Below, one piece after another: positions 1 through 54,779 of a stretch of 54,779 bases of DNA. The stretch comes from Prevotella sp. (lineage in GTDB: Bacteria > Bacteroidota > Bacteroidia > Bacteroidales > Bacteroidaceae): contig JAFVFY010000076.1 of assembly GCA_017475265.1 (NCBI GenBank), positions 1 to 54,779 on the forward strand, given 5' to 3'. Numbering within the stretch: position 1 is the first letter of the stretch; each line of letters opens with the position of its first letter. The notes under the pieces were generated by a model. The model was given only the letters and a program-made list of their open reading frames with translations, made no database searches and was not told the DNA's origin. The position numbers and the translations under genes were made by a program.

Positions 1-106
1 ATACGAATTACACGAATTGATTTTAAATTATTCGAATTGCTGCGCCAGAGGAAATTCGTGAAATCAATAATAATTCGTAAAATTCGTGTAATTCGTTGTT
101 CATAAA
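1..106. repeat. Degenerate nonamer repeat with inverted halves
   Basis: A/T-rich intergenic block made of words close to AATTCGTAA, AATTCGTGT and AATTCGTTG read at a period of about 9 nt on the right half. Reverse-complement words (ACGAATTAC, ACGAATTGA) form the left half, so the block can fold on itself around a short centre near 41-51. A relative with ATCCGT instead of ATTCGT lies at 4690-4862. No gene is visible here. It sits 3' of the peptidase gene that ends at 141. Confidence 0.7.
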
Positions 107-140
107 AAGTCAATTGTAAAGTTTATTTAGTGTCAGTTCC

Positions 141-1091
141 TTAGTACCTCAGCACACGGCCGGGTTTCAACTTCACGTTTCTCTTGATGCGGTTCAGCTG
201 GCAGAGGGCATCAACAGTAGTGCCGTGCTTTTTGGCGATGGAAGAGAGCGTCTCACCCCTCTTGATTTTGTGGTTGCGTACCTGCTGACGAGAAGCCTTG
301 CTGCTGCCACTCTTGGCCAGAGCCTTGGCATCGGCATAGAGGCCGTCGCCGCCACGGTAGACACCACCAGTGCCACGCAGACGGGTAGCCTGTGACGACT
401 CACGGTTATAAGTAGAGCGGCGGAACGTCCAGAAGTCACCCACGACGTCCTGATTCTTGAAGTCAAACATCAAAGCGGGGTTCAGAGCGACACCACAGAG
501 ACGGGTCTCAAAGTGCAGGTGAGAACCTGTGCTGCGGCCAGTGTTACCACCGAGACCAATGGTCTCACCAGCACGCACGTCCTGTCCCTCGCGAACCAGC
601 TGCTTCGACAGATGACCGTATGTGGTCTCCAAACCGTTAGTGTGACGAATGACAATATACTTGCCGTAGCCTCTGGGCTCGTTGCGCACAACACGCACTT
701 TACCGTCGAAGGCTGCATAAATAGGGTCGCCAATATAAACCTTGATGTCAAGGCCTTTATGCTGCCGTCCCCAGCGAGCGCCGAAATTCGATGTCACCTG
801 GGTGTGGGTGGTAGGCATGTGGTAACCACGAAGGTCAACTTTGAAAGTGTCGGGCAGGGCGGTAGGTACGTAGACGGACTCGCCGTTCTCCCAATTGTCG
901 TAAAGGTCAGCAGCTGGGGAAGATTCCCATACTTCGTTCTGAATCAGCTGTTGCAGCATCAGCGTGTCCACAGCCTTCATCTTACGGTCTACAGGAGCCT
1001 GGTTGGCCAGAAGATCCTGTCCGAAAGAGGGTATGACTACAAGTGAAAACAAAGCTGATAGTGCAAAAGTTTTTAGTCTCATAAATATCAT
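141..1091 (-). CDS. Secreted M23 (LytM-type) peptidase with C-terminal LysM domain
   Basis: Probable murein endopeptidase, or a regulator of one, acting in the periplasm. A signal peptide (from MRLKTF to about SFGQ) is followed by an M23 domain. Its zinc ligands are visible: HKGLD near residues 115-119 and HLHFE near 195, counted from the longest start. A C-terminal LysM repeat (IKRGETLSSIAKKHGTT) should bind peptidoglycan. The intact HxxxD and HxH motifs argue for an active enzyme rather than a degenerate EnvC-like activator. The start at 1091 is chosen because AAAGGA lies 8 nt before it. ATGs at 1106 and 1082 are also possible, and a promoter lies just upstream (1123-1153, reverse strand). 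It is a single-gene unit diverging from the DUF4492 gene. Family assignment is firm; the cellular target is inferred. Confidence 0.93.
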   Translation of the reverse strand: MIFMRLKTFALSALFSLVVIPSFGQDLLANQAPVDRKMKAVDTLMLQQLIQNEVWESSPAADLYDNWENGESVYVPTALPDTFKVDLRGYHMPTTHTQVTSNFGARWGRQHKGLDIKVYIGDPIYAAFDGKVRVVRNEPRGYGKYIVIRHTNGLETTYGHLSKQLVREGQDVRAGETIGLGGNTGRSTGSHLHFETRLCGVALNPALMFDFKNQDVVGDFWTFRRSTYNRESSQATRLRGTGGVYRGGDGLYADAKALAKSGSSKASRQQVRNHKIKRGETLSSIAKKHGTTVDALCQLNRIKRNVKLKPGRVLRY

Positions 1092-1122
1092 TGTTTTTCC
1101 TTTCATTCGAAAAAAGTCCGTG

Positions 1123-1153
1123 CAAAGGTACTACATTTCTGTGAGCCGACAAA
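1123..1153 (-). promoter_or_regulatory. Bacteroidetes-type promoter of the M23 peptidase gene
   Basis: Read on the reverse strand, TTTG (1150-1153) is followed after 19 nt by TACCTTTG (1123-1130). This matches the Bacteroidetes primary sigma consensus TTTG-N19-21-TAnnTTTG. Confidence 0.7.
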
Positions 1154-1225
1154 AGACGTTCACATTCTTTTGCCATCTTTTTTAATTCTTTTAATATTAG
1201 TAACTTCCGTTTTCATGTTAAATTG

Positions 1226-1257
1226 TTTGGTTGTTTCGGAAATTAACCGTAATTTTG
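1226..1257 (+). promoter_or_regulatory. Bacteroidetes-type promoter upstream of the DUF4492 gene
   Basis: TTTG (1226-1229), a 20-nt gap, then TAATTTTG (1250-1257). The likely start ATG at 1264 lies only 6 nt after the second box, so the transcript would be leaderless or nearly so. Confidence 0.7.
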
Positions 1258-1263
1258 CAGCGC

Positions 1264-1482
1264 ATGAATATCATCACTTCTTTCTTCCATCGCGCGTACC
1301 ATTTATATTACGATGGCTTTCGCAGCATGACGCTGGGGCGAACGCTGTGGGCGGTGATTATCGTAAAGCTCATCATCATCTTCGTCATCCTGAAGCTTTT
1401 CTTCTTCCCTAACTTCATTGGCCAGCATGCCGAGGAGGGCGAAGAGGCCGAGTTCGTGGCGGGAGAAGTCTTAAACAGATAA
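1264..1482 (+). CDS. Small DUF4492-family membrane protein
   Basis: A 72-residue protein with one strong hydrophobic helix (about residues 28-48, rich in I, V, L and F) and the family-typical stretch YDGFRSMTLGRTLW just before it. It ends in an acidic tail (EEGEEAE). In Bacteroidetes such proteins are usually encoded next to cytochrome bd oxidase genes. Here no cydA or cydB follows; the next gene, 2 nt away, is a GH31 glycosidase. An upstream TTG at 1231 would lengthen the frame but overlaps the promoter, so the ATG at 1264 is preferred. The molecular function is not known to me. Family recognition is from memory of the motif. Confidence 0.75.
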   Translation: MNIITSFFHRAYHLYYDGFRSMTLGRTLWAVIIVKLIIIFVILKLFFFPNFIGQHAEEGEEAEFVAGEVLNR

Positions 1483-1484
1483 CT

Positions 1485-3992
1485 ATGATACCAACAAACT
1501 ACCACCTTTTTGACTTTATGGACTTCGACCCGTCGCTTCAGCGTGACGAGGCGTTGTGGAAAGCATACGCCCCCTCTCATGTGGAGGAGCGCCATGGCGA
1601 TATACTCATCACCCTACCCTACCAACGGCAGCGACGACAGCCCGACATGGCCGCCGATGAACAATTTCCTCAGCAAGAGTATGTGCTCACGGTGAGGGCC
1701 TACAGCCCGAACATCCTGCGGCTCTTCACTTCCATGACGGGCGATGAGATGGTAGAGGAGGATGATATGTTGCAGTTCTCGCCCGAGGTGCGCCGCATGC
1801 CATTGACGCTACGCCCACTGGGAGAAGGTCGCAAGGGCTTCTCCATAGTCTCTGGGAGCGCGGACGTCTCGTCTGCCACTGGGAGCGCAGCCGTCTCGTC
1901 TGCCACTGGGAGCGCGGACGTCTCGTCCGCAGACGGGCGGGCGGGGACGACCGCGCTCCCAGTGGTGGGCGTCATCGACCTCACGCCGCCAGTACTTGAC
2001 TACTGGAGCGACCTCCTGCCACCGCCGCAGCCCGCGCCCGCCATCACATTCTACCCCGACGGCGACCCAAAGAAGCCCATCGCCTTGAGCGACGACCACT
2101 TCTCGCCACCACGCTACGATGCCCTGCCGCTTGGTTTCGTAAGCTGCGCAAGTAGCGCAGACCGCGCTCCCGAGCGTGCCACCATCTCCTTCCGCTGCAC
2201 CCACGATGAGTGCTTCGTTGGTACAGGGGAGCGTTTCCGCAAGATGGACCTCAGCGGCAGCACCTTCTTCCTGAAGAACCAGGACGGGCAGGGTGTGAAC
2301 AACAGCCGCTGCTACAAGAACATACCCTTCTATATGTCGAGCCGCATCTACGGTGCCTTCTTCCACACCAGCGACTACTGCAAGCTCGACCTTGCCAACC
2401 ACTCCACACGCTCGGTACAGTTCCTCTGCCAGCGGGCCACCATCGACGTGTTCCTTATCGGCGGCTCCGCCCCCGAGAAGATTCTGCACGGCTACCGTAT
2501 GCTGACAGGTTTTCCAAAGATGCCGCCGCTGTGGAGCTTCGGCATCTGGATGAGCCGCATGACCTATTTCTCTGCCGACGAGGTGGAGGGCATCTGCCAC
2601 CGGCTGCGTCAGGAGCACTACCCCTGCGACGTCATCCACCTGGACACCGGCTGGTTCCGCACCGACTGGCTTTGCGAGTGGAAGTTTAACCCTGAACGCT
2701 TCCCCGACCCAGAGGCCTTCATCCGCCGCCTCGCCGAACAAGGCTTCAAGGTGAGCCTCTGGCAACTGCCATATATTTCCGATGAGGCGGAGCAAATCAA
2801 CGAGGCAAGGGAGAATCACTACATCAGCCAGAAAGCCTCCCAAAGCCCCTCCGAAGAGTCGCTTGCCGAGGTTTCTGGTAATCAAACATCCCCTCCTTCG
2901 GAGGGGCTTGGGGAGGCCTCCAATTTCTCTACCCTCGACTATGCCGGTACCATCGACTTCACCAACCCCGAGGCTGTGCGCTGGTATCAGCAGAAACTTC
3001 TGAAGCCCCTTCTCGACATGGGGGTAAAGTGCATCAAGACCGACTTCGGCGAGAACATCCATCTTGACCACACATACCACAGCATGACGCCCGAGCGTCT
3101 GAACAACCTTTACGCACTGCTCTATCAAAGGGCTGCGCATGAGGCTAGCCCCACCTCCCAGCCTGGCTCTACCCTTACCTGGTCACGTGCCGCCTGGGCC
3201 GGCTGCCAGCGCTACCCCGTGCACTGGGGCGGCGACAGCGAGTCGTCGTGGGACGGCATGGCGGGGTCGCTGAAAGGTGGCCTGCACTTGGGTCTGAGCG
3301 GCTTTGCCTTCTGGAGCCACGACGTGCCTGGGTTCCACTCCTCGCCCGACTTCATGAACTCTCCTGTCAATCCCACTGTCTACATGCGTTGGACACAGTA
3401 CGGCGTGTTCACCTCCCACATACGCTACCACGGTACTTGTAAGCGTGAACCCTGGCACTACCCCGAGATTGCCCCGCTGGTGAAACGTTGGTGGAAGTTG
3501 CGCTACCGGCTGCTACCCTACATTGTGGAACAATCCGAACGGTGCTGCCAGAACGGGATGCCCATGCTACGGGCCCTGCTCCTGCATCATCCCGACGACC
3601 GCCAGGTGTGGCACATCGACGATGAGTATTACTTTGGAGAGGACTTCCTTGTCTGCCCCGTGATGAGCGACGATGGCAGGAGGGACATCTTTCTGCCAGA
3701 AATACCCCACCCCCAGCCCCTCCCCTGCAAGGGGAGGGGAGTAGAAACTACCCGACAAGATAAAATGAGGGGAGTAGATGCCCCTTGGGTGGACTTCTTC
3801 ACCGGCAGGCGATACGAGGGCGGACGCTGGTACTACGGTGTGGAGACACCTTTGGAACACATGCCCGTCTTTGTCCGTGAGGGGACCTGCATCCCCCTTT
3901 ATCCCGATGACGTAGACTCCACCGATGACATGGACCTCACAAAGGCTACCATCTTGGAGATCACCACCTCGTTCCGCGGATATACATTTTAG
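1485..3992 (+). CDS. GH31 family glycosidase, alpha-xylosidase-like
   Basis: An 835-residue glycoside hydrolase of family 31. The nucleophile motif KTDFGE (Asp near residue 520) is the form found in YicI-type alpha-xylosidases rather than the WIDMNE form of many alpha-glucosidases. The acid/base motif GGDSESSWDGM lies near 582-592. No clear signal peptide is seen, so it may be cytoplasmic. The start is 2 nt after the DUF4492 stop, implying co-transcription. Three stretches look foreign to the fold and coincide with DNA repeats: a 27-nt unit repeated three times (1851-1931, TGSADVSSA peptide), an inverted-repeat insert (2835-2917) and a GC-rich hairpin insert (3704-3745). All keep the frame. 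Whether the enzyme is active with these inserts cannot be told from sequence. Substrate assignment is inference. Confidence 0.9.
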   Translation: MIPTNYHLFDFMDFDPSLQRDEALWKAYAPSHVEERHGDILITLPYQRQRRQPDMAADEQFPQQEYVLTVRAYSPNILRLFTSMTGDEMVEEDDMLQFSPEVRRMPLTLRPLGEGRKGFSIVSGSADVSSATGSAAVSSATGSADVSSADGRAGTTALPVVGVIDLTPPVLDYWSDLLPPPQPAPAITFYPDGDPKKPIALSDDHFSPPRYDALPLGFVSCASSADRAPERATISFRCTHDECFVGTGERFRKMDLSGSTFFLKNQDGQGVNNSRCYKNIPFYMSSRIYGAFFHTSDYCKLDLANHSTRSVQFLCQRATIDVFLIGGSAPEKILHGYRMLTGFPKMPPLWSFGIWMSRMTYFSADEVEGICHRLRQEHYPCDVIHLDTGWFRTDWLCEWKFNPERFPDPEAFIRRLAEQGFKVSLWQLPYISDEAEQINEARENHYISQKASQSPSEESLAEVSGNQTSPPSEGLGEASNFSTLDYAGTIDFTNPEAVRWYQQKLLKPLLDMGVKCIKTDFGENIHLDHTYHSMTPERLNNLYALLYQRAAHEASPTSQPGSTLTWSRAAWAGCQRYPVHWGGDSESSWDGMAGSLKGGLHLGLSGFAFWSHDVPGFHSSPDFMNSPVNPTVYMRWTQYGVFTSHIRYHGTCKREPWHYPEIAPLVKRWWKLRYRLLPYIVEQSERCCQNGMPMLRALLLHHPDDRQVWHIDDEYYFGEDFLVCPVMSDDGRRDIFLPEIPHPQPLPCKGRGVETTRQDKMRGVDAPWVDFFTGRRYEGGRWYYGVETPLEHMPVFVREGTCIPLYPDDVDSTDDMDLTKATILEITTSFRGYTF
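1851..1963 (+). repeat. In-frame 27-nt tandem repeat (x3) plus inverted copy inside the GH31 gene
   Basis: Three consecutive 27-nt units (1851-1877, 1878-1904, 1905-1931) each encode about nine residues of the type TGSADVSSA. An inverted piece of the same word, CCGCGCTCCCAGT, is at 1951-1963. The reading frame stays open throughout. Confidence 0.9.
2835..2917 (+). repeat. In-frame inverted-repeat insert inside the GH31 gene
   Basis: Arms 2835-2856 and 2896-2917 are reverse complements over 22 nt with one mismatch (core CCCCTCCGAAG / CTTCGGAGGGG). The insert and its loop translate in frame. Confidence 0.85.
3704..3745 (+). repeat. In-frame GC-rich hairpin insert inside the GH31 gene
   Basis: CCCCTCCCCT (3717-3726) and AGGGGAGGGG (3730-3739) form a perfect 10-bp stem with a 3-nt loop. 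It translates as PQPLPCKGRG in the enzyme. Related palindromes occur in or near several other genes of the window. Confidence 0.85.
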
Positions 3993-4170
3993 TCTGAAAA
4001 ATCTTTACATTGACCCCTCTGAGAATTCGATTTTCTGAATGAGGTGCTTGGTGGAATGCGTATGGGCTAGTTTTGAGAGGGGTCGTTTCCGCGTTTCTCA
4101 CGCTACTGCTCAGCTATGGACTGATTGCCCCCTAAAACTGTTTCGTTTTAGTCGGTTTTTACCGAAAAAG
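3993..4170. other. Intergenic segment left of the palindrome array
   Basis: No gene is seen. A 9-bp inverted repeat (GACCCCTCT at 4012-4020, AGAGGGGTC at 4076-4084) encloses 55 nt. A 7-bp hairpin, CTAAAAC/GTTTTAG, is at 4132-4151. A 5-bp hairpin, TCGGT-TTTT-ACCGA, follows directly. These may be structural ends of the neighbouring array element. Confidence 0.4.
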
Positions 4171-4345
4171 GTGGTCTTGTAGTACAAGACCATATCTTTT
4201 GTAGTACAAGACCATATCTTTTGTAGTACAAGACCATAGCTTTTGTAGTACAAAACCATATCTTTTGTAGTACAAGACCATAGCTTTTGTAGTACAAAAC
4301 CATAGCTTTTGTTGAACAAAACCAGTGCTTTTCTACTACAAACCC
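4171..4345. repeat. Array of eight odd palindromes at exact 22-bp period
   Basis: Palindrome centres fall at 4182, 4204, 4226, 4248, 4270, 4292, 4314 and 4336, each exactly 22 nt apart. The unit is a 15-nt palindrome with one central base, TTTTGTA-G-TACAAAA or a variant, plus a 7-nt spacer, CCATATC or CCATAGC. The unit at 4314 has changed on both arms (TTTTGTT-G-AACAAAA), keeping symmetry. The last unit is degenerate. The reverse strand is open for over 100 codons across this region, but the 22-nt period changes the frame at each unit, so the open frame is probably incidental. Confidence 0.9.
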
Positions 4346-4648
4346 GCCCACTTACTACCATTAGACTGGCTGGTTGGCTCCAAAAAGGCCGCAACGGACG
4401 CCTCGAACACCCTTTTTCGGGGTATTTCCCAACCGCGAAAAACACCAGTTTTAAGCGAAATAGGGGCAAATAAGTGTTAAGTTTATGTAATTTTAGGTCG
4501 CTTTCTGCACAAAAGAGGGGTATTTGTGCAGGATTATAAAGTGCGATTCCTGCAAAAAACAGCCAGTTTGGGAAGATTTTTGCGCTAGATGGTCATCTTT
4601 GATGAACACTTTTTTCTGTACTTTTTCTTTACATTTCTCAATGCAACC
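4328..4648. repeat. Dispersed non-coding element, copy A (about 320 bp)
   Basis: This segment is strongly similar, by eye about 85-90 percent, to the reverse complement of 54458-54779. It adjoins the 22-bp palindrome array. Inside is a hairpin built on CTGCACAAA ... TTTGTGCAG. The second such hairpin, perfect in the other copy (10-bp stem), is decayed here. No transposase or terminal inverted repeat was recognised. A reverse-strand open frame of 119 codons spans it and the array; its coding status is doubtful. Confidence 0.85.
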
Positions 4649-4689
4649 ACCTAACCTACATTATTCATGGCAATATGGAAAAACAACGG

Positions 4690-4862
4690 ATTAAAACTGA
4701 TTTCACGGATTTTCACGGATTATTTATTATCTCACCATCGAATCTGGAAGAAATCCGTGAAATCCGTTATAATCTGTATAATCCGTGTAATCCGTAAAAT
4801 CCGTTGTTGAAAAGAGTATATAACCCGTGCAATCCGTAAAATCCGTTGTTGATAAGAGTATG
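4690..4862. repeat. Degenerate nonamer repeat with inverted halves
   Basis: Words close to AATCCGTGT, AATCCGTAA and AATCCGTTG at a period of about 9 nt form the right half. Inverted words (CACGGATT, CAACGGATT) form the left edge. A segment of about 30 nt ending in AAGAGTAT is directly duplicated near 4788-4820 and 4830-4861. It is the same class as the block at 1-106. It lies 3' of the secreted protein gene that ends at 4945. Confidence 0.75.
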
Positions 4863-4886
4863 AATAATCCAAGTAGCTTCTAGAAA

Positions 4887-4926
4887 TAAAAATTCGGGTC
4901 GCACCAAGGGGTGCGGCCCGATTTTT
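4887..4926 (-). terminator. Intrinsic terminator of the 896-residue secreted protein gene
   Basis: A 12-bp stem (4894-4905 with 4910-4921, one G-T pair) with loop AAGG is flanked by A-rich and T-rich tracts. It can therefore stop transcripts from either side. Confidence 0.85.
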
Positions 4927-4944
4927 CATTATCCAGTCTTGATT

Positions 4945-7635
4945 CTACTTCAGAACTACCTTCTTGCCATTGACGATGTAGAGACCCTTCTGAGCCTTCA
5001 TCACCTTCTGTCCGGAGAGGTTGTAGATGACATTGTTATTGTCTGCGGCATACACAGCATTGATACCAACGGGCTCTTCAGCGGGAATGACGGCAACCTG
5101 CTTGATAATCATGCCCTTCTTGGCCTGGAACACAATGTAGCCAGTACCATTGTCGGCAGGAGTGACGCTGTTCACAACAATCTCAGCGCCAGAAGCGATG
5201 GTGCTCTCACCAGTCACAGCCTCAACACCGTCGATAGTGGCAGAAGCACGGACAACGCCGGGGCCTCCATCTGAAGTACCGTCGCCGATAGCCCACAGAA
5301 GCTCCTTGCTGTCCTCAGCGGCAGCTGTTGCATCGTAAACGATGATGACCTTATCGCCAACATTCAGGCCGTCGATGGCCATTTCCTTGTTGCTCGGGCA
5401 CTTCAGGCCACCCTCAGCCACGTTGCCATTGATGCGGTCTGAACGACGCCATACGTGGCACACCTCAGGCAGCACGCTACCCTCGGCCCACTCGTAGCCC
5501 TTGTAGTCCTGGCGCTTGCTGTCGGTCTTCTCTGCATTCTCCCAGCCATAGAAGGCTTGTCCGTTAGCGGCGCTACCGTTCTTGTTGGCAGGATTCTCGC
5601 CTGCAGCGGCGGCAGCCTCGAAGTCATAGACTATAGCATTGTCGGGGAATACAGGAATGACAGGCTCTATAGCCTCCTTGTATGCCTCTACGGCCTTGAT
5701 AAGTTGGTAGAGGGCAACACCCATTTCTACGAGGGTAGCAGTGCCCGCATTATAACTTATGGCGACAGTCATAACATTGTTGAAAGCAGTTTGCACAGCG
5801 GAGACGTCTTTACCAGCAGCAGTACCCTCACTAATCAATGTATATACTCCGGCCAAGTATGTCGTTACTGCGGCAATCATGTCATCCTTCAGCTGCTGTA
5901 TGAATGGTATGAGGCCCAGGATTTCGTTGGGATTGCTGATGCCCGCAATGGCAGCCTTGATATTATCAAGATCAGTATTGAGAGTCTCGTTTTCCATCTT
6001 CCTGAGATATGAATCAACCTTTCCCATTGCGCTCTTACCTACCTCAAGGCATTGAACTGCAAGCGCCGTAGTGGTTTCACGCATAGCATCGAAGTCAGTA
6101 CCAGCGAGTGCTTCCTCAGCTGCAGCGAAGTACGGTTCGAGAGCAGCAGCGGCTGCCGTGTCGAACTGGTTGAAGAAGGCCTTTAACATTGTCACTACAT
6201 CAGCTGCTTTTTGTTGCAGTGCTCCAAACAGTGTCTGCAGGGCAGCGGTAAGCTGCTCAACGGTAGCCTCTTCGCTTGCCAACAATGCTTCAGCATCGGC
6301 GGTGTCGACGCCTAACATCTTGGCCACATTGACAACCTTCTGCAGGGTTTCCTTAGCTGCGTCGATAGGATTGATGCTATAAATATTGATCTGCGTGACA
6401 GCTTTGCCCCTTTCGAGCTCGAAGCCAAGCAAGCCATCCTCGTCCATCAGGTAGATGGCACGACCAATGCCCTCGTTCAGGGCAGTCTTGAGAGCACCGT
6501 CATCCTTACGGACGGCATCATTCTTGCTACCTGTGTAGAAATTGTTTCCAGTGTAGATGATCTCCACAATCTGGCCAGCTTTCAGGTTGCCGACGGCAGC
6601 GCAGCGACCGGCACCCGAGGCCAGGACAAGACCCTCACCATCAATGATGCTCCATCCCTTGCCACCATTGAGGGCAGCCTGCACGGCAATGTTCTCCAGT
6701 CCCTCGTTGGTGCAGAAGAACACGTTGTTGGTCTTGTTGTTGCCCTCATTCCAGATGGCACCGGCAGCTTCTTCGCTCAGAGTCAGGCTGATATCGCCCA
6801 TAGCGGTGAAGTCATAGGTGGTCACCATATAGGCAGAAGGATCAAACTCGGCCACGTTGATGACAGCAGCATCGGCCACGGTAGCATCATCTGCCCACTG
6901 GTGGCTGATGATGGCGGTTCCGGCAGCAACAGCGGTCACCAAGCCATCTTCGCTCACAGTGGCCACAGTCTCGTCGCTGCTCACCCACAGGGTGGTGAAC
7001 GATGCCGGGTCGACATGTACCGACAGCTTTGATGATGCTCCGGGAACGAGTGCCAACGACTTCGGCGTCACGGTGATGGTGGGCTGGGTGGCATCGGGAC
7101 GCGACCAGTCGATACTCCACGAAGCGTTGAGCTGTGTTTCGCCGCTGTTGGTATTGCTGTTGTCGAAATAGAGCACGATTTTCTCTTTGGCTTCAATGTT
7201 ATCGACAGTCAGCTCTCCAGCCTCGCTGGCACCCTTCTCAGGGAATTCGCCTCCATCGAACTCCACCTCTGTACCGTCAACCTCCACCTTCGATACTTTG
7301 ATGTAGGGAAGGCTGTTGTCAACGGCTTGATAGTTACCAATGGCAGCCATGTAGAGCTTGGTGATGGTGTAGTTCTCGCGCACGGTGAATTCCAGCGTAC
7401 CGCCATTCTGGGCGGTGCGGAACTTCAGACCCTTGCTCGTCATAGGGGCGGCCGACGACGAGCCTGTACCTGCGATGTAGGTACCATCGATGGTGTAACT
7501 CTGGCCTTCAGCAGTGGTGTTCTTGTTACCATTCTTCTGATTGGCCTCAGTCTCCGTTCCCGTCTCGGCAAAAGCCATACTAAACGAGAACAGTGCTGCT
7601 AAGAGCAAAAGAAACGATTTAGTAAAATTTCTCAT
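4945..7635 (-). CDS. Large secreted protein with BIG2 domain, helical region and type IX tail
   Basis: An 896-residue protein of unknown function. It has an N-terminal signal peptide (FLLLLAALFSFSMAFA), a beta-rich region to about residue 180, a bacterial Ig-like (BIG2) domain (about 185-265; VTPKSLALVPGASSKLSV and the TVSEDGLVTAVAAGTA motif), a second beta-rich region, and a long alanine/leucine-rich helical region (about 420-650). A further beta-rich module precedes the C-terminal tail GQKVMKAQKGLYIVNGKKVV, typical of cargo of the type IX (Por) secretion system in Prevotella. It should therefore be exported to the cell surface or medium. Its reverse-strand promoter (7722-7753), AT-rich leader and terminator mark a single-gene unit. 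No catalytic motif was seen. The same architecture class recurs in the next gene and at 22462-27558. Confidence 0.85.
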   Translation of the reverse strand: MRNFTKSFLLLLAALFSFSMAFAETGTETEANQKNGNKNTTAEGQSYTIDGTYIAGTGSSSAAPMTSKGLKFRTAQNGGTLEFTVRENYTITKLYMAAIGNYQAVDNSLPYIKVSKVEVDGTEVEFDGGEFPEKGASEAGELTVDNIEAKEKIVLYFDNSNTNSGETQLNASWSIDWSRPDATQPTITVTPKSLALVPGASSKLSVHVDPASFTTLWVSSDETVATVSEDGLVTAVAAGTAIISHQWADDATVADAAVINVAEFDPSAYMVTTYDFTAMGDISLTLSEEAAGAIWNEGNNKTNNVFFCTNEGLENIAVQAALNGGKGWSIIDGEGLVLASGAGRCAAVGNLKAGQIVEIIYTGNNFYTGSKNDAVRKDDGALKTALNEGIGRAIYLMDEDGLLGFELERGKAVTQINIYSINPIDAAKETLQKVVNVAKMLGVDTADAEALLASEEATVEQLTAALQTLFGALQQKAADVVTMLKAFFNQFDTAAAAALEPYFAAAEEALAGTDFDAMRETTTALAVQCLEVGKSAMGKVDSYLRKMENETLNTDLDNIKAAIAGISNPNEILGLIPFIQQLKDDMIAAVTTYLAGVYTLISEGTAAGKDVSAVQTAFNNVMTVAISYNAGTATLVEMGVALYQLIKAVEAYKEAIEPVIPVFPDNAIVYDFEAAAAAGENPANKNGSAANGQAFYGWENAEKTDSKRQDYKGYEWAEGSVLPEVCHVWRRSDRINGNVAEGGLKCPSNKEMAIDGLNVGDKVIIVYDATAAAEDSKELLWAIGDGTSDGGPGVVRASATIDGVEAVTGESTIASGAEIVVNSVTPADNGTGYIVFQAKKGMIIKQVAVIPAEEPVGINAVYAADNNNVIYNLSGQKVMKAQKGLYIVNGKKVVLK

Positions 7636-7721
7636 GTTGTTAATAGATTAGTTAATAAAAAAAGGAATAATATCATATATATTTAAGTCCTCCATATACA
7701 GTATAGTTGCAATGTTGGCGA

Positions 7722-7753
7722 CAAAGTTACGACTTTTTTCTGTTATCGCCAAA
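7722..7753 (-). promoter_or_regulatory. Promoter of the 896-residue secreted protein gene
   Basis: On the reverse strand, TTTG (7750-7753), 20 nt, then TAACTTTG (7722-7729). The leader of about 80 nt carries a T-rich run followed by ATTAAC words just before the ATG. A similar leader precedes the genes at 7855-13278 and 22462-27558. Confidence 0.7.
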
Positions 7754-7790
7754 CTTTTAACAAAAACAAACAGGTATAATTGTGCTAAAG

Positions 7791-7834
7791 AAAAATCCAG
7801 GCCGTGCATCATTGTGGTGCACGGCCCGGATTTT
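7791..7834 (-). terminator. Intrinsic terminator of the 1807-residue surface protein gene
   Basis: A 9-bp stem, GGCCGTGCA (7800-7808) with TGCACGGCC (7818-7826), is extended by TCC/GGA and flanked by A5 and T4 tracts. It can act in both directions. Confidence 0.85.
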
Positions 7835-7854
7835 AAAATAACTCAAGGTTGATT

Positions 7855-10800
7855 CTACTTCAGGACAATCTTCTTGCCGTTGACGATGTAGAGACCCTTC
7901 TGGGCCTTCTGCACCTTCTGGCCGTTCAAGTTGTAGACGTTGCCATCGCTGATAGCGTCAGCGTAGATGCCACTGATGGCAGTGGTGGTAGCGTCCTCGT
8001 TGAAGATAATCTCAGCATTGAGGTTGTAGTTGCCGTTGATAGCCTCGTCGGGGTTGAAGATGAACTTCACGTTGAAGTAGCCCGACCAGTGCTTATCTAC
8101 TCCTGAATCGTCTTTACCGCCACTGATAAGGGTCGAACCCTCGGGAGCCCAAACCTTATACTCGGCATTGCCGTCGGTCTTGTCAGCGAAGCCCCAGTTG
8201 GTGTCCCAACTATGATTCTTCACAACCTTGTAGTAAACGGTCTGGCCGACCTCAAGCTTAACAGGAGCGCTGAGCTCGAAAACGTAGTTGCCAGTCTCCT
8301 GGTCGTAATCCATGTCATTGGCCTCGAACTCGGGATCCCAAGCACTTGTAAAGATGACATCCTCGGCTTTGGCCTCAACACCAGCACCGACAGCACCAAC
8401 GATGGTATAGACAGGTTCGACAGGCACAGCATCCTCAAGGGTGATGTTGATGAATCCGAGGTTACGCTGCATTGCACCAGACAAATCGAAGCTTACCTCT
8501 GATTCAGCGCCTGTCCAAGTCCAAATGCTATAGACGACAGTTGAACTTTCTTCATCTCCTTGTGTAAGCGTCTTAGTATTAGCCACTTCACCCGTAGAAG
8601 GTGTAAGGTTCAAATCGCCTGCCTTAAGAACTTTGAGTTCAATCTTCTCAATTTTCTTACCCTCGGGTGCAGTCAGCTTGAAGTTACCAGTTCTGTTACC
8701 AATCCTGAGCTGGCCACTCGTGTATTTGACATTCTTGACACCCGTCAGCGTGACGTCATCCATAGTGGCACCATTTGCGAATGTTTCGTTCTCGGCCCAC
8801 TGACCGTTGTTGTTCTCAAAGTCGAAGGTGGGAGTGAATACGTACTCGTAAGCCTTATCTGCCACGAATTCGAGATCCTCGGTCTGGTTGCCCTCGCCGG
8901 TGCTACCGTTGTTGAAGACAATCATAGCGGGAGCAACCTCACCCTCTACGTTCACGGTGTAAACGCCGTCAGCATTGACTTTCAGCTTGGTGCCAGGCCA
9001 TGCGCCCAGATACTCGGTCACATTCTCGCCTTCTTCAGTCCATGCGTATGCATAGACTTCATCCCACCAGTAGGCGTTGGTGGTGAAGGTAGCAGTGAAG
9101 GTCTGAATGGTGGACGGCTTCACGACGAGGTCCAGCGTTTTGTTCTCAGTGTCGGCGGTGAAGACTAGCTTGTAGTCACCTGCGGGATACTCATCAGTGC
9201 CGAACACGAAGTTCTGGTTGCCCTCAGCGGGAAGCTCATAATCACCCCACTTGCCATTGGCAGTGGCCTTGTACTCGTAGGTCTTGGCCTCAGCAGTAAA
9301 GTCCTTGGTCAGCGTCCAGACGGCGGGATTCTCAGCATCCTGCTCCATTGCCCAGCCATTGGCGGGATCCCAGTTAGCATTAGGATTCTCCTCAGTGGCA
9401 AGGCCAAGGAAGTCACCCACGATGGCCATGCTCTCAATGGTGACGGGCTTCTGGTACCATACGCCGAAGTTGTCGAAGTAATAGTTGGTGGCGCTCTTCT
9501 CCTCCTGGAGGTTGAAGGCGATGGTCAGCAGACCAGGACCGACTTCAGTAACAACGCCATCTTCTACTTTATTACCGGCCATGGCATCATTGACCTCAAT
9601 ATCAGCCGAGAAGGTCTGCCACTCGGTGGTGAAGTTCACGTCGCCGATTGCAGCCCAGTGCTGGTAGGCACCCGGAGTGTTGTGAGCCTGCGTGGTGGCC
9701 TTGGCGGCCTGGCTGGCCTTGTAGTCGAACTCAACGTGCACCTTCGTGCCGGCGGGAACGGCCTCAGCCAGCTGGATCCAGAACTGGGAGTCCCAGGCTG
9801 CATAATTATCATTTGCAGTGTCGTCACCGGCTCTCACCACGATACCGCGGCTGCCTTCCGTACCGGCACCAGCTTCGATGGCGGCTGCCACGACAGCAGA
9901 AGAAGGATACTCCTTCATCCAATAGCTGCTGGCATCTTCCTCAGCGAGGTTACCATTGGTGACACCCTGTGTCCAGCCCTCGGGAGCCAGCTTGACAGCA
10001 GCTTCTTCTCCGGTAGGCTTCTTGTATTCATAGGTGCCGCCGTTCTCGAATTCGAGGTCACGAGTCTGGTTGCCCTCGCCGCTGTTACCATTGTTGAAGA
10101 TAATCTTCTCAGGAGCGTCCGTAGACATAATGTTCACGGTGTAGACACCGTCAACAGCCTCCAGCTTGGTGCCGGGCCAGTCGCCAAGGAACTTCTTCAC
10201 GTTGGGCTCCTCGCCGCTCCATGCGTAAGCATAGACCTCTTCCCACTCGGCATCGGTGGTGAAGGTTGCGGTGTAGGTGGTCACATCCAGCTTCTCAACG
10301 TCAAGGTTCACCGAGTGCTTCCTGGTGTCAGCCGTGAATGTCAGCTTGTACTTTCCGGCACCTAAGTTGGCAGTGTTGAAGTTGTAGTCGGCGTTCTTGT
10401 CATTGGGGAGCTTATAGCCATCCCAGTCGCCGTTGGCAACAGCCTTGTACTCGTAGGTCTTGGCCTCAGCCGTGAACTCATCCACAACCAGTGTCCAGAC
10501 AGCCTCGTTCTCAGCATCTTGGGCCATCTGCCAGCCATTTGCGGGATCCCAGTCGGCATTCGGATTCTCCTCAGTAGAGAGGCCGAGGAAGTCGCCCACG
10601 ATGGCCATGCTGTCGAATACAGGCTTGGTATAGGGCTTCGGATCGACAGCAGGATTCGGGGTCAGAGTCTTGGCCACATCTGCAGGGATCTCAAACTTCA
10701 CATTGTCGAAGATGAAGGTGGTTTTCACCTTGTTCAAGCCCAGATTGAAGGCGATGGTCTGCATACCATTACCATTGCCATTGCCATTATCGCCTTTAGC

Positions 10801-13278
10801 CATTGCAGCGTCAACACTTCCTTCCTTATAGAAGCTATTCCATTCGGTAGTGAATTCTACATCGCCGATAGCAGCCCAGTGATGGTAGGCACCTGGTTCG
10901 GCATGAGCCTGTGTGCTGGCTTTTGCATCTTTATTTGCCTTGTAGTCGAAGGACACCTTAAACTTCGTGCCCTCAGGCAACTGGTAAGGCAGACGGATGA
11001 AGAACTGGGTGTCCCAGTCAGTAGCAGGATCGTCATACGACTCCACCTTCACAGCCTTGCTACCATCCTTGCCGATACCCTCGGTAAACGGAGCGAGGAA
11101 CGGGCCACCGATGCCCTGCTCGGTCACATAGAAGCATGATGGGTCGTCGCCCTCCATGTCACCGTTGACGATAATGTCTGTCCAGTCGGGCTCCACAGCC
11201 TGACCAGTGAGGTACACCTTGACATACTTCCATTCAATGGTTGCAGTAGATGTGCCAGGCTGTGCAACGAGGTTGCATGAAGTACCTCCGACACCTTCGT
11301 ACTTCCATGTTACCTCCTGCCATTCTGTGCCAATAGCGACTGAGGCGCCCATCTGCTGGCCGCTACCCCAGCCCCAACCCATGTTGACGTTGAAGGTAAC
11401 AGGTTCAGAAGCCTTAACCATAGCCTTGACAGTGTAAATACCGTTCTCCTGTGTAGGAATGCGGTCAGCAATGAAATACTGGTGCCAGCCGGCCTCTGCT
11501 AAAGAAACCTTGTGGTAGGTATTTCCACTCTGAGTAGTTACTGTACCAACTTCAGTGAAATCACCGCTTTCCATTTCTGCATCGGTCTTGTACCCATACA
11601 TTGCACCATAGTCGGTCATGACATCGCCACTAAACTCAGGTACATATCCCATCACGTAGAATGGGAAACCTGTGTAGGCAGAGTAGTAAATGGAGTAGAT
11701 TGCATCGTCAGTTTCAGCCTTCACGCCAGTGACACCAATCTCGTTAGTCTCGGCATTGAAGGTGATGGTGATGGTATAGACACCCTCGCCCTCAAGCACT
11801 TCTGGAGTGATGACCCAGTTGTTTTCAGGATACCAAGTCTCGCCATCTTTCACAACTTTGAACTCAGGCTTTGCCGTTTCGCTAACGGTGATGTTCTCGA
11901 ATGTTATTTCATACAGACCAGTCTCTGCATTTAGGGTCATCACGTTCTGAGTGGGATCCCAGAAGAAACCAGTCAGGTCTTCAGTGCCAGCCAATGTATA
12001 GACAGAGACAGGAGCCTCTATGTCGCCGGTCTTCTCAATCCAGATGTAGTCGAACTGTGCGTCTTCCCATGTACCTTCGGCGATGAACTTCACGTCGGTA
12101 TCAGCGTTCAGGGTGTACTCCTCAGAAGCCACCTCGTTGAGGTTGACGCCAGTGAAGGCGGCGGCAAAGACATTCTCGCCAATACCAAAGTTGACATTTT
12201 TACCATCGATGCCAGTCTTTGATGCGAAGATACCCACATGGAGCTTGTACTTGCCGGGGGCGAGAGTCGTGATGGTCACATCCTCGGTGGCAACACCAGC
12301 AGCGGCATTGGAAGCACGCACGGGGATGTTGCCAGTCGTGGTGTAGTCGAAACCAGCGATTTCCTCACCCTCTTTGTAGAACACCACTTCGACACCACTC
12401 TTTTCGGTGTACTCCACGCTAGCGGTGGCGTTGTCGGCAGTGAGGGTAATGGGCTTGCGGTACTCCTTATTCGTGACAGCAGCCTCATAGAGCGTGTTCT
12501 CCTTAAGCTGGTAACGCGGATAAGGCACTGCGACGGTCTCACCCTCGTAGTTGCTACCGACAGTGATGGTGGCACCGGCGTAGTCGGTGAGGGTATAGCC
12601 ATAGTACCCGGCTTCGCGCACTTTCACGGTGAAGGTGTTGCCACTGGCAGCAATGGTGAAGCTCTCAGGCTCGCCATCGGCACGGAAATACTTCACGTCG
12701 TCAGCGAAGAACGAAGCATCTGTCAGTACCTTTCCTCCCACAGCACCATTGGCTGTAATGGTCTTGACGATGGTTTCGCCAAGAACGTAATTCAACGTGT
12801 AGTCAGCGGTAGCGGCACTCTCGTCCTTCTCCATGACGAGGACAGAGACCACACATCCACCACGACCAACGTTGAATGTTAATGTCGTGGCCGTTTCATT
12901 AACCTCGAAGAAGAGATGAGAGCCATCGCTAAGTGTTGTTGACAAAGTACAACCACTGATGGAGTTGATGGTCACGCTACGCACTTGGGTGTCAGCAAAC
13001 TGGCATACCAGCACATCGGTCTCTGCCACGGGAATTGCCACTTCGGCACTTCTGTTTCCAGCACCGAAATCAAACAGTCCGTATCCTTCGCGGTAACGGA
13101 GGTCGCCCTCTGTGGGCATTACACCGGCATCGTTCGACGTAAGGTCGTAGAATGCCTTGGCCTTGTAGCCCGCCAGCTCGTAATCCATCGAGAGGTCGGC
13201 AGTCAAGGCCCATGTGCTTGCGGTGCCGAAAATCATCAGCAAGGCAAGCATCAACGATCTTTGTAATTGCTTTTTCAT
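7855..13278 (-). CDS. Giant multi-module starch/glucan-binding surface protein with type IX tail
   Basis: An 1807-residue protein with signal peptide (SLMLALLMIFGTASTWA) and C-terminal tail GQKVQKAQKGLYIVNGKKIV typical of type IX secretion cargo. Beta-rich modules fill the rest. A SusE-like module starts near residue 427 (FFWDPTQNVMTLNAETGLYE). A block is then repeated twice: a jelly-roll CBM-like module (about 700-870 and 1105-1270; both contain a QFWIQL or QFFIRL strand and HWAAIGDV), an X25/SusE-like module (about 892 and 1284; MAIVGDFLGL...WDPANGW...YEYKA) and a CBM26-like starch-binding module (about 1010-1080 and 1400-1470; VYAYAW...WPGTKL...IIFNNG). A final SusE-like module begins near 1622. 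No catalytic domain was seen. Binding of starch-like glucans at the cell surface is inferred from the modules; no susC/susD pair lies in the window. Confidence 0.85.
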   Translation of the reverse strand: MKKQLQRSLMLALLMIFGTASTWALTADLSMDYELAGYKAKAFYDLTSNDAGVMPTEGDLRYREGYGLFDFGAGNRSAEVAIPVAETDVLVCQFADTQVRSVTINSISGCTLSTTLSDGSHLFFEVNETATTLTFNVGRGGCVVSVLVMEKDESAATADYTLNYVLGETIVKTITANGAVGGKVLTDASFFADDVKYFRADGEPESFTIAASGNTFTVKVREAGYYGYTLTDYAGATITVGSNYEGETVAVPYPRYQLKENTLYEAAVTNKEYRKPITLTADNATASVEYTEKSGVEVVFYKEGEEIAGFDYTTTGNIPVRASNAAAGVATEDVTITTLAPGKYKLHVGIFASKTGIDGKNVNFGIGENVFAAAFTGVNLNEVASEEYTLNADTDVKFIAEGTWEDAQFDYIWIEKTGDIEAPVSVYTLAGTEDLTGFFWDPTQNVMTLNAETGLYEITFENITVSETAKPEFKVVKDGETWYPENNWVITPEVLEGEGVYTITITFNAETNEIGVTGVKAETDDAIYSIYYSAYTGFPFYVMGYVPEFSGDVMTDYGAMYGYKTDAEMESGDFTEVGTVTTQSGNTYHKVSLAEAGWHQYFIADRIPTQENGIYTVKAMVKASEPVTFNVNMGWGWGSGQQMGASVAIGTEWQEVTWKYEGVGGTSCNLVAQPGTSTATIEWKYVKVYLTGQAVEPDWTDIIVNGDMEGDDPSCFYVTEQGIGGPFLAPFTEGIGKDGSKAVKVESYDDPATDWDTQFFIRLPYQLPEGTKFKVSFDYKANKDAKASTQAHAEPGAYHHWAAIGDVEFTTEWNSFYKEGSVDAAMAKGDNGNGNGNGMQTIAFNLGLNKVKTTFIFDNVKFEIPADVAKTLTPNPAVDPKPYTKPVFDSMAIVGDFLGLSTEENPNADWDPANGWQMAQDAENEAVWTLVVDEFTAEAKTYEYKAVANGDWDGYKLPNDKNADYNFNTANLGAGKYKLTFTADTRKHSVNLDVEKLDVTTYTATFTTDAEWEEVYAYAWSGEEPNVKKFLGDWPGTKLEAVDGVYTVNIMSTDAPEKIIFNNGNSGEGNQTRDLEFENGGTYEYKKPTGEEAAVKLAPEGWTQGVTNGNLAEEDASSYWMKEYPSSAVVAAAIEAGAGTEGSRGIVVRAGDDTANDNYAAWDSQFWIQLAEAVPAGTKVHVEFDYKASQAAKATTQAHNTPGAYQHWAAIGDVNFTTEWQTFSADIEVNDAMAGNKVEDGVVTEVGPGLLTIAFNLQEEKSATNYYFDNFGVWYQKPVTIESMAIVGDFLGLATEENPNANWDPANGWAMEQDAENPAVWTLTKDFTAEAKTYEYKATANGKWGDYELPAEGNQNFVFGTDEYPAGDYKLVFTADTENKTLDLVVKPSTIQTFTATFTTNAYWWDEVYAYAWTEEGENVTEYLGAWPGTKLKVNADGVYTVNVEGEVAPAMIVFNNGSTGEGNQTEDLEFVADKAYEYVFTPTFDFENNNGQWAENETFANGATMDDVTLTGVKNVKYTSGQLRIGNRTGNFKLTAPEGKKIEKIELKVLKAGDLNLTPSTGEVANTKTLTQGDEESSTVVYSIWTWTGAESEVSFDLSGAMQRNLGFINITLEDAVPVEPVYTIVGAVGAGVEAKAEDVIFTSAWDPEFEANDMDYDQETGNYVFELSAPVKLEVGQTVYYKVVKNHSWDTNWGFADKTDGNAEYKVWAPEGSTLISGGKDDSGVDKHWSGYFNVKFIFNPDEAINGNYNLNAEIIFNEDATTTAISGIYADAISDGNVYNLNGQKVQKAQKGLYIVNGKKIVLK

Positions 13279-13403
13279 GTTGTTAATAATTTAGGTTAAT
13301 AAAAAAAGTGAATTGTTTAATATAATTAATGTCTATATGCAAACACTACTCGCAACAAGCGCTATTACGCCCATTAGTAGCAATATCATTCTGAATCAGG
13401 GCA

Positions 13404-13411
13404 CAAATTTA
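13404..13411 (-). promoter_or_regulatory. Candidate -7 element for the 1807-residue protein gene
   Basis: The reverse strand reads TAAATTTG (TAnnTTTG) about 125 nt before the ATG. No well-spaced TTTG box was found, so support is moderate. Confidence 0.45.
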
Positions 13412-13469
13412 TGGAAAATATTGTTACGTGGATTGTTTTTAACAAAGATTTAATCATATTTAGCACTTG

Positions 13470-14642
13470 TTATCGCTCTTCGTTTTTATACCACTGGAAG
13501 AGTCGCGCCACGCCGTCTTCCAGCTCCACGCTGTGTGTCCATCCCAGGCTGTGGAGTTTCTCCACGTCGATGAGCTTGCGCATGGTGCCGTCGGGCTTCG
13601 AGGCGTCGAACTCTATGGTTCCCTGGAAGCCAGTGGCACGGGCCACCATCTCGGAGAGCTGGCGGATGGTCACCTCCTTGCCCGTGCCCACGTTAATGTG
13701 GCAGTTGCGTATCTCGCCCAGCTGTGGCAGAGCGCCACCACGGCCGGCAGAGTGGTCGCGGTCTACAGTGCCGTCGGTCTTGGCCCCGTAGTGAACAGAC
13801 GAGTATTTCTCTATGCCGATGATGTCCTTGAAGTCGACGTTGAGCAGCACGTGCACAGAAGCATCAGCCATGTCCTCGCTCCAGAGGAACTCGCGGAGGG
13901 GCGTTCCCGTTCCCCAGAGCACCACCTTGTTGTCGGAGATGCCGTATTTACTCAATATCGTTATAACGGTATCATGAGAGGCCGAACCGTTGATGCCTTC
14001 CACCGGCCGGCGGTCGAGGTCACGGCGGATGGTCTCCCAGTCGCCCTCATGGATAAGCCGCGCCAGGTATACCTTACGCATCATGGCGGGCATGACGTGC
14101 GAGTTCTCCAGGTGGAAGTTGTCATTGGGGCCATAGAGATTGGTGGGCATCACGGCAATGTAGTTGGTACCATACTGCAGGTTGTAGGACTCGCACATCT
14201 TCAGCCCTGCAATCTTCGCGATGGCATACTCCTCATTGGTATACTCCAGCGGCGACGTCAGCAGACAGTCCTCCTTCATGGGCTGCGGCGCGTTTTTCGG
14301 GTAGATGCAGGTGCTGCCCAGGAAGAGCAGCTTATCTACTCCGTGACGGTAGCTCTCGCCGATGACGTTGCACTGCATCAGCATGTTCTGCATGATGAAG
14401 TCTGCACGATAGAGCGAGTTGGCCATGATGCCTCCGACAAAGGCTGCGGCCAGCACCACGCCATTGGGGCATTCCTGGTCGAAGAAGTCGCGTACAGCCT
14501 GCTGGTTGGTAAGGTCCAGCTCGGCATGGGTGCGGCCCACAAGGTTCGTGTAGCCACGCTTTTTCAGGTTGTTCCAGATAGCCGAGCCAACAAGTCCCCG
14601 GTGGCCGGCAACGTAAATCTTAGATTCTTTGGTTAAGCTCAT
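13470..14642 (-). CDS. fcl: GDP-L-fucose synthase
   Basis: A 390-residue short-chain dehydrogenase/reductase that converts GDP-4-keto-6-deoxy-D-mannose to GDP-L-fucose by NADPH-dependent epimerisation and reduction. A Rossmann motif GHRGLVG lies at residues 13-19, the catalytic serine in LGSTCIYP, and the YxxxK pair in YAIAK (near 137-141). Family-typical stretches MPTNLYGPNDNF and PLREFLWSEDMA are present. It is longer than the usual roughly 320 residues: an extra stretch around 195-225 and another around 275-305 are seen. The partner GDP-mannose dehydratase gene (gmd) is not in this window. The product feeds fucosylation of capsule or surface glycoproteins. A candidate promoter lies at 14673-14706. 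Confidence 0.93.
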   Translation of the reverse strand: MSLTKESKIYVAGHRGLVGSAIWNNLKKRGYTNLVGRTHAELDLTNQQAVRDFFDQECPNGVVLAAAFVGGIMANSLYRADFIMQNMLMQCNVIGESYRHGVDKLLFLGSTCIYPKNAPQPMKEDCLLTSPLEYTNEEYAIAKIAGLKMCESYNLQYGTNYIAVMPTNLYGPNDNFHLENSHVMPAMMRKVYLARLIHEGDWETIRRDLDRRPVEGINGSASHDTVITILSKYGISDNKVVLWGTGTPLREFLWSEDMADASVHVLLNVDFKDIIGIEKYSSVHYGAKTDGTVDRDHSAGRGGALPQLGEIRNCHINVGTGKEVTIRQLSEMVARATGFQGTIEFDASKPDGTMRKLIDVEKLHSLGWTHSVELEDGVARLFQWYKNEER

Positions 14643-14672
14643 AATAAAATAATGTATTCAATATTGTGGCTG

Positions 14673-14706
14673 CAAAGGTAAACAAAAAAAATGAAGCGCA
14701 AGCAAA
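14673..14706 (-). promoter_or_regulatory. Promoter of the GDP-L-fucose synthase gene
   Basis: On the reverse strand, TACCTTTG (14673-14680) with a TTTG box at 14703-14706. The 22-nt gap is slightly wide for the consensus. Confidence 0.55.
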
Positions 14707-14796
14707 GATTTACGACACAAAACGCTGTTTTCGCACACAACCGCTTGATTTTTGTCAAGAAGAAAGTATTTTTATACACAAAACGGGGAAAAAGTA

Positions 14797-14827
14797 TTGC
14801 GGGTTCGGGAAAATCGCCGTACCTTTG
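14797..14827 (+). promoter_or_regulatory. Promoter of a candidate non-coding RNA
   Basis: TTGC (14797-14800), 19 nt, then TACCTTTG (14820-14827). No open reading frame follows before the terminator at 15067-15103. Confidence 0.65.
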
Positions 14828-14833
14828 CATCGT

Positions 14834-15103
14834 CAAACAGACAAAGCGAGTACCGCAAGCGGCGGGAAAGCTTCATCGGAAAGATTGTTTTAGGTTAGTA
14901 GTAATATTTATAGTTTTAGGTTTTTAGTTATTGGTAAAGAAAGTTTTCAACTGCGGATAACAGGTGGTCGCTGTGAAGCTCCCATTTAAACTTTCGAAAT
15001 TTTTGTCCTATTGGACTGAAATTTCTTTTGATAGAAAAAGGATTTTTAGTTAAACATAGGCTTGTTCCGCTGTAGCTCGCGAGAGTTGCAGCGGGCTTTT
15101 TTT
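14834..15103 (+). ncRNA. Candidate structured non-coding RNA of about 270 nt
   Basis: A consensus promoter and a strong intrinsic terminator bracket about 270 nt with no credible coding frame. Internal structure is visible: CCGC-AA-GCGG near 14852-14861, and a long hairpin at about 14997-15026, GAAATTT..GTCC-TATT-GGAC..AAATTTC, with a 2x2 internal loop. psd downstream has its own promoter at 15156-15187, so this is unlikely to be just the psd leader. I could not match it to tmRNA, RNase P RNA, SRP RNA or a known riboswitch. A 6S-like RNA is possible but not shown. Confidence 0.5.
15067..15103 (+). terminator. Strong intrinsic terminator
   Basis: A 12-pair stem (15067-15078 with 15083-15094, including G-T pairs) is capped by a GCGA tetraloop and followed by a seven-T run (15097-15103). 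Confidence 0.9.
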
Positions 15104-15155
15104 CCTAGAAATTGTTCCTAGAAAAGGGACATATTATTTAAGTTGTGTGAAAAAG

Positions 15156-15187
15156 TTTGCTAGTTAGGAAAAAAAGCAGTAACTTTG
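15156..15187 (+). promoter_or_regulatory. Promoter of the psd-pssA-DUF4834 operon
   Basis: TTTG (15156-15159), 20 nt, then TAACTTTG (15180-15187), about 38 nt before the psd ATG. Confidence 0.75.
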
Positions 15188-15225
15188 CACGGTAATTTGC
15201 TCTACAAGCTAGAATAAAAGCAAAA

Positions 15226-15921
15226 ATGGGAAACAGAATCCGCAAGCTAAGAAAGATAAGAATACACCGTGAGGGCACAAACGAACTGCTATACAGCCTC
15301 ATCGCCATCGTTGCGATAGGGACGGCTCTTTGGCGCTTTTTCGACACGCCCATCCCCTTTATCCTTTTCATCCTGGTGTTTGGTGTGGTATGGCTGCTAG
15401 CCCTGAACTTCTACCGCTGCCCCATCCGCTATTTCAATGGTGACACGGAGGGTGTGGTGGTGGCACCTGCCGACGGCAAGGTGGTGGTCATCGAGGAGAC
15501 GCAGGAAGATGACTATTTCCACGACCAGCGGCTGATGATTAGCATCTTCATGAGTCCGCTGAACGTCCACGCCAACTGGTTTCCCGTCGACGGAAAAGTG
15601 AAGTTCGTGAAGCATTTCGACGGCAACTTCCACAAGGCCTGGCTGCCAAAGGCCAGCGAGGAGAACGAGCACGCCGACATCATGATAGAGACGCCCGACG
15701 GGCAAGAAGTGCTCGTGAGGCAGATAGCAGGAGCCATGGCGCGCCGCATCGTAACCTACGCCAAGGACCAGGAGGACTGCTACATCGACGAGCATCTGGG
15801 ATTCATCAAGCTGGGGTCGAGAGTGGACGTGTACCTGCCGTTAGGTTCGAAGCCTGCCGTGAGGATGGGACAACCCACGACGGGCGACCAGACTGTCATC
15901 GCCAGGCTTTTAGCCCCCTAA
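15226..15921 (+). CDS. psd: Phosphatidylserine decarboxylase, short pyruvoyl type
   Basis: A 231-residue proenzyme that decarboxylates phosphatidylserine to phosphatidylethanolamine at the inner membrane. A hydrophobic N-terminal segment (about residues 25-62) anchors it. The self-cleavage site is [10 protein letters not shown] near residues 196-205; the Ser becomes the pyruvoyl group. The histidine-containing motif [12 protein letters not shown], typical of the family, is at about 113-124. The length fits the short, archaeal-like Psd class common in Bacteroidetes. The last codons and stop (LLAP-stop) lie inside a GC-rich palindromic repeat. The next gene, pssA, makes the substrate, so the two form a phosphatidylethanolamine operon. 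Confidence 0.95.
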
Positions 15922-16027
15922 GTTAGGGGGTTGGGGGTCTGAACAAGGCTCATAACAAATAGAACTGCATGGAAGAGAATATAATCATAGGTCGTTCAGA
16001 CCCCCAACCCCCTAACTTAGGGGGGCT
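15911..16027. repeat. Inverted pair of GC-rich repeats spanning the psd/pssA junction
   Basis: Copies at 15912-15944 and 15994-16026 are reverse complements for about 31 nt (core CCCCCAACCCCCTAACTTAG), separated by roughly 50 nt. Each copy also contains its own small palindrome CCCCCTAA-G-TTAGGGGG. The first provides the psd stop codon; the second encodes part of the PssA N-terminus. The transcript could form a stem of more than 30 bp that hides the pssA start. Confidence 0.9.
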
Positions 16028-16715
16028 GGTCAGTATCCCAAATATTATCACCTGCTGCAACCTTATTTCGGGTTGTATTGCTACATGGTTCGCCTTCGAC
16101 AGCCATTACCATGAGGCATTGCTGTTCATTATCATTGGAGCGGTGTTCGACTTTTTCGACGGCATGACGGCGCGTCTGCTCCATGTATCGTCGCCCATCG
16201 GCAAGGAGCTGGACTCGCTGGCCGACGTCATCACCTTTGGCTTTGCACCCTCGGCCATCGTTTTCAGTTTTCTCTGTTCGTTCCATATACATATTACACT
16301 TGTTCCCTTCCTAGCCTTTGTCATGGCTGCCTTCTCCGCGCTGCGTTTAGCTAAGTTCAACCTCGACGAACGCCAGGCATTGGGATTCATTGGATTGCCC
16401 ACGCCGGCCAACGCCCTGTTCTGGGGAGGACTGATAACATCGTTAAACTCGCAAAGCTTTTTCGAGCCATACCAGCTGCCCACATATTATATATATATAG
16501 TATTGGCCCTGTTGCCCCTGAGCTGCTACCTGCTGGTGAGCGAGATTCCCATGTTTGCCCTGAAATTCAAGACATGGGGATGGCGGGGCAACGAGGTGAA
16601 ATACATTTTCGTACTTACGTGCATCCCCCTGCTCCTGTGGCTCGGCACGCTGGGGCTGGCGGCAGTCATTGCGTGGTACGTGGTATTATCGGTGGCTAAA
16701 AGAGTTAAGAGTTAA
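15969..16715 (+). CDS. pssA: CDP-diacylglycerol--serine O-phosphatidyltransferase
   Basis: A 248-residue integral membrane enzyme making phosphatidylserine from CDP-diacylglycerol and L-serine. The CDP-alcohol phosphotransferase signature DG-x2-AR-x8-G-x3-D-x3-D is complete (DGMTARLLHVSSPIGKELD then SLAD), near residue 65. About seven or eight hydrophobic segments follow. Residues around 8-17 ([12 protein letters not shown]) are encoded by the repeat copy at 15994-16026 and are not typical of the family; the conserved part begins at SIPNIITCCNLISG. A TTG or GTG nearer that point cannot be excluded as the true start. The C-terminus VKS-stop lies in a GAGTTAA heptamer repeat. It is co-transcribed with psd. 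Confidence 0.93.
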   Translation: MEENIIIGRSDPQPPNLGGLVSIPNIITCCNLISGCIATWFAFDSHYHEALLFIIIGAVFDFFDGMTARLLHVSSPIGKELDSLADVITFGFAPSAIVFSFLCSFHIHITLVPFLAFVMAAFSALRLAKFNLDERQALGFIGLPTPANALFWGGLITSLNSQSFFEPYQLPTYYIYIVLALLPLSCYLLVSEIPMFALKFKTWGWRGNEVKYIFVLTCIPLLLWLGTLGLAAVIAWYVVLSVAKRVKS

Positions 16716-16726
16716 GAGTTGAGAGA
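16704..16726 (+). repeat. GAGTTAA-type heptamer repeat at the pssA stop
   Basis: GAGTTAA, GAGTTAA and GAGTTGA run in tandem. The TAA of the first unit is the pssA stop codon, and the repeat fills the gap to the next gene. Confidence 0.7.
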
Positions 16727-16728
16727 TT

Positions 16729-17124
16729 ATGCTTAAATCCTTTTTTTTCATATTCTTGGTTTTGCTGGCGCTCTTCACCATCGGTATGCTGGTGGTGCTT
16801 TACTACGTGCGCAAGGGCATCCGCTTCTTCCGCCGCCTCCACACTGGCGAGATGAGCGGCGAGGAGTTTGAGCGGATGGCCAACAAATACTACCGTAAAC
16901 AGGAAGATGTCAACAGTAGTTTTTCCGATGACTACTTCAAGGGGGCAGGGTGGCAGAGAGACCAGGCCGAACAGCAACAAGGAACTAGTCAGGAACAAAA
17001 CAAACAGAGACGACGGAAGACTACTGGCGGGGTGACCATAGAAGACCGTAGGGATCCCAGCCAGGCAAACAAGAAGATATTCGCCCATGACGAGGGCGAG
17101 TACGTGGATTTCACAGAGAATTAA
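16729..17124 (+). CDS. DUF4834-family membrane-anchored protein
   Basis: A 131-residue protein: one N-terminal transmembrane helix (about residues 4-26), a basic stretch RKGIRFFRRLH, a Q/E/R-rich polar middle, and the C-terminal motif IFAHDEGEYVDFTEN, whose DDEGEYVDFEE-like form I associate with DUF4834. Proteins of this type often follow pssA in Bacteroidetes, as here (13-nt gap). The function is unknown. It is likely co-translated with the phospholipid genes, so an envelope role is plausible but unproven. Confidence 0.8.
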   Translation: MLKSFFFIFLVLLALFTIGMLVVLYYVRKGIRFFRRLHTGEMSGEEFERMANKYYRKQEDVNSSFSDDYFKGAGWQRDQAEQQQGTSQEQNKQRRRKTTGGVTIEDRRDPSQANKKIFAHDEGEYVDFTEN

Positions 17125-17162
17125 GCGTTTATTGGTTATTGGTTATTGTTTATTGGTTATTG
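17123..17162 (+). repeat. TATTGGT heptamer repeat between DUF4834 and HTCS-like genes
   Basis: Words TATTGGT, TATTGGT, TATTGTT and TATTGGT repeat at 7 nt and fill the 41-nt gap. The repeat begins a few nucleotides after the DUF4834 stop. Confidence 0.75.
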
Positions 17163-17165
17163 TAA

Positions 17166-20100
17166 ATGAAGACACATCTGAGGAAAATATTGCTCATAGC
17201 AGTGCTACTACTGCCACTGACCCTGAAAGCCGACTACCTATTCAAGGCCATCAACTCCCGCGACGGCCTGACATCGAGCCAGGTGAATTGTGTGCTGAAG
17301 GACTCACGTGGCTTCATGTGGTTCGGCACACCCGCAGGACTTTACCGCTACGACGGTTACCGTTTCCGCCATTTCCAGTGCGACTCGCAGGACGGGAACT
17401 CGTTGCCCGACAGCTACATAGAGAGCATACAGGAGGCTCCTGGCGGAAATCTGTGGATAAAGACGCCAGCGGGCTACTGCATCTACGAACCACAGTCGGA
17501 GAGCTTCGAGCGCGACATGCACCAGTTCTTCAGCCGACTGGGATATAAGGACGTACCCTCGCTATTGTACATCGACCGCTTCAAGAACCTCTGGGGATAC
17601 ATCAGCGGGCAGGGCGTGCTGTGCTACAACATGCAGCAGCAACTGAAGTACTTCTTCTCCATCACCGATGACATACGCGGACTATACTCCGGAAACATTT
17701 GCTCCATCGGCGAGTGTCGTGACGGTACGCTCATCGTCTACGACGACGGACGACTCGTCTGCTGCAAGGTGTCCAACGAGGAGGAGGTGTTGTGGCGTAA
17801 CGACTATATTGCCCAGCAAAAACTGCGCAAGACGAAGACGCTGAAAGTATTCGCCGACCAGAAGGATAATATATGGCTCTATGGCCAAGGCACACTCTTC
17901 ATGTACAACAAACAGATGAAGACATGGAACACACAGCTGGGCAACGAGCTGAACCTCACGGGCTTAGGCGTAGACCACGCCGTGAACGCCATGGGCGGCG
18001 ACCGCAGCGGGAATGTATGGATAGGAACGGCACGGCACGGACTGATACGCATGAACGTCAACAGCCTGCAGATGGAGGAAGTGCCGTTGAAGAGCATGAG
18101 TATACTGAGCCGACTGCGTGACAACTCTGACATACGTAGCATCTTCATCGACGACAGTGACCTGCTATGGGTGGGCACGGCGAGGGCTGGCGTAGTCTAC
18201 TACGGCGACAACATCTACAAGTTTGAAGCCGACATGCTGGGCGACATCACCGCCATCTGCCAGGACAGTGCCGGCGTGACGTGGTACGGCACCAGCTCCA
18301 ACGGCATCATAGGATACGAAGGGCCATTAGCAAGCGTCAAGGTGTCGGCCATCGCCACCACAAAGGACGGAAGCATCTGGGTGGGTTCGCCACAGAACGG
18401 GCTCACACGCATACGCAACGGCGTGGCAACGTTCTACTCAACGGCAAGCGACAGCACGCACCACACGATGATTGACGACCACATCAACGCCATGACTTGT
18501 GACAAGCAGGGAAACCTCTGGATAGCCACCGACGGAGGACTGCAGCTCTATAACCCGAAGCTGAACCAGTTCTCCAACTACACCAAGGAGCAGGAGAAGA
18601 TAAAGACCAACAACATCACCTCGCTTTTCTACTCAAGAAGCAACAAGTTGCTCATGGGAACCTCCGAGGGACTGATTATCATGAACATCTCCACAGGTGA
18701 AATGGACTACTACATAGGTAACTCGAACAGCATCCAGAAGTTCACCAACAACTACATTACCCAGGTGTTTGAGGACTCACGCGGACTCATCTGGGTGGGA
18801 ACGCGCGAGGGTGTGAACGTGCTGAACCTGGAGAGCGACAACCTCGACCAGATTACGGAGAAGAACGGCAACCTGTGCAACAACAACATCTGTGGCATCG
18901 CCGAAGACCAGGCACACAACATCTGGCTCACCACCAGCAATGGAGTCAGCCGCATCGTGGTACAGCGTAACCACGAAGACGGCACCTATACGTACGGCAC
19001 CTACAACTACACTCTACGTGACGGACTGCAGAACGATGAGTTCAACACGGGTGCCATCGCCACGCTCGAAGACGGCCGCGTCATCATGGGTGGACTGAAC
19101 GGTGTCAACTGGGTAAGGCCAAAGACACGTGACGAGCGCGAGGCACTCCCGCCGGTCATCCTCACCGAGCTCTACATTGGCGAGGAAGAGGTGCTCGTAG
19201 GCCATATCTACGAAGGGAAAGTGCCCCTGCCACAAGCCCTCAACGAGATAAGCCGCATACACCTGTCCAGCGACCAGAACACTTTCACCATCAAGTTCGC
19301 AGCAGGCAGCTACAACCAAAGTGAGCGCTTACAGTTCGTGTACCTGCTTGAAGGCTCTGACGACGAGACATGGCACGATGGAGACGCCATGAAGCATGGC
19401 GTGACCTTCACCGACCTGTCCTTTGGCACCTATAAACTACACGTAAAGGCCAACAACAGTGCGGAAAACATCAACAGCGACAAGGAACGCGTCATCGAGA
19501 TTGTCATCGACAGGCCTTTCTTCCTGCAGTACTGGATGATTATCATCTACGCACTCGTCATCGCCGTGGGCATCTACATCTGGAAACAGGGTATCGACCA
19601 CATTCGACGCCTCTGGAAACGTAAGAAGGCCATCCTGGGCGAACTGGTGCGCCAGCGCGAGGAAATCAAGGCCGCCAGCGATGAGCTGCGCCAACCCATG
19701 TCGCGCATGACGAGCATCATCATGAATCTAGCAGAGCGCGATACCTCACTGGAGGAGCGCGAGCAACTCAACTCGCTTCACGCACAGATGTTGCAGCTCA
19801 TCACTCGCGTCAGCGACATGCAGACGGCGCTAGAGCACCCAGAGGAAAAGGCATCACAGAACGTCAAACAACACTACCTCATGGACGGAGCAGGAGAGAT
19901 GACCCTGCCCGACGTGGTGCGCGAGGAACTTACATCGGAGATAAAACCCTTTGGCGAAGAGCTGCCCACCGCGCGATTCCGCGTGGTGTTCATCGACAGC
20001 AACAAGGAGTTCATAGAGTTCATCAGCGCAAGGATGAAATATATCTATGACTTCCACCCCTACAATGACATCCACAAAGCCGCCACTGACATTGAAGACA

Positions 20101-20927
20101 TGATGCCCGACCTCGTGGTGTGCAAGCAGGACATGAAGGGCATGACGGGCAGCGAGCTGTGCACGAACATTAAAATCCACCCACGACTGAACCGCATCAA
20201 GTTCGTACTGATGACCGACAGCCGACTCAGCGCCAAGGATATGCTCGACCAGGGCATCGCCATGAGCGCCGACGACTACCTGGCCAAGCCCTTCAACCTG
20301 CAGGAGGCCGTCATGCGCTTCAACAAACTACTTGGCATTGGACCCATAGAACTTGACAGCAGTCTCATCGAGGGTGCCGCCACACGTATGCTCGAAGACC
20401 GCAACTCAAGTATGACCACGGCCTCGGAAACCAACGCCAACCCACTGGCCACAACCAACTACACCGTCGTGGAGGATGACATGATAAAAGCTGTCACCAT
20501 CACGCCCGTGAAGAACCACGGAGACGAGGCCATGGAACAGAACTTCACCTTCGCCGACGGTGACGAGATGCATGAACACTTTAGCATGTCCGACAGCATC
20601 GACCGACAGCTGCTGAACAGCATCGAGCAGTATGTGCAACAGAACATGAGCCGAGGAACCATCAACCTCGAGGACATGGCACAGGCCATGGGAATGGCCA
20701 TGAAACCCTTCTTCCAGAAAGTGCGCGACATCACGGGAAAGACACCCGCAGAGGTGGTGCGCGACATCAGGCTGCGCCACGCCTGCATACTCCTACAACG
20801 CACAGACCTCAACATGAGCGTGCTGGCAAACAACGTGGGATTCGCCACGGGAGAACACTTCATCGCACTCTTCAAGGAACGCTTCGGACTGTCTCCCTCG
20901 GAATACCGACTGAAATACAGAAAGTAA
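17166..20927 (+). CDS. HTCS-like propeller sensor / AraC regulator without phosphotransfer residues
   Basis: A 1253-residue protein laid out like a Bacteroides hybrid two-component system. It has a signal peptide (1-22), two-component propeller repeats (about 25-700, e.g. LKDSRGFMWFGT, DSRGLIWVGTREGV), a Y_Y_Y-like Ig domain (about 735-785), one transmembrane helix (about 789-808), a coiled coil, a receiver-like domain (about 940-1055) and a C-terminal AraC HTH (about 1149-1253). The histidine-kinase part is degenerate. The H-box reads SDELRQP (His replaced by Asp, near 838), and no HATPase domain follows. In the receiver the phospho-acceptor site reads VVCKQDMKGM, with Lys where Asp is expected (about 985); LAKPF is kept. 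It probably regulates nearby or distant glycan genes through conformational signalling. Target and ligand are unknown. Confidence 0.9.
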   Translation: MKTHLRKILLIAVLLLPLTLKADYLFKAINSRDGLTSSQVNCVLKDSRGFMWFGTPAGLYRYDGYRFRHFQCDSQDGNSLPDSYIESIQEAPGGNLWIKTPAGYCIYEPQSESFERDMHQFFSRLGYKDVPSLLYIDRFKNLWGYISGQGVLCYNMQQQLKYFFSITDDIRGLYSGNICSIGECRDGTLIVYDDGRLVCCKVSNEEEVLWRNDYIAQQKLRKTKTLKVFADQKDNIWLYGQGTLFMYNKQMKTWNTQLGNELNLTGLGVDHAVNAMGGDRSGNVWIGTARHGLIRMNVNSLQMEEVPLKSMSILSRLRDNSDIRSIFIDDSDLLWVGTARAGVVYYGDNIYKFEADMLGDITAICQDSAGVTWYGTSSNGIIGYEGPLASVKVSAIATTKDGSIWVGSPQNGLTRIRNGVATFYSTASDSTHHTMIDDHINAMTCDKQGNLWIATDGGLQLYNPKLNQFSNYTKEQEKIKTNNITSLFYSRSNKLLMGTSEGLIIMNISTGEMDYYIGNSNSIQKFTNNYITQVFEDSRGLIWVGTREGVNVLNLESDNLDQITEKNGNLCNNNICGIAEDQAHNIWLTTSNGVSRIVVQRNHEDGTYTYGTYNYTLRDGLQNDEFNTGAIATLEDGRVIMGGLNGVNWVRPKTRDEREALPPVILTELYIGEEEVLVGHIYEGKVPLPQALNEISRIHLSSDQNTFTIKFAAGSYNQSERLQFVYLLEGSDDETWHDGDAMKHGVTFTDLSFGTYKLHVKANNSAENINSDKERVIEIVIDRPFFLQYWMIIIYALVIAVGIYIWKQGIDHIRRLWKRKKAILGELVRQREEIKAASDELRQPMSRMTSIIMNLAERDTSLEEREQLNSLHAQMLQLITRVSDMQTALEHPEEKASQNVKQHYLMDGAGEMTLPDVVREELTSEIKPFGEELPTARFRVVFIDSNKEFIEFISARMKYIYDFHPYNDIHKAATDIEDMMPDLVVCKQDMKGMTGSELCTNIKIHPRLNRIKFVLMTDSRLSAKDMLDQGIAMSADDYLAKPFNLQEAVMRFNKLLGIGPIELDSSLIEGAATRMLEDRNSSMTTASETNANPLATTNYTVVEDDMIKAVTITPVKNHGDEAMEQNFTFADGDEMHEHFSMSDSIDRQLLNSIEQYVQQNMSRGTINLEDMAQAMGMAMKPFFQKVRDITGKTPAEVVRDIRLRHACILLQRTDLNMSVLANNVGFATGEHFIALFKERFGLSPSEYRLKYRK

Positions 20928-21120
20928 AGCGCTTCGCTAATGAATAGTGAATAATGAATAGTGAATAAAGGCGCTTCGCTAGTGAATAATGAATAAAGGA
21001 TAATGAATAAATACTTGTTCTTTGAAAGTATTAACAAACGGATAATGGTAACTCCACTATTCATTATTCATTATTCACTATTCACTAGTGTAGCGCAGAA
21101 TTCACTATTCGTAGCGCAAA
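20928..21120 (+). repeat. Inverted TGAATAA/TTATTCA heptamer blocks around the phospholipase D gene start
   Basis: The left block (20940-21008) repeats TGAATAG or TGAATAA and includes two copies of GCGCTTCGCTA. The right block (about 21058-21090) repeats the reverse complement, TTATTCA or CTATTCA, followed by two GTAGCGCA words. The right block is translated and supplies part of the signal peptide of the next gene. Confidence 0.8.
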
Positions 21121-22346
21121 CCTCAGATAGCATCATCTACCGCGACCTCACCGACTACGGCATCACCTTCACTACGGGCAACAGCGTGGAACTGCTTATG
21201 TCGGGGCAGGAGAAGTTCGACCATCTCTTTGCTGACATACGTCATGCGCGCCGAACCGTAAATCTGGAGTACTTCAACTTCCGCAACGACAGCATCGCTT
21301 CCCTGCTCTTCGACATTCTCCGCGAGAAGCGGCGCGAGGGTGTCATCGTGCGTGCGCTCTTCGACGGCTTCGGTAACGACTCGAACAACCAGCCGCTACT
21401 CAAGCACCACGTCAAGAGCCTCCGGGAGGACAGCATTGACATCTACGAGTTCGACCCTATTCGCTTTCCCTGGGTGAACCACATCTGGCCCCGCGACCAC
21501 CGCAAGATTGTGGTCATCGATGACAGCATCGCCTACACCGGCGGCATGAACGTTGCCGACTACTACATCAAGGGCACCGAGCAGGTAGGCTCCTGGCGCG
21601 ACATGCACTGCCGCCTCACCGGGCCCGTCGTCGGCCAACTGCAGGAAATCTTTGCACATATCTGGAAGAAAGCCACCGACGAGATCCTGTCACTTCCCCC
21701 AGCCGCCCATAAGGCCCATCAACCCCATTCTGCCCATCAACCCCATACCTCTCTCGTGGGCATCGTGAACCGCGAGCCTGGCACCGTTTACACCCATCCC
21801 CTCCAAGGGGAGGGCGACTCCCGCCTCCTGGGCAAGAACAACGCCATGCGCTACTTCTATGTCCACGCCATCGATGCCGCCCAGGACACGCTGCGCATCA
21901 TCAACCCCTACTTCACCCTCACGCCCTCCATCCACAAAGCACTGAAACGGGCCATTAAGCGGGGCGTCACCGTAGACATCATGCTCTCTGCCAAGAGCGA
22001 CATCCCGCTGACTCCCGACTGCTGTTTCTATAACGCACATAAGCTGATGAAGCGCGGTGCCCGCGTGTGGCTTTACCAGCCAGGCTTCCACCACTCAAAG
22101 ATTATGATGGTAGACGGTCGCTTCTGCACTGTGGGCAGTGCCAACCTTGACTCGCGCAGCATGCGCTTCGACTATGAGGAGAACGCCGTCATCCTCGACA
22201 CTGCTGTCACCAGGCAACTCAACGACATGTTCTGCCGTGACACCTTGGAAAGCGTTCGCCTGACACCGCAGACCTGGGATGAGTTCCGAACTCCCTGGCA
22301 GAAGTTCCGTGGATGGTTCGCCCACCTTTTACGTCCATTCCTGTAG
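21003..22346 (+). CDS. Phospholipase D family protein, cardiolipin-synthase-like
   Basis: A 447-residue protein with two HKD motifs: HRKIVVID near residues 166-173 and HSKIMMVD near 364-371, each followed by the expected G/N residues (TGGMN, VGSANLDSRS). This is the layout of bacterial cardiolipin synthases, which join two phosphatidylglycerol molecules. The start at 21003 gives a K/R-containing n-region before a hydrophobic stretch (VTPLFIIHYSLFTSVAQ), hence a likely signal peptide; an ATG at 21045 is the alternative. The hydrophobic stretch itself is encoded by heptamer repeats. Residues about 236-270 (HKAHQPHSAHQPH ... HPLQGEGDS) come from a nonamer repeat (21705-21750) and a GC-rich palindrome (21795-21814), inserted between the two catalytic halves without breaking the frame. 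Confidence 0.88.
   Translation: MNKYLFFESINKRIMVTPLFIIHYSLFTSVAQNSLFVAQTSDSIIYRDLTDYGITFTTGNSVELLMSGQEKFDHLFADIRHARRTVNLEYFNFRNDSIASLLFDILREKRREGVIVRALFDGFGNDSNNQPLLKHHVKSLREDSIDIYEFDPIRFPWVNHIWPRDHRKIVVIDDSIAYTGGMNVADYYIKGTEQVGSWRDMHCRLTGPVVGQLQEIFAHIWKKATDEILSLPPAAHKAHQPHSAHQPHTSLVGIVNREPGTVYTHPLQGEGDSRLLGKNNAMRYFYVHAIDAAQDTLRIINPYFTLTPSIHKALKRAIKRGVTVDIMLSAKSDIPLTPDCCFYNAHKLMKRGARVWLYQPGFHHSKIMMVDGRFCTVGSANLDSRSMRFDYEENAVILDTAVTRQLNDMFCRDTLESVRLTPQTWDEFRTPWQKFRGWFAHLLRPFL
21705..21750 (+). repeat. In-frame GCCCATAAG-type nonamer repeat
   Basis: GCCCATAAG, GCCCATCAA, CCCCATTCT, GCCCATCAA and CCCCATACC: five 9-nt words in tandem. They encode the AHKAHQPHSAHQPHT stretch between the two halves of the phospholipase D protein. 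Confidence 0.85.
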
Positions 22347-22403
22347 AATCGACACAGAACGTCTATTGTAGCAGGTGAAGCTTCCATGCTTTGTAACTGA
22401 AAT

Positions 22404-22437
22404 CGAAAAATGAAGGGCTACCCGTTTGGGCAGCCCT
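22404..22437 (-). terminator. Intrinsic terminator of the 1698-residue secreted protein gene
   Basis: The stem AGGGCT-A-CCC with GGG-C-AGCCCT (22414-22423 and 22428-22437) has loop GTTT. An A5 tract (22406-22410) gives the U-run on the reverse strand. Confidence 0.8.
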
Positions 22438-22461
22438 CCAAATTATTACTCGATTTGTCGC

Positions 22462-25400
22462 TTACTTAATCACAACCTTCTTGCCGTCCATGATGTAGAG
22501 ACCCTTAGCGGTCTTAGCCACACGGCGGCCCTGCAGGTCGAAGACAACGACGTTCTTGCTGTCGGTCTTCACATCAGCGATGCCAACGGGATCTTCGTGT
22601 TCAGAATTCTCTGCCCACACGATGTTGGAGGCGTTGCGCTCGCCGCCACCGTAGTAGATGCTCTGGATACCTACCTTCGTCCAAGTGGCCAGCTCCGCAG
22701 GATCATCCTCAAGGTAGATTATTTCACCACCAGAATAGATGTCATAACCATTATGGCTGTAAGGAACCTCGGTCACATCCTCTTCGAAATCAAAGCTATA
22801 GAGTTCAGCAGTGAAGACGTAAGGCTGCTCTTTACCGTCCTTCTCAATCCAAATGGTGTAGAACAGATTACTTGTTAGCAGCTCATTGCCATCGACATCC
22901 ACAGTGGGAATGCTTGCATAAATCTTATTAAAGCCGGCATTCTGCTCAAAGTCGTAGGCCTCGAAGATAGGATCAGCGGGTGTTGCTGCGAAGTCTTGCA
23001 TCTTCGTAATCTCAACATCAGTGAAGGTCTGGTAGGGATCCCAGTCAAACTTGGCACCGTTCAGCACCACGGTCTGTGCGGTGGTGAAGGTAGCCTTCTC
23101 GGCGTCGTAGTTGAGCACGATGTCGGCCATATTGCCCTCCTCATCCATTGCGGTGATGAAGTAGTCGAAGGTGAAGCCCCAGAAGCTGAACCCACCCATG
23201 TACTGGCTGGCAGGGATAGTGACGGTCTTGCCGTCTTCGCTCAGTGTGCCCTTCATCCAGTAATCTGCGCAATCGCTATTGATGCCGGAGAAATAGACGT
23301 CGTTGCCGTCGAAGCCAACCTCAATCTGGTAGCTGTAGTTCTTCTCAACCACAGGCTCTTCGGGATCAGGCTCTTCTCCGCTCTCACCCTTCAAAGTCAC
23401 AACGATGTCGTTGATTTGGCTGTTACCAGAAGTGTACTTATCAGTGCTTTCGTCATATTTACCGATAGTGAACACCACCTTCTGGGCTTCACCAGTCCAA
23501 GTAGCAGCTTTGGCTTCTGCATCATTGGTCAGTTCGCCAGAGTCGGCACTGTTGGTGTCACCCCACTTTCCATTGTGGTTGAACACAATCTGAGTCATGT
23601 TGCTGCCTTCGGGAGCCTCAACGGTCAGTGTGCCACTGTAAACACGCAGCTGCGGGCCATCAGTAGTTCCCCAGAAACGATTGGCTGCATTGGTATAGTG
23701 CTCATCTGCAGGAGAAATGGTCAGGGTCACGCCACCCTCGGTCAGCGTGAGTGCCTCGGTGATGTCACCGTCAGTGCTGTCATTCGAAGAAGTAGCCACG
23801 TCCATAGCATTGAAATCGATGGTCACTTCGGCCTCAGCCTCAGCCTTGCGTGCAAAGCTGGTATCATCATCCTCGCCGGCAGTCACCACATTGGCGGTGA
23901 AGCTATAGGTCTCGGTCACGAGGTCCTCGGGAGCCTCCACGGGGAATGAGTCTGGACGGTCACGCGTAATCTCCACGTCGTAGTAATAGTCGAACATCTG
24001 GTTGCCTCTCTGGTCGCCTGCCAGCACGATAGAGTTCTCGGTCGTCAAAACACCGTTCTCGGCATCGTAGGTGAACACCACATCCTCACCCATCTCTTCG
24101 CCATAGCCAAGGAAGAAGAGGTTGTAGGTGTCAGAGTATGTGCCATAGAACTGGCCATTGGCGAAGGTGGCGGTGCCAGCCTCAGCATCGATGGTACCCT
24201 TCACCCAAGACTCGGGCAGGTAGTCGCAAATGCCCTGCACATAGATGTCGTTGTCAACAATGGCAACACCCACTTCTCTGTTGACAAAGGCATCGTCAGA
24301 GTCGTAAGCAGCGAGATACCAGGTGCTGGCCTCGGCGCCCTCGGGCAACTCCACCACGTCGGGCAGCACGAATGCACCGGGAGTATAAATGGCTGAATAG
24401 AAGTAATTGTAGAGATCTTCTGCATCCTTTGTGCCAGACTCACCGAAATAAGTGTCCTCAACAAGCGACAGCACACCGCTCTCAGCGTCATAGTCGAAGG
24501 CAATGACTCCACTTGCAGCATCGATAAGGGTATTTTCCTCATCAACATCGAGTGCAACGAGGAACTCATCGCCGTATTTGTCGGTACCAACGTACTGGCC
24601 AGAGGGAACGAGCACCTGGCCCTCCTCCGTCAGCGTGCCCTTGACGAATGCTTCGGGGAAGTAGTAGGCAAGACCCTGCAGATAGACATCTGTGCCGTCG
24701 AAGGCCACAAGCTTAGTGTTAGCAGTGCTGAGTGTGCTTTGACTGTCGCTGCCAACAGCCTCCAGCGTGTACTCCTGTGCCTCCACGCCTTCGGGCAGTT
24801 CAACGAGCACAAGCGGTTCCTTAATGGTGTAGGCAAATATCAGCTCAAGTTCCTCTTCGCCATTCATCACGCCGCTAACGGTGAGAGCATAGATTCCGGG
24901 GGCGGTGATTTCGCCATCCTCCGACATATCGAAAGTCAAGATGTTGTTCTCCAACTTGACTTCGTTCGTCATCCAAGTCTCCTCTGTGTCAAGGTTGACG
25001 AGCGTGGCAGCAATACCGCTCTCGCCTGCGGTGACCTCGAACTTGTTGAAGGTGATTTCGAACTCATCCAAACTCTCAACGATACCCTCAGCAGGGGTGA
25101 TTTCGAAGGCGGATTTGCCGAAGCTGATGTCATCGACCAGCATATAGAACTGGTCAGTGACGTCGAAGTGGCGAATGGCCACATAGCCCTCCTGACCCTC
25201 GTATTCACTCAGGTCGACAGCGTACTCATACCAGTTGCCTTGAACCTTGCGGGGAGCGCGGAATTTGTCGGCTCGTGCAGCGGTCAGCGTCCATTCCTGA
25301 ACCACCTCAAAGTCGGCAGCATCCTTATTACCCTTAGTAGACACACACACTGCGAAGTGCTCTGCGGGATAGCTGGCATCCTGTGCGCAGGCAAAGAACT

Positions 25401-27558
25401 TGATGGGAGCGCCAAGTTTGAACTTCGGAGATACGAGGTAGTTGTCGGGAGTCAGAGCACCAACTTCATTGATGTAGCTTTCAGACTTCATTGCACCTAA
25501 GCTGCCTTTGTAGGCGCTAACTTGACCCTGCGTATTTTCCCAAACATATCCGTCACCATCGGCATCGATGGTAGTCCATCCCTGCGGGGTGCCGTCCTCG
25601 AAGTCGTAGGTCAGGCCGTCCGGGTCGATGGCCTCAGCAGGCTCGATAGGCTCGCCACCTTCACCCTCAACCGTCACCACGATGCTGTTAATCTGGGAAT
25701 TGCCAGCAATAGAGACCACCACGGTCTGAGCCTTGCCAGTCCAAGTGGTTCCGTCGAATTCGCCGCTATCTGCTGAATTGCCGTCGTTCCACTTGGCAGC
25801 GTTGAATACAATCTGGGTGATATTCATTCCCTCAGGAGCCTCGAAGGTCAGTGTGCCGCTATAGACGCGCAGCTGCGGGCCAGCATTGGTGCCCCAGAAA
25901 CGGTTCGCGGTTGAAGCACTCTCGTCCTTGGGCGAGATGGTCAGTGCAACATCGCCCTCGGTAAGGGTAAGAGCCTCGGTGATGTCACCGTCAGTAGTGA
26001 CGTTTGACGAGGTGGGCACATCCATCGTATTGAAGTCGAAGGTGAAGTCGCCGCCGAGAGGCTCGGGTTTCTCCACCTCGACCCAAACGGTCTCACTTAC
26101 GTTGGTCTCGCCACCGCCAGTGTAGATGCTCCTTACGCCGATGCGGTCGTACATGGTGTTGAAGTCGAAGTTCAGGTAGACCAGCTTGGAACCGTCATAT
26201 TCATCAAAGTCATAACCATCGGTGAAGTTAAAGGGGATGATGCTCATGTCCTCTTCAATCTTTTCGTAAAGGTCAGGCGTGAAGACGATGGGCTGGATGT
26301 CGCCATCGATGTCAGAGTAGAGCTGATAGAAGAGCTTAGACTCCCTCAGGTCGTTGCCGTCCACGTCGGTAGTGGGAACGTCAAAGAGAATATAGCCGTA
26401 TTCCTTAGAGCTGTCATAGTTGCCTAATTCCACAATATCGGGATTGGCGGGAGTGGCAGCAACATCGGGAATGACAGGATACTCAAACTGTGAGCCGTCA
26501 GTGTATGCAATAGTGGCTGCATCCAGTAAGCCATACCAATAGCCTGTAGAAGGAGCATAGAGTGTCCAGCTACCATCGAAGGTGAGGGCATCTTCTGTGC
26601 CTGTACCGGTGATTGTGGCAGAAACACTTTCGCCATCTGTGGCGTAGGTATAGAACTGGCCGTATGTGGAACCACCATCATACACCAACTGACTGTTAAT
26701 GGCAAACTTATTGTCTGCCTTCATGGTCACGACAACAGCCGTTGCTTCGTCCGCGAAGTTATATACGGTAACATTCTTGATGTTTTCAGGATCTTGCTCG
26801 ATAACCACGGGGACTTCGTTAGCCGTCTCGTCCTTGGTCCAAGTCATCGTGCCATTCACTGGCAAAACCGCAGAGTTGTAATAGTAGCCAGACCACAGAT
26901 AGCCGGCATACTGTCCGTCACCGCCGAGAATGTCGGCCCAAATGGCATTAATCACAACAGAGCCGTCAGCTAAGACGTATGCCGTGATGGGAGTACCTTC
27001 TTCTTCTGCGGAGACATTCACGAGGAGAACCGGGCCGTAGCTGCTTTCCAGCAATGTCTGTCCGTCGGCAATGCTCAACTCGGCTACCACACCTGCTGCC
27101 AGCAACTCCTCGTCGGTAGTAGCGGCGTAAGTGGCCAGGATAACCTCTTCGGCATCGCTGGTGAATCCCTCGATACCAATGGTCTGCTCATCGATTTCCG
27201 AGAAGACGATGGGTGTACCGCCGGCAGCGGGAGTAGCTTCTACCAGACCTTCTGCCTCAGCGTCGTACTCGTAGTAGTCAGAGCAGAGCATCCACTCTCC
27301 AGCTGTCCAATCGGCAATGCCAGCCTTCTTCGGGGCCTTTCTTGCTCCGGCCTTTGCCTTTGCTGCCATGCGGTTGCTGGCGGGAGCCTGCAACTTCACT
27401 GTAGCAGCTTTCTTCGTAGGAGTTACCTGCTTGGCAGAGGTCGTAACCTGACCTGCCAACTGCATGGGAGCCTTCTTCACCATCTTGTCGGATGATAGTC
27501 CGGCCCACGATACCACGGCCATAAAAGCCGCGATAAGCATAAATGTAAACTTCTTCAT
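22462..27558 (-). CDS. Giant secreted protein with cleaved-adhesin-like domain, internal duplications and type IX tail
   Basis: A 1698-residue protein. It has a signal peptide (MKKFTFMLIAAFMAVVSWA), a K/A-rich linker (about 28-80), then beta-rich modules. A cleaved-adhesin/choice-of-anchor-J-like domain spans about 650-825 (TYDFEDGTPQGWTTIDADGD; NYLVSPKFKL; MLVDDISFG). Two modules are duplicated far apart: one ending in SIYTGGGETNVSETVW (about 365-494) or SIYYGGGERNASNIVW (about 1525-1655), and one starting DFNTMDVPTSSN (about 503-640) or DFNAMDVATSSN (about 1242-1395). A third type, with DVYLQGLAYYFPEAFVKGTL-like strands, occurs three times between about 930 and 1500. The C-terminus GRRVAKTAKGLYIMDGKKVV is a type IX sorting tail. 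No enzyme motif was seen; an adhesin or glycan-binding role is only inference. Confidence 0.83.
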   Translation of the reverse strand: MKKFTFMLIAAFMAVVSWAGLSSDKMVKKAPMQLAGQVTTSAKQVTPTKKAATVKLQAPASNRMAAKAKAGARKAPKKAGIADWTAGEWMLCSDYYEYDAEAEGLVEATPAAGGTPIVFSEIDEQTIGIEGFTSDAEEVILATYAATTDEELLAAGVVAELSIADGQTLLESSYGPVLLVNVSAEEEGTPITAYVLADGSVVINAIWADILGGDGQYAGYLWSGYYYNSAVLPVNGTMTWTKDETANEVPVVIEQDPENIKNVTVYNFADEATAVVVTMKADNKFAINSQLVYDGGSTYGQFYTYATDGESVSATITGTGTEDALTFDGSWTLYAPSTGYWYGLLDAATIAYTDGSQFEYPVIPDVAATPANPDIVELGNYDSSKEYGYILFDVPTTDVDGNDLRESKLFYQLYSDIDGDIQPIVFTPDLYEKIEEDMSIIPFNFTDGYDFDEYDGSKLVYLNFDFNTMYDRIGVRSIYTGGGETNVSETVWVEVEKPEPLGGDFTFDFNTMDVPTSSNVTTDGDITEALTLTEGDVALTISPKDESASTANRFWGTNAGPQLRVYSGTLTFEAPEGMNITQIVFNAAKWNDGNSADSGEFDGTTWTGKAQTVVVSIAGNSQINSIVVTVEGEGGEPIEPAEAIDPDGLTYDFEDGTPQGWTTIDADGDGYVWENTQGQVSAYKGSLGAMKSESYINEVGALTPDNYLVSPKFKLGAPIKFFACAQDASYPAEHFAVCVSTKGNKDAADFEVVQEWTLTAARADKFRAPRKVQGNWYEYAVDLSEYEGQEGYVAIRHFDVTDQFYMLVDDISFGKSAFEITPAEGIVESLDEFEITFNKFEVTAGESGIAATLVNLDTEETWMTNEVKLENNILTFDMSEDGEITAPGIYALTVSGVMNGEEELELIFAYTIKEPLVLVELPEGVEAQEYTLEAVGSDSQSTLSTANTKLVAFDGTDVYLQGLAYYFPEAFVKGTLTEEGQVLVPSGQYVGTDKYGDEFLVALDVDEENTLIDAASGVIAFDYDAESGVLSLVEDTYFGESGTKDAEDLYNYFYSAIYTPGAFVLPDVVELPEGAEASTWYLAAYDSDDAFVNREVGVAIVDNDIYVQGICDYLPESWVKGTIDAEAGTATFANGQFYGTYSDTYNLFFLGYGEEMGEDVVFTYDAENGVLTTENSIVLAGDQRGNQMFDYYYDVEITRDRPDSFPVEAPEDLVTETYSFTANVVTAGEDDDTSFARKAEAEAEVTIDFNAMDVATSSNDSTDGDITEALTLTEGGVTLTISPADEHYTNAANRFWGTTDGPQLRVYSGTLTVEAPEGSNMTQIVFNHNGKWGDTNSADSGELTNDAEAKAATWTGEAQKVVFTIGKYDESTDKYTSGNSQINDIVVTLKGESGEEPDPEEPVVEKNYSYQIEVGFDGNDVYFSGINSDCADYWMKGTLSEDGKTVTIPASQYMGGFSFWGFTFDYFITAMDEEGNMADIVLNYDAEKATFTTAQTVVLNGAKFDWDPYQTFTDVEITKMQDFAATPADPIFEAYDFEQNAGFNKIYASIPTVDVDGNELLTSNLFYTIWIEKDGKEQPYVFTAELYSFDFEEDVTEVPYSHNGYDIYSGGEIIYLEDDPAELATWTKVGIQSIYYGGGERNASNIVWAENSEHEDPVGIADVKTDSKNVVVFDLQGRRVAKTAKGLYIMDGKKVVIK

Positions 27559-27605
27559 TTGCTTGAATTTAGATTAATAATAGGGTTAATAAAAAAAATA
27601 TTTGG

Positions 27606-27613
27606 CAAAATTA
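27606..27613 (-). promoter_or_regulatory. Candidate -7 element for the 1698-residue protein gene
   Basis: The reverse strand reads TAATTTTG. The following leader has the long T run plus ATTAACC words shared with the two other giant-protein genes. Confidence 0.5.
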
Positions 27614-27769
27614 CACAAAATGGTCGAAAAGAGAACAACGATTAATGTTAAAAAAGCAAAAAGCGGTTATTTTGCCTGGTATTTATTTGGAATCCTTCGT
27701 TTCCTTATTGGAAATGTCTGGCAGGAAGTTAAAAATTACAAAATGTGGTGTTTTCTCTATTTAATTATT

Positions 27770-27777
27770 TACCTTTG
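27770..27777 (+). promoter_or_regulatory. Candidate -7 element for the thioredoxin gene
   Basis: TACCTTTG about 37 nt before the thioredoxin ATG. The upstream TTTG box is not clear. Confidence 0.55.
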
Positions 27778-27813
27778 CAGCACAATACGTATAACACTAT
27801 ACCTTTTATAACT

Positions 27814-28128
27814 ATGGAAGTGCAAATCACAAGTGAGAATTTTGAACAACTGAAGGGCGGCGAGCAGCCGTTGGTAGTCGATTTCTGGGCAACGTGGTGT
27901 GGCCCATGCCGCATGGTGGCCCCCATCATCAGTGAGATGGCAGAGAAATATGACGGACGCATCGTTGTGGGTAAGTGCGATGTGGAGGAGAACGAGGAGC
28001 TGGCAGTGGAGTTTGGCATACGCAACATCCCCACGGTACTCTTCTTCAAAGGCGGAGCCGTAGTGGACAAGCTCGTCGGAGCCGTGCCCAAGCAGAAATT
28101 CATAGACAAGTTTGAGGCGCTACTCTAG
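27814..28128 (+). CDS. trxA: Thioredoxin
   Basis: A 104-residue classic thioredoxin, a cytoplasmic disulfide reductant. The active site WCGPC is at residues 28-32 within VVDFWATWCGPCRM. The cis-proline motif (IRNIPTVLFF) and the late glycine motif (LVGAVPKQKF) are in place. The ATG at 27814 is chosen because the longer open frame runs through the promoter. It is a single-gene unit that converges with speA. A short CATAGTTCATAGTGCAT-type repeat starts a few nucleotides after its stop. Confidence 0.96.
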   Translation: MEVQITSENFEQLKGGEQPLVVDFWATWCGPCRMVAPIISEMAEKYDGRIVVGKCDVEENEELAVEFGIRNIPTVLFFKGGAVVDKLVGAVPKQKFIDKFEALL

Positions 28129-28159
28129 TGCATAGTTCATAGTGCATATGCATTATGAA

Positions 28160-30052
28160 CTACTCTAGGTAAGTGTAGCCGTAGAGGCCGGAGCGGTAGT
28201 TGGAAAGGAATTCCTTTCCTTCTTCGAGCGTTATTTTTCCCTGTTTGACACTCTTTGTCACCCAGACCTCGAGCTGGCGGACGAGTTTTTTGGGGTTGTA
28301 TTGTACGTATTCCAGTACTTCCTCAACAGTCTCTCCGTCGATAATCTGGTCGATGTGATAGCCGCCGTCCTTCACGGAGATATGCACGGCGGTGGTATCG
28401 CCGAAGAGGTTGTGCATGTCTCCAAGAATCTCCTGATAGGCACCCACGAGGAAGACGCCGAGGTAGTAGTCCTCATTCTTCTTCAGGGCATGCACGGGCA
28501 GGGAGTGTGAGTTGTGGCGGTTTGTCACGAAGTTGGCCACCTTGCCGTCAGAATCGCAGGTGATGTCCTGCAGGGTGGCGTTACGCGTGGGCCGCTCGTC
28601 GAGCCGCTGGATAGGCATGATAGGGAACACCTGGTCGATGGCCCACGAGTCTGAGAGGCTCTGGAAAAGCGAGAAGTTGCAGAAGTACTTGTCGGCCAGG
28701 AGCTTGTCAATCTTCATCAGCTCCTCGGGGATGTGCTTCAACGTCTTTGCTAAAGCGTGAATCTCGTGGCAGACACTCCAGTACATGGCCTCCACCTCGG
28801 CGCGCGTCTTCAAGTCGACGATGCCGTGGCTGAAGAGGTCGAGCACTTCCTCGCGTATCTGTTCGGCATCGTGCCAGTCCTCAAGGACGTTGCGGGGCGA
28901 GAGGTTATCCCAAATCTCGTAGAGGTCTTTGACGAGCTGGTGGCTGTTTTCGTCAGGCTCAAACTCCTCGGGCATCTCGGGCAGAGAAGCCGTCTCCAGC
29001 ACGTCAATGACGAGCACGGAGTGGTGGGCGGCCAGCGAGCGTCCGCTCTCGGTGATGATATTAGGATGGGGGATGTCGTTCTTGTTAGCAGCATCAACAA
29101 AGGTATAGATACAGTCATTGACGTACTCCTGTATGCTGTAGTTCACCGAACTTTCAGACGATGGAGAGCGCGTACCGTCATAGTCCACGCCAAGACCACC
29201 GCCACAGTCCACGAAGTCCACGTTATAGCCCATCTTGTGTAGCTGCACGTAGAATTGCGATGCCTCGCGGAGCGCCGTCTGTATACGGCGAATCTTCGTA
29301 ATCTGACTGCCTATGTGGAAATGTATGAGCCGCAGACAGTCGCGCAGGCCTCGCTTATCGAGTGTCTCCAGGGCTTCGAGCAGCTCGGCACTGGTCAGGC
29401 CGAACTTCGAGGCGTCGCCGCCGCTCTCCTCCCATTTGCCACTACCGCTGCTGGCCAGCTTGATGCGGATGCCGATGTTAGGGCGCACGTCGAGCTTCTT
29501 TGCCACGCGGGCAATGATTTCCAACTCGTTCATCTTCTCCACAACTATAAATATATGCTTGCCCATCTTCTGCGCCAGGAGAGCCAGTTCGATGTATGAC
29601 TGGTCTTTGTAGCCGTTGCAGACGATGATGGAGTCGCTCTGGCATTGCATGGCGATGACGGCGTGAAGCTCGGGCTTCGAGCCAGCCTCCAGACCAAGGT
29701 TGAACTTCCGTCCATGACTGATGATTTCCTCGACGACGGGCTGCATCTGGTTCACCTTGATGGGGTATACAACGTAGTTCTCGCCCTTGTATTCGTACTC
29801 CTCGGCAGCTTTCTTGAAGCAGCTCCAGGTCTTCTCGATGCGATTGTCGAGGATGTCGGGGAAACGAAGCAGCACAGGTGCTGCCACGTCGCGCAGCGAC
29901 AGCTCATCCATCACCTCGCGCAGGTCTATCTGCGCCGTGTCCTTGCAAGGTGTCACGTAGACGTGACCCTTCTCGTTGATACCGAAGTAGCTCGTGCCCC
30001 AGCCGTTGATGTTGTACAGCTCACGGGCGTCATCGATGGTCCATTTCTTCAT
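28160..30052 (-). CDS. speA: Biosynthetic arginine decarboxylase
   Basis: A 630-residue PLP-dependent enzyme of the SpeA type, decarboxylating arginine to agmatine for polyamine synthesis. The PLP lysine is in YPIKVNQMQPVVEE (near residue 96). Other family blocks are GLEAGSKPEL, FHIGSQI, DCGGGLGVDYDG and TESGRSLAAHH. The length matches the family (about 630-660). It is transcribed leftward from an intergenic region it shares with the flavodiiron protein gene; the two promoters are mirror images (30094-30174). No agmatine deiminase or carbamoylputrescine amidase gene is in the window. Confidence 0.96.
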   Translation of the reverse strand: MKKWTIDDARELYNINGWGTSYFGINEKGHVYVTPCKDTAQIDLREVMDELSLRDVAAPVLLRFPDILDNRIEKTWSCFKKAAEEYEYKGENYVVYPIKVNQMQPVVEEIISHGRKFNLGLEAGSKPELHAVIAMQCQSDSIIVCNGYKDQSYIELALLAQKMGKHIFIVVEKMNELEIIARVAKKLDVRPNIGIRIKLASSGSGKWEESGGDASKFGLTSAELLEALETLDKRGLRDCLRLIHFHIGSQITKIRRIQTALREASQFYVQLHKMGYNVDFVDCGGGLGVDYDGTRSPSSESSVNYSIQEYVNDCIYTFVDAANKNDIPHPNIITESGRSLAAHHSVLVIDVLETASLPEMPEEFEPDENSHQLVKDLYEIWDNLSPRNVLEDWHDAEQIREEVLDLFSHGIVDLKTRAEVEAMYWSVCHEIHALAKTLKHIPEELMKIDKLLADKYFCNFSLFQSLSDSWAIDQVFPIMPIQRLDERPTRNATLQDITCDSDGKVANFVTNRHNSHSLPVHALKKNEDYYLGVFLVGAYQEILGDMHNLFGDTTAVHISVKDGGYHIDQIIDGETVEEVLEYVQYNPKKLVRQLEVWVTKSVKQGKITLEEGKEFLSNYRSGLYGYTYLE

Positions 30053-30093
30053 CCGAAGTTGATAGTTTAGAGTTTAAAGTTGAGAGTTAGGGT

Positions 30094-30174
30094 GCAAAAT
30101 TACTACTTTCCAACGAACTGGCCAAGTAAATATCCTCTTTTTTTGGCCATTCGGGGAAAAAGTAGTAATTTTGC
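30094..30174. promoter_or_regulatory. Symmetric divergent promoter/operator between speA and the flavodiiron gene
   Basis: GCAAAATTACTACTTT (30094-30109) and its exact reverse complement (30159-30174) hold the TAATTTTG boxes of the two divergent genes. Inside them lie TGGCCAA (30119-30125) and TTGGCCA (30143-30149). Both dyads share the same centre, position 30134. The rightward promoter is TTTG (30142-30145), 20 nt, TAATTTTG (30166-30173). The leftward one uses a weaker TTGG box at 30123-30126. Confidence 0.75.
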
Positions 30175-30202
30175 AGCCGTAATCAAACAAACATAACGTA
30201 AA

Positions 30203-31423
30203 ATGAAAAAGATTATTGACAACATCTATTACGTGGGTGTGAACGACCGCAACAAGTCGCTCTTCGAGGGTCTGTGGCCCCTACCCTACGGTGTAAGCTA
30301 CAATGCATACGTCATCAACGACGAGAAGACCTGCCTCATCGACACCGTCGAGAGCGACTTCTTCCTGCCCTTCCTGGAGAACCTGCGCCAAGTGCTGGGC
30401 GATCGTCCTCTGGACTACGTGGTGGTGAATCACATGGAACCTGACCATAGCGGTTCGCTGGCCCTGCTGCGCCAGTACTACCCCGGCGTGCAGATTATCG
30501 GCAACAAGAAGACCTTCGACATGATGAGTGGCTTCTACCGCCTCACCGAAGGCCTCCACGAGGTGAAGAACGGCGACAAGCTCTCGCTGGGCCAGCATGA
30601 GCTGACCTTCGTGCTCACCCCCATGGTGCATTGGCCGGAGACGATGATGACGCTTTGTTCCCTCAACTCTCAACCCTCAAATCTCAACCCTCAAATCCTC
30701 TTCTCTGGCGATGCCTTCGGCTGCTTCGGTGCCCTCAACGGTGCATGGATAGACGAGCAGATGAACTGTGACGAGTTCTGGCTGGAGATGACACGCTACT
30801 ACTCAAACATCGTGGGCAAGTATGGCACGCCCGTACAGATGGCCCTGAAGAAGCTCGCCGGCGTGAAGGTGGACTATATCTGCGCCACCCACGGCCCTGT
30901 ATGGCATGAGCACGTGGAGAAGGTGATTGGCATCTACGACCGCCTGTCGCGCTATGAGGCCGAGCCGGGACTGGTCATCTGCTACGGCACAATGTATGGT
31001 AACACCGAGCGCGCCGCAGAGGTCATCGCCCGCAGCGCGGCAGCAGCAGGACTGAAGAACATCGTGATGTACAACGTGTCGAAGACCCACCACAGCTACA
31101 TCATCCGCGACCTCTTCCGCTATCGTGGCCTTATCGTGGGGGCGCCGACCTATAATACCGGCCTATACCATGAGATGAACGTGCTCCTCGACGAGCTGTC
31201 GCAGAAAGACATCAAGGGACGTCTCTTCGGATGGTTCGGCTCCTACAGCTGGGCATCGAAGGCCGTCGCCGAAATCCAGAAGTGGAACGACGAGCGCCTG
31301 CACTACGAGGCCGTAGGCACTCCCGTTGAGATACGTCAAGCACTTACCGCCGAGACCTTCGCACTATGTGAGGCACTCGGACGGGAGATGGCGCTTAGGT
31401 TAATGGAAGTGAAAGGGAAGTGA
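30203..31423 (+). CDS. Flavodiiron protein (FprA-type A flavoprotein)
   Basis: A 406-residue cytoplasmic enzyme that reduces O2 to water or NO to N2O, protecting anaerobes. The N-terminal metallo-beta-lactamase-like domain carries the diiron ligands: HMEPDHSGS (about 76-84), HWPET (about 142), GDAFG (about 169) and ATHGPVWH (about 228-235). A C-terminal flavodoxin domain starts near 255 with the FMN loop YGTMYGNTERAAE. No rubredoxin domain is fused. Residues about 153-165 (SLNSQPSNLNPQI) are encoded by a TCAACCC/TCAAATC heptamer repeat inserted in the loop just before the GDAFG ligand; the frame is kept. The stop lies in an 11-nt GTGAAAGGGAA repeat. It diverges from speA. Confidence 0.93.
   Translation: MKKIIDNIYYVGVNDRNKSLFEGLWPLPYGVSYNAYVINDEKTCLIDTVESDFFLPFLENLRQVLGDRPLDYVVVNHMEPDHSGSLALLRQYYPGVQIIGNKKTFDMMSGFYRLTEGLHEVKNGDKLSLGQHELTFVLTPMVHWPETMMTLCSLNSQPSNLNPQILFSGDAFGCFGALNGAWIDEQMNCDEFWLEMTRYYSNIVGKYGTPVQMALKKLAGVKVDYICATHGPVWHEHVEKVIGIYDRLSRYEAEPGLVICYGTMYGNTERAAEVIARSAAAAGLKNIVMYNVSKTHHSYIIRDLFRYRGLIVGAPTYNTGLYHEMNVLLDELSQKDIKGRLFGWFGSYSWASKAVAEIQKWNDERLHYEAVGTPVEIRQALTAETFALCEALGREMALRLMEVKGK
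30660..30697 (+). repeat. In-frame heptamer repeat inside the flavodiiron gene
   Basis: TCAACTC, TCAACCC, TCAAATC, TCAACCC and TCAAATC: five 7-nt words in tandem. They translate as a non-conserved N/S/Q/P loop. Confidence 0.85.
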
Positions 31424-31440
31424 AAGGGGAGTGAAAGGGA
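31407..31440 (+). repeat. 11-nt repeat over the flavodiiron gene stop
   Basis: GTGAAAGGGAA, GTGAAAGGGGA and GTGAAAGGGAC: three units. The TGA of the second unit is the stop codon of the gene. Confidence 0.8.
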
Positions 31441-31442
31441 CG

Positions 31443-32558
31443 TTACTTTAGGAGGTGGTAGACTCCCCCGGCCAGGGGTCGCACCACACCCTTCATTTCC
31501 AACTGGAAGAGTAGGGCAGTTAGCTGACCAGCACTCATGTTCGTCTTTACGGCAAGTGTGTTGAGCATTAAGTCGCCAGCTTTTTCCAATTCCGATACAA
31601 TAAGCTGCTCCTCTGGCAAAAGGCTGGGGAAGCAGCTTCTTTCTATTCCTTCCTGTCGGGCCAGGGCGAGGCGGTTGTCATCCTGCCAACCCATGAACTC
31701 CGTGAAGTCAGTAGCAGAGGTGATGAGCTGTGCACCATTGTCGCGTATCAGGTTATTGCAACCCTCGGAGTAGGTTGCGCCTACGGGTCCTGGGAAGGCG
31801 AACACCCCGCGTCCATAGTCCTGTGCAATGCGTGTGGTGATGAGTCCTCCTCCCTTTGACGCACTCTCTACGAGAATGGTTGCGTCACTCATACCAGCCA
31901 CGATTCGGTTGCGGCGCACGAAGTTACGCTTATCTATCGTCGTCTCACTCATATACTCCGTGAGAAGTCCACCATGGGAAATCATCTGAGTGGCAGTATC
32001 TCGATGGAGCGGAGGATATATCTCGTCAAGACCATGAGCCAGTACGCCGACGGTCTCATAGCCATTGGCCAGGGCCTGACGATGGGCACAGATATCTACG
32101 CCGTAGGCCAGTCCACTGACGATGAGGACCTCGGGGCAGAGGTTGCGCAAGTCACCGACGAAGCGTCGTATGAGGTCTTGTCCGTAGGAAGTACAGTGGC
32201 GGGTACCTATAATGCTGATGATACGGCGTTGGTTCAGGTCGGCCGAACCCAGGTAGAAAAGCACAATGGGCGCATCGGGGCACTCTGCCAGCCGTTGGGG
32301 ATAACCATCCTTTCCGAGTCGCAGCACCTGTATGCCGTGTTTCTCTGCAAAGGCCTGTTCCTGCTCTGCCCGTGCCAGCGGGAGGCTCCAGTCCTGCTGC
32401 AACGTGGCGACGAGACGGTCGGAACAATCGGGAAGCACGTCGCGCAAATCATGGCGATGCTCATACACCCCGCGCCCACCACCCAGCTCACGGTATAGGC
32501 GAAGGGCCGTATCAAGATTGAAACCCGTCAGGCGGGTGAAAGCCAGGTCGTACTTCAT
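31443..32558 (-). CDS. dprA: DNA processing protein DprA
   Basis: A 371-residue single-strand DNA-binding RecA loader used in natural transformation and recombination. A SAM-like N-terminus is followed by the Rossmann-like DprA core: ISIIGTRHCTSYG (about 115-127), VSGLAYGVDICAHRQAL (about 146-162), and GRGVFAFPGPVGATYSEGCN with LIRDNGAQL. A C-terminal winged-helix-like domain (about 310-371) ends the protein. It is the last gene of a tight operon, STAS - tatA - tatC - dprA, starting 3 nt after the tatC stop. Family assignment is firm. Competence of the host is not implied, since dprA is widespread. Confidence 0.95.
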   Translation of the reverse strand: MKYDLAFTRLTGFNLDTALRLYRELGGGRGVYEHRHDLRDVLPDCSDRLVATLQQDWSLPLARAEQEQAFAEKHGIQVLRLGKDGYPQRLAECPDAPIVLFYLGSADLNQRRIISIIGTRHCTSYGQDLIRRFVGDLRNLCPEVLIVSGLAYGVDICAHRQALANGYETVGVLAHGLDEIYPPLHRDTATQMISHGGLLTEYMSETTIDKRNFVRRNRIVAGMSDATILVESASKGGGLITTRIAQDYGRGVFAFPGPVGATYSEGCNNLIRDNGAQLITSATDFTEFMGWQDDNRLALARQEGIERSCFPSLLPEEQLIVSELEKAGDLMLNTLAVKTNMSAGQLTALLFQLEMKGVVRPLAGGVYHLLK

Positions 32559-32561
32559 AGC

Positions 32562-33305
32562 TTATGATTTAACCTTTCTGGGTACCAGCAGGATGCTCAG
32601 CTCGTAGAGCAGCCAGATGGGGAAGGCCACGATACAGAGGGTGAATACGTCGGTGGTTGGAGTAATGATGGCGGCCACGATGAGGATGGCGACGACGGCG
32701 TGGCGACGATAGCTAGCCATGAGCTGGCTGTTGATGAAGCCCATGCGCCCCAGGATGGCACAGAGAACGGGCAACTCGAAGATAACGCCCATGACAAGGC
32801 TCATGGAAAGCAACGTGTCGATGTAAGACTGTAGGGTGAGCATGTTTTCCACGTCAGCACTCACCTGGTAAGTACCCAGGAAGCGAACGGTTAACGGAAA
32901 GATCATCAGGTAGTTGACCAGCGTTCCTAGGAAGAACATACCACATGCAGAGACAACCACCCATCGGCCGGCACGTCGTTCTTGGTCGTAAAGGCCGGGA
33001 GACACAAATCGGAACAGTTCGTAGACGATGTAGGGTGCGGAACAGAGCAACCCCGCATAGAGCGACACCTTGAGATGGGTCATGAACTGCTCTGTAAGAC
33101 CAATGTTCATGAGGTGAATGGAGAACGGCTCCACACCCATCAGGCGGAAGGTGACGAACTCACCCGTCCTTGGTGCCAGTACCACGGCGAAGAGCCAGTC
33201 CTTAAGACAGAAAGCAACGATGGCGAAGAGCACCGTCACCACCAGTGAGCGGACGATGACCCATCGCAGCACCTCAAGATGGTCCCAGAACGTCCCCGTC
33301 TCCAC
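32562..33305 (-). CDS. tatC: Sec-independent protein translocase TatC
   Basis: A 247-residue inner-membrane protein with six hydrophobic segments. It is the receptor for twin-arginine signal peptides. Family features visible are an N-terminal FWDHLEVLRW (HLxELR-like), FVSPGLYDQERR between TM2 and TM3, and the late ITPTTDVFTLCIVAFPIWLLYE segment (the family's ITPxxDxxxQxxxxxPxxxLYE). The start is 3 nt downstream of the tatA stop, giving a minimal two-component TatAC system (no tatB). Confidence 0.96.
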   Translation of the reverse strand: METGTFWDHLEVLRWVIVRSLVVTVLFAIVAFCLKDWLFAVVLAPRTGEFVTFRLMGVEPFSIHLMNIGLTEQFMTHLKVSLYAGLLCSAPYIVYELFRFVSPGLYDQERRAGRWVVVSACGMFFLGTLVNYLMIFPLTVRFLGTYQVSADVENMLTLQSYIDTLLSMSLVMGVIFELPVLCAILGRMGFINSQLMASYRRHAVVAILIVAAIITPTTDVFTLCIVAFPIWLLYELSILLVPRKVKS

Positions 33306-33308
33306 TTA

Positions 33309-33485
33309 TCACTTCTCGCTTGCAACGTCATCGACCTCCTTCATTCCCTCCTTGAAGCTCTTCACGCCCTTGCCCAGGCCGCGCATCAGTTCAGGAATCT
33401 TGGCACCGCCGAAGAGCAACAGCACCACAAGGGCGATAATCAGGACCTCCTGGCCACCCAATCCGAAAAACAACAGGATACTCAT
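33309..33485 (-). CDS. tatA: TatA/E-type twin-arginine translocase subunit
   Basis: A 58-residue protein: a short N-terminal transmembrane helix ([20 protein letters not shown], about residues 7-26), the conserved [20 protein letters not shown] hinge and amphipathic helix, and a charged tail ending in SEK. It forms the Tat pore with TatC. Its ATG overlaps the stop of the STAS gene by 4 nt (ATGA), so the two are probably translationally coupled. The gene is short and easily missed. Confidence 0.93.
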
Positions 33486-33784
33486 TTGTACTCAAAGAGG
33501 CTGGTGAATCCAGTCATGGCGAACACTTTCTGCAGCTCGTCGCCCAGTCCGGTGATGAATACATGACTGCCCTTGGGCTTGGCGTTCTTCAGGATGCCAA
33601 GGAAAATGCGCAGTCCGCTGGAGGAGATATATTCCAGCTTTGAGCAGTCAAGCACAATGTCGTGACCCAAACAATCGGTGAGTGCCTCCACGTCCTTCTC
33701 CGTCTGCGGAGCAGCAGCAGTATCCAGACGACCCTCAAACTCCATGATGTACTCCTTACCTTCTTCTCTGAATGTTGTCTTCAT
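33482..33784 (-). CDS. STAS-domain protein, anti-sigma-factor-antagonist-like
   Basis: A 100-residue single STAS domain resembling SpoIIAA/RsbV. The conserved phosphoacceptor loop is [18 protein letters not shown] (about residues 46-63), with the candidate Ser in SSSG. The ATG at 33784 is preferred; the longer frame would run over the promoter at 33811-33842. It heads the operon with tatA, tatC and dprA. Such stand-alone STAS proteins in Bacteroidetes may pair with SpoIIE-type phosphatases; none is in this window. The role here is unknown. Confidence 0.88.
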
Positions 33785-33810
33785 AGCTAATACTAGTTTA
33801 AAATATGGGG

Positions 33811-33842
33811 CAAAGGTACGACAAAAATACGAAACGACCAAA
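33811..33842 (-). promoter_or_regulatory. Promoter of the STAS-tatA-tatC-dprA operon
   Basis: On the reverse strand, TTTG (33839-33842), 20 nt, then TACCTTTG (33811-33818), about 26 nt before the STAS ATG. Confidence 0.75.
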
Positions 33843-33921
33843 TATGTTTATTTCTTTTAGCCAAAAGTACGTTACATAGCAAAAAAATGCTAACAAATGG
33901 TTTCATCTCACAAAAAACCAT

Positions 33922-33929
33922 TACCTTTG
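33922..33929 (+). promoter_or_regulatory. -7 element of the MATE transporter gene
   Basis: TACCTTTG lies 17 nt before the preferred ATG at 33947. The upstream TTTG box is not clear. Confidence 0.55.
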
Positions 33930-33946
33930 CAACTTTCCATTTGCAC

Positions 33947-35377
33947 ATGGCTAAACAAGACCTCTTGTCATACATCCGCGAGGGACGTACGATGACACGC
34001 AGCGAACGGCTGCGGCTCATCGTACAGTTGTCCGTGCCTTCCATCCTGGCCCAGCTCTCCGCCACGGTGATGTTCTTCATCGATGCCGCGATGGTGGGTC
34101 ATCTTGGCGAGAAGGCCATAGCATCCATCGGACTTGTGGAGACGACAATGTGGCTTATGGGCGGTCTGTCGTCGGCGGTGAACATGGGGTTCTCAGTGCA
34201 GGTGGCCCACTTCATCGGAGCCAACGACTTCGGAGCCGCTCGCCGCGTGCTGCGCCAGGCATTGGTATGCGCCTTGGCATGGAGTGTCTTTCTGTCACTG
34301 GTCTGCATCGCCATTCATAACTACCTGCCCTTCTGGCTGGGTGGCTCTGAGGAGATAGCCCACGATGCCTCGCTCTACTTCATGCTGGTCGGCATCTGCG
34401 GCATTTTCTTCCAGATGGAGGGTCTCGCGGGGTCAATGCTGAAGTGCAGCGGCAACATGAAGATTCCCTCCGCCCTTAATATAATGATGTGTGGCCTCGA
34501 CGTGGTGTTCAACTACGTTTTCATCTACGTGCTTGGCATGGGAGTCGCCGGCGCAGCCCTGGGCACAGGGTTTGCCGAGCTGATTACCGCCCTAGCCATG
34601 CTCTGGTTCCTACTGTGGCGCAGCGATATGCTGAAACTCTTTGGGAGAAGGGCTGAGACGAATGGGAGGGCTGGTGACTGGGAGGGTCGGAGGATTCGCA
34701 TGTCAGACTTCCGCCCTACCGCCGACGTTATCGGCACGGCTTTCAAAATAGGTGCCCCCATGGGTCTGCAGCATACACTCATGGGTGGTGCACAAATCGT
34801 GAGTACCATCATCGTGGCACCCCTGGGCACGGTGGCCATCGCCGCCAACTCACTGGCCATCACCGTGGAGAGCCTCTGCTACATGCCCGGCTTTGGCATC
34901 GCCGAGGCCGCCACCACACTCGTAGGCCAAGGCATCGGAGCAGGGCAGCGGGTGCTGACGCGCTCCTTCGCCAACATGTCCGTGGGCTTGGGCATCGTCG
35001 TTATGACGATGATGGGGGTGCTCATGTGGCTCTTCGCTCCTGAAATGATGGCCTTCATGACACCAGTGGAAGAGGTTATCGCCGAGGGTGCACAGGCGCT
35101 ACGAATCGAGGCCTGGGCCGAGCCAATGTTCGCCGTCGCCATCGTGGCTAACGGTGTGTTCATCGGAGCTGGCGACACGCTGAAGCCCGCCATGATGAGC
35201 CTCCTGTCGATGTGGGGCGTGCGCCTTACGCTGGCCTTCTGGCTGGCACGCGAATATGGTCTGCGCGGCGTATGGACAGCTATGGCCATCGAACTGACCT
35301 TCCGAGGCAGCATCTTCCTCGCCCGCCTGTTCCACGGTGGCTGGCTAAACGCTTACAAGAAGAAGGACGCCCTATAG
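33947..35377 (+). CDS. MATE family efflux transporter
   Basis: A 476-residue inner-membrane antiporter with about twelve hydrophobic segments in two similar halves. The first half has SVPSILAQLSATVMFFIDAAMVGHLG and the second GAPMGLQHTLMGGAQIVSTIIVAPLG. These helix-1/helix-7 blocks, with GxxA and P residues, are typical of NorM-like MATE proteins that export drugs or metabolites using Na+ or H+. The ATG at 33947 follows the promoter by a short leader; the upstream ATG at 33887 would precede the promoter and is rejected. Substrate unknown. It is a single-gene unit. Confidence 0.92.
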   Translation: MAKQDLLSYIREGRTMTRSERLRLIVQLSVPSILAQLSATVMFFIDAAMVGHLGEKAIASIGLVETTMWLMGGLSSAVNMGFSVQVAHFIGANDFGAARRVLRQALVCALAWSVFLSLVCIAIHNYLPFWLGGSEEIAHDASLYFMLVGICGIFFQMEGLAGSMLKCSGNMKIPSALNIMMCGLDVVFNYVFIYVLGMGVAGAALGTGFAELITALAMLWFLLWRSDMLKLFGRRAETNGRAGDWEGRRIRMSDFRPTADVIGTAFKIGAPMGLQHTLMGGAQIVSTIIVAPLGTVAIAANSLAITVESLCYMPGFGIAEAATTLVGQGIGAGQRVLTRSFANMSVGLGIVVMTMMGVLMWLFAPEMMAFMTPVEEVIAEGAQALRIEAWAEPMFAVAIVANGVFIGAGDTLKPAMMSLLSMWGVRLTLAFWLAREYGLRGVWTAMAIELTFRGSIFLARLFHGGWLNAYKKKDAL

Positions 35378-35450
35378 TGCCACAGGCTGCCAAGGCTGTC
35401 TGCAAATATTGTCATTTTTTCTGAATTGATATACATTTAGGGCAAATATT

Positions 35451-35481
35451 TTTGCCGATTAGCGGAAAAAGCGTACCTTTG
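35451..35481 (+). promoter_or_regulatory. Promoter of the 344-residue unknown protein gene
   Basis: TTTG (35451-35454), 19 nt, then TACCTTTG (35474-35481), about 20 nt before the ATG. Confidence 0.75.
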
Positions 35482-35501
35482 CATTCCTTTTTGGATAATG
35501 A

Positions 35502-36536
35502 ATGGAACGAAAGGATAAAAAGATTGCAATGATGAAGGATAACAGAAATACAGATATTCCAAAGATTGTATATGAACCCGTGAACGGGAAACTGGCACCC
35601 GAGAAGCGGCTGGAGAGCAGTCTACAGTTATCGGAACTGGTGACGAAGATGGCCACGCACGTCATCTGCCATATCATCGTGGACTATGAGGAGCAGCTCT
35701 CGGAGGAGCGTTTCTCCGTGGCCAGCGCCTTCCTACAGCGGATGACGTCAACCCACCTCTGTAACCATAAGCTGACGAAGGAGGGTATCGTGCTGAAATA
35801 CAAGGGTGAGGTCTTCCAGCTACACGAGGAGTACAAGACCATGACGCTCACGCGCTCCGTCTATGAACACCTGGTGATGTTTTATTTCCTCTTTGCTCAT
35901 CCCAAGACCGAAGAGGAGCGCGACGTGGTGTGGAACTACTGGAAAATCAACAGCAAGAAGAATCTCATGGACGGTGCCGACATGGAGGACGAAGCGGTAC
36001 AGAAAGAGATAGGAGAGCTGCGAAAGAACATCTTCTCCACCCGGCTTGGCATGGAGTGCTACAAGAAGCTCGACGAGTGGACGGCATTGGGCAACCCCAC
36101 GCAGAACGGCTGCATCGCCTTCTTCCGCAAGTACTCCCCTACCCTATCAAAGACCAACGGACCGCATGCCAATCCTCTCCCCTCAAGGGGAGGCGCAGGG
36201 ATGGGGTCATCGGAGTCTGACGTGCGCCGTGTCTCCTACAACCAGGCGTGGCGATACCTTTTCGGCAAGGGTCAGAAGGACATGGACATGCTCTACCGTC
36301 ACCTCAGTATTCACAGCCACCCCATCTACGACGGTCTGATGCAATATCAGGACCAGGCCCAGAAGGACGAGGGTTTCGACGGCATACCTCTCTACCTCTC
36401 CTCCTGTTTCCTCGCCTATCTCTGCCGCCTGTTCCTGCGCCTCATTCCGCAGGGCGACAAGATGTTCGACGAGGACTTCACCCAAGAGGAGATACAGGTG
36501 TTCAAGGCCCTGTCACGGATTACTAACGTTGCATAG
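35502..36536 (+). CDS. Helical protein of unknown function with a histidine-rich motif
   Basis: A 344-residue soluble, mainly helical protein. It has no signal peptide; one hydrophobic helix near the C-terminus (LSSCFLAYLCRLFLRLI). A central helix LTRSVYEHLVMFYFLFAHP and a late motif YRHLSIHSHPIYDGL stand out. The combination of a SRSLYEH-like helix and an HxHP-like motif is reminiscent of DUF5677-type proteins, but I cannot confirm that. Residues about 224-237 (GPHANPLPSRGGAG) are encoded by a GC-rich palindrome (36177-36192, CTCCCCT-CA-AGGGGAG) in frame. An internal ATG at 35529 is a possible start. The gene has its own promoter and no obvious operon partner. Confidence 0.7.
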   Translation: MERKDKKIAMMKDNRNTDIPKIVYEPVNGKLAPEKRLESSLQLSELVTKMATHVICHIIVDYEEQLSEERFSVASAFLQRMTSTHLCNHKLTKEGIVLKYKGEVFQLHEEYKTMTLTRSVYEHLVMFYFLFAHPKTEEERDVVWNYWKINSKKNLMDGADMEDEAVQKEIGELRKNIFSTRLGMECYKKLDEWTALGNPTQNGCIAFFRKYSPTLSKTNGPHANPLPSRGGAGMGSSESDVRRVSYNQAWRYLFGKGQKDMDMLYRHLSIHSHPIYDGLMQYQDQAQKDEGFDGIPLYLSSCFLAYLCRLFLRLIPQGDKMFDEDFTQEEIQVFKALSRITNVA

Positions 36537-36657
36537 TACGACAACGGAAGCCAAATAGAAATTTAAGTTCTACCTCTACTAAACCTCTACTTAGCATCTA
36601 TCGTGCCTCTACAATCTGATTATTTTGTCAATAAATCGCATGCAACCTGAGTGAGGA
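36537..36657. other. Intergenic segment with CCTCTAC-type repeat words
   Basis: Downstream of the unknown gene, ACCTCTACTAA, ACCTCTACTTA and CCTCTACAAT form a loose repeat of about 11-13 nt. No terminator or gene was seen. It probably includes the former site of the hepT coding region. Confidence 0.4.
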
Positions 36658-36851
36658 TTCCCACCGTGGGAATGAAACGTTCCCACGGTGGGAACAAAAC
36701 ATTCCCACGGTGGGAATAAAACGTTCCCACCGTGGGAATCCTTACTTAAGCCTATCCTTTTGACTATTTTGCCATCGGTGTATTGGAGGATATTGTTGAT
36801 GGCAGTCAGAATGTGCTCCAGGCGGATGCGGTCTTTAAGCGGTTCTCTCAT
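36609..36851 (-). pseudogene. Truncated hepT-like (HEPN/DUF86) toxin gene
   Basis: The first roughly 28 codons (MREPLKDRIRLEHILTAINN, then ILQYTDGK) match the N-terminus of HepT toxins of the MNT-HEPN type. After that the similarity stops and the frame runs into the palindrome array, giving a repetitive peptide (SHGGN, FPPWE, FVPTVGTFHSHGGN). The HEPN RNase motif (R-x4-6-H) that should follow is missing. The start overlaps the end of the nucleotidyltransferase gene by 17 nt, as in intact pairs. I read it as a toxin gene whose body was lost and whose 3' side is now the array. Homology is judged by eye. Confidence 0.65.
36658..36738. repeat. Array of four odd palindromes at exact 22-bp period
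   Basis: Centres at 36665, 36687, 36709 and 36731, exactly 22 nt apart. Each unit is a perfect 15-nt palindrome with one central base (TTCCCAC-C/G-GTGGGAA), plus a 7-nt A-rich spacer (TGAAACG, CAAAACA or TAAAACG). The geometry is identical to the array at 4171-4345, though the sequences are unrelated. Confidence 0.93.
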
Positions 36852-37131
36852 AGATTAGTTTTTTGTCACGGTTAGCACTTTCTATGGCGAATGGCAGCAG
36901 CGTTCCGTCCTCAATGAGGTCTACGGGGCGGTCTAACAGCTCCTCCAGATCGTTAATCATCGCACAGTGTTTCAGCAGGCTGATACCGCCATCGTCATAT
37001 TGTACAAGCAAGTCCACATCGCTCAGCGGTGTCTCCTCACCACGGGCAAAGGAGCCGAAGAGCCACGCCTTTACGATGGGCTGGGTCTTGAAGTAGTCGG
37101 CTATTGTCTGTTGCATCATTTGGGTACTCAT
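36835..37131 (-). CDS. MNT-domain nucleotidyltransferase, MntA-type antitoxin
   Basis: A 98-residue minimal nucleotidyltransferase. The motif GSFARGEETPLSDVDLLVQYD (GSx10DxD, about residues 26-46) holds the metal-binding Asp pair. In MntA/HepT systems this protein inactivates the HEPN toxin by AMPylation. Here the overlapping downstream toxin gene is truncated, so this is probably an orphan antitoxin. The -7 box TAACTTTG is at 37159-37166 on the reverse strand. Confidence 0.87.
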   Translation of the reverse strand: MSTQMMQQTIADYFKTQPIVKAWLFGSFARGEETPLSDVDLLVQYDDGGISLLKHCAMINDLEELLDRPVDLIEDGTLLPFAIESANRDKKLIYERTA

Positions 37132-37381
37132 AAGCTACATGTTTTGGTAATTGTGGTGCAAAGTTACGAACTTTTCTCGAAAGAACGTTACGTTTTCGCA
37201 GAAAAATTCACTATCCACCTCCATCATGGCATCACCTCGATGGTGCCATGCTGGTCTTCGATGGTGTCTTGCTCGTCGTAGGTGAGGACGCGATGGCGGC
37301 TGGCAGCGATGAGTCTCACACTTCATCGCTGCCTGCTTTCGTAAAATTCTAGGCCGGAAGTTTTGCGCTTTCGGCTTTTCT
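37132..37381. other. Intergenic segment with a strong hairpin
   Basis: The left end holds the -7 box TAACTTTG (37159-37166, reverse strand) of the MNT gene. GGCAGCGATGA (37302-37312) and TCATCGCTGCC (37323-37333) form a perfect 11-bp stem with a 10-nt loop; no long U-run follows. ATGGTG/CACCAT words are frequent at 37225-37270. The right end is the promoter of the GH43 gene. No gene was seen. Confidence 0.5.
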
Positions 37382-37392
37382 TTGTACCTTTG
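37362..37392 (+). promoter_or_regulatory. Promoter of the first GH43 gene
   Basis: TTTG (37362-37365), 19 nt, then TACCTTTG (37385-37392). The leader to the preferred ATG at 37448 is about 50 nt. Confidence 0.75.
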
Positions 37393-37447
37393 CACCATGG
37401 CGGGGGAAAACCCGCAGCCCTACTTAGAAAGACAAACTACAAACAAA

Positions 37448-38500
37448 ATGATGAACAAGATTCTTTCCACAATGGCTCTTGCAGCCGTTTTCCAGACAGT
37501 TGCCGCACAAGGACCGCGCCGAGGCTTTCCGCGAGAGGCTTTCACTACCGAGACACCCATGGTGCACGACCCCGTGATGGCCAAGGACGGCGACACCTAT
37601 TACATCTACGCCACAGGCATGGGCATCCAGCAGATGACATCGAAGGACCGCAAGACATGGACGGTGCTGCCCCAGCCCGTAATGACCGTCATACCTGGCT
37701 GGACGACCGATTCCGTGCCTGGCTTCGGCACCCACGTTTGGGCTCCTGACGTTATCCAATGGCACGGACGCTGGTGGCTGGCCTATAGCTGCTCCACCTT
37801 CGGCAAGAACGGTTCGGCCATCGGCCTGCTCAGCAGTCGCTCACTCAGAGCAAATATGTGGAAGGATGAGGGCTGCATCGTGACCTCACGGGAGAAGCGG
37901 GACAACTGGAACGCCATAGACCCCAACTTCGTCATCGACGACAACGACCAGCCGTGGCTCGTCTGGGGTTCGTTCTGGGACGGTATACAACTGGCTCCTC
38001 TCGACTCGACCATGCACTTGGACAACAAACAATATACAATAAATAATAAACAATCTTCTTGGCCACGCACCATTGCACGGCGCTATGACCCGAGCTACAA
38101 ACCCACGGAGGAGAATCCCACGTCGAAGTATGCCGGCACTAACGCCATTGAGGCCCCGTTCATCTTCAAGCATGGTGGCTACTACTACCTCTTCGTGTCG
38201 TGGGACTACTGTTGCCGTGGTGCCAAGAGTAACTACCGCGTGGCTGTAGGCCGAAGCAAAACTGTCGAAGGCCCCTATCTTGACCGCACGGGTAAGGACA
38301 TGGCCAACGGTGGTGGCACGCTATTCTTGGAGGGTGACAAGAAGGAATGGGAGGCGGCTGGACATTGTGCTGCCTACAACTTCGACGGCGAGGACATCTT
38401 TATCTGCCACGGCTACAGCGCCACACAGAATGGTGCCGCCATGCTCATCCAGCGTCCCATCTCGTGGACGGCAGATGGATGGCCTGAGTTGAAACCCTAA
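37448..38500 (+). CDS. Secreted GH43 family glycosidase (arabinanase/arabinosidase-like)
   Basis: A 350-residue secreted enzyme with a signal peptide (ILSTMALAAVFQTVAAQ) and a five-bladed propeller of family GH43. The three catalytic carboxylates are recognisable: Asp in VHDPVMAKDG (near 41, base), Asp in IDPNFVIDD (near 159, pKa modulator) and Glu in AIEAPFIFKHG (near 235, acid). The pattern THVWAPDVIQ and WGSFWDGI fits endo-1,5-alpha-L-arabinanases. Residues about 195-203 (DNKQYTINNKQS) derive from an ACAATA-type heptamer repeat at 38031-38055, in frame. The preferred start is the MM at 37448, since the longer frame begins at the promoter. Substrate specificity is inferred. Confidence 0.88.
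   Translation: MMNKILSTMALAAVFQTVAAQGPRRGFPREAFTTETPMVHDPVMAKDGDTYYIYATGMGIQQMTSKDRKTWTVLPQPVMTVIPGWTTDSVPGFGTHVWAPDVIQWHGRWWLAYSCSTFGKNGSAIGLLSSRSLRANMWKDEGCIVTSREKRDNWNAIDPNFVIDDNDQPWLVWGSFWDGIQLAPLDSTMHLDNKQYTINNKQSSWPRTIARRYDPSYKPTEENPTSKYAGTNAIEAPFIFKHGGYYYLFVSWDYCCRGAKSNYRVAVGRSKTVEGPYLDRTGKDMANGGGTLFLEGDKKEWEAAGHCAAYNFDGEDIFICHGYSATQNGAAMLIQRPISWTADGWPELKP
38031..38055 (+). repeat. In-frame heptamer repeat inside the GH43 gene
   Basis: AACAATA, TACAATA, AATAATA and AACAATC at 7-nt spacing. It is AT-rich within a GC-rich gene and encodes a short N/K/Q/Y stretch. Confidence 0.75.
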
Positions 38501-38504
38501 AAAA

Positions 38505-39176
38505 TTACTCTGACTTATTGACACTGATGATGGCCCTGAGCAGCTTGGACACGCTCTCGTCGCTGGTCCAGCTGAAGTCGGGCTGCGTGATGATGGTCTT
38601 GAACATGCGCCTCACGTCCTTGTCCTTGGGCAGGCGCCGCCAGATTTCGCGTTCGTGGACATTGAATATTTCGCCTCCGTAGCGCATATAATATTTGTGG
38701 ACAAGGGGAAATTTGAAATCCTCTTCGTTGTTCAGGTCGATGGTCGAGGTGCTGATTTGCTCGCCCAGCGAGATGTTGGAGATGTTGACGTTGTTCTTCA
38801 GTTGTCTCTGATAGGCATCCAGGTCAAGGTAGTCCACACGGTACACCGCGCTGCCGTCGATGCTGTCCACCAGTTCGGCAAGCTGCTTCTCTATGACATC
38901 GAACTGTCGGTCGTCGAACTCCACGCGGGCAATGTTGTCCATGTTGGCCTCCATGGTATAGGTGCCCTTGAGGTAAACCAGCGTGCTGTTCTTCAGGAAC
39001 ACGTTGGTGAGGTTCTGGTTCAACTTGCGCCCGTCGGCAAGGTAAATCACGGAGGGTTTGAACTCAGGATAAAGGGTGGCCATGGTGGTGCGCTCCTGAG
39101 CATTGACCATTGCCCATTGGCCATTGATGAAAATGGCAGCTAGGGCGATGACAGAAATAAGTATAAAACGTTTCAT
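38505..39176 (-). CDS. Exported protein of unknown function
   Basis: A 223-residue protein with a signal peptide (KRFILISVIALAAIFINGQW ... NAQ). The mature part contains VIYLADGRKLNQNLTNVFLKNSTLVYLKG, a beta-rich region that may act like a small barrel, followed by a charged helical part. I do not recognise the family. The end of the signal peptide (GQWAMVNAQ) is encoded by ATTGACC/ATTGCCC/ATTGGCC heptamers (39107-39134). The ATG at 39176 lies 5 nt after TAACTTTG (39182-39189, reverse strand), so a leaderless transcript is possible. It converges with the GH43 gene, with a 4-nt gap between the stops. Confidence 0.7.
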   Translation of the reverse strand: MKRFILISVIALAAIFINGQWAMVNAQERTTMATLYPEFKPSVIYLADGRKLNQNLTNVFLKNSTLVYLKGTYTMEANMDNIARVEFDDRQFDVIEKQLAELVDSIDGSAVYRVDYLDLDAYQRQLKNNVNISNISLGEQISTSTIDLNNEEDFKFPLVHKYYMRYGGEIFNVHEREIWRRLPKDKDVRRMFKTIITQPDFSWTSDESVSKLLRAIISVNKSE

Positions 39177-39229
39177 GGCTGCAAAGTTACGACAAAGTTT
39201 TAACATGAGAAACGTTTCTGCCAAAAAAA

Positions 39230-39261
39230 TTTGGCTGTTAGGAATTTATTGCTTAATTTTG
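39230..39261 (+). promoter_or_regulatory. Promoter of the metallophosphatase gene
   Basis: TTTG (39230-39233), 20 nt, then TAATTTTG (39254-39261), 34 nt before the ATG. Confidence 0.75.
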
Positions 39262-39295
39262 CACCAATTATCACACTTAATCAACTTTTCGGGAA

Positions 39296-40138
39296 ATGCG
39301 GAAACTGCTTATTACCATATCATTCGTCATCTGCCATCTGACGCTGTGCATGGCACAGAAACAGCTCACTATCCTCCACTCTAATGACACCCATTCATGC
39401 ATCCTGCCGCTGAAGGCCACTTTGGCAGACACTACGCTGGCCGGGCGTGGAGGTTTTTTGCGGCGTATTGCCATGCTCAGGGAGGAACGGCAGAAAGACC
39501 CGGAACTGCTCTACTTCGACAGCGGCGACTTCTCGCAGGGTTCCAGTTACTACACCATGTTCGAAGGGGACGTGGAGATAGGGCTGATGAACCGGATGGG
39601 TATCGATGCCTCGACCATCGGCAACCATGAGTTCGACTTCGGTCTGGAGAATATGGCGCGGCTCTTCCGCAAGGCCAACTTCCCCATCGTGTGCTCGAAC
39701 TACGACTTCGCCGACACGGAGCTGAAGGACATCGTCAAGCCCTACATTATTATTAATCGTAAGGGCGTAAAGATTGGCGTGTTCGCCCTCTGCCCGCCTT
39801 TGGAAGGTCTGGTGGCAGCTAAGAACTACGGACCGCTGCGTTTCCTCGACCCTGCCGAGACAGCCAGCAGGATGGTCAGTCTGCTGAAGAAGAAGATGAA
39901 ATGCGACATGGTCATCTGTATCAGCCACCTGGGATGGAAGACGACTGAATATCCCGACCAGCGCTTTATTGGGAACACAAGCGGCATTGACCTCGTGCTT
40001 GGAGGTCACTCACACACCTACATGCAGGAACTGGAGTATGTGAACAATAAAGACGGACGCCCCGTGCCTGTAGACCAGAATGGCAAGCACGGAGCGTTCA
40101 TCGGTAAGCTGTTGCTTACCTTGGACAAGCGCAGATGA
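39296..40138 (+). CDS. Exported metallophosphatase, 5'-nucleotidase N-domain only
   Basis: A 280-residue calcineurin-like phosphoesterase of the UshA/5'-nucleotidase group. Metal-binding motifs are ILHSNDTHS (about 26-34), FDSGDFSQGS, IGNHEFDFG (about 103-111), ISHLGWKT and GGHSHTYM (about 242-249). The family usually also has a C-terminal substrate-binding domain; it is absent here, and no partner gene encoding it lies next door. The signal peptide ISFVICHLTLCMAQ is encoded by TCATTCG/TCATCTG/CCATCTG heptamers. It is periplasmic or surface-exposed. Nucleotide hydrolysis is inferred. Confidence 0.9.
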   Translation: MRKLLITISFVICHLTLCMAQKQLTILHSNDTHSCILPLKATLADTTLAGRGGFLRRIAMLREERQKDPELLYFDSGDFSQGSSYYTMFEGDVEIGLMNRMGIDASTIGNHEFDFGLENMARLFRKANFPIVCSNYDFADTELKDIVKPYIIINRKGVKIGVFALCPPLEGLVAAKNYGPLRFLDPAETASRMVSLLKKKMKCDMVICISHLGWKTTEYPDQRFIGNTSGIDLVLGGHSHTYMQELEYVNNKDGRPVPVDQNGKHGAFIGKLLLTLDKRR

Positions 40139-40139
40139 A

Positions 40140-41330
40140 TTAATGGTGGAAAAGTCTCACGCCGGTGAAGGCCATGGCGATGCCATACTTGTCGCAGGTC
40201 ATAATGACGTGGTCATCGCGAACGGAACCGCCAGCCTGGGCAATGAATTGTACACCGCTCTTATGAGCCCTTTCGATGTTGTCGCCGAAGGGGAAGAAAG
40301 CATCGCTGCCCAGCGAGACACCCGTGTTCTGGGCTATCCACTCATGTTTTTCCTGTAAGGTCAGCACTTCGGGCTGACGGGTGAAGAACTGCTGCCAAGC
40401 TCCGTCACGCAGCACGTCGTCGTGCTCCTCCTCAGAGAGGTAGACGTCGATGGTGTTGTCACGGTCGGCACGGCGTATACCCGGCAGGAAGGGCAGGGCA
40501 AGCACCTTCGGATGCTGACGCAGCCACCAGATGTCGGCCTTCTGACCTGCCAAGCGCGTACAGTGGATGCGGCTCTGCTGGCCTGCTCCGATGCCGATGG
40601 CCTGGCCGTCCTTGACATAGCAGACGGAGTTGGACTGGGTGTATTTCAAGGTAATAAGGGCAATCATCAGGTCGCGACGGGCCTCAGGGGTGAAGGTCTT
40701 GTTCTGCGTGGGAATGTTCTCCAGCAGGGCGGGGTCGTCGAGGCGTATCTCGTTGCGGCCCTGTTCGAAGCTGATGCCGAAGACCTGCTTCGTCTCTATG
40801 GGATTCGGACGGTAGTCCTCACTCATGCGCAGGATGCAATAAGTACCCTTGCGTTTCTCACGCAGTATCTCCAGTGCCTCGTCGGTATAACCAGGGGCGA
40901 TAATGCCATCGGAGACCTCACGCTTGATGATGAGGGCAGTGGTCTTGTCGCAAGTGTCGCTCAGGGCGATGAAGTCGCCGTAGCTCGACATGCGGTCGGC
41001 ACCACGGGCACGGGCGTAGGCACAGGCAATGGGGCTGTCGTTGAGACCTTCGATGTCCGCCACGAAGCAGATGTGCTTCAACGTGTCATCGAGGGGAAGG
41101 CCTACGGCAGCACCAGCGGGTGAGACGTGCTTAAACGATGCGGCCGAGGGTAGACCCGTGGCCTGACGCAGCTCGCGTACCAGCTGCCAGGAGTTGAAAG
41201 CGTCAAGAAGGTTGATGTAGCCGGGACGACCGCCCAGCACTTCAAAGGGTAGCTCTGTGCCGTCGGCCATGTAAACACGCGACGGCTTCTGGTTCGGATT
41301 GCATCCGTACTTTAATGCCAGTTCTTGCAT
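40140..41330 (-). CDS. Stand-alone AICAR formyltransferase (PurH C-domain type)
   Basis: A 396-residue enzyme of purine synthesis that formylates AICAR with 10-formyl-THF. The catalytic Lys-His pair is in SFKHVSPAGAAVG (near 67). Other blocks are RARGADRMSSYGDFIALS, DGIIAPGYTDEALEIL, QSNSVCYVKDGQAIGIGAGQQSR and GSDAFFPFGDNIERA. The N-terminal IMP cyclohydrolase domain of bifunctional PurH is missing, which matches a known short form of the enzyme. The start at 41330 (MQELALKYGCNPNQ) is the family start; the longer frame is repeat-encoded. It lies 3' of the tandem GH43 gene, separated by a TTTGAGA heptamer repeat (41333-41386). Confidence 0.92.
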   Translation of the reverse strand: MQELALKYGCNPNQKPSRVYMADGTELPFEVLGGRPGYINLLDAFNSWQLVRELRQATGLPSAASFKHVSPAGAAVGLPLDDTLKHICFVADIEGLNDSPIACAYARARGADRMSSYGDFIALSDTCDKTTALIIKREVSDGIIAPGYTDEALEILREKRKGTYCILRMSEDYRPNPIETKQVFGISFEQGRNEIRLDDPALLENIPTQNKTFTPEARRDLMIALITLKYTQSNSVCYVKDGQAIGIGAGQQSRIHCTRLAGQKADIWWLRQHPKVLALPFLPGIRRADRDNTIDVYLSEEEHDDVLRDGAWQQFFTRQPEVLTLQEKHEWIAQNTGVSLGSDAFFPFGDNIERAHKSGVQFIAQAGGSVRDDHVIMTCDKYGIAMAFTGVRLFHH

Positions 41331-41332
41331 AA

Positions 41333-41386
41333 TTAGATTTGAGAATTGAGGTTTGAGATTTGAGAATTGAGATGTGAGGTTTGAGT
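41333..41386 (-). repeat. TTTGAGA-type heptamer repeat at the tandem GH43 stop
   Basis: TTTGAGA, ATTGAGG, TTTGAGA, TTTGAGA, ATTGAGA, TGTGAGG and TTTGAG at 7-nt spacing fill the gap between the two reverse-strand genes. The block touches the stop of the upstream gene at 41386. Confidence 0.85.
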
Positions 41387-43332
41387 TATTTTCCAAGGGG
41401 AGCGGGACCGTCCAGCGTGGGCGTAACGGGGATGATGTGGCCTTTCTTGTCGAAGGTGAGGCGGTCGATGCACACTTCACGGTGGATGCCCGGCTCATGG
41501 TTCACGAAATTCTTGTTAATGCGGTGGTAGACGATGTACCACTCGTCCTTGCCAGGAATCTGAAGGATTGAGTTATGCGCCGTACCGTAAATCTTGTCCT
41601 CAGGCTTCTGCTTGATGACCAGATAGTTCTCTGGGTCAATAGTGATGGGGCCTAGGGGCAACTTACTGGTGCCGTAGCACACGTGGTAGTTGGGTGAGCC
41701 AGTATCATCGACCGACCAGAGGAAATAGTATGTTCCCTTTCGGTAGAACACGTAGGCTCCCTCGCGGAAGGCCCAGGTCTGCAGGTTGCCACCTTCGGGC
41801 GTTAGATGCTTGATGGTCTCCTTCTTCACGGAAAGCATGTCATCGTTCAGCTCGGCACCGGCCATGAAGCCATTACCCCAGTAAAGATAGTACTTACCGC
41901 TCTTCGGGTCTTTAAACACATCGACATCAATGGCTTGTCCACCACGAGCCTCCTTGGGACGGTCAGCATCGGTGATGATGGGGGCGCCGCTGTCTACAAA
42001 CGGTCCTGTAGGACTGTCGCTGACGGCCACGCCGATTTCCTTGCGGTCTGACTTGGGATTGTGGGCAGAGAAGTAGAAATAATACTTACCATCCTTTTCA
42101 ATGATGCAGGGTGCCCAGGCATTGCCCGTCGCCCACTTTACCTGGTCGCCCTTCACGTCGAGCATCTTGCCTTCGTCCGTCCAGTCAATAAGATTCTCAG
42201 ACGAGAATACGCTGAAGTCGTGGCCACCCCAGCCGGGAGTGCCGTCGGTGGTACTGTAGATGTAATACTTCTTGGTCTTATTAGAGTAGAGCACCTCAGG
42301 GTCGGCATGGAATCCAGGCAGAATGGGTTGCTTGTAGTTGGGGAAAGCTTTCAGCAGACGTTCTTTCTCAACCCTTGTGATGGGGATGATAGTACCGTGG
42401 CGGGGGGTGAACTTACCCTTCATCTCCGTGTTCTGCACGAACTGGAAGGTCTTCAGGTCTTCCGACTTGCAGAACTGGTAGTGTCCGTTGCCATAGCAGT
42501 CGTACATGATAATCCAAGACTTGCCGTCGATAGCCTTGCAGACGCCAACACCCTCCACAGCTTCCTTCGTCTGCTCCACATTGCCATCGAGCATCTGCCA
42601 CTTGTCGGTCAGCTGCTTGGCCACAGCCTGATAGATGCCGCGTCCTGACTCTTGCTTATAAAAAAGGTGGTAGAGCTGGTCGGCCTCGTTGTAGACGATG
42701 TCGCCGTCGATGGTGGCATTACCGGCATCGAACAGCCACTTCGGTTCGCCTTCCAGGTCGGTGAAGTCCTTGTTGGCGTACTGGTAGTAAATCTTGTCGT
42801 AAGAGCCACGGTCGCTGGTACGCAGCGAATAGAACACCATATACTTTCCGGCCTTATGGTCATAGATGGTTTCTGGTGCCCAAACGCGGATGACGTTTTT
42901 CCACGCCTTCGTATAGCGCGTGGGGAAGTTCACGGTGGAGTGCTGCCAGTTGATGAGGTCTGTCGACTTCAGCAGTACCATGCCTCGGTTACTGCTCCAT
43001 CCGTGGGCAGAGCGCATGTCGGTAGCCACCATGTAGAACGTCTTTCCATCCTCGCAACGCAGGATGTGCGGGTCACGTACACACTGTGTCAGGGCAATGG
43101 TGTCGCTCTCTATAACCGGTGCCCCCATGTTCAGTGGCGTGTAGTTATAGCCGTCATCCGAGATGGCGTAGCATATCTGCTCATCCTCGGGGGCATTACT
43201 ATTAAAATAGGTGAAGAGGTAGGCAACCATCTCGTTAGGGTCTTGGAGCGCCTCGACTTCGGTTTTCATTTTCTGTGCTGTGATAGAAACAGATGTCACA
43301 GCCAACAACGTAGCAGTCAGTAGTAATCTCAT
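41386..43332 (-). CDS. Secreted protein with two tandem GH43 domains
   Basis: A 648-residue protein: signal peptide (MRLLLTATLLAVTSVSITAQ) and two GH43 propellers. The first (about 30-325) has RDPHILRCEDGKTFYMVATD (Asp near 87), ATIDGDIVYNEADQLYHLFY and a Glu in EAVEGVGVCKAIDGKSW. The second (about 335-640) starts with ILPGFHADPEVLYS and has WAPCIIEKDGKYYFYFSAH, AIDVDVFKDPKSGKYYLYWG and FREGAYVFYRKGTYYFLWS. Both keep plausible catalytic carboxylates, so two linkages of one arabinan/xylan-type substrate may be cut in sequence. It is likely co-transcribed with the outer-membrane protein gene upstream (41-nt gap). Substrate is inferred. Confidence 0.88.
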   Translation of the reverse strand: MRLLLTATLLAVTSVSITAQKMKTEVEALQDPNEMVAYLFTYFNSNAPEDEQICYAISDDGYNYTPLNMGAPVIESDTIALTQCVRDPHILRCEDGKTFYMVATDMRSAHGWSSNRGMVLLKSTDLINWQHSTVNFPTRYTKAWKNVIRVWAPETIYDHKAGKYMVFYSLRTSDRGSYDKIYYQYANKDFTDLEGEPKWLFDAGNATIDGDIVYNEADQLYHLFYKQESGRGIYQAVAKQLTDKWQMLDGNVEQTKEAVEGVGVCKAIDGKSWIIMYDCYGNGHYQFCKSEDLKTFQFVQNTEMKGKFTPRHGTIIPITRVEKERLLKAFPNYKQPILPGFHADPEVLYSNKTKKYYIYSTTDGTPGWGGHDFSVFSSENLIDWTDEGKMLDVKGDQVKWATGNAWAPCIIEKDGKYYFYFSAHNPKSDRKEIGVAVSDSPTGPFVDSGAPIITDADRPKEARGGQAIDVDVFKDPKSGKYYLYWGNGFMAGAELNDDMLSVKKETIKHLTPEGGNLQTWAFREGAYVFYRKGTYYFLWSVDDTGSPNYHVCYGTSKLPLGPITIDPENYLVIKQKPEDKIYGTAHNSILQIPGKDEWYIVYHRINKNFVNHEPGIHREVCIDRLTFDKKGHIIPVTPTLDGPAPLGK

Positions 43333-43373
43333 AATTGTGTCCTTATGTTCTTGTGTCTAAAAAACTCCTTACG

Positions 43374-44534
43374 TCAGAAGAGCCGGCGGGTGAATCTCAC
43401 GTTCAGCATGGGGTAAACCTTGAACTTTTCAATGGCGTCTACATAGCTGCCCACCTTTCCGCTGACGTTCTTCACATCGTGCACTAGGTCTACTCCTTCG
43501 TGTGTTATCACCTCTGGCGAACCACCCCAGAAGAGTACTCCACCATCAACGGAAATCTTCCACCGGTCATTCTTCTTCGAGAGATTTCCTTCATAGCCTA
43601 TGCCCACGTATGGCTTGAAGCGGTTGACGTGCATATCGGCCTTCACCATACCCGTGATGTCGGGTCGCATGATATATGGGTCACCGGCAGCGTGCAAGAC
43701 GTCGCCAGCTTTGTGCATAAGCACCTGAGTGCCATCTTCAAGGGTGAGGTACACGTCTTCGGGATAATACACGTCGTTGACGTAGTCGCCTACACGCACA
43801 CCCATGGCTCCATAATCTTTGAATTTCTTGTATAGCATGTCAAGCATGTAGGGGTCGGTATTAAAATTGTATTGCTCGCCAAGGGCACTCAAGTCGAAGA
43901 GCTTCACTTCGTAGAGTACTTCGGGAATATAGTGGTCGGTACCCTGTTGGTTGTAGTAATCCATACGGTCGTTCACGAACTTCCCGTACAGGTTGTTGTA
44001 AATGTTCACGGCAAGAAGTGACTGCATATCTTCTGTCGTGTTGTATGCCTTGGCGATGTGCGACGGACCCAGATAGAAGCCACCGCTGATGTGCCAGTGC
44101 TTGTTGTTCTTCAGCGGGTAGATGTCCACGATGACATTCCAGTTCCAGAAATTGGCGGGCTTGCCTATCATGTCTACCTCGTCATCGAGTACCATGCCGT
44201 AATTGTCGTACACCAGCTGGCTCATCTTCTGGAACCTGCTCTTGCTCTTCGACGGGTCGTTACCCACCTGGATGCCGAAGGTCATGGGCACTTCAATGCC
44301 CGGCATGTAGGTGAAGCCGGTGCGCAGCCGTGCCCAACTGGCCAATGGGGTCGACAGTTGCACGCCAATACCAGTCGTACCCAGCTCTAACCCCAGGTCG
44401 AGGTGCTTGAAGGCACTCCATGAATTGGATTTACTGATTGGCTGAGTAGTAAACTGGTTGTCTGCAGTTTGTGCACTAATCTGGCACGATGCAGCACAGA
44501 GAAAAGCTATCAGAATAGTTAGTTTTTTGCTCAT
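43374..44534 (-). CDS. Outer-membrane beta-barrel protein of unknown function
   Basis: A 386-residue exported protein with signal peptide (LTILIAFLCAASCQISA). Alternating beta strands start with FKHLDLGLELGTTGIGVQLS and end with the aromatic C-terminus VYPMLNVRFTRRLF, as expected of an outer-membrane barrel. A conserved-looking loop region carries DDEVDMIGKPANFWNWNVIV. I do not recognise a named family. The ATG at 44534 is chosen because the longer frame runs through the promoter (44564-44595). It is the first gene of a likely operon with the tandem GH43 gene, so a role in glycan uptake is possible but unproven. Confidence 0.75.
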   Translation of the reverse strand: MSKKLTILIAFLCAASCQISAQTADNQFTTQPISKSNSWSAFKHLDLGLELGTTGIGVQLSTPLASWARLRTGFTYMPGIEVPMTFGIQVGNDPSKSKSRFQKMSQLVYDNYGMVLDDEVDMIGKPANFWNWNVIVDIYPLKNNKHWHISGGFYLGPSHIAKAYNTTEDMQSLLAVNIYNNLYGKFVNDRMDYYNQQGTDHYIPEVLYEVKLFDLSALGEQYNFNTDPYMLDMLYKKFKDYGAMGVRVGDYVNDVYYPEDVYLTLEDGTQVLMHKAGDVLHAAGDPYIMRPDITGMVKADMHVNRFKPYVGIGYEGNLSKKNDRWKISVDGGVLFWGGSPEVITHEGVDLVHDVKNVSGKVGSYVDAIEKFKVYPMLNVRFTRRLF

Positions 44535-44563
44535 ATCTATATAATAATGTTGTAAGTTTGGGG

Positions 44564-44595
44564 CAAAGTTAATCAAAAAATGATAAAGGAACAAA
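44564..44595 (-). promoter_or_regulatory. Promoter of the outer-membrane protein / tandem GH43 unit
   Basis: On the reverse strand, TTTG (44592-44595), 20 nt, then TAACTTTG (44564-44571). Confidence 0.75.
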
Positions 44596-44622
44596 GATTT
44601 TAGAAAATATAAGCAAAGTTCT

Positions 44623-44653
44623 TTTGTTTTTTCAAGAAATTTACGTATCTTCG
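44623..44653 (+). promoter_or_regulatory. Promoter of the EEP-family gene
   Basis: TTTG (44623-44626), 19 nt, then TATCTTCG (44646-44653), one base off TAnnTTTG. It lies 21 nt before the ATG. Confidence 0.65.
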
Positions 44654-44674
44654 CGCCCATAAACTTATTTTCTT

Positions 44675-45757
44675 ATGAATAAAATCTCATTTCTTGTCAT
44701 TTTCGCCTTTCTTCTGGGCATGACTTCGGCTTGTGCTGAAGAGAAGAAATACTCCCTCTATGCCATTGGCTTCTATAATCTGGAGAACCTCTTCGACACT
44801 ATTCACGACAAAGGTAAGAACGACTACCAGTACCTACCCGACGGGCAGAACCGCTGGAACGGTCGTAAGTATCATCAGAAACTGCGCAACATGGCGCGGG
44901 TGCTGGCCGACATGGGCACCGACAAGACCCCCCAGGGATGTGCCGTGATTGGTGTCAGCGAAGTGGAGAACGAACGCTGCATGGCCGACCTCTGTAAGCA
45001 GGAGGCCCTGCAGAAGCGCGGCTACAAGTTCTGCCACCTTGAGGGACCCGACAAGCGCGGCGTGGACTGCGCCCTGCTTTATAACCCCAAGCTTTTCCAA
45101 GTGAGGAATGTGAAGCTCGTCCCCTACGTATACGTCAAGCCAGAAGACAGTGAGCGGGCCACCCGAGGATTCTTTGTCGTCAGTGGTACGCTGGCTGACG
45201 AGCACGTCACCGTCATCGTCAATCACCTGCCATCGCGTGGAGCCACCTCTTTCTATCGCGAGGAGGGCGGACGTCAGATACGCCTCGTGAAGGACTCACT
45301 GCTCAGGGATGACCCGCAGGTGAAAATCATCATCATGGGCGATATGAACGACGACCCTCAGGACAAGTCGATGGCACAGGCTTTGGGAGCCAAGAGGAAG
45401 ATGAAGGACGTGGAGAGCGACGGCCTGTGGAACCCTTGGTGGGACGTGCTCGCCAGCGGAACCGGAACACTGCAATACGATTCGAAGTGGAATCTCTTCG
45501 ACCAGATTATCCTTTCACGATCATTGCTTGAGCCGAAAGTGATGGTCAATAAAGACTTCAAGCCCAGCGACATAGACTGCTCAAGCCTGAAATACTACCG
45601 CCACCAGATTTTCCGCCGTGACTACCTCTTCCAGAAGGAGGGGAAATACAAGGGCAACATGATGCGTACTCACGCTGGCGGCACGTGGCTTAACGGTTAT
45701 AGCGACCACCTGCCTACGGTGGTTTATGTTATCAAAGAGTCGGGCGGAAAGAAATAG
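44675..45757 (+). CDS. Exported endonuclease/exonuclease/phosphatase family protein
   Basis: A 360-residue protein of the EEP (DNase I-like) fold. Motifs are GFYNLENLFDT (about 32-42), GVSEVEN (metal-binding Glu, about 93-99), VIVNHLPSRG (catalytic His), IIMGDMNDDPQDK (about 212-224) and the closing YSDHLPTVVYV (about 339-349). The N-terminus is a signal peptide ending FLLGMTSAC, close to a lipobox, so it may be a lipoprotein. Bacteroidetes carry many such exported phosphodiesterases of unknown substrate. It is a single-gene unit with its own promoter. Confidence 0.9.
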   Translation: MNKISFLVIFAFLLGMTSACAEEKKYSLYAIGFYNLENLFDTIHDKGKNDYQYLPDGQNRWNGRKYHQKLRNMARVLADMGTDKTPQGCAVIGVSEVENERCMADLCKQEALQKRGYKFCHLEGPDKRGVDCALLYNPKLFQVRNVKLVPYVYVKPEDSERATRGFFVVSGTLADEHVTVIVNHLPSRGATSFYREEGGRQIRLVKDSLLRDDPQVKIIIMGDMNDDPQDKSMAQALGAKRKMKDVESDGLWNPWWDVLASGTGTLQYDSKWNLFDQIILSRSLLEPKVMVNKDFKPSDIDCSSLKYYRHQIFRRDYLFQKEGKYKGNMMRTHAGGTWLNGYSDHLPTVVYVIKESGGKK

Positions 45758-45860
45758 CCGCGCTATTCCCATGTGGTTACTACAACCTTGTAGAACCCCA
45801 AAAAGTGTTATTTTATTGATAATTTATTAACGTTTATTCGTTTAATTCTCAAAAATGGTG

Positions 45861-45868
45861 TACCTTTG
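45861..45868 (+). promoter_or_regulatory. -7 element for the polysaccharide export / sensor operon
   Basis: TACCTTTG, 33 nt before the ATG at 45902. The upstream TTTG box is weak. No other strong promoter of this type was noticed between here and 54410, so the downstream genes may form one long operon. Confidence 0.55.
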
Positions 45869-45901
45869 CACCCGACTATTGTACCTTGATGACATAAAAA
45901 G

Positions 45902-46720
45902 ATGAAGAATAAGTATTTATTTACGATGACGTGCATCTGCTGCCTATGGCTGCTATGCTCGTGTAAGACGGTGTCGGACATCCCTTATTTCCAGAATGTT
46001 GCGGAGTATAACGGTGAGGGGAATGCCTATCTCTATGACATGACCATCAAGCCCAAGGACTTACTCACCATCCTCGTCTTCTCCAGCTATCCCGAAAGTG
46101 TGGTGCAGTTTAACGCCACGGAGTCGCGCTCCATTGGAGAATCACGAAGAGCCGATGGCAATGTCCAGATGTCGTCCAATAGCAGTACATTTCATCGTTA
46201 TCTTGTTGACAACGATGGAAACATCACTTACCCTATCGTTGGCACCATCCATGTGGCAGGAAACACCATCGAGCAGACGAACGCCATCATTAAGGAGAAG
46301 ATAGCTCCCTATATCCAGAAGGGGGTGGATTATACTGTTAACACGTACATCAACAACTATGAGATTACGGTGATGGGCGAAGTAAACAGACCCAACACCT
46401 TCACCGTCACGCGTAACAAGATTACTGTGCTTGAAGCACTTGCTATGGCTGGCGACATGACCATCTATGGTAAGCGCGATAATGTGAAACTGTTACGCGA
46501 ACAGCCAAATGGGGAGTACGAGATACACGAATTGGATTTCCGTGATGTGAATATCCTCAACTCTCCTTATTATTATATGCAGCAGCGGGACATCCTCTAT
46601 GTGGAGCCGAACCCAGTAATGACCCAGAATGCTTCGATTGGACAGACAACTCAGCTTTGGGTGCGTGGTATCAGCATCACCATCTCGCTGGGGACGTTGC
46701 TCTACCGAGTACTGGAATAG
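45902..46720 (+). CDS. Polysaccharide export outer-membrane lipoprotein (Wza family)
   Basis: A 272-residue lipoprotein. The signal peptide ends in LLCSC, with the lipidated Cys at about residue 21. A Poly_export domain (KPKDLLTILVFSSYPESV to YPIVGTIHVAGNTIEQ, about 50-135) and an SLBB-type domain (YEITVMGEVNRPNTFTV, ITVLEALAMAGDMTIYGKRD, about 155-205) follow. A C-terminal segment, LWVRGISITISLGTLLYRVL, could be the outer-membrane helix. It forms the channel for capsule or exopolysaccharide export. The usual neighbour, a Wzc-type tyrosine kinase or co-polymerase, is not here; a sugar kinase gene follows after 16 nt. Confidence 0.93.
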   Translation: MKNKYLFTMTCICCLWLLCSCKTVSDIPYFQNVAEYNGEGNAYLYDMTIKPKDLLTILVFSSYPESVVQFNATESRSIGESRRADGNVQMSSNSSTFHRYLVDNDGNITYPIVGTIHVAGNTIEQTNAIIKEKIAPYIQKGVDYTVNTYINNYEITVMGEVNRPNTFTVTRNKITVLEALAMAGDMTIYGKRDNVKLLREQPNGEYEIHELDFRDVNILNSPYYYMQQRDILYVEPNPVMTQNASIGQTTQLWVRGISITISLGTLLYRVLE

Positions 46721-46736
46721 TCTATCTTATTTTTAT

Positions 46737-47885
46737 ATGGAACAGTATCAATATCATATTTTCTCACCCTACCGCGTATGCCCCCTGGGCGCGCATGTAG
46801 ACCACCAGCACGGACTAGTGACGGGATTTGCCATCGACAAAGGTGTTGACCTTTGGTTCAACGTCCGCGAAGATAGCACGGTGAAACTTATCTCAAAGAC
46901 TTTTGAGGGAGACGTGGAGTTTGAAATCAACGCGCCGAGCCAGGTGCGCGAGCGTCATTGGGGCGACTATGCCCGTGGTGCCAAGTATGCGTTGCGTAAA
47001 CGCTTTGAGTTGACGCAAGGCATCGACGGTGTCATTCAGGGCAGCCTGCCAGTGGGAGGCCTGTCGTCATCGGCAGCCGTACTCATCGCCTACGTGATGG
47101 CCTTTGCCAAGGCGAATGATATCACGCTCCAGCCTTTCGAGGTGGTGAAGATTGCCTCTGAGGCAGAACGGGAGTACATCGGCCTGAACAACGGTCTGCT
47201 CGACCAAGCTTGTATCGCCCTAGGCAAGAAGGACGGTCTGCTGTTCCTCGACTGCGACTCAGACGAGTGGCGTATCATCAAGCGCAACCCAGACATGGCT
47301 GACTTCGAGATAGGCATCTTCTTCTCTGGATTGACACGCTCGCTTGTAAACTCCGACTATAACCTCCGTGTGTATGAATGTAAGACGGCGGCATGGAACA
47401 TGCTCGCTTATACCGACCAGCCGCTGAAGACCTTCGACAAGACCTTCCTTCGTGATATTCCCAAGGCGACATTTGATAAGACCCGTATTGCCATGCCTTC
47501 GCGTTTCGCTCGTCGTGCAGAGCATTTCTATAGTGAGTATCGTCGTGTACGTCAAGGTGTTACGGCTTGGGAGACAGGCAACATGAAACTCTTCGGTAAG
47601 CTGTCGTTCGACTCCTGCGAGTCGAGTATCCACAACTACGAGTGTGGCTCGCCCGAACTGATTGCCATCTACGAGATTATGCGCTCTCTGCCAGGAGTCT
47701 TTGGCGGTCGCTTCTCTGGAGCCGGCTTCAAGGGTGCCTGTATCGCGTTGGTAGACCCTGCCTACAAGGAATCAATAGAGAAAGAACTGACCGCGAAGTA
47801 TTTGGAACAGTTCCCCGAGTACGAAAAGACATTCCAGGTGTTCTGGGTCCGCCCTGATGACGGGGCAAGATTCGTAGATAATTGA
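46737..47885 (+). CDS. GHMP sugar-1-kinase, galactokinase family (possibly galacturonokinase-like)
   Basis: A 382-residue GHMP kinase. The substrate motif PYRVCPLGAHVDHQHG (about 10-25) resembles the RVCPLGAHIDHQ form that I associate with plant galacturonokinase, rather than the GEHTDYNxG form of GalK. The ATP loop PVGGLSSSAAV is at about 105-115, and the third motif is GRFSGAGFKGACIALV (about 325-340). It should phosphorylate a sugar at C1. The start at 46737 follows the export gene; the longer frame overlaps that gene. The stop lies in an AATTGAC heptamer repeat. With the nucleotidyltransferase at 48308 it could form a two-step sugar activation (sugar to sugar-1-P to NDP-sugar). The exact sugar is unknown. 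Confidence 0.88.
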   Translation: MEQYQYHIFSPYRVCPLGAHVDHQHGLVTGFAIDKGVDLWFNVREDSTVKLISKTFEGDVEFEINAPSQVRERHWGDYARGAKYALRKRFELTQGIDGVIQGSLPVGGLSSSAAVLIAYVMAFAKANDITLQPFEVVKIASEAEREYIGLNNGLLDQACIALGKKDGLLFLDCDSDEWRIIKRNPDMADFEIGIFFSGLTRSLVNSDYNLRVYECKTAAWNMLAYTDQPLKTFDKTFLRDIPKATFDKTRIAMPSRFARRAEHFYSEYRRVRQGVTAWETGNMKLFGKLSFDSCESSIHNYECGSPELIAIYEIMRSLPGVFGGRFSGAGFKGACIALVDPAYKESIEKELTAKYLEQFPEYEKTFQVFWVRPDDGARFVDN

Positions 47886-48303
47886 CAATTGACAATTGGC
47901 AATTGACAATTATGGATAACGCGACACAAACGAAGAGCAGAGATTTTGCGATACGGATTATCGGTTGCTATAAGTATTTGACCGAACAGAAAAGGGAGTT
48001 CGTAATGTCAAAACAACTCCTTCGTTGTGGCACAAGTATCGGAGCTAACACACGCGAGAGTAAAAACGCTCAGAGTCGTTTGGATTTCTTGAATAAATTG
48101 AATATTGCTTTGAAGGAAGCGGACGAAACCGAATATTGGATTGATTTGCTACATGCGACCGATTATCTTAATGATTTACAATACAACTCAATTAATGACG
48201 ATTGTACTGAACTCATAAAACTACTTACATCTATCATAAAGACACTAAAAAAGTCTGATGTGAATGATTAATTATCAATTGTCAATTATCAATTATCAAT
48301 TCG
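47880..48303. repeat. Inverted heptamer repeats flanking the four-helix-bundle gene
   Basis: The left block (about 47880-47910) reads AATTGAC, AATTGAC, AATTGGC, AATTGAC. The right block (about 48270-48303) reads ATCAATT, GTCAATT, ATCAATT, ATCAATT, that is, the same word reversed. Together they bracket one small gene like the ends of an insertion. Confidence 0.8.
47912..48271 (+). CDS. Four-helix-bundle protein (23S rRNA intervening-sequence / Avd-like family)
   Basis: A 119-residue, fully helical, basic protein. Family blocks are DFAIRIIGCYKYL (helix 1), SKQLLRCGTSIGANTRES (helix 2; the hallmark QLLRSGTSIGANxxEA-like motif), SRLDFLNKLNIALKEADETEYWIDLL (helix 3) and a C-terminal helix LIKLLTSIIKTLKKS. 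Such proteins are encoded in 23S rRNA intervening sequences and resemble the Avd proteins of diversity-generating retroelements; they are thought to bind nucleic acid. The gene is AT-rich compared with its neighbours and is bracketed by inverted AATTGAC/ATCAATT heptamer repeats. It splits an otherwise sensible kinase/nucleotidyltransferase pair, as an inserted cassette would. The start at 47912 directly follows the left repeat. Confidence 0.9.
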   Translation: MDNATQTKSRDFAIRIIGCYKYLTEQKREFVMSKQLLRCGTSIGANTRESKNAQSRLDFLNKLNIALKEADETEYWIDLLHATDYLNDLQYNSINDDCTELIKLLTSIIKTLKKSDVND

Positions 48304-48307
48304 TAAA

Positions 48308-49078
48308 GTGAAGAATTTAGTAATAGCCGCTGGATATGCCACTCGGCTGGGAGACCTGACGAAGAACTTCCCCAAGCCGCTGCTCAAAATTGGTGAGAAC
48401 ACCATTCTGGGACGTATGCTCGACGACATCGACAGGATTCCTGAGATTGACGAGCATATCATTATCACAAACCATAAGTTTGCGCACATCTTTGAGCAAT
48501 GGGCTAGCGAACAGCACTATACCAAGCCCATTGCCATTATTGACGACGGTACAGAGACCAACGAGACACGCCTGGGAGCTGTCTGCGACCTGTTGCTAGC
48601 CATCAACGGCGGCAGCCAAATCGAAAATCGAAAATCCGAAAATCGAAAATCCATTGATGATGACCTGTTGGTGGTGGCGGCGGACAATCTCCTTTTCTTC
48701 TCGTTCCAGGAGTTCGTGGACTTTGCCCTCGCCAAGGGTACGTCGTGCATCATGTGCCATGAACAGCCGTCGATAGAGAAGTTGCAGCGCACCGGCGTCG
48801 TGGAACTTGACGAGAACAACCGCGTGCTCGGCATGGAGGAGAAACCGCAAGTGCCAAAGAGCCACTGGGCCGTACCGCCGTTCTACATCTACTTGAAGAA
48901 AGACCTCGACCTCGTCCGTCACTCCGTGGAGAATGGCTGCGGCAAGGATGCCCCTGGCAACCTGGCCCACTACATGGTAGAGCACACCACCATGCACGCC
49001 TGGCCCATGTCAGCAGGACGATTCGACATCGGCAGCCTCGACACCTATTATGAGGCTGTAGAGAAATATGGCAAGTAG
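48308..49078 (+). CDS. Sugar nucleotidyltransferase (NTP_transferase family)
   Basis: A 256-residue cytoplasmic enzyme that joins a sugar-1-phosphate to an NTP. The signature AAGYATRLGDLTKNFPKPLL (about 6-25; GxGTRL-x-PK-like) and VVAADNLLFF (metal-binding Asp, about 119-128) are clear; the C-terminal FDIGSLDTYYEA is typical. The start is GTG. Residues about 103-115 (SQIENRKSENRKS) are encoded by a CGAAAAT heptamer repeat (48619-48652), in frame, just before the metal-binding segment. It probably acts after the GHMP kinase at 46737 in making an NDP-sugar for export or surface glycans; this is inference. Confidence 0.9.
   Translation: MKNLVIAAGYATRLGDLTKNFPKPLLKIGENTILGRMLDDIDRIPEIDEHIIITNHKFAHIFEQWASEQHYTKPIAIIDDGTETNETRLGAVCDLLLAINGGSQIENRKSENRKSIDDDLLVVAADNLLFFSFQEFVDFALAKGTSCIMCHEQPSIEKLQRTGVVELDENNRVLGMEEKPQVPKSHWAVPPFYIYLKKDLDLVRHSVENGCGKDAPGNLAHYMVEHTTMHAWPMSAGRFDIGSLDTYYEAVEKYGK
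48619..48652 (+). repeat. In-frame CGAAAAT heptamer repeat inside the nucleotidyltransferase gene
   Basis: CGAAAAT, CGAAAATC, CGAAAAT and CGAAAATC, a 7/8-nt alternation. It encodes QIENRKSENRKS. Confidence 0.85.
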
Positions 49079-49087
49079 ACAGCCGTT

Positions 49088-49981
49088 ATGCAGACATCTA
49101 AAACTATGACAAACAAGTTTACACGTGTCATACTATTCATTGCGTCTGTGGTGATGGCGGTCGTCACCGCCATATCCATACGGACATGCTATATGGCCAC
49201 AAAGGCAGAGCATCATGTACGCTATGTGGGTATGATGAATGTGGCCTCCGAGAAGATAGCCAAGACCATCCGGGGCATGGAGATGAATGCCATGAACGTA
49301 TTCGACGAAGTGGAGAAACATCTCGACTCGCCCGAAACGGTGATTGCCGCCTTGGAGAGCAAGACCAGCCTGAACCCTGAGGTGCGCGGATATTTCGCAG
49401 CCTTCGAGCCTGAGTATTTCCCCGAGAAGGGCACATGGTTCGAGCCATACGTAGTCCATGTGGACACCAGTGACTTTGAATTACGCATGGTGGGGTCGGC
49501 CCGTCATAACTACCATAAATCCGACTGGTATGTCCGCGCCAAGAAGGGGAACGAGAGTTTCTGGTCAGACCCCTACTACTACTATGACGGTTCGGACATC
49601 AGCGGCCACTACACCACGTTTGTCAAGCCAGTCTTCGACAAGACAGGCCGTCTGGTCTGCGTATGTGGTGCCGATATGACTTTCGAGTGGTTAGGCAAGG
49701 AGCTGGAACGTATTGACGAAGCGATGAGGAACGACACCCTGCTAAACAAGTATAAGAACGAAGATGATGATTTCTATACCGTAGTCATCAACGATGACGG
49801 TAGCAGTATAGCCTATCCTGAAGGGAAGAAGGTGACGATGACGGCAGAGCAGACGGTAAGAGACTTGTCGCAAAGGAAGAGCGGCGTCATCGACATGGAG
49901 GTCAATGGCGTGCCGTCTACGGTCTATTATGGCCCCATCGAGCATGTCGACTGGTCGGTAGCCATTGTCGTTGCTAAATAG
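49088..49981 (+). CDS. Membrane-anchored dCache sensor domain without output domain
   Basis: A 297-residue protein: one N-terminal transmembrane helix (VILFIASVVMAVVTAISI, about 13-31) and an extracytoplasmic double-Cache domain (about 40-290). Cache-like features are YFAAFEPEYFPEKGTWFEPY, DWYVRAKKGNESFWSDPYYYYDG and VFDKTGRLVCVCGADMTFEWL. There is no second membrane helix, HAMP or kinase domain, so it cannot signal by itself in the usual way. It precedes two larger proteins with related sensor domains. A second ATG at 49106 is a possible start. It follows the nucleotidyltransferase after 9 nt, suggesting co-transcription. Confidence 0.82.
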   Translation: MQTSKTMTNKFTRVILFIASVVMAVVTAISIRTCYMATKAEHHVRYVGMMNVASEKIAKTIRGMEMNAMNVFDEVEKHLDSPETVIAALESKTSLNPEVRGYFAAFEPEYFPEKGTWFEPYVVHVDTSDFELRMVGSARHNYHKSDWYVRAKKGNESFWSDPYYYYDGSDISGHYTTFVKPVFDKTGRLVCVCGADMTFEWLGKELERIDEAMRNDTLLNKYKNEDDDFYTVVINDDGSSIAYPEGKKVTMTAEQTVRDLSQRKSGVIDMEVNGVPSTVYYGPIEHVDWSVAIVVAK

Positions 49982-50012
49982 GCAACACTCGCTGTCTATT
50001 GTTTATTGTCTT

Positions 50013-51587
50013 ATGCTGCCACGAATAACGATACCACATATATCTGACAGGCTTAACGTTCTGATGGTCTGCCAGATGGTATTGTTGCTTTTCCTGTCGT
50101 TGGCCGTACTGCTCTACTTCTCGCGCCAAACGCTGAAGGACGAGGCCCGCAACGATGCCGAGCAGACATTGATGGGCACAGAGCAGCACATTGACAATAT
50201 CCTGATGACTGTAGAGCAAACCGCGTATAACAATTATCAGGACATAAGGTGGCATCTTGACCAGCCTGACCGTATGTTCACATACTGTCGCAAGATAGTG
50301 GAGACCTATCCTTATATCGTAGGGTGTGCCATCGCCTTCAAGCCGAATTATTATCCGGGGCGCGAGCTGTTTATGGCCTACGTTCACAGGTCTGGCAACG
50401 AGCAGGGGAATGCATCCATGGTGTCTGCCGGGAAATTTGGCCACAGGCCATACACAGAGCAGGTTTGGTATACGTTGCCTATGTCGACGGGACGTGCCTG
50501 CTGGACCGACCCGCTGCCAGAAGAGGAGGACGAGGGCGTGACGCTCTCCTTCTGTCTTCCCATTTTAGTAGGTCACGCCATTCCCGAACTGTGTTCGCCT
50601 ACCCGTAGCCTTTCCCAGCGTGACAGCGAGTGCGTAGGCGTCCTCGTTGTCGACCTCCCCGTCTCCCTGCTCTCTCAGATAGTCCATTCCATCAAGCCCT
50701 CACCCAATAGTTACAGCGTGCTTTTGAGCAGCAACGGCTCGTACATCGTACATCCCGATGCCGAGAAACTGTCGAAAATGAAGACAGTGTTTGAGTTGGC
50801 TGATAGGAATGCAGACCCTTCCATACGAGAGGCTGCCAAAGCAATGATAGCTGGTGAGACAGGCTTTATGTCCTTCAGGATGAATCAGAAGAACTGGTAC
50901 GTGTTTTACAAGCCTTTCCAACACACTGTCTCAATAGACCAGCCCATGAACCAGTTAGGATGGAGTGCTGGCGTGGTGTATCTTAAAGACGACATTCTCG
51001 GCAGCTACAATTTCCTCGTCTGGGTGGAGCTGGCCATTGCCATCCTTAGCGTGCTCCTTTTCTTCCTGCTGTGTCGTATGCTTATCCGTCGCCAGTTGAA
51101 GCCTCTCCATACGCTCACCCGTTCGGCGCAACGCATTGCTGAAGGGCATTACGACGAGACGGTGCCCAGTGCCCAATGCGACGATGAGATAGGTCAGCTG
51201 CAAGACTGTTTCCAGCGCATGCAACAGTCTCTGAGAGGCAAGTCCTCGGAACTCGAACAACTGACCTCCATGCTGAAGGTCCGTGACGAAGAGTTGCGGA
51301 AGGCCTACGGAAATGCACAGGGGTCTGACCGCATGAAGACCACTTTCCTCCATTACATGACCACTCAGATGACTGTTCCTGCCGACCTCATTGAGCGCAG
51401 TGTGATGAAGCTGAGCAACAACTATCAGAACATCACACCGGAGGAGGCCGAAGCCGAGGTAAGTGTTATCAAAAAGCAGAGTGAGACGGTGCTCAACGTG
51501 CTTGAGCACATGATAGAGGCCTTGCAGATTGAGGCGGAAGAGTCGGAAAGGGAGCTAAAAGCAGGAAAGGAGGCCGACCATGAGTAA
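50013..51587 (+). CDS. dCache-HAMP protein with a degenerate, kinase-less C-terminus
   Basis: A 524-residue sensor: TM1 (about 17-36), dCache domain (about 40-325), TM2 (about 331-353), HAMP (about 354-406) and a coiled coil. The C-terminal helix pair resembles HisKA, but the H-box reads FLHYMTTQMTVP, without a histidine at the expected place, and no ATPase domain follows. A GTCACGC...GCGTGAC palindromic insert (50571-50623) encodes GHAIPELCSPTRSLSQRDS within the sensor domain. The start at 50013 is preferred; the upstream frame is a TATTGTC heptamer repeat. Its end overlaps the next gene by 8 nt, so the two are probably made together. It may act as a non-catalytic partner of the kinase encoded next. 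Confidence 0.82.
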   Translation: MLPRITIPHISDRLNVLMVCQMVLLLFLSLAVLLYFSRQTLKDEARNDAEQTLMGTEQHIDNILMTVEQTAYNNYQDIRWHLDQPDRMFTYCRKIVETYPYIVGCAIAFKPNYYPGRELFMAYVHRSGNEQGNASMVSAGKFGHRPYTEQVWYTLPMSTGRACWTDPLPEEEDEGVTLSFCLPILVGHAIPELCSPTRSLSQRDSECVGVLVVDLPVSLLSQIVHSIKPSPNSYSVLLSSNGSYIVHPDAEKLSKMKTVFELADRNADPSIREAAKAMIAGETGFMSFRMNQKNWYVFYKPFQHTVSIDQPMNQLGWSAGVVYLKDDILGSYNFLVWVELAIAILSVLLFFLLCRMLIRRQLKPLHTLTRSAQRIAEGHYDETVPSAQCDDEIGQLQDCFQRMQQSLRGKSSELEQLTSMLKVRDEELRKAYGNAQGSDRMKTTFLHYMTTQMTVPADLIERSVMKLSNNYQNITPEEAEAEVSVIKKQSETVLNVLEHMIEALQIEAEESERELKAGKEADHE

Positions 51588-53664
51588 ACCTGCCACAGGC
51601 CCAATTGTAGGGGCAGGCTCCAGTGCCAGCCCGTCCGCTTCGGGCAGCAGCCTTTCCCGCAAGCTCAGCATCCGCATCCTGCTGATGGCCGTTCCCATCT
51701 TTGTCCTTTCGCTGGGTCTGTTCTATCTCCAGTCGAGCTATCTCATCCGCAAGGAAGCCGACGAGCGTTCCAACAGCATCCTCCGTGCCGTCATACAGCG
51801 TGTGAGCAACTACATGAGCACGATAGAGGTATCGACCAACGCTAACGTGTGGCTGCTTGAGGAGAACTTCCATCCCGACTCGCTGCTGTCCATCTCGCAG
51901 CGTATTGTGCGTCTCAATCCCCACATCCTCAGCTGCTCAGTCAGTGCCGAACCCGGTGTGTTCGAGTCAGTAGGGACGCGACGTGTCGCGTCCGTTCCCA
52001 GTGCCAGCACGTATGGGAAGAATTTCTCCGTGTACACAGTCAATGAGGACGACACGATAACTTCTGTCATCGAGACCGACTATGAATATGCCGACAAGCC
52101 ATGGTACAAAGTGCCGTTGAACAAAGGCAAAGCCTGCTGGATAGAGCCTTTCAACGGGCATACCGAAGGTACCATCAATCATAACGAAGCCGTTGCCACC
52201 TATTGTCATCCGCTCCGTTCGGCCATAGTAGGTCACGCTTCCAAGCGTGACAGTCAAGAATCGTCTCAGGGAGATTTCATAGGCGTCATCTCCACCGATT
52301 TCTCGTTCAGCCGCATGGCAAAAACCATCATTGACACGGAGCACCCCTACCCCGGTGCCTACTTCGTGTTGCTGGGGGGCGACGGGCGCTACTTTATCCA
52401 CCCAGACACCACGCGGCTGTTCCGAAAGACCATCTTCACCGATGCCGATCCTCATCAGGACGCAGACCTCATAGCCCTTGGCTACCAGATGATTGACGGC
52501 AAGCAGGGCACCATGCATATCACTGCCGACGGACGTCGCTGCCACGTGTGCTACCATCCCGTGCCAGGCACCGACTGGAGCCTTGCCATGGTGTGTCCTG
52601 AAAGCGAGATACTGAAGGGCTATCACCGTCTGGCTTACGTCATCATCTTCCTTATCCTCGCAGGACTGGTAGTCATGATGTGGATGAGCCAGAGGGTAGT
52701 ACGTCGGAACATCCGTCCCGTCAACAAGTTACTGGGCTATACCAAGCTTATCGCAGAAGGCCATTATGACCGTATGATTCCGCAGTCAGACAAGAAGGAT
52801 GACATAGGGAAGCTCCAGAACAGCTTTGCTGCCATGCAGCGGGCGCTCAACGACCATATAGGCAGCATCAGCCAGACGGCAGAGGAAATCAAGAAACGCA
52901 ACGAACAGCGTGCACGCGACATGCAGCTGGCCGAAGAGGCTGTCAAGAAGAAGACCGTGTTCATCGAGAACCTGTCGCACCAGATACGCACCCCGCTGAA
53001 CATCATCGTCGGTTTCGCCAACATCCTCTACGAGAGCATCATCTCGCGCAGCAAGGATGCTGTAGGGACGCGACGTGTCGCGTCCACCCCCGATGCCTTT
53101 GCCGACGAGAGCCTGAATGACATCACGGGAATGATGAAGTCCAATGCCAGCAACCTGAAGCGTATGGTGCTCATGCTCTTCGACAGCTCGTCGGTCGGGG
53201 GGGCTGAAAAGTTGATGAACAATCGCAGTGACGAGGTGACGTGCAATAAGATAGCCCGCGAAAGCATTGACTATACCGAGGAGGGCTTCCTTGGTATCAA
53301 AATCAAGTTTGAGACAGAGTTGACGGACGAAGTAAAGATTCTCTCCAACCACCTCTACCTGATGCGCACCCTTCGCGAGCTGCTCATCAATGCGGCTAAA
53401 TATTCTGACGGCAAGAACATCCGTCTCAGCGTCTCGCAGACTCCCACCACCATTCTCTTCACCGTCGAAGATACTGGCGTCGGGCTGCCTGAAAACCCGG
53501 AAGAGTTGCTCTACAAGCCCTTTATGAAAATGGACGATCTCTCCGAAGGCCTCGGCCTCGGTCTGCCGCTCTGCAAGCGCCATGCACTCAGCCTCGGCGG
53601 TGACCTCATCTACGACAAGGACTACAAAGAAGGCTGCCGCTTTATCCTGGAGCTGCCGAAATAG
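51580..53664 (+). CDS. dCache-HAMP sensor histidine kinase
   Basis: A 694-residue membrane kinase: TM1 (about 33-51), dCache (about 55-340), TM2 (about 351-370), HAMP (about 371-425), coiled coil, HisKA with LSHQIRTPL (phospho-His near 467), and HATPase with the N-box ELLINAAKYSDG (about 600), G1 DTGVGLP (about 631) and G2 GLGLGLP (about 657). No receiver domain is fused, and no response regulator gene is in the window. Three palindromic inserts are translated: GTRRVAS twice (51974-51993 in the sensor; 53066-53085 in the HisKA hairpin) and GHASKRDS (52232-52251). The N-terminal tail VGAGSSASPSASGSS also comes from a GC-rich repeat. It overlaps the preceding gene by 8 nt. Confidence 0.92.
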   Translation: MSKPATGPIVGAGSSASPSASGSSLSRKLSIRILLMAVPIFVLSLGLFYLQSSYLIRKEADERSNSILRAVIQRVSNYMSTIEVSTNANVWLLEENFHPDSLLSISQRIVRLNPHILSCSVSAEPGVFESVGTRRVASVPSASTYGKNFSVYTVNEDDTITSVIETDYEYADKPWYKVPLNKGKACWIEPFNGHTEGTINHNEAVATYCHPLRSAIVGHASKRDSQESSQGDFIGVISTDFSFSRMAKTIIDTEHPYPGAYFVLLGGDGRYFIHPDTTRLFRKTIFTDADPHQDADLIALGYQMIDGKQGTMHITADGRRCHVCYHPVPGTDWSLAMVCPESEILKGYHRLAYVIIFLILAGLVVMMWMSQRVVRRNIRPVNKLLGYTKLIAEGHYDRMIPQSDKKDDIGKLQNSFAAMQRALNDHIGSISQTAEEIKKRNEQRARDMQLAEEAVKKKTVFIENLSHQIRTPLNIIVGFANILYESIISRSKDAVGTRRVASTPDAFADESLNDITGMMKSNASNLKRMVLMLFDSSSVGGAEKLMNNRSDEVTCNKIARESIDYTEEGFLGIKIKFETELTDEVKILSNHLYLMRTLRELLINAAKYSDGKNIRLSVSQTPTTILFTVEDTGVGLPENPEELLYKPFMKMDDLSEGLGLGLPLCKRHALSLGGDLIYDKDYKEGCRFILELPK
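51974..51993 (+). repeat. GGACGCGAC-GT-GTCGCGTCC palindrome, copy 1 (in frame)
   Basis: A palindrome with 9-bp arms and a 2-nt centre encodes part of VGTRRVAS in the sensor domain. An identical copy lies at 53066-53085 in the same gene and the same frame. Confidence 0.9.
52232..52251 (+). repeat. GTCACGCTT-CC-AAGCGTGAC palindrome (in frame)
   Basis: 9-bp arms, 2-nt centre. It encodes GHASKRDS in the histidine kinase. Relatives are at 50571-50623 (arms GTCACGC/GCGTGAC) and at 53668-53687, directly behind the stop codon of this gene. Confidence 0.9.
53066..53085 (+). repeat. GGACGCGAC-GT-GTCGCGTCC palindrome, copy 2 (in frame)
   Basis: Identical to copy 1 and preceded by the same GTAG word. 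It gives VGTRRVAS between the two helices of the HisKA domain. Confidence 0.9.
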
Positions 53665-53667
53665 TAG

Positions 53668-53687
53668 GTCACGCTTCCCAGCGTGAC
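53668..53687 (+). repeat. GTCACGCT-TCCC-AGCGTGAC palindrome behind the kinase stop
   Basis: 8-bp arms and a 4-nt loop, starting 4 nt after the TAG at 53664. It lies between the kinase gene and the next gene and has no U-run, so it is a weak terminator candidate at best. Confidence 0.8.
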
Positions 53688-53696
53688 AGCATAGAA

Positions 53697-54410
53697 ATGT
53701 TCAACGTTTCCCGTTTATTGTCTATTGTCTGTTGTCTATTGCCACTCAGTGCCATTGCTCAGATTCCCTATTATGCAGCAACCGTGGGCGACGGCAAGCT
53801 GTATGGCTACACCTCAGTGAAAGCCCGCCCAGGCATCAACCACCAGGAGACCTACACCACTTTCCAGTACGGGCTTGGCGACCACTTTGCCACAGGCGTA
53901 GACCTCTATACAGCCCCCGCCCCCACCGCAGTGCCCAAAGCGTCAGCTTTGGGTTCCACCGCCGCGATGCCCAGTGTGTCAGCTTTGGGCGCCCTCGTCC
54001 GCTACGGCCTGCCCCTCAGCAAGTGGTTTAACATTGGAGCCGAGGTCACCCCGTCGTTCAATCTCAACGACAGCTTCAAGTTCTCCTATCTCACGTCGGC
54101 ACTCTACCTGAACGGAGCCATCACCAAGGACAGCCGCCTCTTCTGGTGCACCAATACGTGGTGGGTTGTCAACCGCGACGCCGCCCCCACTTATTCCAAT
54201 TACGAGTATCTTGGCTATACCATCAACATCAAGAATGGTCGCGCCATTACGCCAATGATAGGAGCCATCCATTCATGGCGCTTCGACCAAGATGCCAGTC
54301 TCGCCGCAGGTGCCTATTACACTTTTAAGAATTGGAACCTTTATCTCTGGGGAAACGACCTGAAGAAACGTCATCCCAGAGTCGTAATAGGCATCGATAT
54401 TTCGTATTAA
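53697..54410 (+). CDS. Outer-membrane beta-barrel-like protein of unknown function
   Basis: A 237-residue exported protein: signal peptide (LLSIVCCLLPLSAIAQ) and alternating beta strands (KLYGYTSVKARPGINHQETYTTFQYGLGDHFATGVDLY; ITPMIGAIHSWRFDQDASLAAGAYYTFKNWNLYLWG) ending in VVIGIDISY. It looks like a small barrel. The signal peptide core is encoded by TATTGTC heptamers (53714-53741). Residues about 80-99 (PKASALGSTAAMPSVSALGA) come from two CCCAAAGC-GTCA-GCTTTGGG-type palindromes (53934-53953 and a decayed copy ending near 53990). It is the last gene of the rightward series, so a link to the sensors is possible. I do not recognise the family. Confidence 0.72.
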   Translation: MFNVSRLLSIVCCLLPLSAIAQIPYYAATVGDGKLYGYTSVKARPGINHQETYTTFQYGLGDHFATGVDLYTAPAPTAVPKASALGSTAAMPSVSALGALVRYGLPLSKWFNIGAEVTPSFNLNDSFKFSYLTSALYLNGAITKDSRLFWCTNTWWVVNRDAAPTYSNYEYLGYTINIKNGRAITPMIGAIHSWRFDQDASLAAGAYYTFKNWNLYLWGNDLKKRHPRVVIGIDISY

Positions 54411-54457
54411 TACCTACAAGCAAGGAGAATTATTCCACAAATTGTCATCATTATTCA

Positions 54458-54779
54458 GGCTGCATGGCTGAAATGTAAAGAAAAAGTGCAGAAAAAAGTG
54501 CTCCTTAAAGATGACCATCTAGCGCAAGAACCTGCACAAACTGGCTGTTTTGTGCAGGAATTTCGCTTTACAATCCTGCACAAATCCCCTCTTTTGTGCA
54601 GAAAGTGACTTAAAATTACACAAACTTAACACTTGTTTACTCCTATTTCGCTTAAAACTGGTGTTTTTCGCGGTTGGGAAATACCCCGAAAAAGGGTGTT
54701 CGAGGCATCCATTGAGGCCTTTTTTGAGCCAACCAGCCAGTCTAATGGTAGTAAGTGGGTGGGTTTGTAGTAGAAAAGC
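54458..54779. repeat. Dispersed non-coding element, copy B, inverted (runs off the window)
   Basis: Reverse complement of 4328-4648. Two hairpins are better preserved here: CCTGCACAAA/TTTGTGCAGG (perfect 10 bp) and a CTGCACAAA/TTTGTGCAG pair, both with 8-nt loops. The last bases (GGGTTTGTAGTAGAAAAGC) correspond to the final unit of the 22-bp palindrome array of copy A, so an array probably continues beyond the window. The rest of 54411-54457 shows nothing. Confidence 0.88.

Follow-up and report, generated by a model that had tools for sequence, protein, structure and literature searches.

Structure and context of the palindrome array

The DNA analyzed here, hereafter called the window, is a 54,779-nt stretch representing contig JAFVFY010000076.1 of the Prevotella sp. 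assembly GCA_017475265.1. Four 15-nt palindromes of the form TTCCCAC-S-GTGGGAA were found at positions 36658-36738, precisely where the original prediction had placed them, and the distances between their centres (36665, 36687, 36709 and 36731) are 22, 22 and 22 bp, in full agreement with the predicted layout of a 15-nt palindrome followed by a 7-nt spacer. The palindromy is perfect to 17 nt in three of the four units and to 15 nt in the fourth. The features of this region are as follows (no strand is assigned to any of them).

36651..36657, no strand: left flank GTGAGGA, first half of the imperfect, short inverted repeat bracketing the array
36658..36738, no strand: array of four palindromes with 22-bp period, TTCCC-N5-GGGAA plus 7-nt spacers
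36658..36672, no strand: unit 1, TTCCCACCGTGGGAA
36680..36694, no strand: unit 2, TTCCCACGGTGGGAA
36702..36716, no strand: unit 3, TTCCCACGGTGGGAA
36724..36738, no strand: unit 4, TTCCCACCGTGGGAA
36739..36745, no strand: right flank TCCTTAC, second half of the inverted repeat bracketing the array

The window gave no match to the profiles of DUF6078, VapE or BT4734, and 0 matches to Rfam at the gathering score. The array is thus a solitary copy, no DUF6078 module (see below) having been detected in the window. The minus strand of the neighbouring segment (36609-37131) carries a nucleotidyltransferase gene (36835-37131; PF18765/PF01909), followed by a short frame that enters the array after about 38 residues. 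A similar nucleotidyltransferase gene on contig L191 is followed by a HepT-like partner, and this likeness suggests the identity of the short frame in the window, for which no significant Pfam match was obtained.

Copies in the source genome and conservation of the unit

When the whole source genome (4.75 Mb in 135 contigs) was searched for the two-unit pattern, allowing 3 mismatches at most, a total of 35 occurrences were identified at 12 loci, against 0 for the reversed control pattern, indicating that the array in the window is not a product of chance. Exactly four units are present at 11 of these 12 loci and three at the remaining one (L013). In all 35 pairs, TTCCC and GGGAA are intact, and the mismatches are confined to the central five bases of the unit. 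The unit could be refined to R-TTCCCA-NNN-TGGGAA-Y followed by R-NNN-Y (6+3+6+7 = 22), two-fold axes recurring at intervals of 11 bp.

A collection of 168 unique arrays was then drawn from the source genome, its genus, GTDB genomes and phage-collection contigs. The number of units is three in 107 arrays, four in 39, two in 15, five in 4 and six in 3. The core columns are at least 98.5% constant, a value that is partly by construction since the arrays were found by pattern, while variation is seen in the three bases at the centre of the unit and in the spacer, which is 7 nt in length with the consensus YRWWWYR. Among 326 chromosomal unit pairs, the spacer tends to hold one ATTCCC-type and one GTTCCC-type half-site (T..G 103, C..A 100, T..A 40 and C..G 33).

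Short inverted-repeat flanks were observed at several of the source-genome copies. For L007 and L015, which lie in opposite orientation, the match extends 20-22 bp into the flank on either side of the array; besides this pair, comparison of the flanks of the 12 copies gave a few 13-16-bp matches and nothing else at that sensitivity. Some related sequences do not form 22-bp arrays: TTCCCACGCTGGGAA units occur singly or in pairs, in some cases with a GCGTGGGCTACTACTTC-like tail, at position 4606 of L011 (G000:C103) and at L032-L035; at two loci of G080 (L047 and L048), TTCCC palindromes are spaced at 44 bp, the 22-bp position between them being occupied by another sequence; and short CTATAG arrays with 9-bp steps lie at about 4604 of L214 and about 4826 of L195, both in the source genome.

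A class of arrays defined by the 22-bp period

The original prediction proposed a class of elements defined by geometry rather than by sequence, and this proposal is supported by two scans. Of the 122 non-redundant TRF arrays in 1.24 Mb from five genomes, 30 have a period of 22 bp, the commonest of all, for a sample in which the pieces from G000, G064 and G074 came from contigs already known to carry arrays and only G069 and G016 were evenly sampled. The next periods, 21 (18 arrays), 12 (17), 14 (14) and 18 (9), are all divisible by 3 or 7, followed by 41 (4). In the two evenly sampled genomes, period 22 accounts for 5 of 40 arrays, with motifs other than TTCCC. The scan for odd palindromes repeated at a fixed spacing in 443 kb of the source genome detected 20 similar pairs at 22 bp, against 4 at 18, 2 at 27 and 1 at 23, the larger spacings being mostly multiples of 22. 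After clustering by sequence, the 22-bp pairs fell into TTCCC (12), TTTTGT (5) and a TTTCC/GAAAC type (3), and thus more than one palindrome shares the same architecture, as anticipated. The absence of a described name for such a class also stands, inasmuch as the literature search gave no description of these arrays.

One array of the TTTTGT type is located in the window:

4177..4341, no strand: TTTTGT-AGT-ACAAAA-N7 array of 22-bp period, contained in a dispersed repeat (about 650 bp)

This array consists of about 7.5 copies of TTTTGTAGTACAAAA, for which 88 forward two-unit matches were detected in the genome, several of them at contig ends, and the surrounding repeat, about 650 bp long, is similar to a MITE that carries a minisatellite inside. 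Since the array lies in such a repeat and its motif was not found beside any DUF6078 locus scanned, any kinship to the TTCCC array would be one of geometry.

Distribution among genomes and genes

The two-unit pattern was detected in 7 of the 60 genomes searched, including the source, all 7 belonging to the same genus, and in none of the 24 genomes of other families. Single TTCCCANNNTGGGAA units were found in 18 of 60 same-genus genomes, again including the source. In GTDB genomes, at least 119 stretches match the array pattern; the matches listed are assigned to Prevotella, Prevotellaceae, Xylanibacter, Bacteroidales, Bacteroidaceae or Bacteroides, save for one match in a Paenibacillus (L166) and one in a Clostridiales MAG (L056). 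Named strains among them are P. ruminicola KHT3 and the Xylanibacter ruminicola strains D31d and Ga6B6. The D31d strain alone carries 13 array loci, 8 of which are on one contig of 1.07 Mb. The phage collection contributed 25 matching stretches. On two phage contigs (L172 and L192), the array lies within a gene matching Phage_rep_O (PF04492) above the cut-off, and on a third (L177) within a match to the same family below the cut-off.

Many arrays occupy equivalent positions in different genomes: 24 shared-position clusters take in 111 of the 208 arrays, with a few loci counted twice (in the cbiA cluster, L011 = L215 and L045 = L217). With respect to genes, 24 of 106 arrays are located within a reading frame at a depth of more than 60 aa, among them the Paenibacillus array L166, the neighbourhood of which matches that of the phage locus L171; the rest are between tandem (43), convergent (20) or divergent (19) genes. 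A distance of no more than 60 bp from the array was found for 30 of 83 facing 3' gene ends and for 15 of 81 facing 5' ends. No common theme was seen among the genes adjoining the solitary arrays.

Conservation and change of motif within the cbiA linker

One of the intragenic arrays is located in the linker-coding segment of cbiA, allowing us to compare its arms, loops and flanks between species. Between the source gene and two orthologs, which were the best matches of a protein search and had both earlier been met by pattern as well, all 30 arm columns are identical (1.00), with identity values of 0.45 for the loops and 0.71 for the flanks. In a five-species comparison, for which all five sequences had first been met by pattern, no arm position varies in any of the three codon phases, while the loops and flanks stay at 0.52 and 0.75, respectively. 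Since the arms are kept in every codon phase and the loops and flanks diverge, the constraint is on the nucleic acid and not on the peptide. Watson-Crick covariation at variable positions was not found in 442 units, nor was compensatory pairing in 50 distinct units of a second motif family (that of G024), and this lack of covariation favours the reading of half-sites in double-stranded DNA over hairpins.

The cbiA protein search gave 20 loci, of which 16 were read (all except L229, L230, L231 and L234). The linker carries the TTCCC array at 3 of these 16 loci, a GTCCC array at 1, AGTYCG-N7-CGGACT at the same 22-bp register at 2, a degenerate repeat of 21/22 bp at 1, and no array at 9. In G061, GTCCC/GGGAC units are present at 8 of the 9 array loci listed, cbiA included. 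A length of exactly 69 aa was found for all nine distinct linkers that clearly bear an array, of which the pattern scan supplied three, whereas the nine array-free linkers are 65, 65, 65, 66, 68, 69, 69, 83 and 107 aa; because seven of these nine fall within 65-69 aa, the constant length is no more than suggestive as to the origin of the arrays. Repeat-like sequences of an unrelated kind are hosted by the cbiA linker at L220 and L233 (G022 and G073), and their presence in other species points to the linker as a tolerant site.

Linkage of 22-bp arrays to DUF6078

A protein family linked to the arrays, the existence of which the original prediction had envisaged, was identified as DUF6078 (PF19555). 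Among 48 DUF6078 loci picked from proteins regardless of arrays (30 of 76 matches plus 20 hand-picked loci minus 2 duplicates), which include close relatives such as L405/L408 and L406/L409 and are not independent, 29 carry a 22-bp array at a distance of at most 600 bp; it lies downstream in 27 (14-193 bp past the domain end) and upstream in 2, and 19 loci carry none within this distance. The control gave 65 of 3000 windows with a 22-bp array (Fisher test, 1e-33), these windows overlapping one another and being drawn from array-rich pieces. Within the range of periods 17-29, only 21 (4 loci) and 23 (2 loci) were found besides 22. In a first pass at about 1.5 kb, which used 30 loci picked in this way, the counts were 16 of 30 against 36 of 600 control windows, the latter again overlapping one another. 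In a comparison of the two sides of DUF6078, the array was downstream in 13 of 24 loci and upstream in 1 of 24 (30 loci minus 6 already included). Both counts are subsets of the same DUF6078 loci.

The arrays beside DUF6078 commonly share the 22-bp period and differ widely in motif, being mostly palindromic, except that those at L376, L379 and L381 are degenerate or non-palindromic. Examples of the motifs are:

L360: TGGGTAAT-N3-ATTACCCA
L363: TGTCCCA-N5-TGGGACA
L365: TTACCAG-N3-CTGGTAA
L412: TACCAA-N3-TTGGTA
L357: AGTCTCA-N5-TGAAACT

The similarity of DUF6078 proteins and that of their arrays are correlated (Mantel r 0.42 for 37 pairs, 0 of 2000 permutations), a value that ignores shared ancestry and includes a few spurious arrays (L046, L072 and L302). 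Apart from TTCCC, a single motif was examined for dispersal specific to its genome: TGGGTAANNNNNTTACCCA, the motif given above for L360 and located beside DUF6078 of G024, has 25 matches at 11 loci of this complete genome (3.5 Mb), one of these loci being that of the DUF6078 gene, and 0-4 matches, the background level, in each of 59 other genomes. The G024 arrays, the ends of which were traced allowing up to 6 mismatches in the 16 positions of a unit, consist of about 4-6 units with an almost invariant core, and several loci show an identical order of units, as after copying. In the source genome, one of three DUF6078 genes (on C34) lies beside a TTCCC array, another (on C105) beside a TTTCC-type array, and the third has no array within 600 bp. 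Same-genus genomes with at least 5 TTCCC units carry DUF6078 in 10 of 11 cases, against 25 of the other 49 (p 0.019); TTCCC units without a DUF6078 match were found in G060, G063 and G080.

The DUF6078 gene is often accompanied by a gene for a primase-helicase. Most members of the two largest array clusters (19 and 12 of the 208 arrays) are located at a VapE-like/BT4734-like primase-helicase gene, a DUF6078 gene, or both. Such a PrimPol/VapE-like gene is present within about 1.5 kb at 14 of 30 DUF6078 loci and absent at 16, and at several loci the module array is located between the two genes. At the level of the order, a 22-bp array was found at only 2 of 27 BT4734-like loci, both in the source genome. 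One BT4734-like protein matches the PADLOC PrimPol model (3.4e-28).

DUF6078 is a protein of about 146 aa, for which the literature search found no paper and no function is known. Its predicted fold gave no significant structural match. Four cysteines (18, 23, 29 and 58 in L132), invariant in 11 sequences, would fit a zinc site.

Proposed role of the arrays

From these observations we consider it on balance probable that the arrays are cognate, iteron-like binding arrays of a DUF6078 module, and that the dispersed solitary copies, such as the one in the window, are conserved. The module would consist of the DUF6078 protein, often together with a PrimPol/VapE-like primase-helicase, and the DUF6078 gene would commonly carry its own array just 3'. 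We infer that DUF6078 binds DNA, as a dimer and with cooperativity: each 15-bp palindrome would be read as double-stranded DNA by a putative dimer, and the units, being two helical turns apart, would align three to four dimers side by side on one face of the DNA in the manner of iterons. Further copies of the array would be dispersed and long retained, and their motifs would change together within a species as the recognizing protein changes. The position of the module array between the DUF6078 and primase-helicase genes would suit an iteron-type origin, or else an operator for the primase-helicase gene.

A more far-reaching version, that we regard as possible yet doubtful, is that DUF6078 represents a new class of self-recognition system, in which each gene copy has its own array, the specificity and the dispersed arrays change together, and the arrays are rewritten in place within the same 22-bp register and length instead of being lost and re-inserted, the PrimPol/VapE-like enzyme possibly copying a master array. 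If true, this would be a DNA address code, in which the wording is free and the geometry is fixed.

The main alternative is that the arrays are selfish repeats of the REP/RAYT kind, copied by the DUF6078 module with its primase-polymerase, the solitary arrays being non-autonomous progeny without function for the host. The patchy distribution, the location in intergenic and tolerant intragenic places, the whole arrays of 4-6 units in identical order at several G024 loci, the flanks shared by L007 and L015 in opposite orientation, the inverted-repeat flanks of several copies, and an array beside the gene, as REPs lie beside RAYT genes, all agree with such an origin. Idle copies, however, are not expected to keep the arms in cbiA at 100% while the loops drop to about half identity; 111 of 208 arrays are in 24 shared-position clusters, even with a few loci counted twice; and beyond L007/L015 and the few 13-16-bp matches the 12 source-genome copies have no common flanks, leaving this explanation tenable but not one that we would expect to hold. 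The shared positions and the presence of arrays inside genes would also be expected of sites for chromosome or nucleoid organization, comparable to parS, matS or the Noc sites and recognized by a protein that evolves fast, and the 11-13 loci per genome are spread as such sites would be (13 in D31d, 11 in G024 and 12 in the source). This role is unlikely, because only 18 of 60 same-genus genomes carry even one TTCCC unit, several motif families coexist in one genome, and switching of motifs at such a rate would not be expected of a housekeeping system. That the arrays are operators of a regulon appears quite unlikely as well: palindromes at two-turn spacing fit a dimeric repressor, and arrays precede the VapE/BT4734-like gene in many modules, but no common theme was seen among the genes next to solitary arrays, and the locations described above, with 24 of 106 arrays deep in reading frames and the rest between tandem (43), convergent (20) and divergent (19) genes, do not fit operators.

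At L172 and L192, arrays of this pattern are embedded in genes for phage replication protein O, and these, together with those on other phage-collection contigs, raise the idea of decoy iterons, in which chromosomal arrays mimic a phage or satellite origin and titrate its initiator. We hold this to be improbable, since the strong link is to a chromosomal gene family and not to a phage initiator. For hairpins in RNA or cruciform DNA, acting as terminators or stabilizers of mRNA, the perfect stems and the excess of facing 3' ends over 5' ends within 60 bp (30/83 against 15/81) may be cited, yet neither the 442 units nor the 50 distinct G024 units show Watson-Crick covariation, making this explanation very improbable. 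Neutral minisatellites generated by slippage would account for tandem repeats with 2-6 units; that loops vary and arms do not, and that period 22 is maintained across unrelated motifs and linked to one gene family, leaves this origin hardly credible.

The recognition of arrays by DUF6078, if correct, would explain a set of abundant but unannotated repeats of Prevotella, and would provide a protein hitherto without an assigned function with a testable partner, the neighbouring DNA word. The tens of gene-motif pairs constitute a natural data set for deducing a recognition code from sequence. The class of arrays is apparently undescribed and hints at a fast-changing DNA-recognition system. Given arrays that are fixed in place within genes with species-specific wording, the question arises how a dispersed family of binding sites could switch its motif at numerous loci and yet keep both register and frame.

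Comparison with known systems

REP sequences are dispersed palindromes associated with RAYT transposases, copies being located beside the RAYT gene, and DUF6078 likewise has its own dispersed palindromes nearby. The present arrays differ from REP in the strict 22-bp period, in the associated gene being DUF6078, and in the tag: neither GTAG nor CGTC is conserved in the unit or flank columns of the 168 arrays. The dRS3 element of Neisseria, ATTCCC-N8-GGGAAT, is also palindromic and dispersed, and its outer letters are nearly identical to those of the TTCCC unit; it is set apart by N8 in place of N5 and by its occurrence in another phylum, and is not known to form a 22-bp tandem arrangement. Rickettsia palindromic elements are inserted in frame inside genes, as are some of the present palindromic repeats, and are set apart by their different size, and are not known to form 22-bp tandems. 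CRISPR arrays were rejected because they need unique spacers of about 30 nt, against the 7-nt spacer of consensus YRWWWYR.

BrickBuilt of Porphyromonas gingivalis is a minisatellite within a MITE, with 23-nt repeats, a leader, a tail and terminal inverted repeats (PMC4596501). It resembles the present arrays in belonging to Bacteroidota and in carrying short direct repeats in tandem within dispersed elements, and differs in that its 23-nt repeats are part of a longer element, while the arrays herein have few common flanks; the word palindrome does not occur in that text (PMC4596501). Assignment to such a MITE was rejected, as terminal repeats, leader or tail common to the 12 source-genome copies were not detected, flanks of 20-22 bp being shared by one pair (L007 and L015) and stretches of 13-16 bp by a few others.

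The origin of phage lambda contains four 19-bp iterons for O protein within gene O (PMC4488673, PMC7466680). This origin is similar to the present arrays in being a short series of initiator-binding units, and the arrays of L172 and L192 are also inside PF04492 genes; the arrays herein differ in being chromosomal, dispersed, linked to DUF6078 and located outside an O gene. Short repeats at a spacing of about two turns, a trait of iteron origins, are found here in the form of the exact 22-bp period with 2-6 units. With regard to an AT-rich melting region next to the array, another trait of such origins, the higher of the two AT contents of the 80-bp flanks averages 0.66 for 31 module arrays, compared with 0.62 for 146 others (p 0.009).
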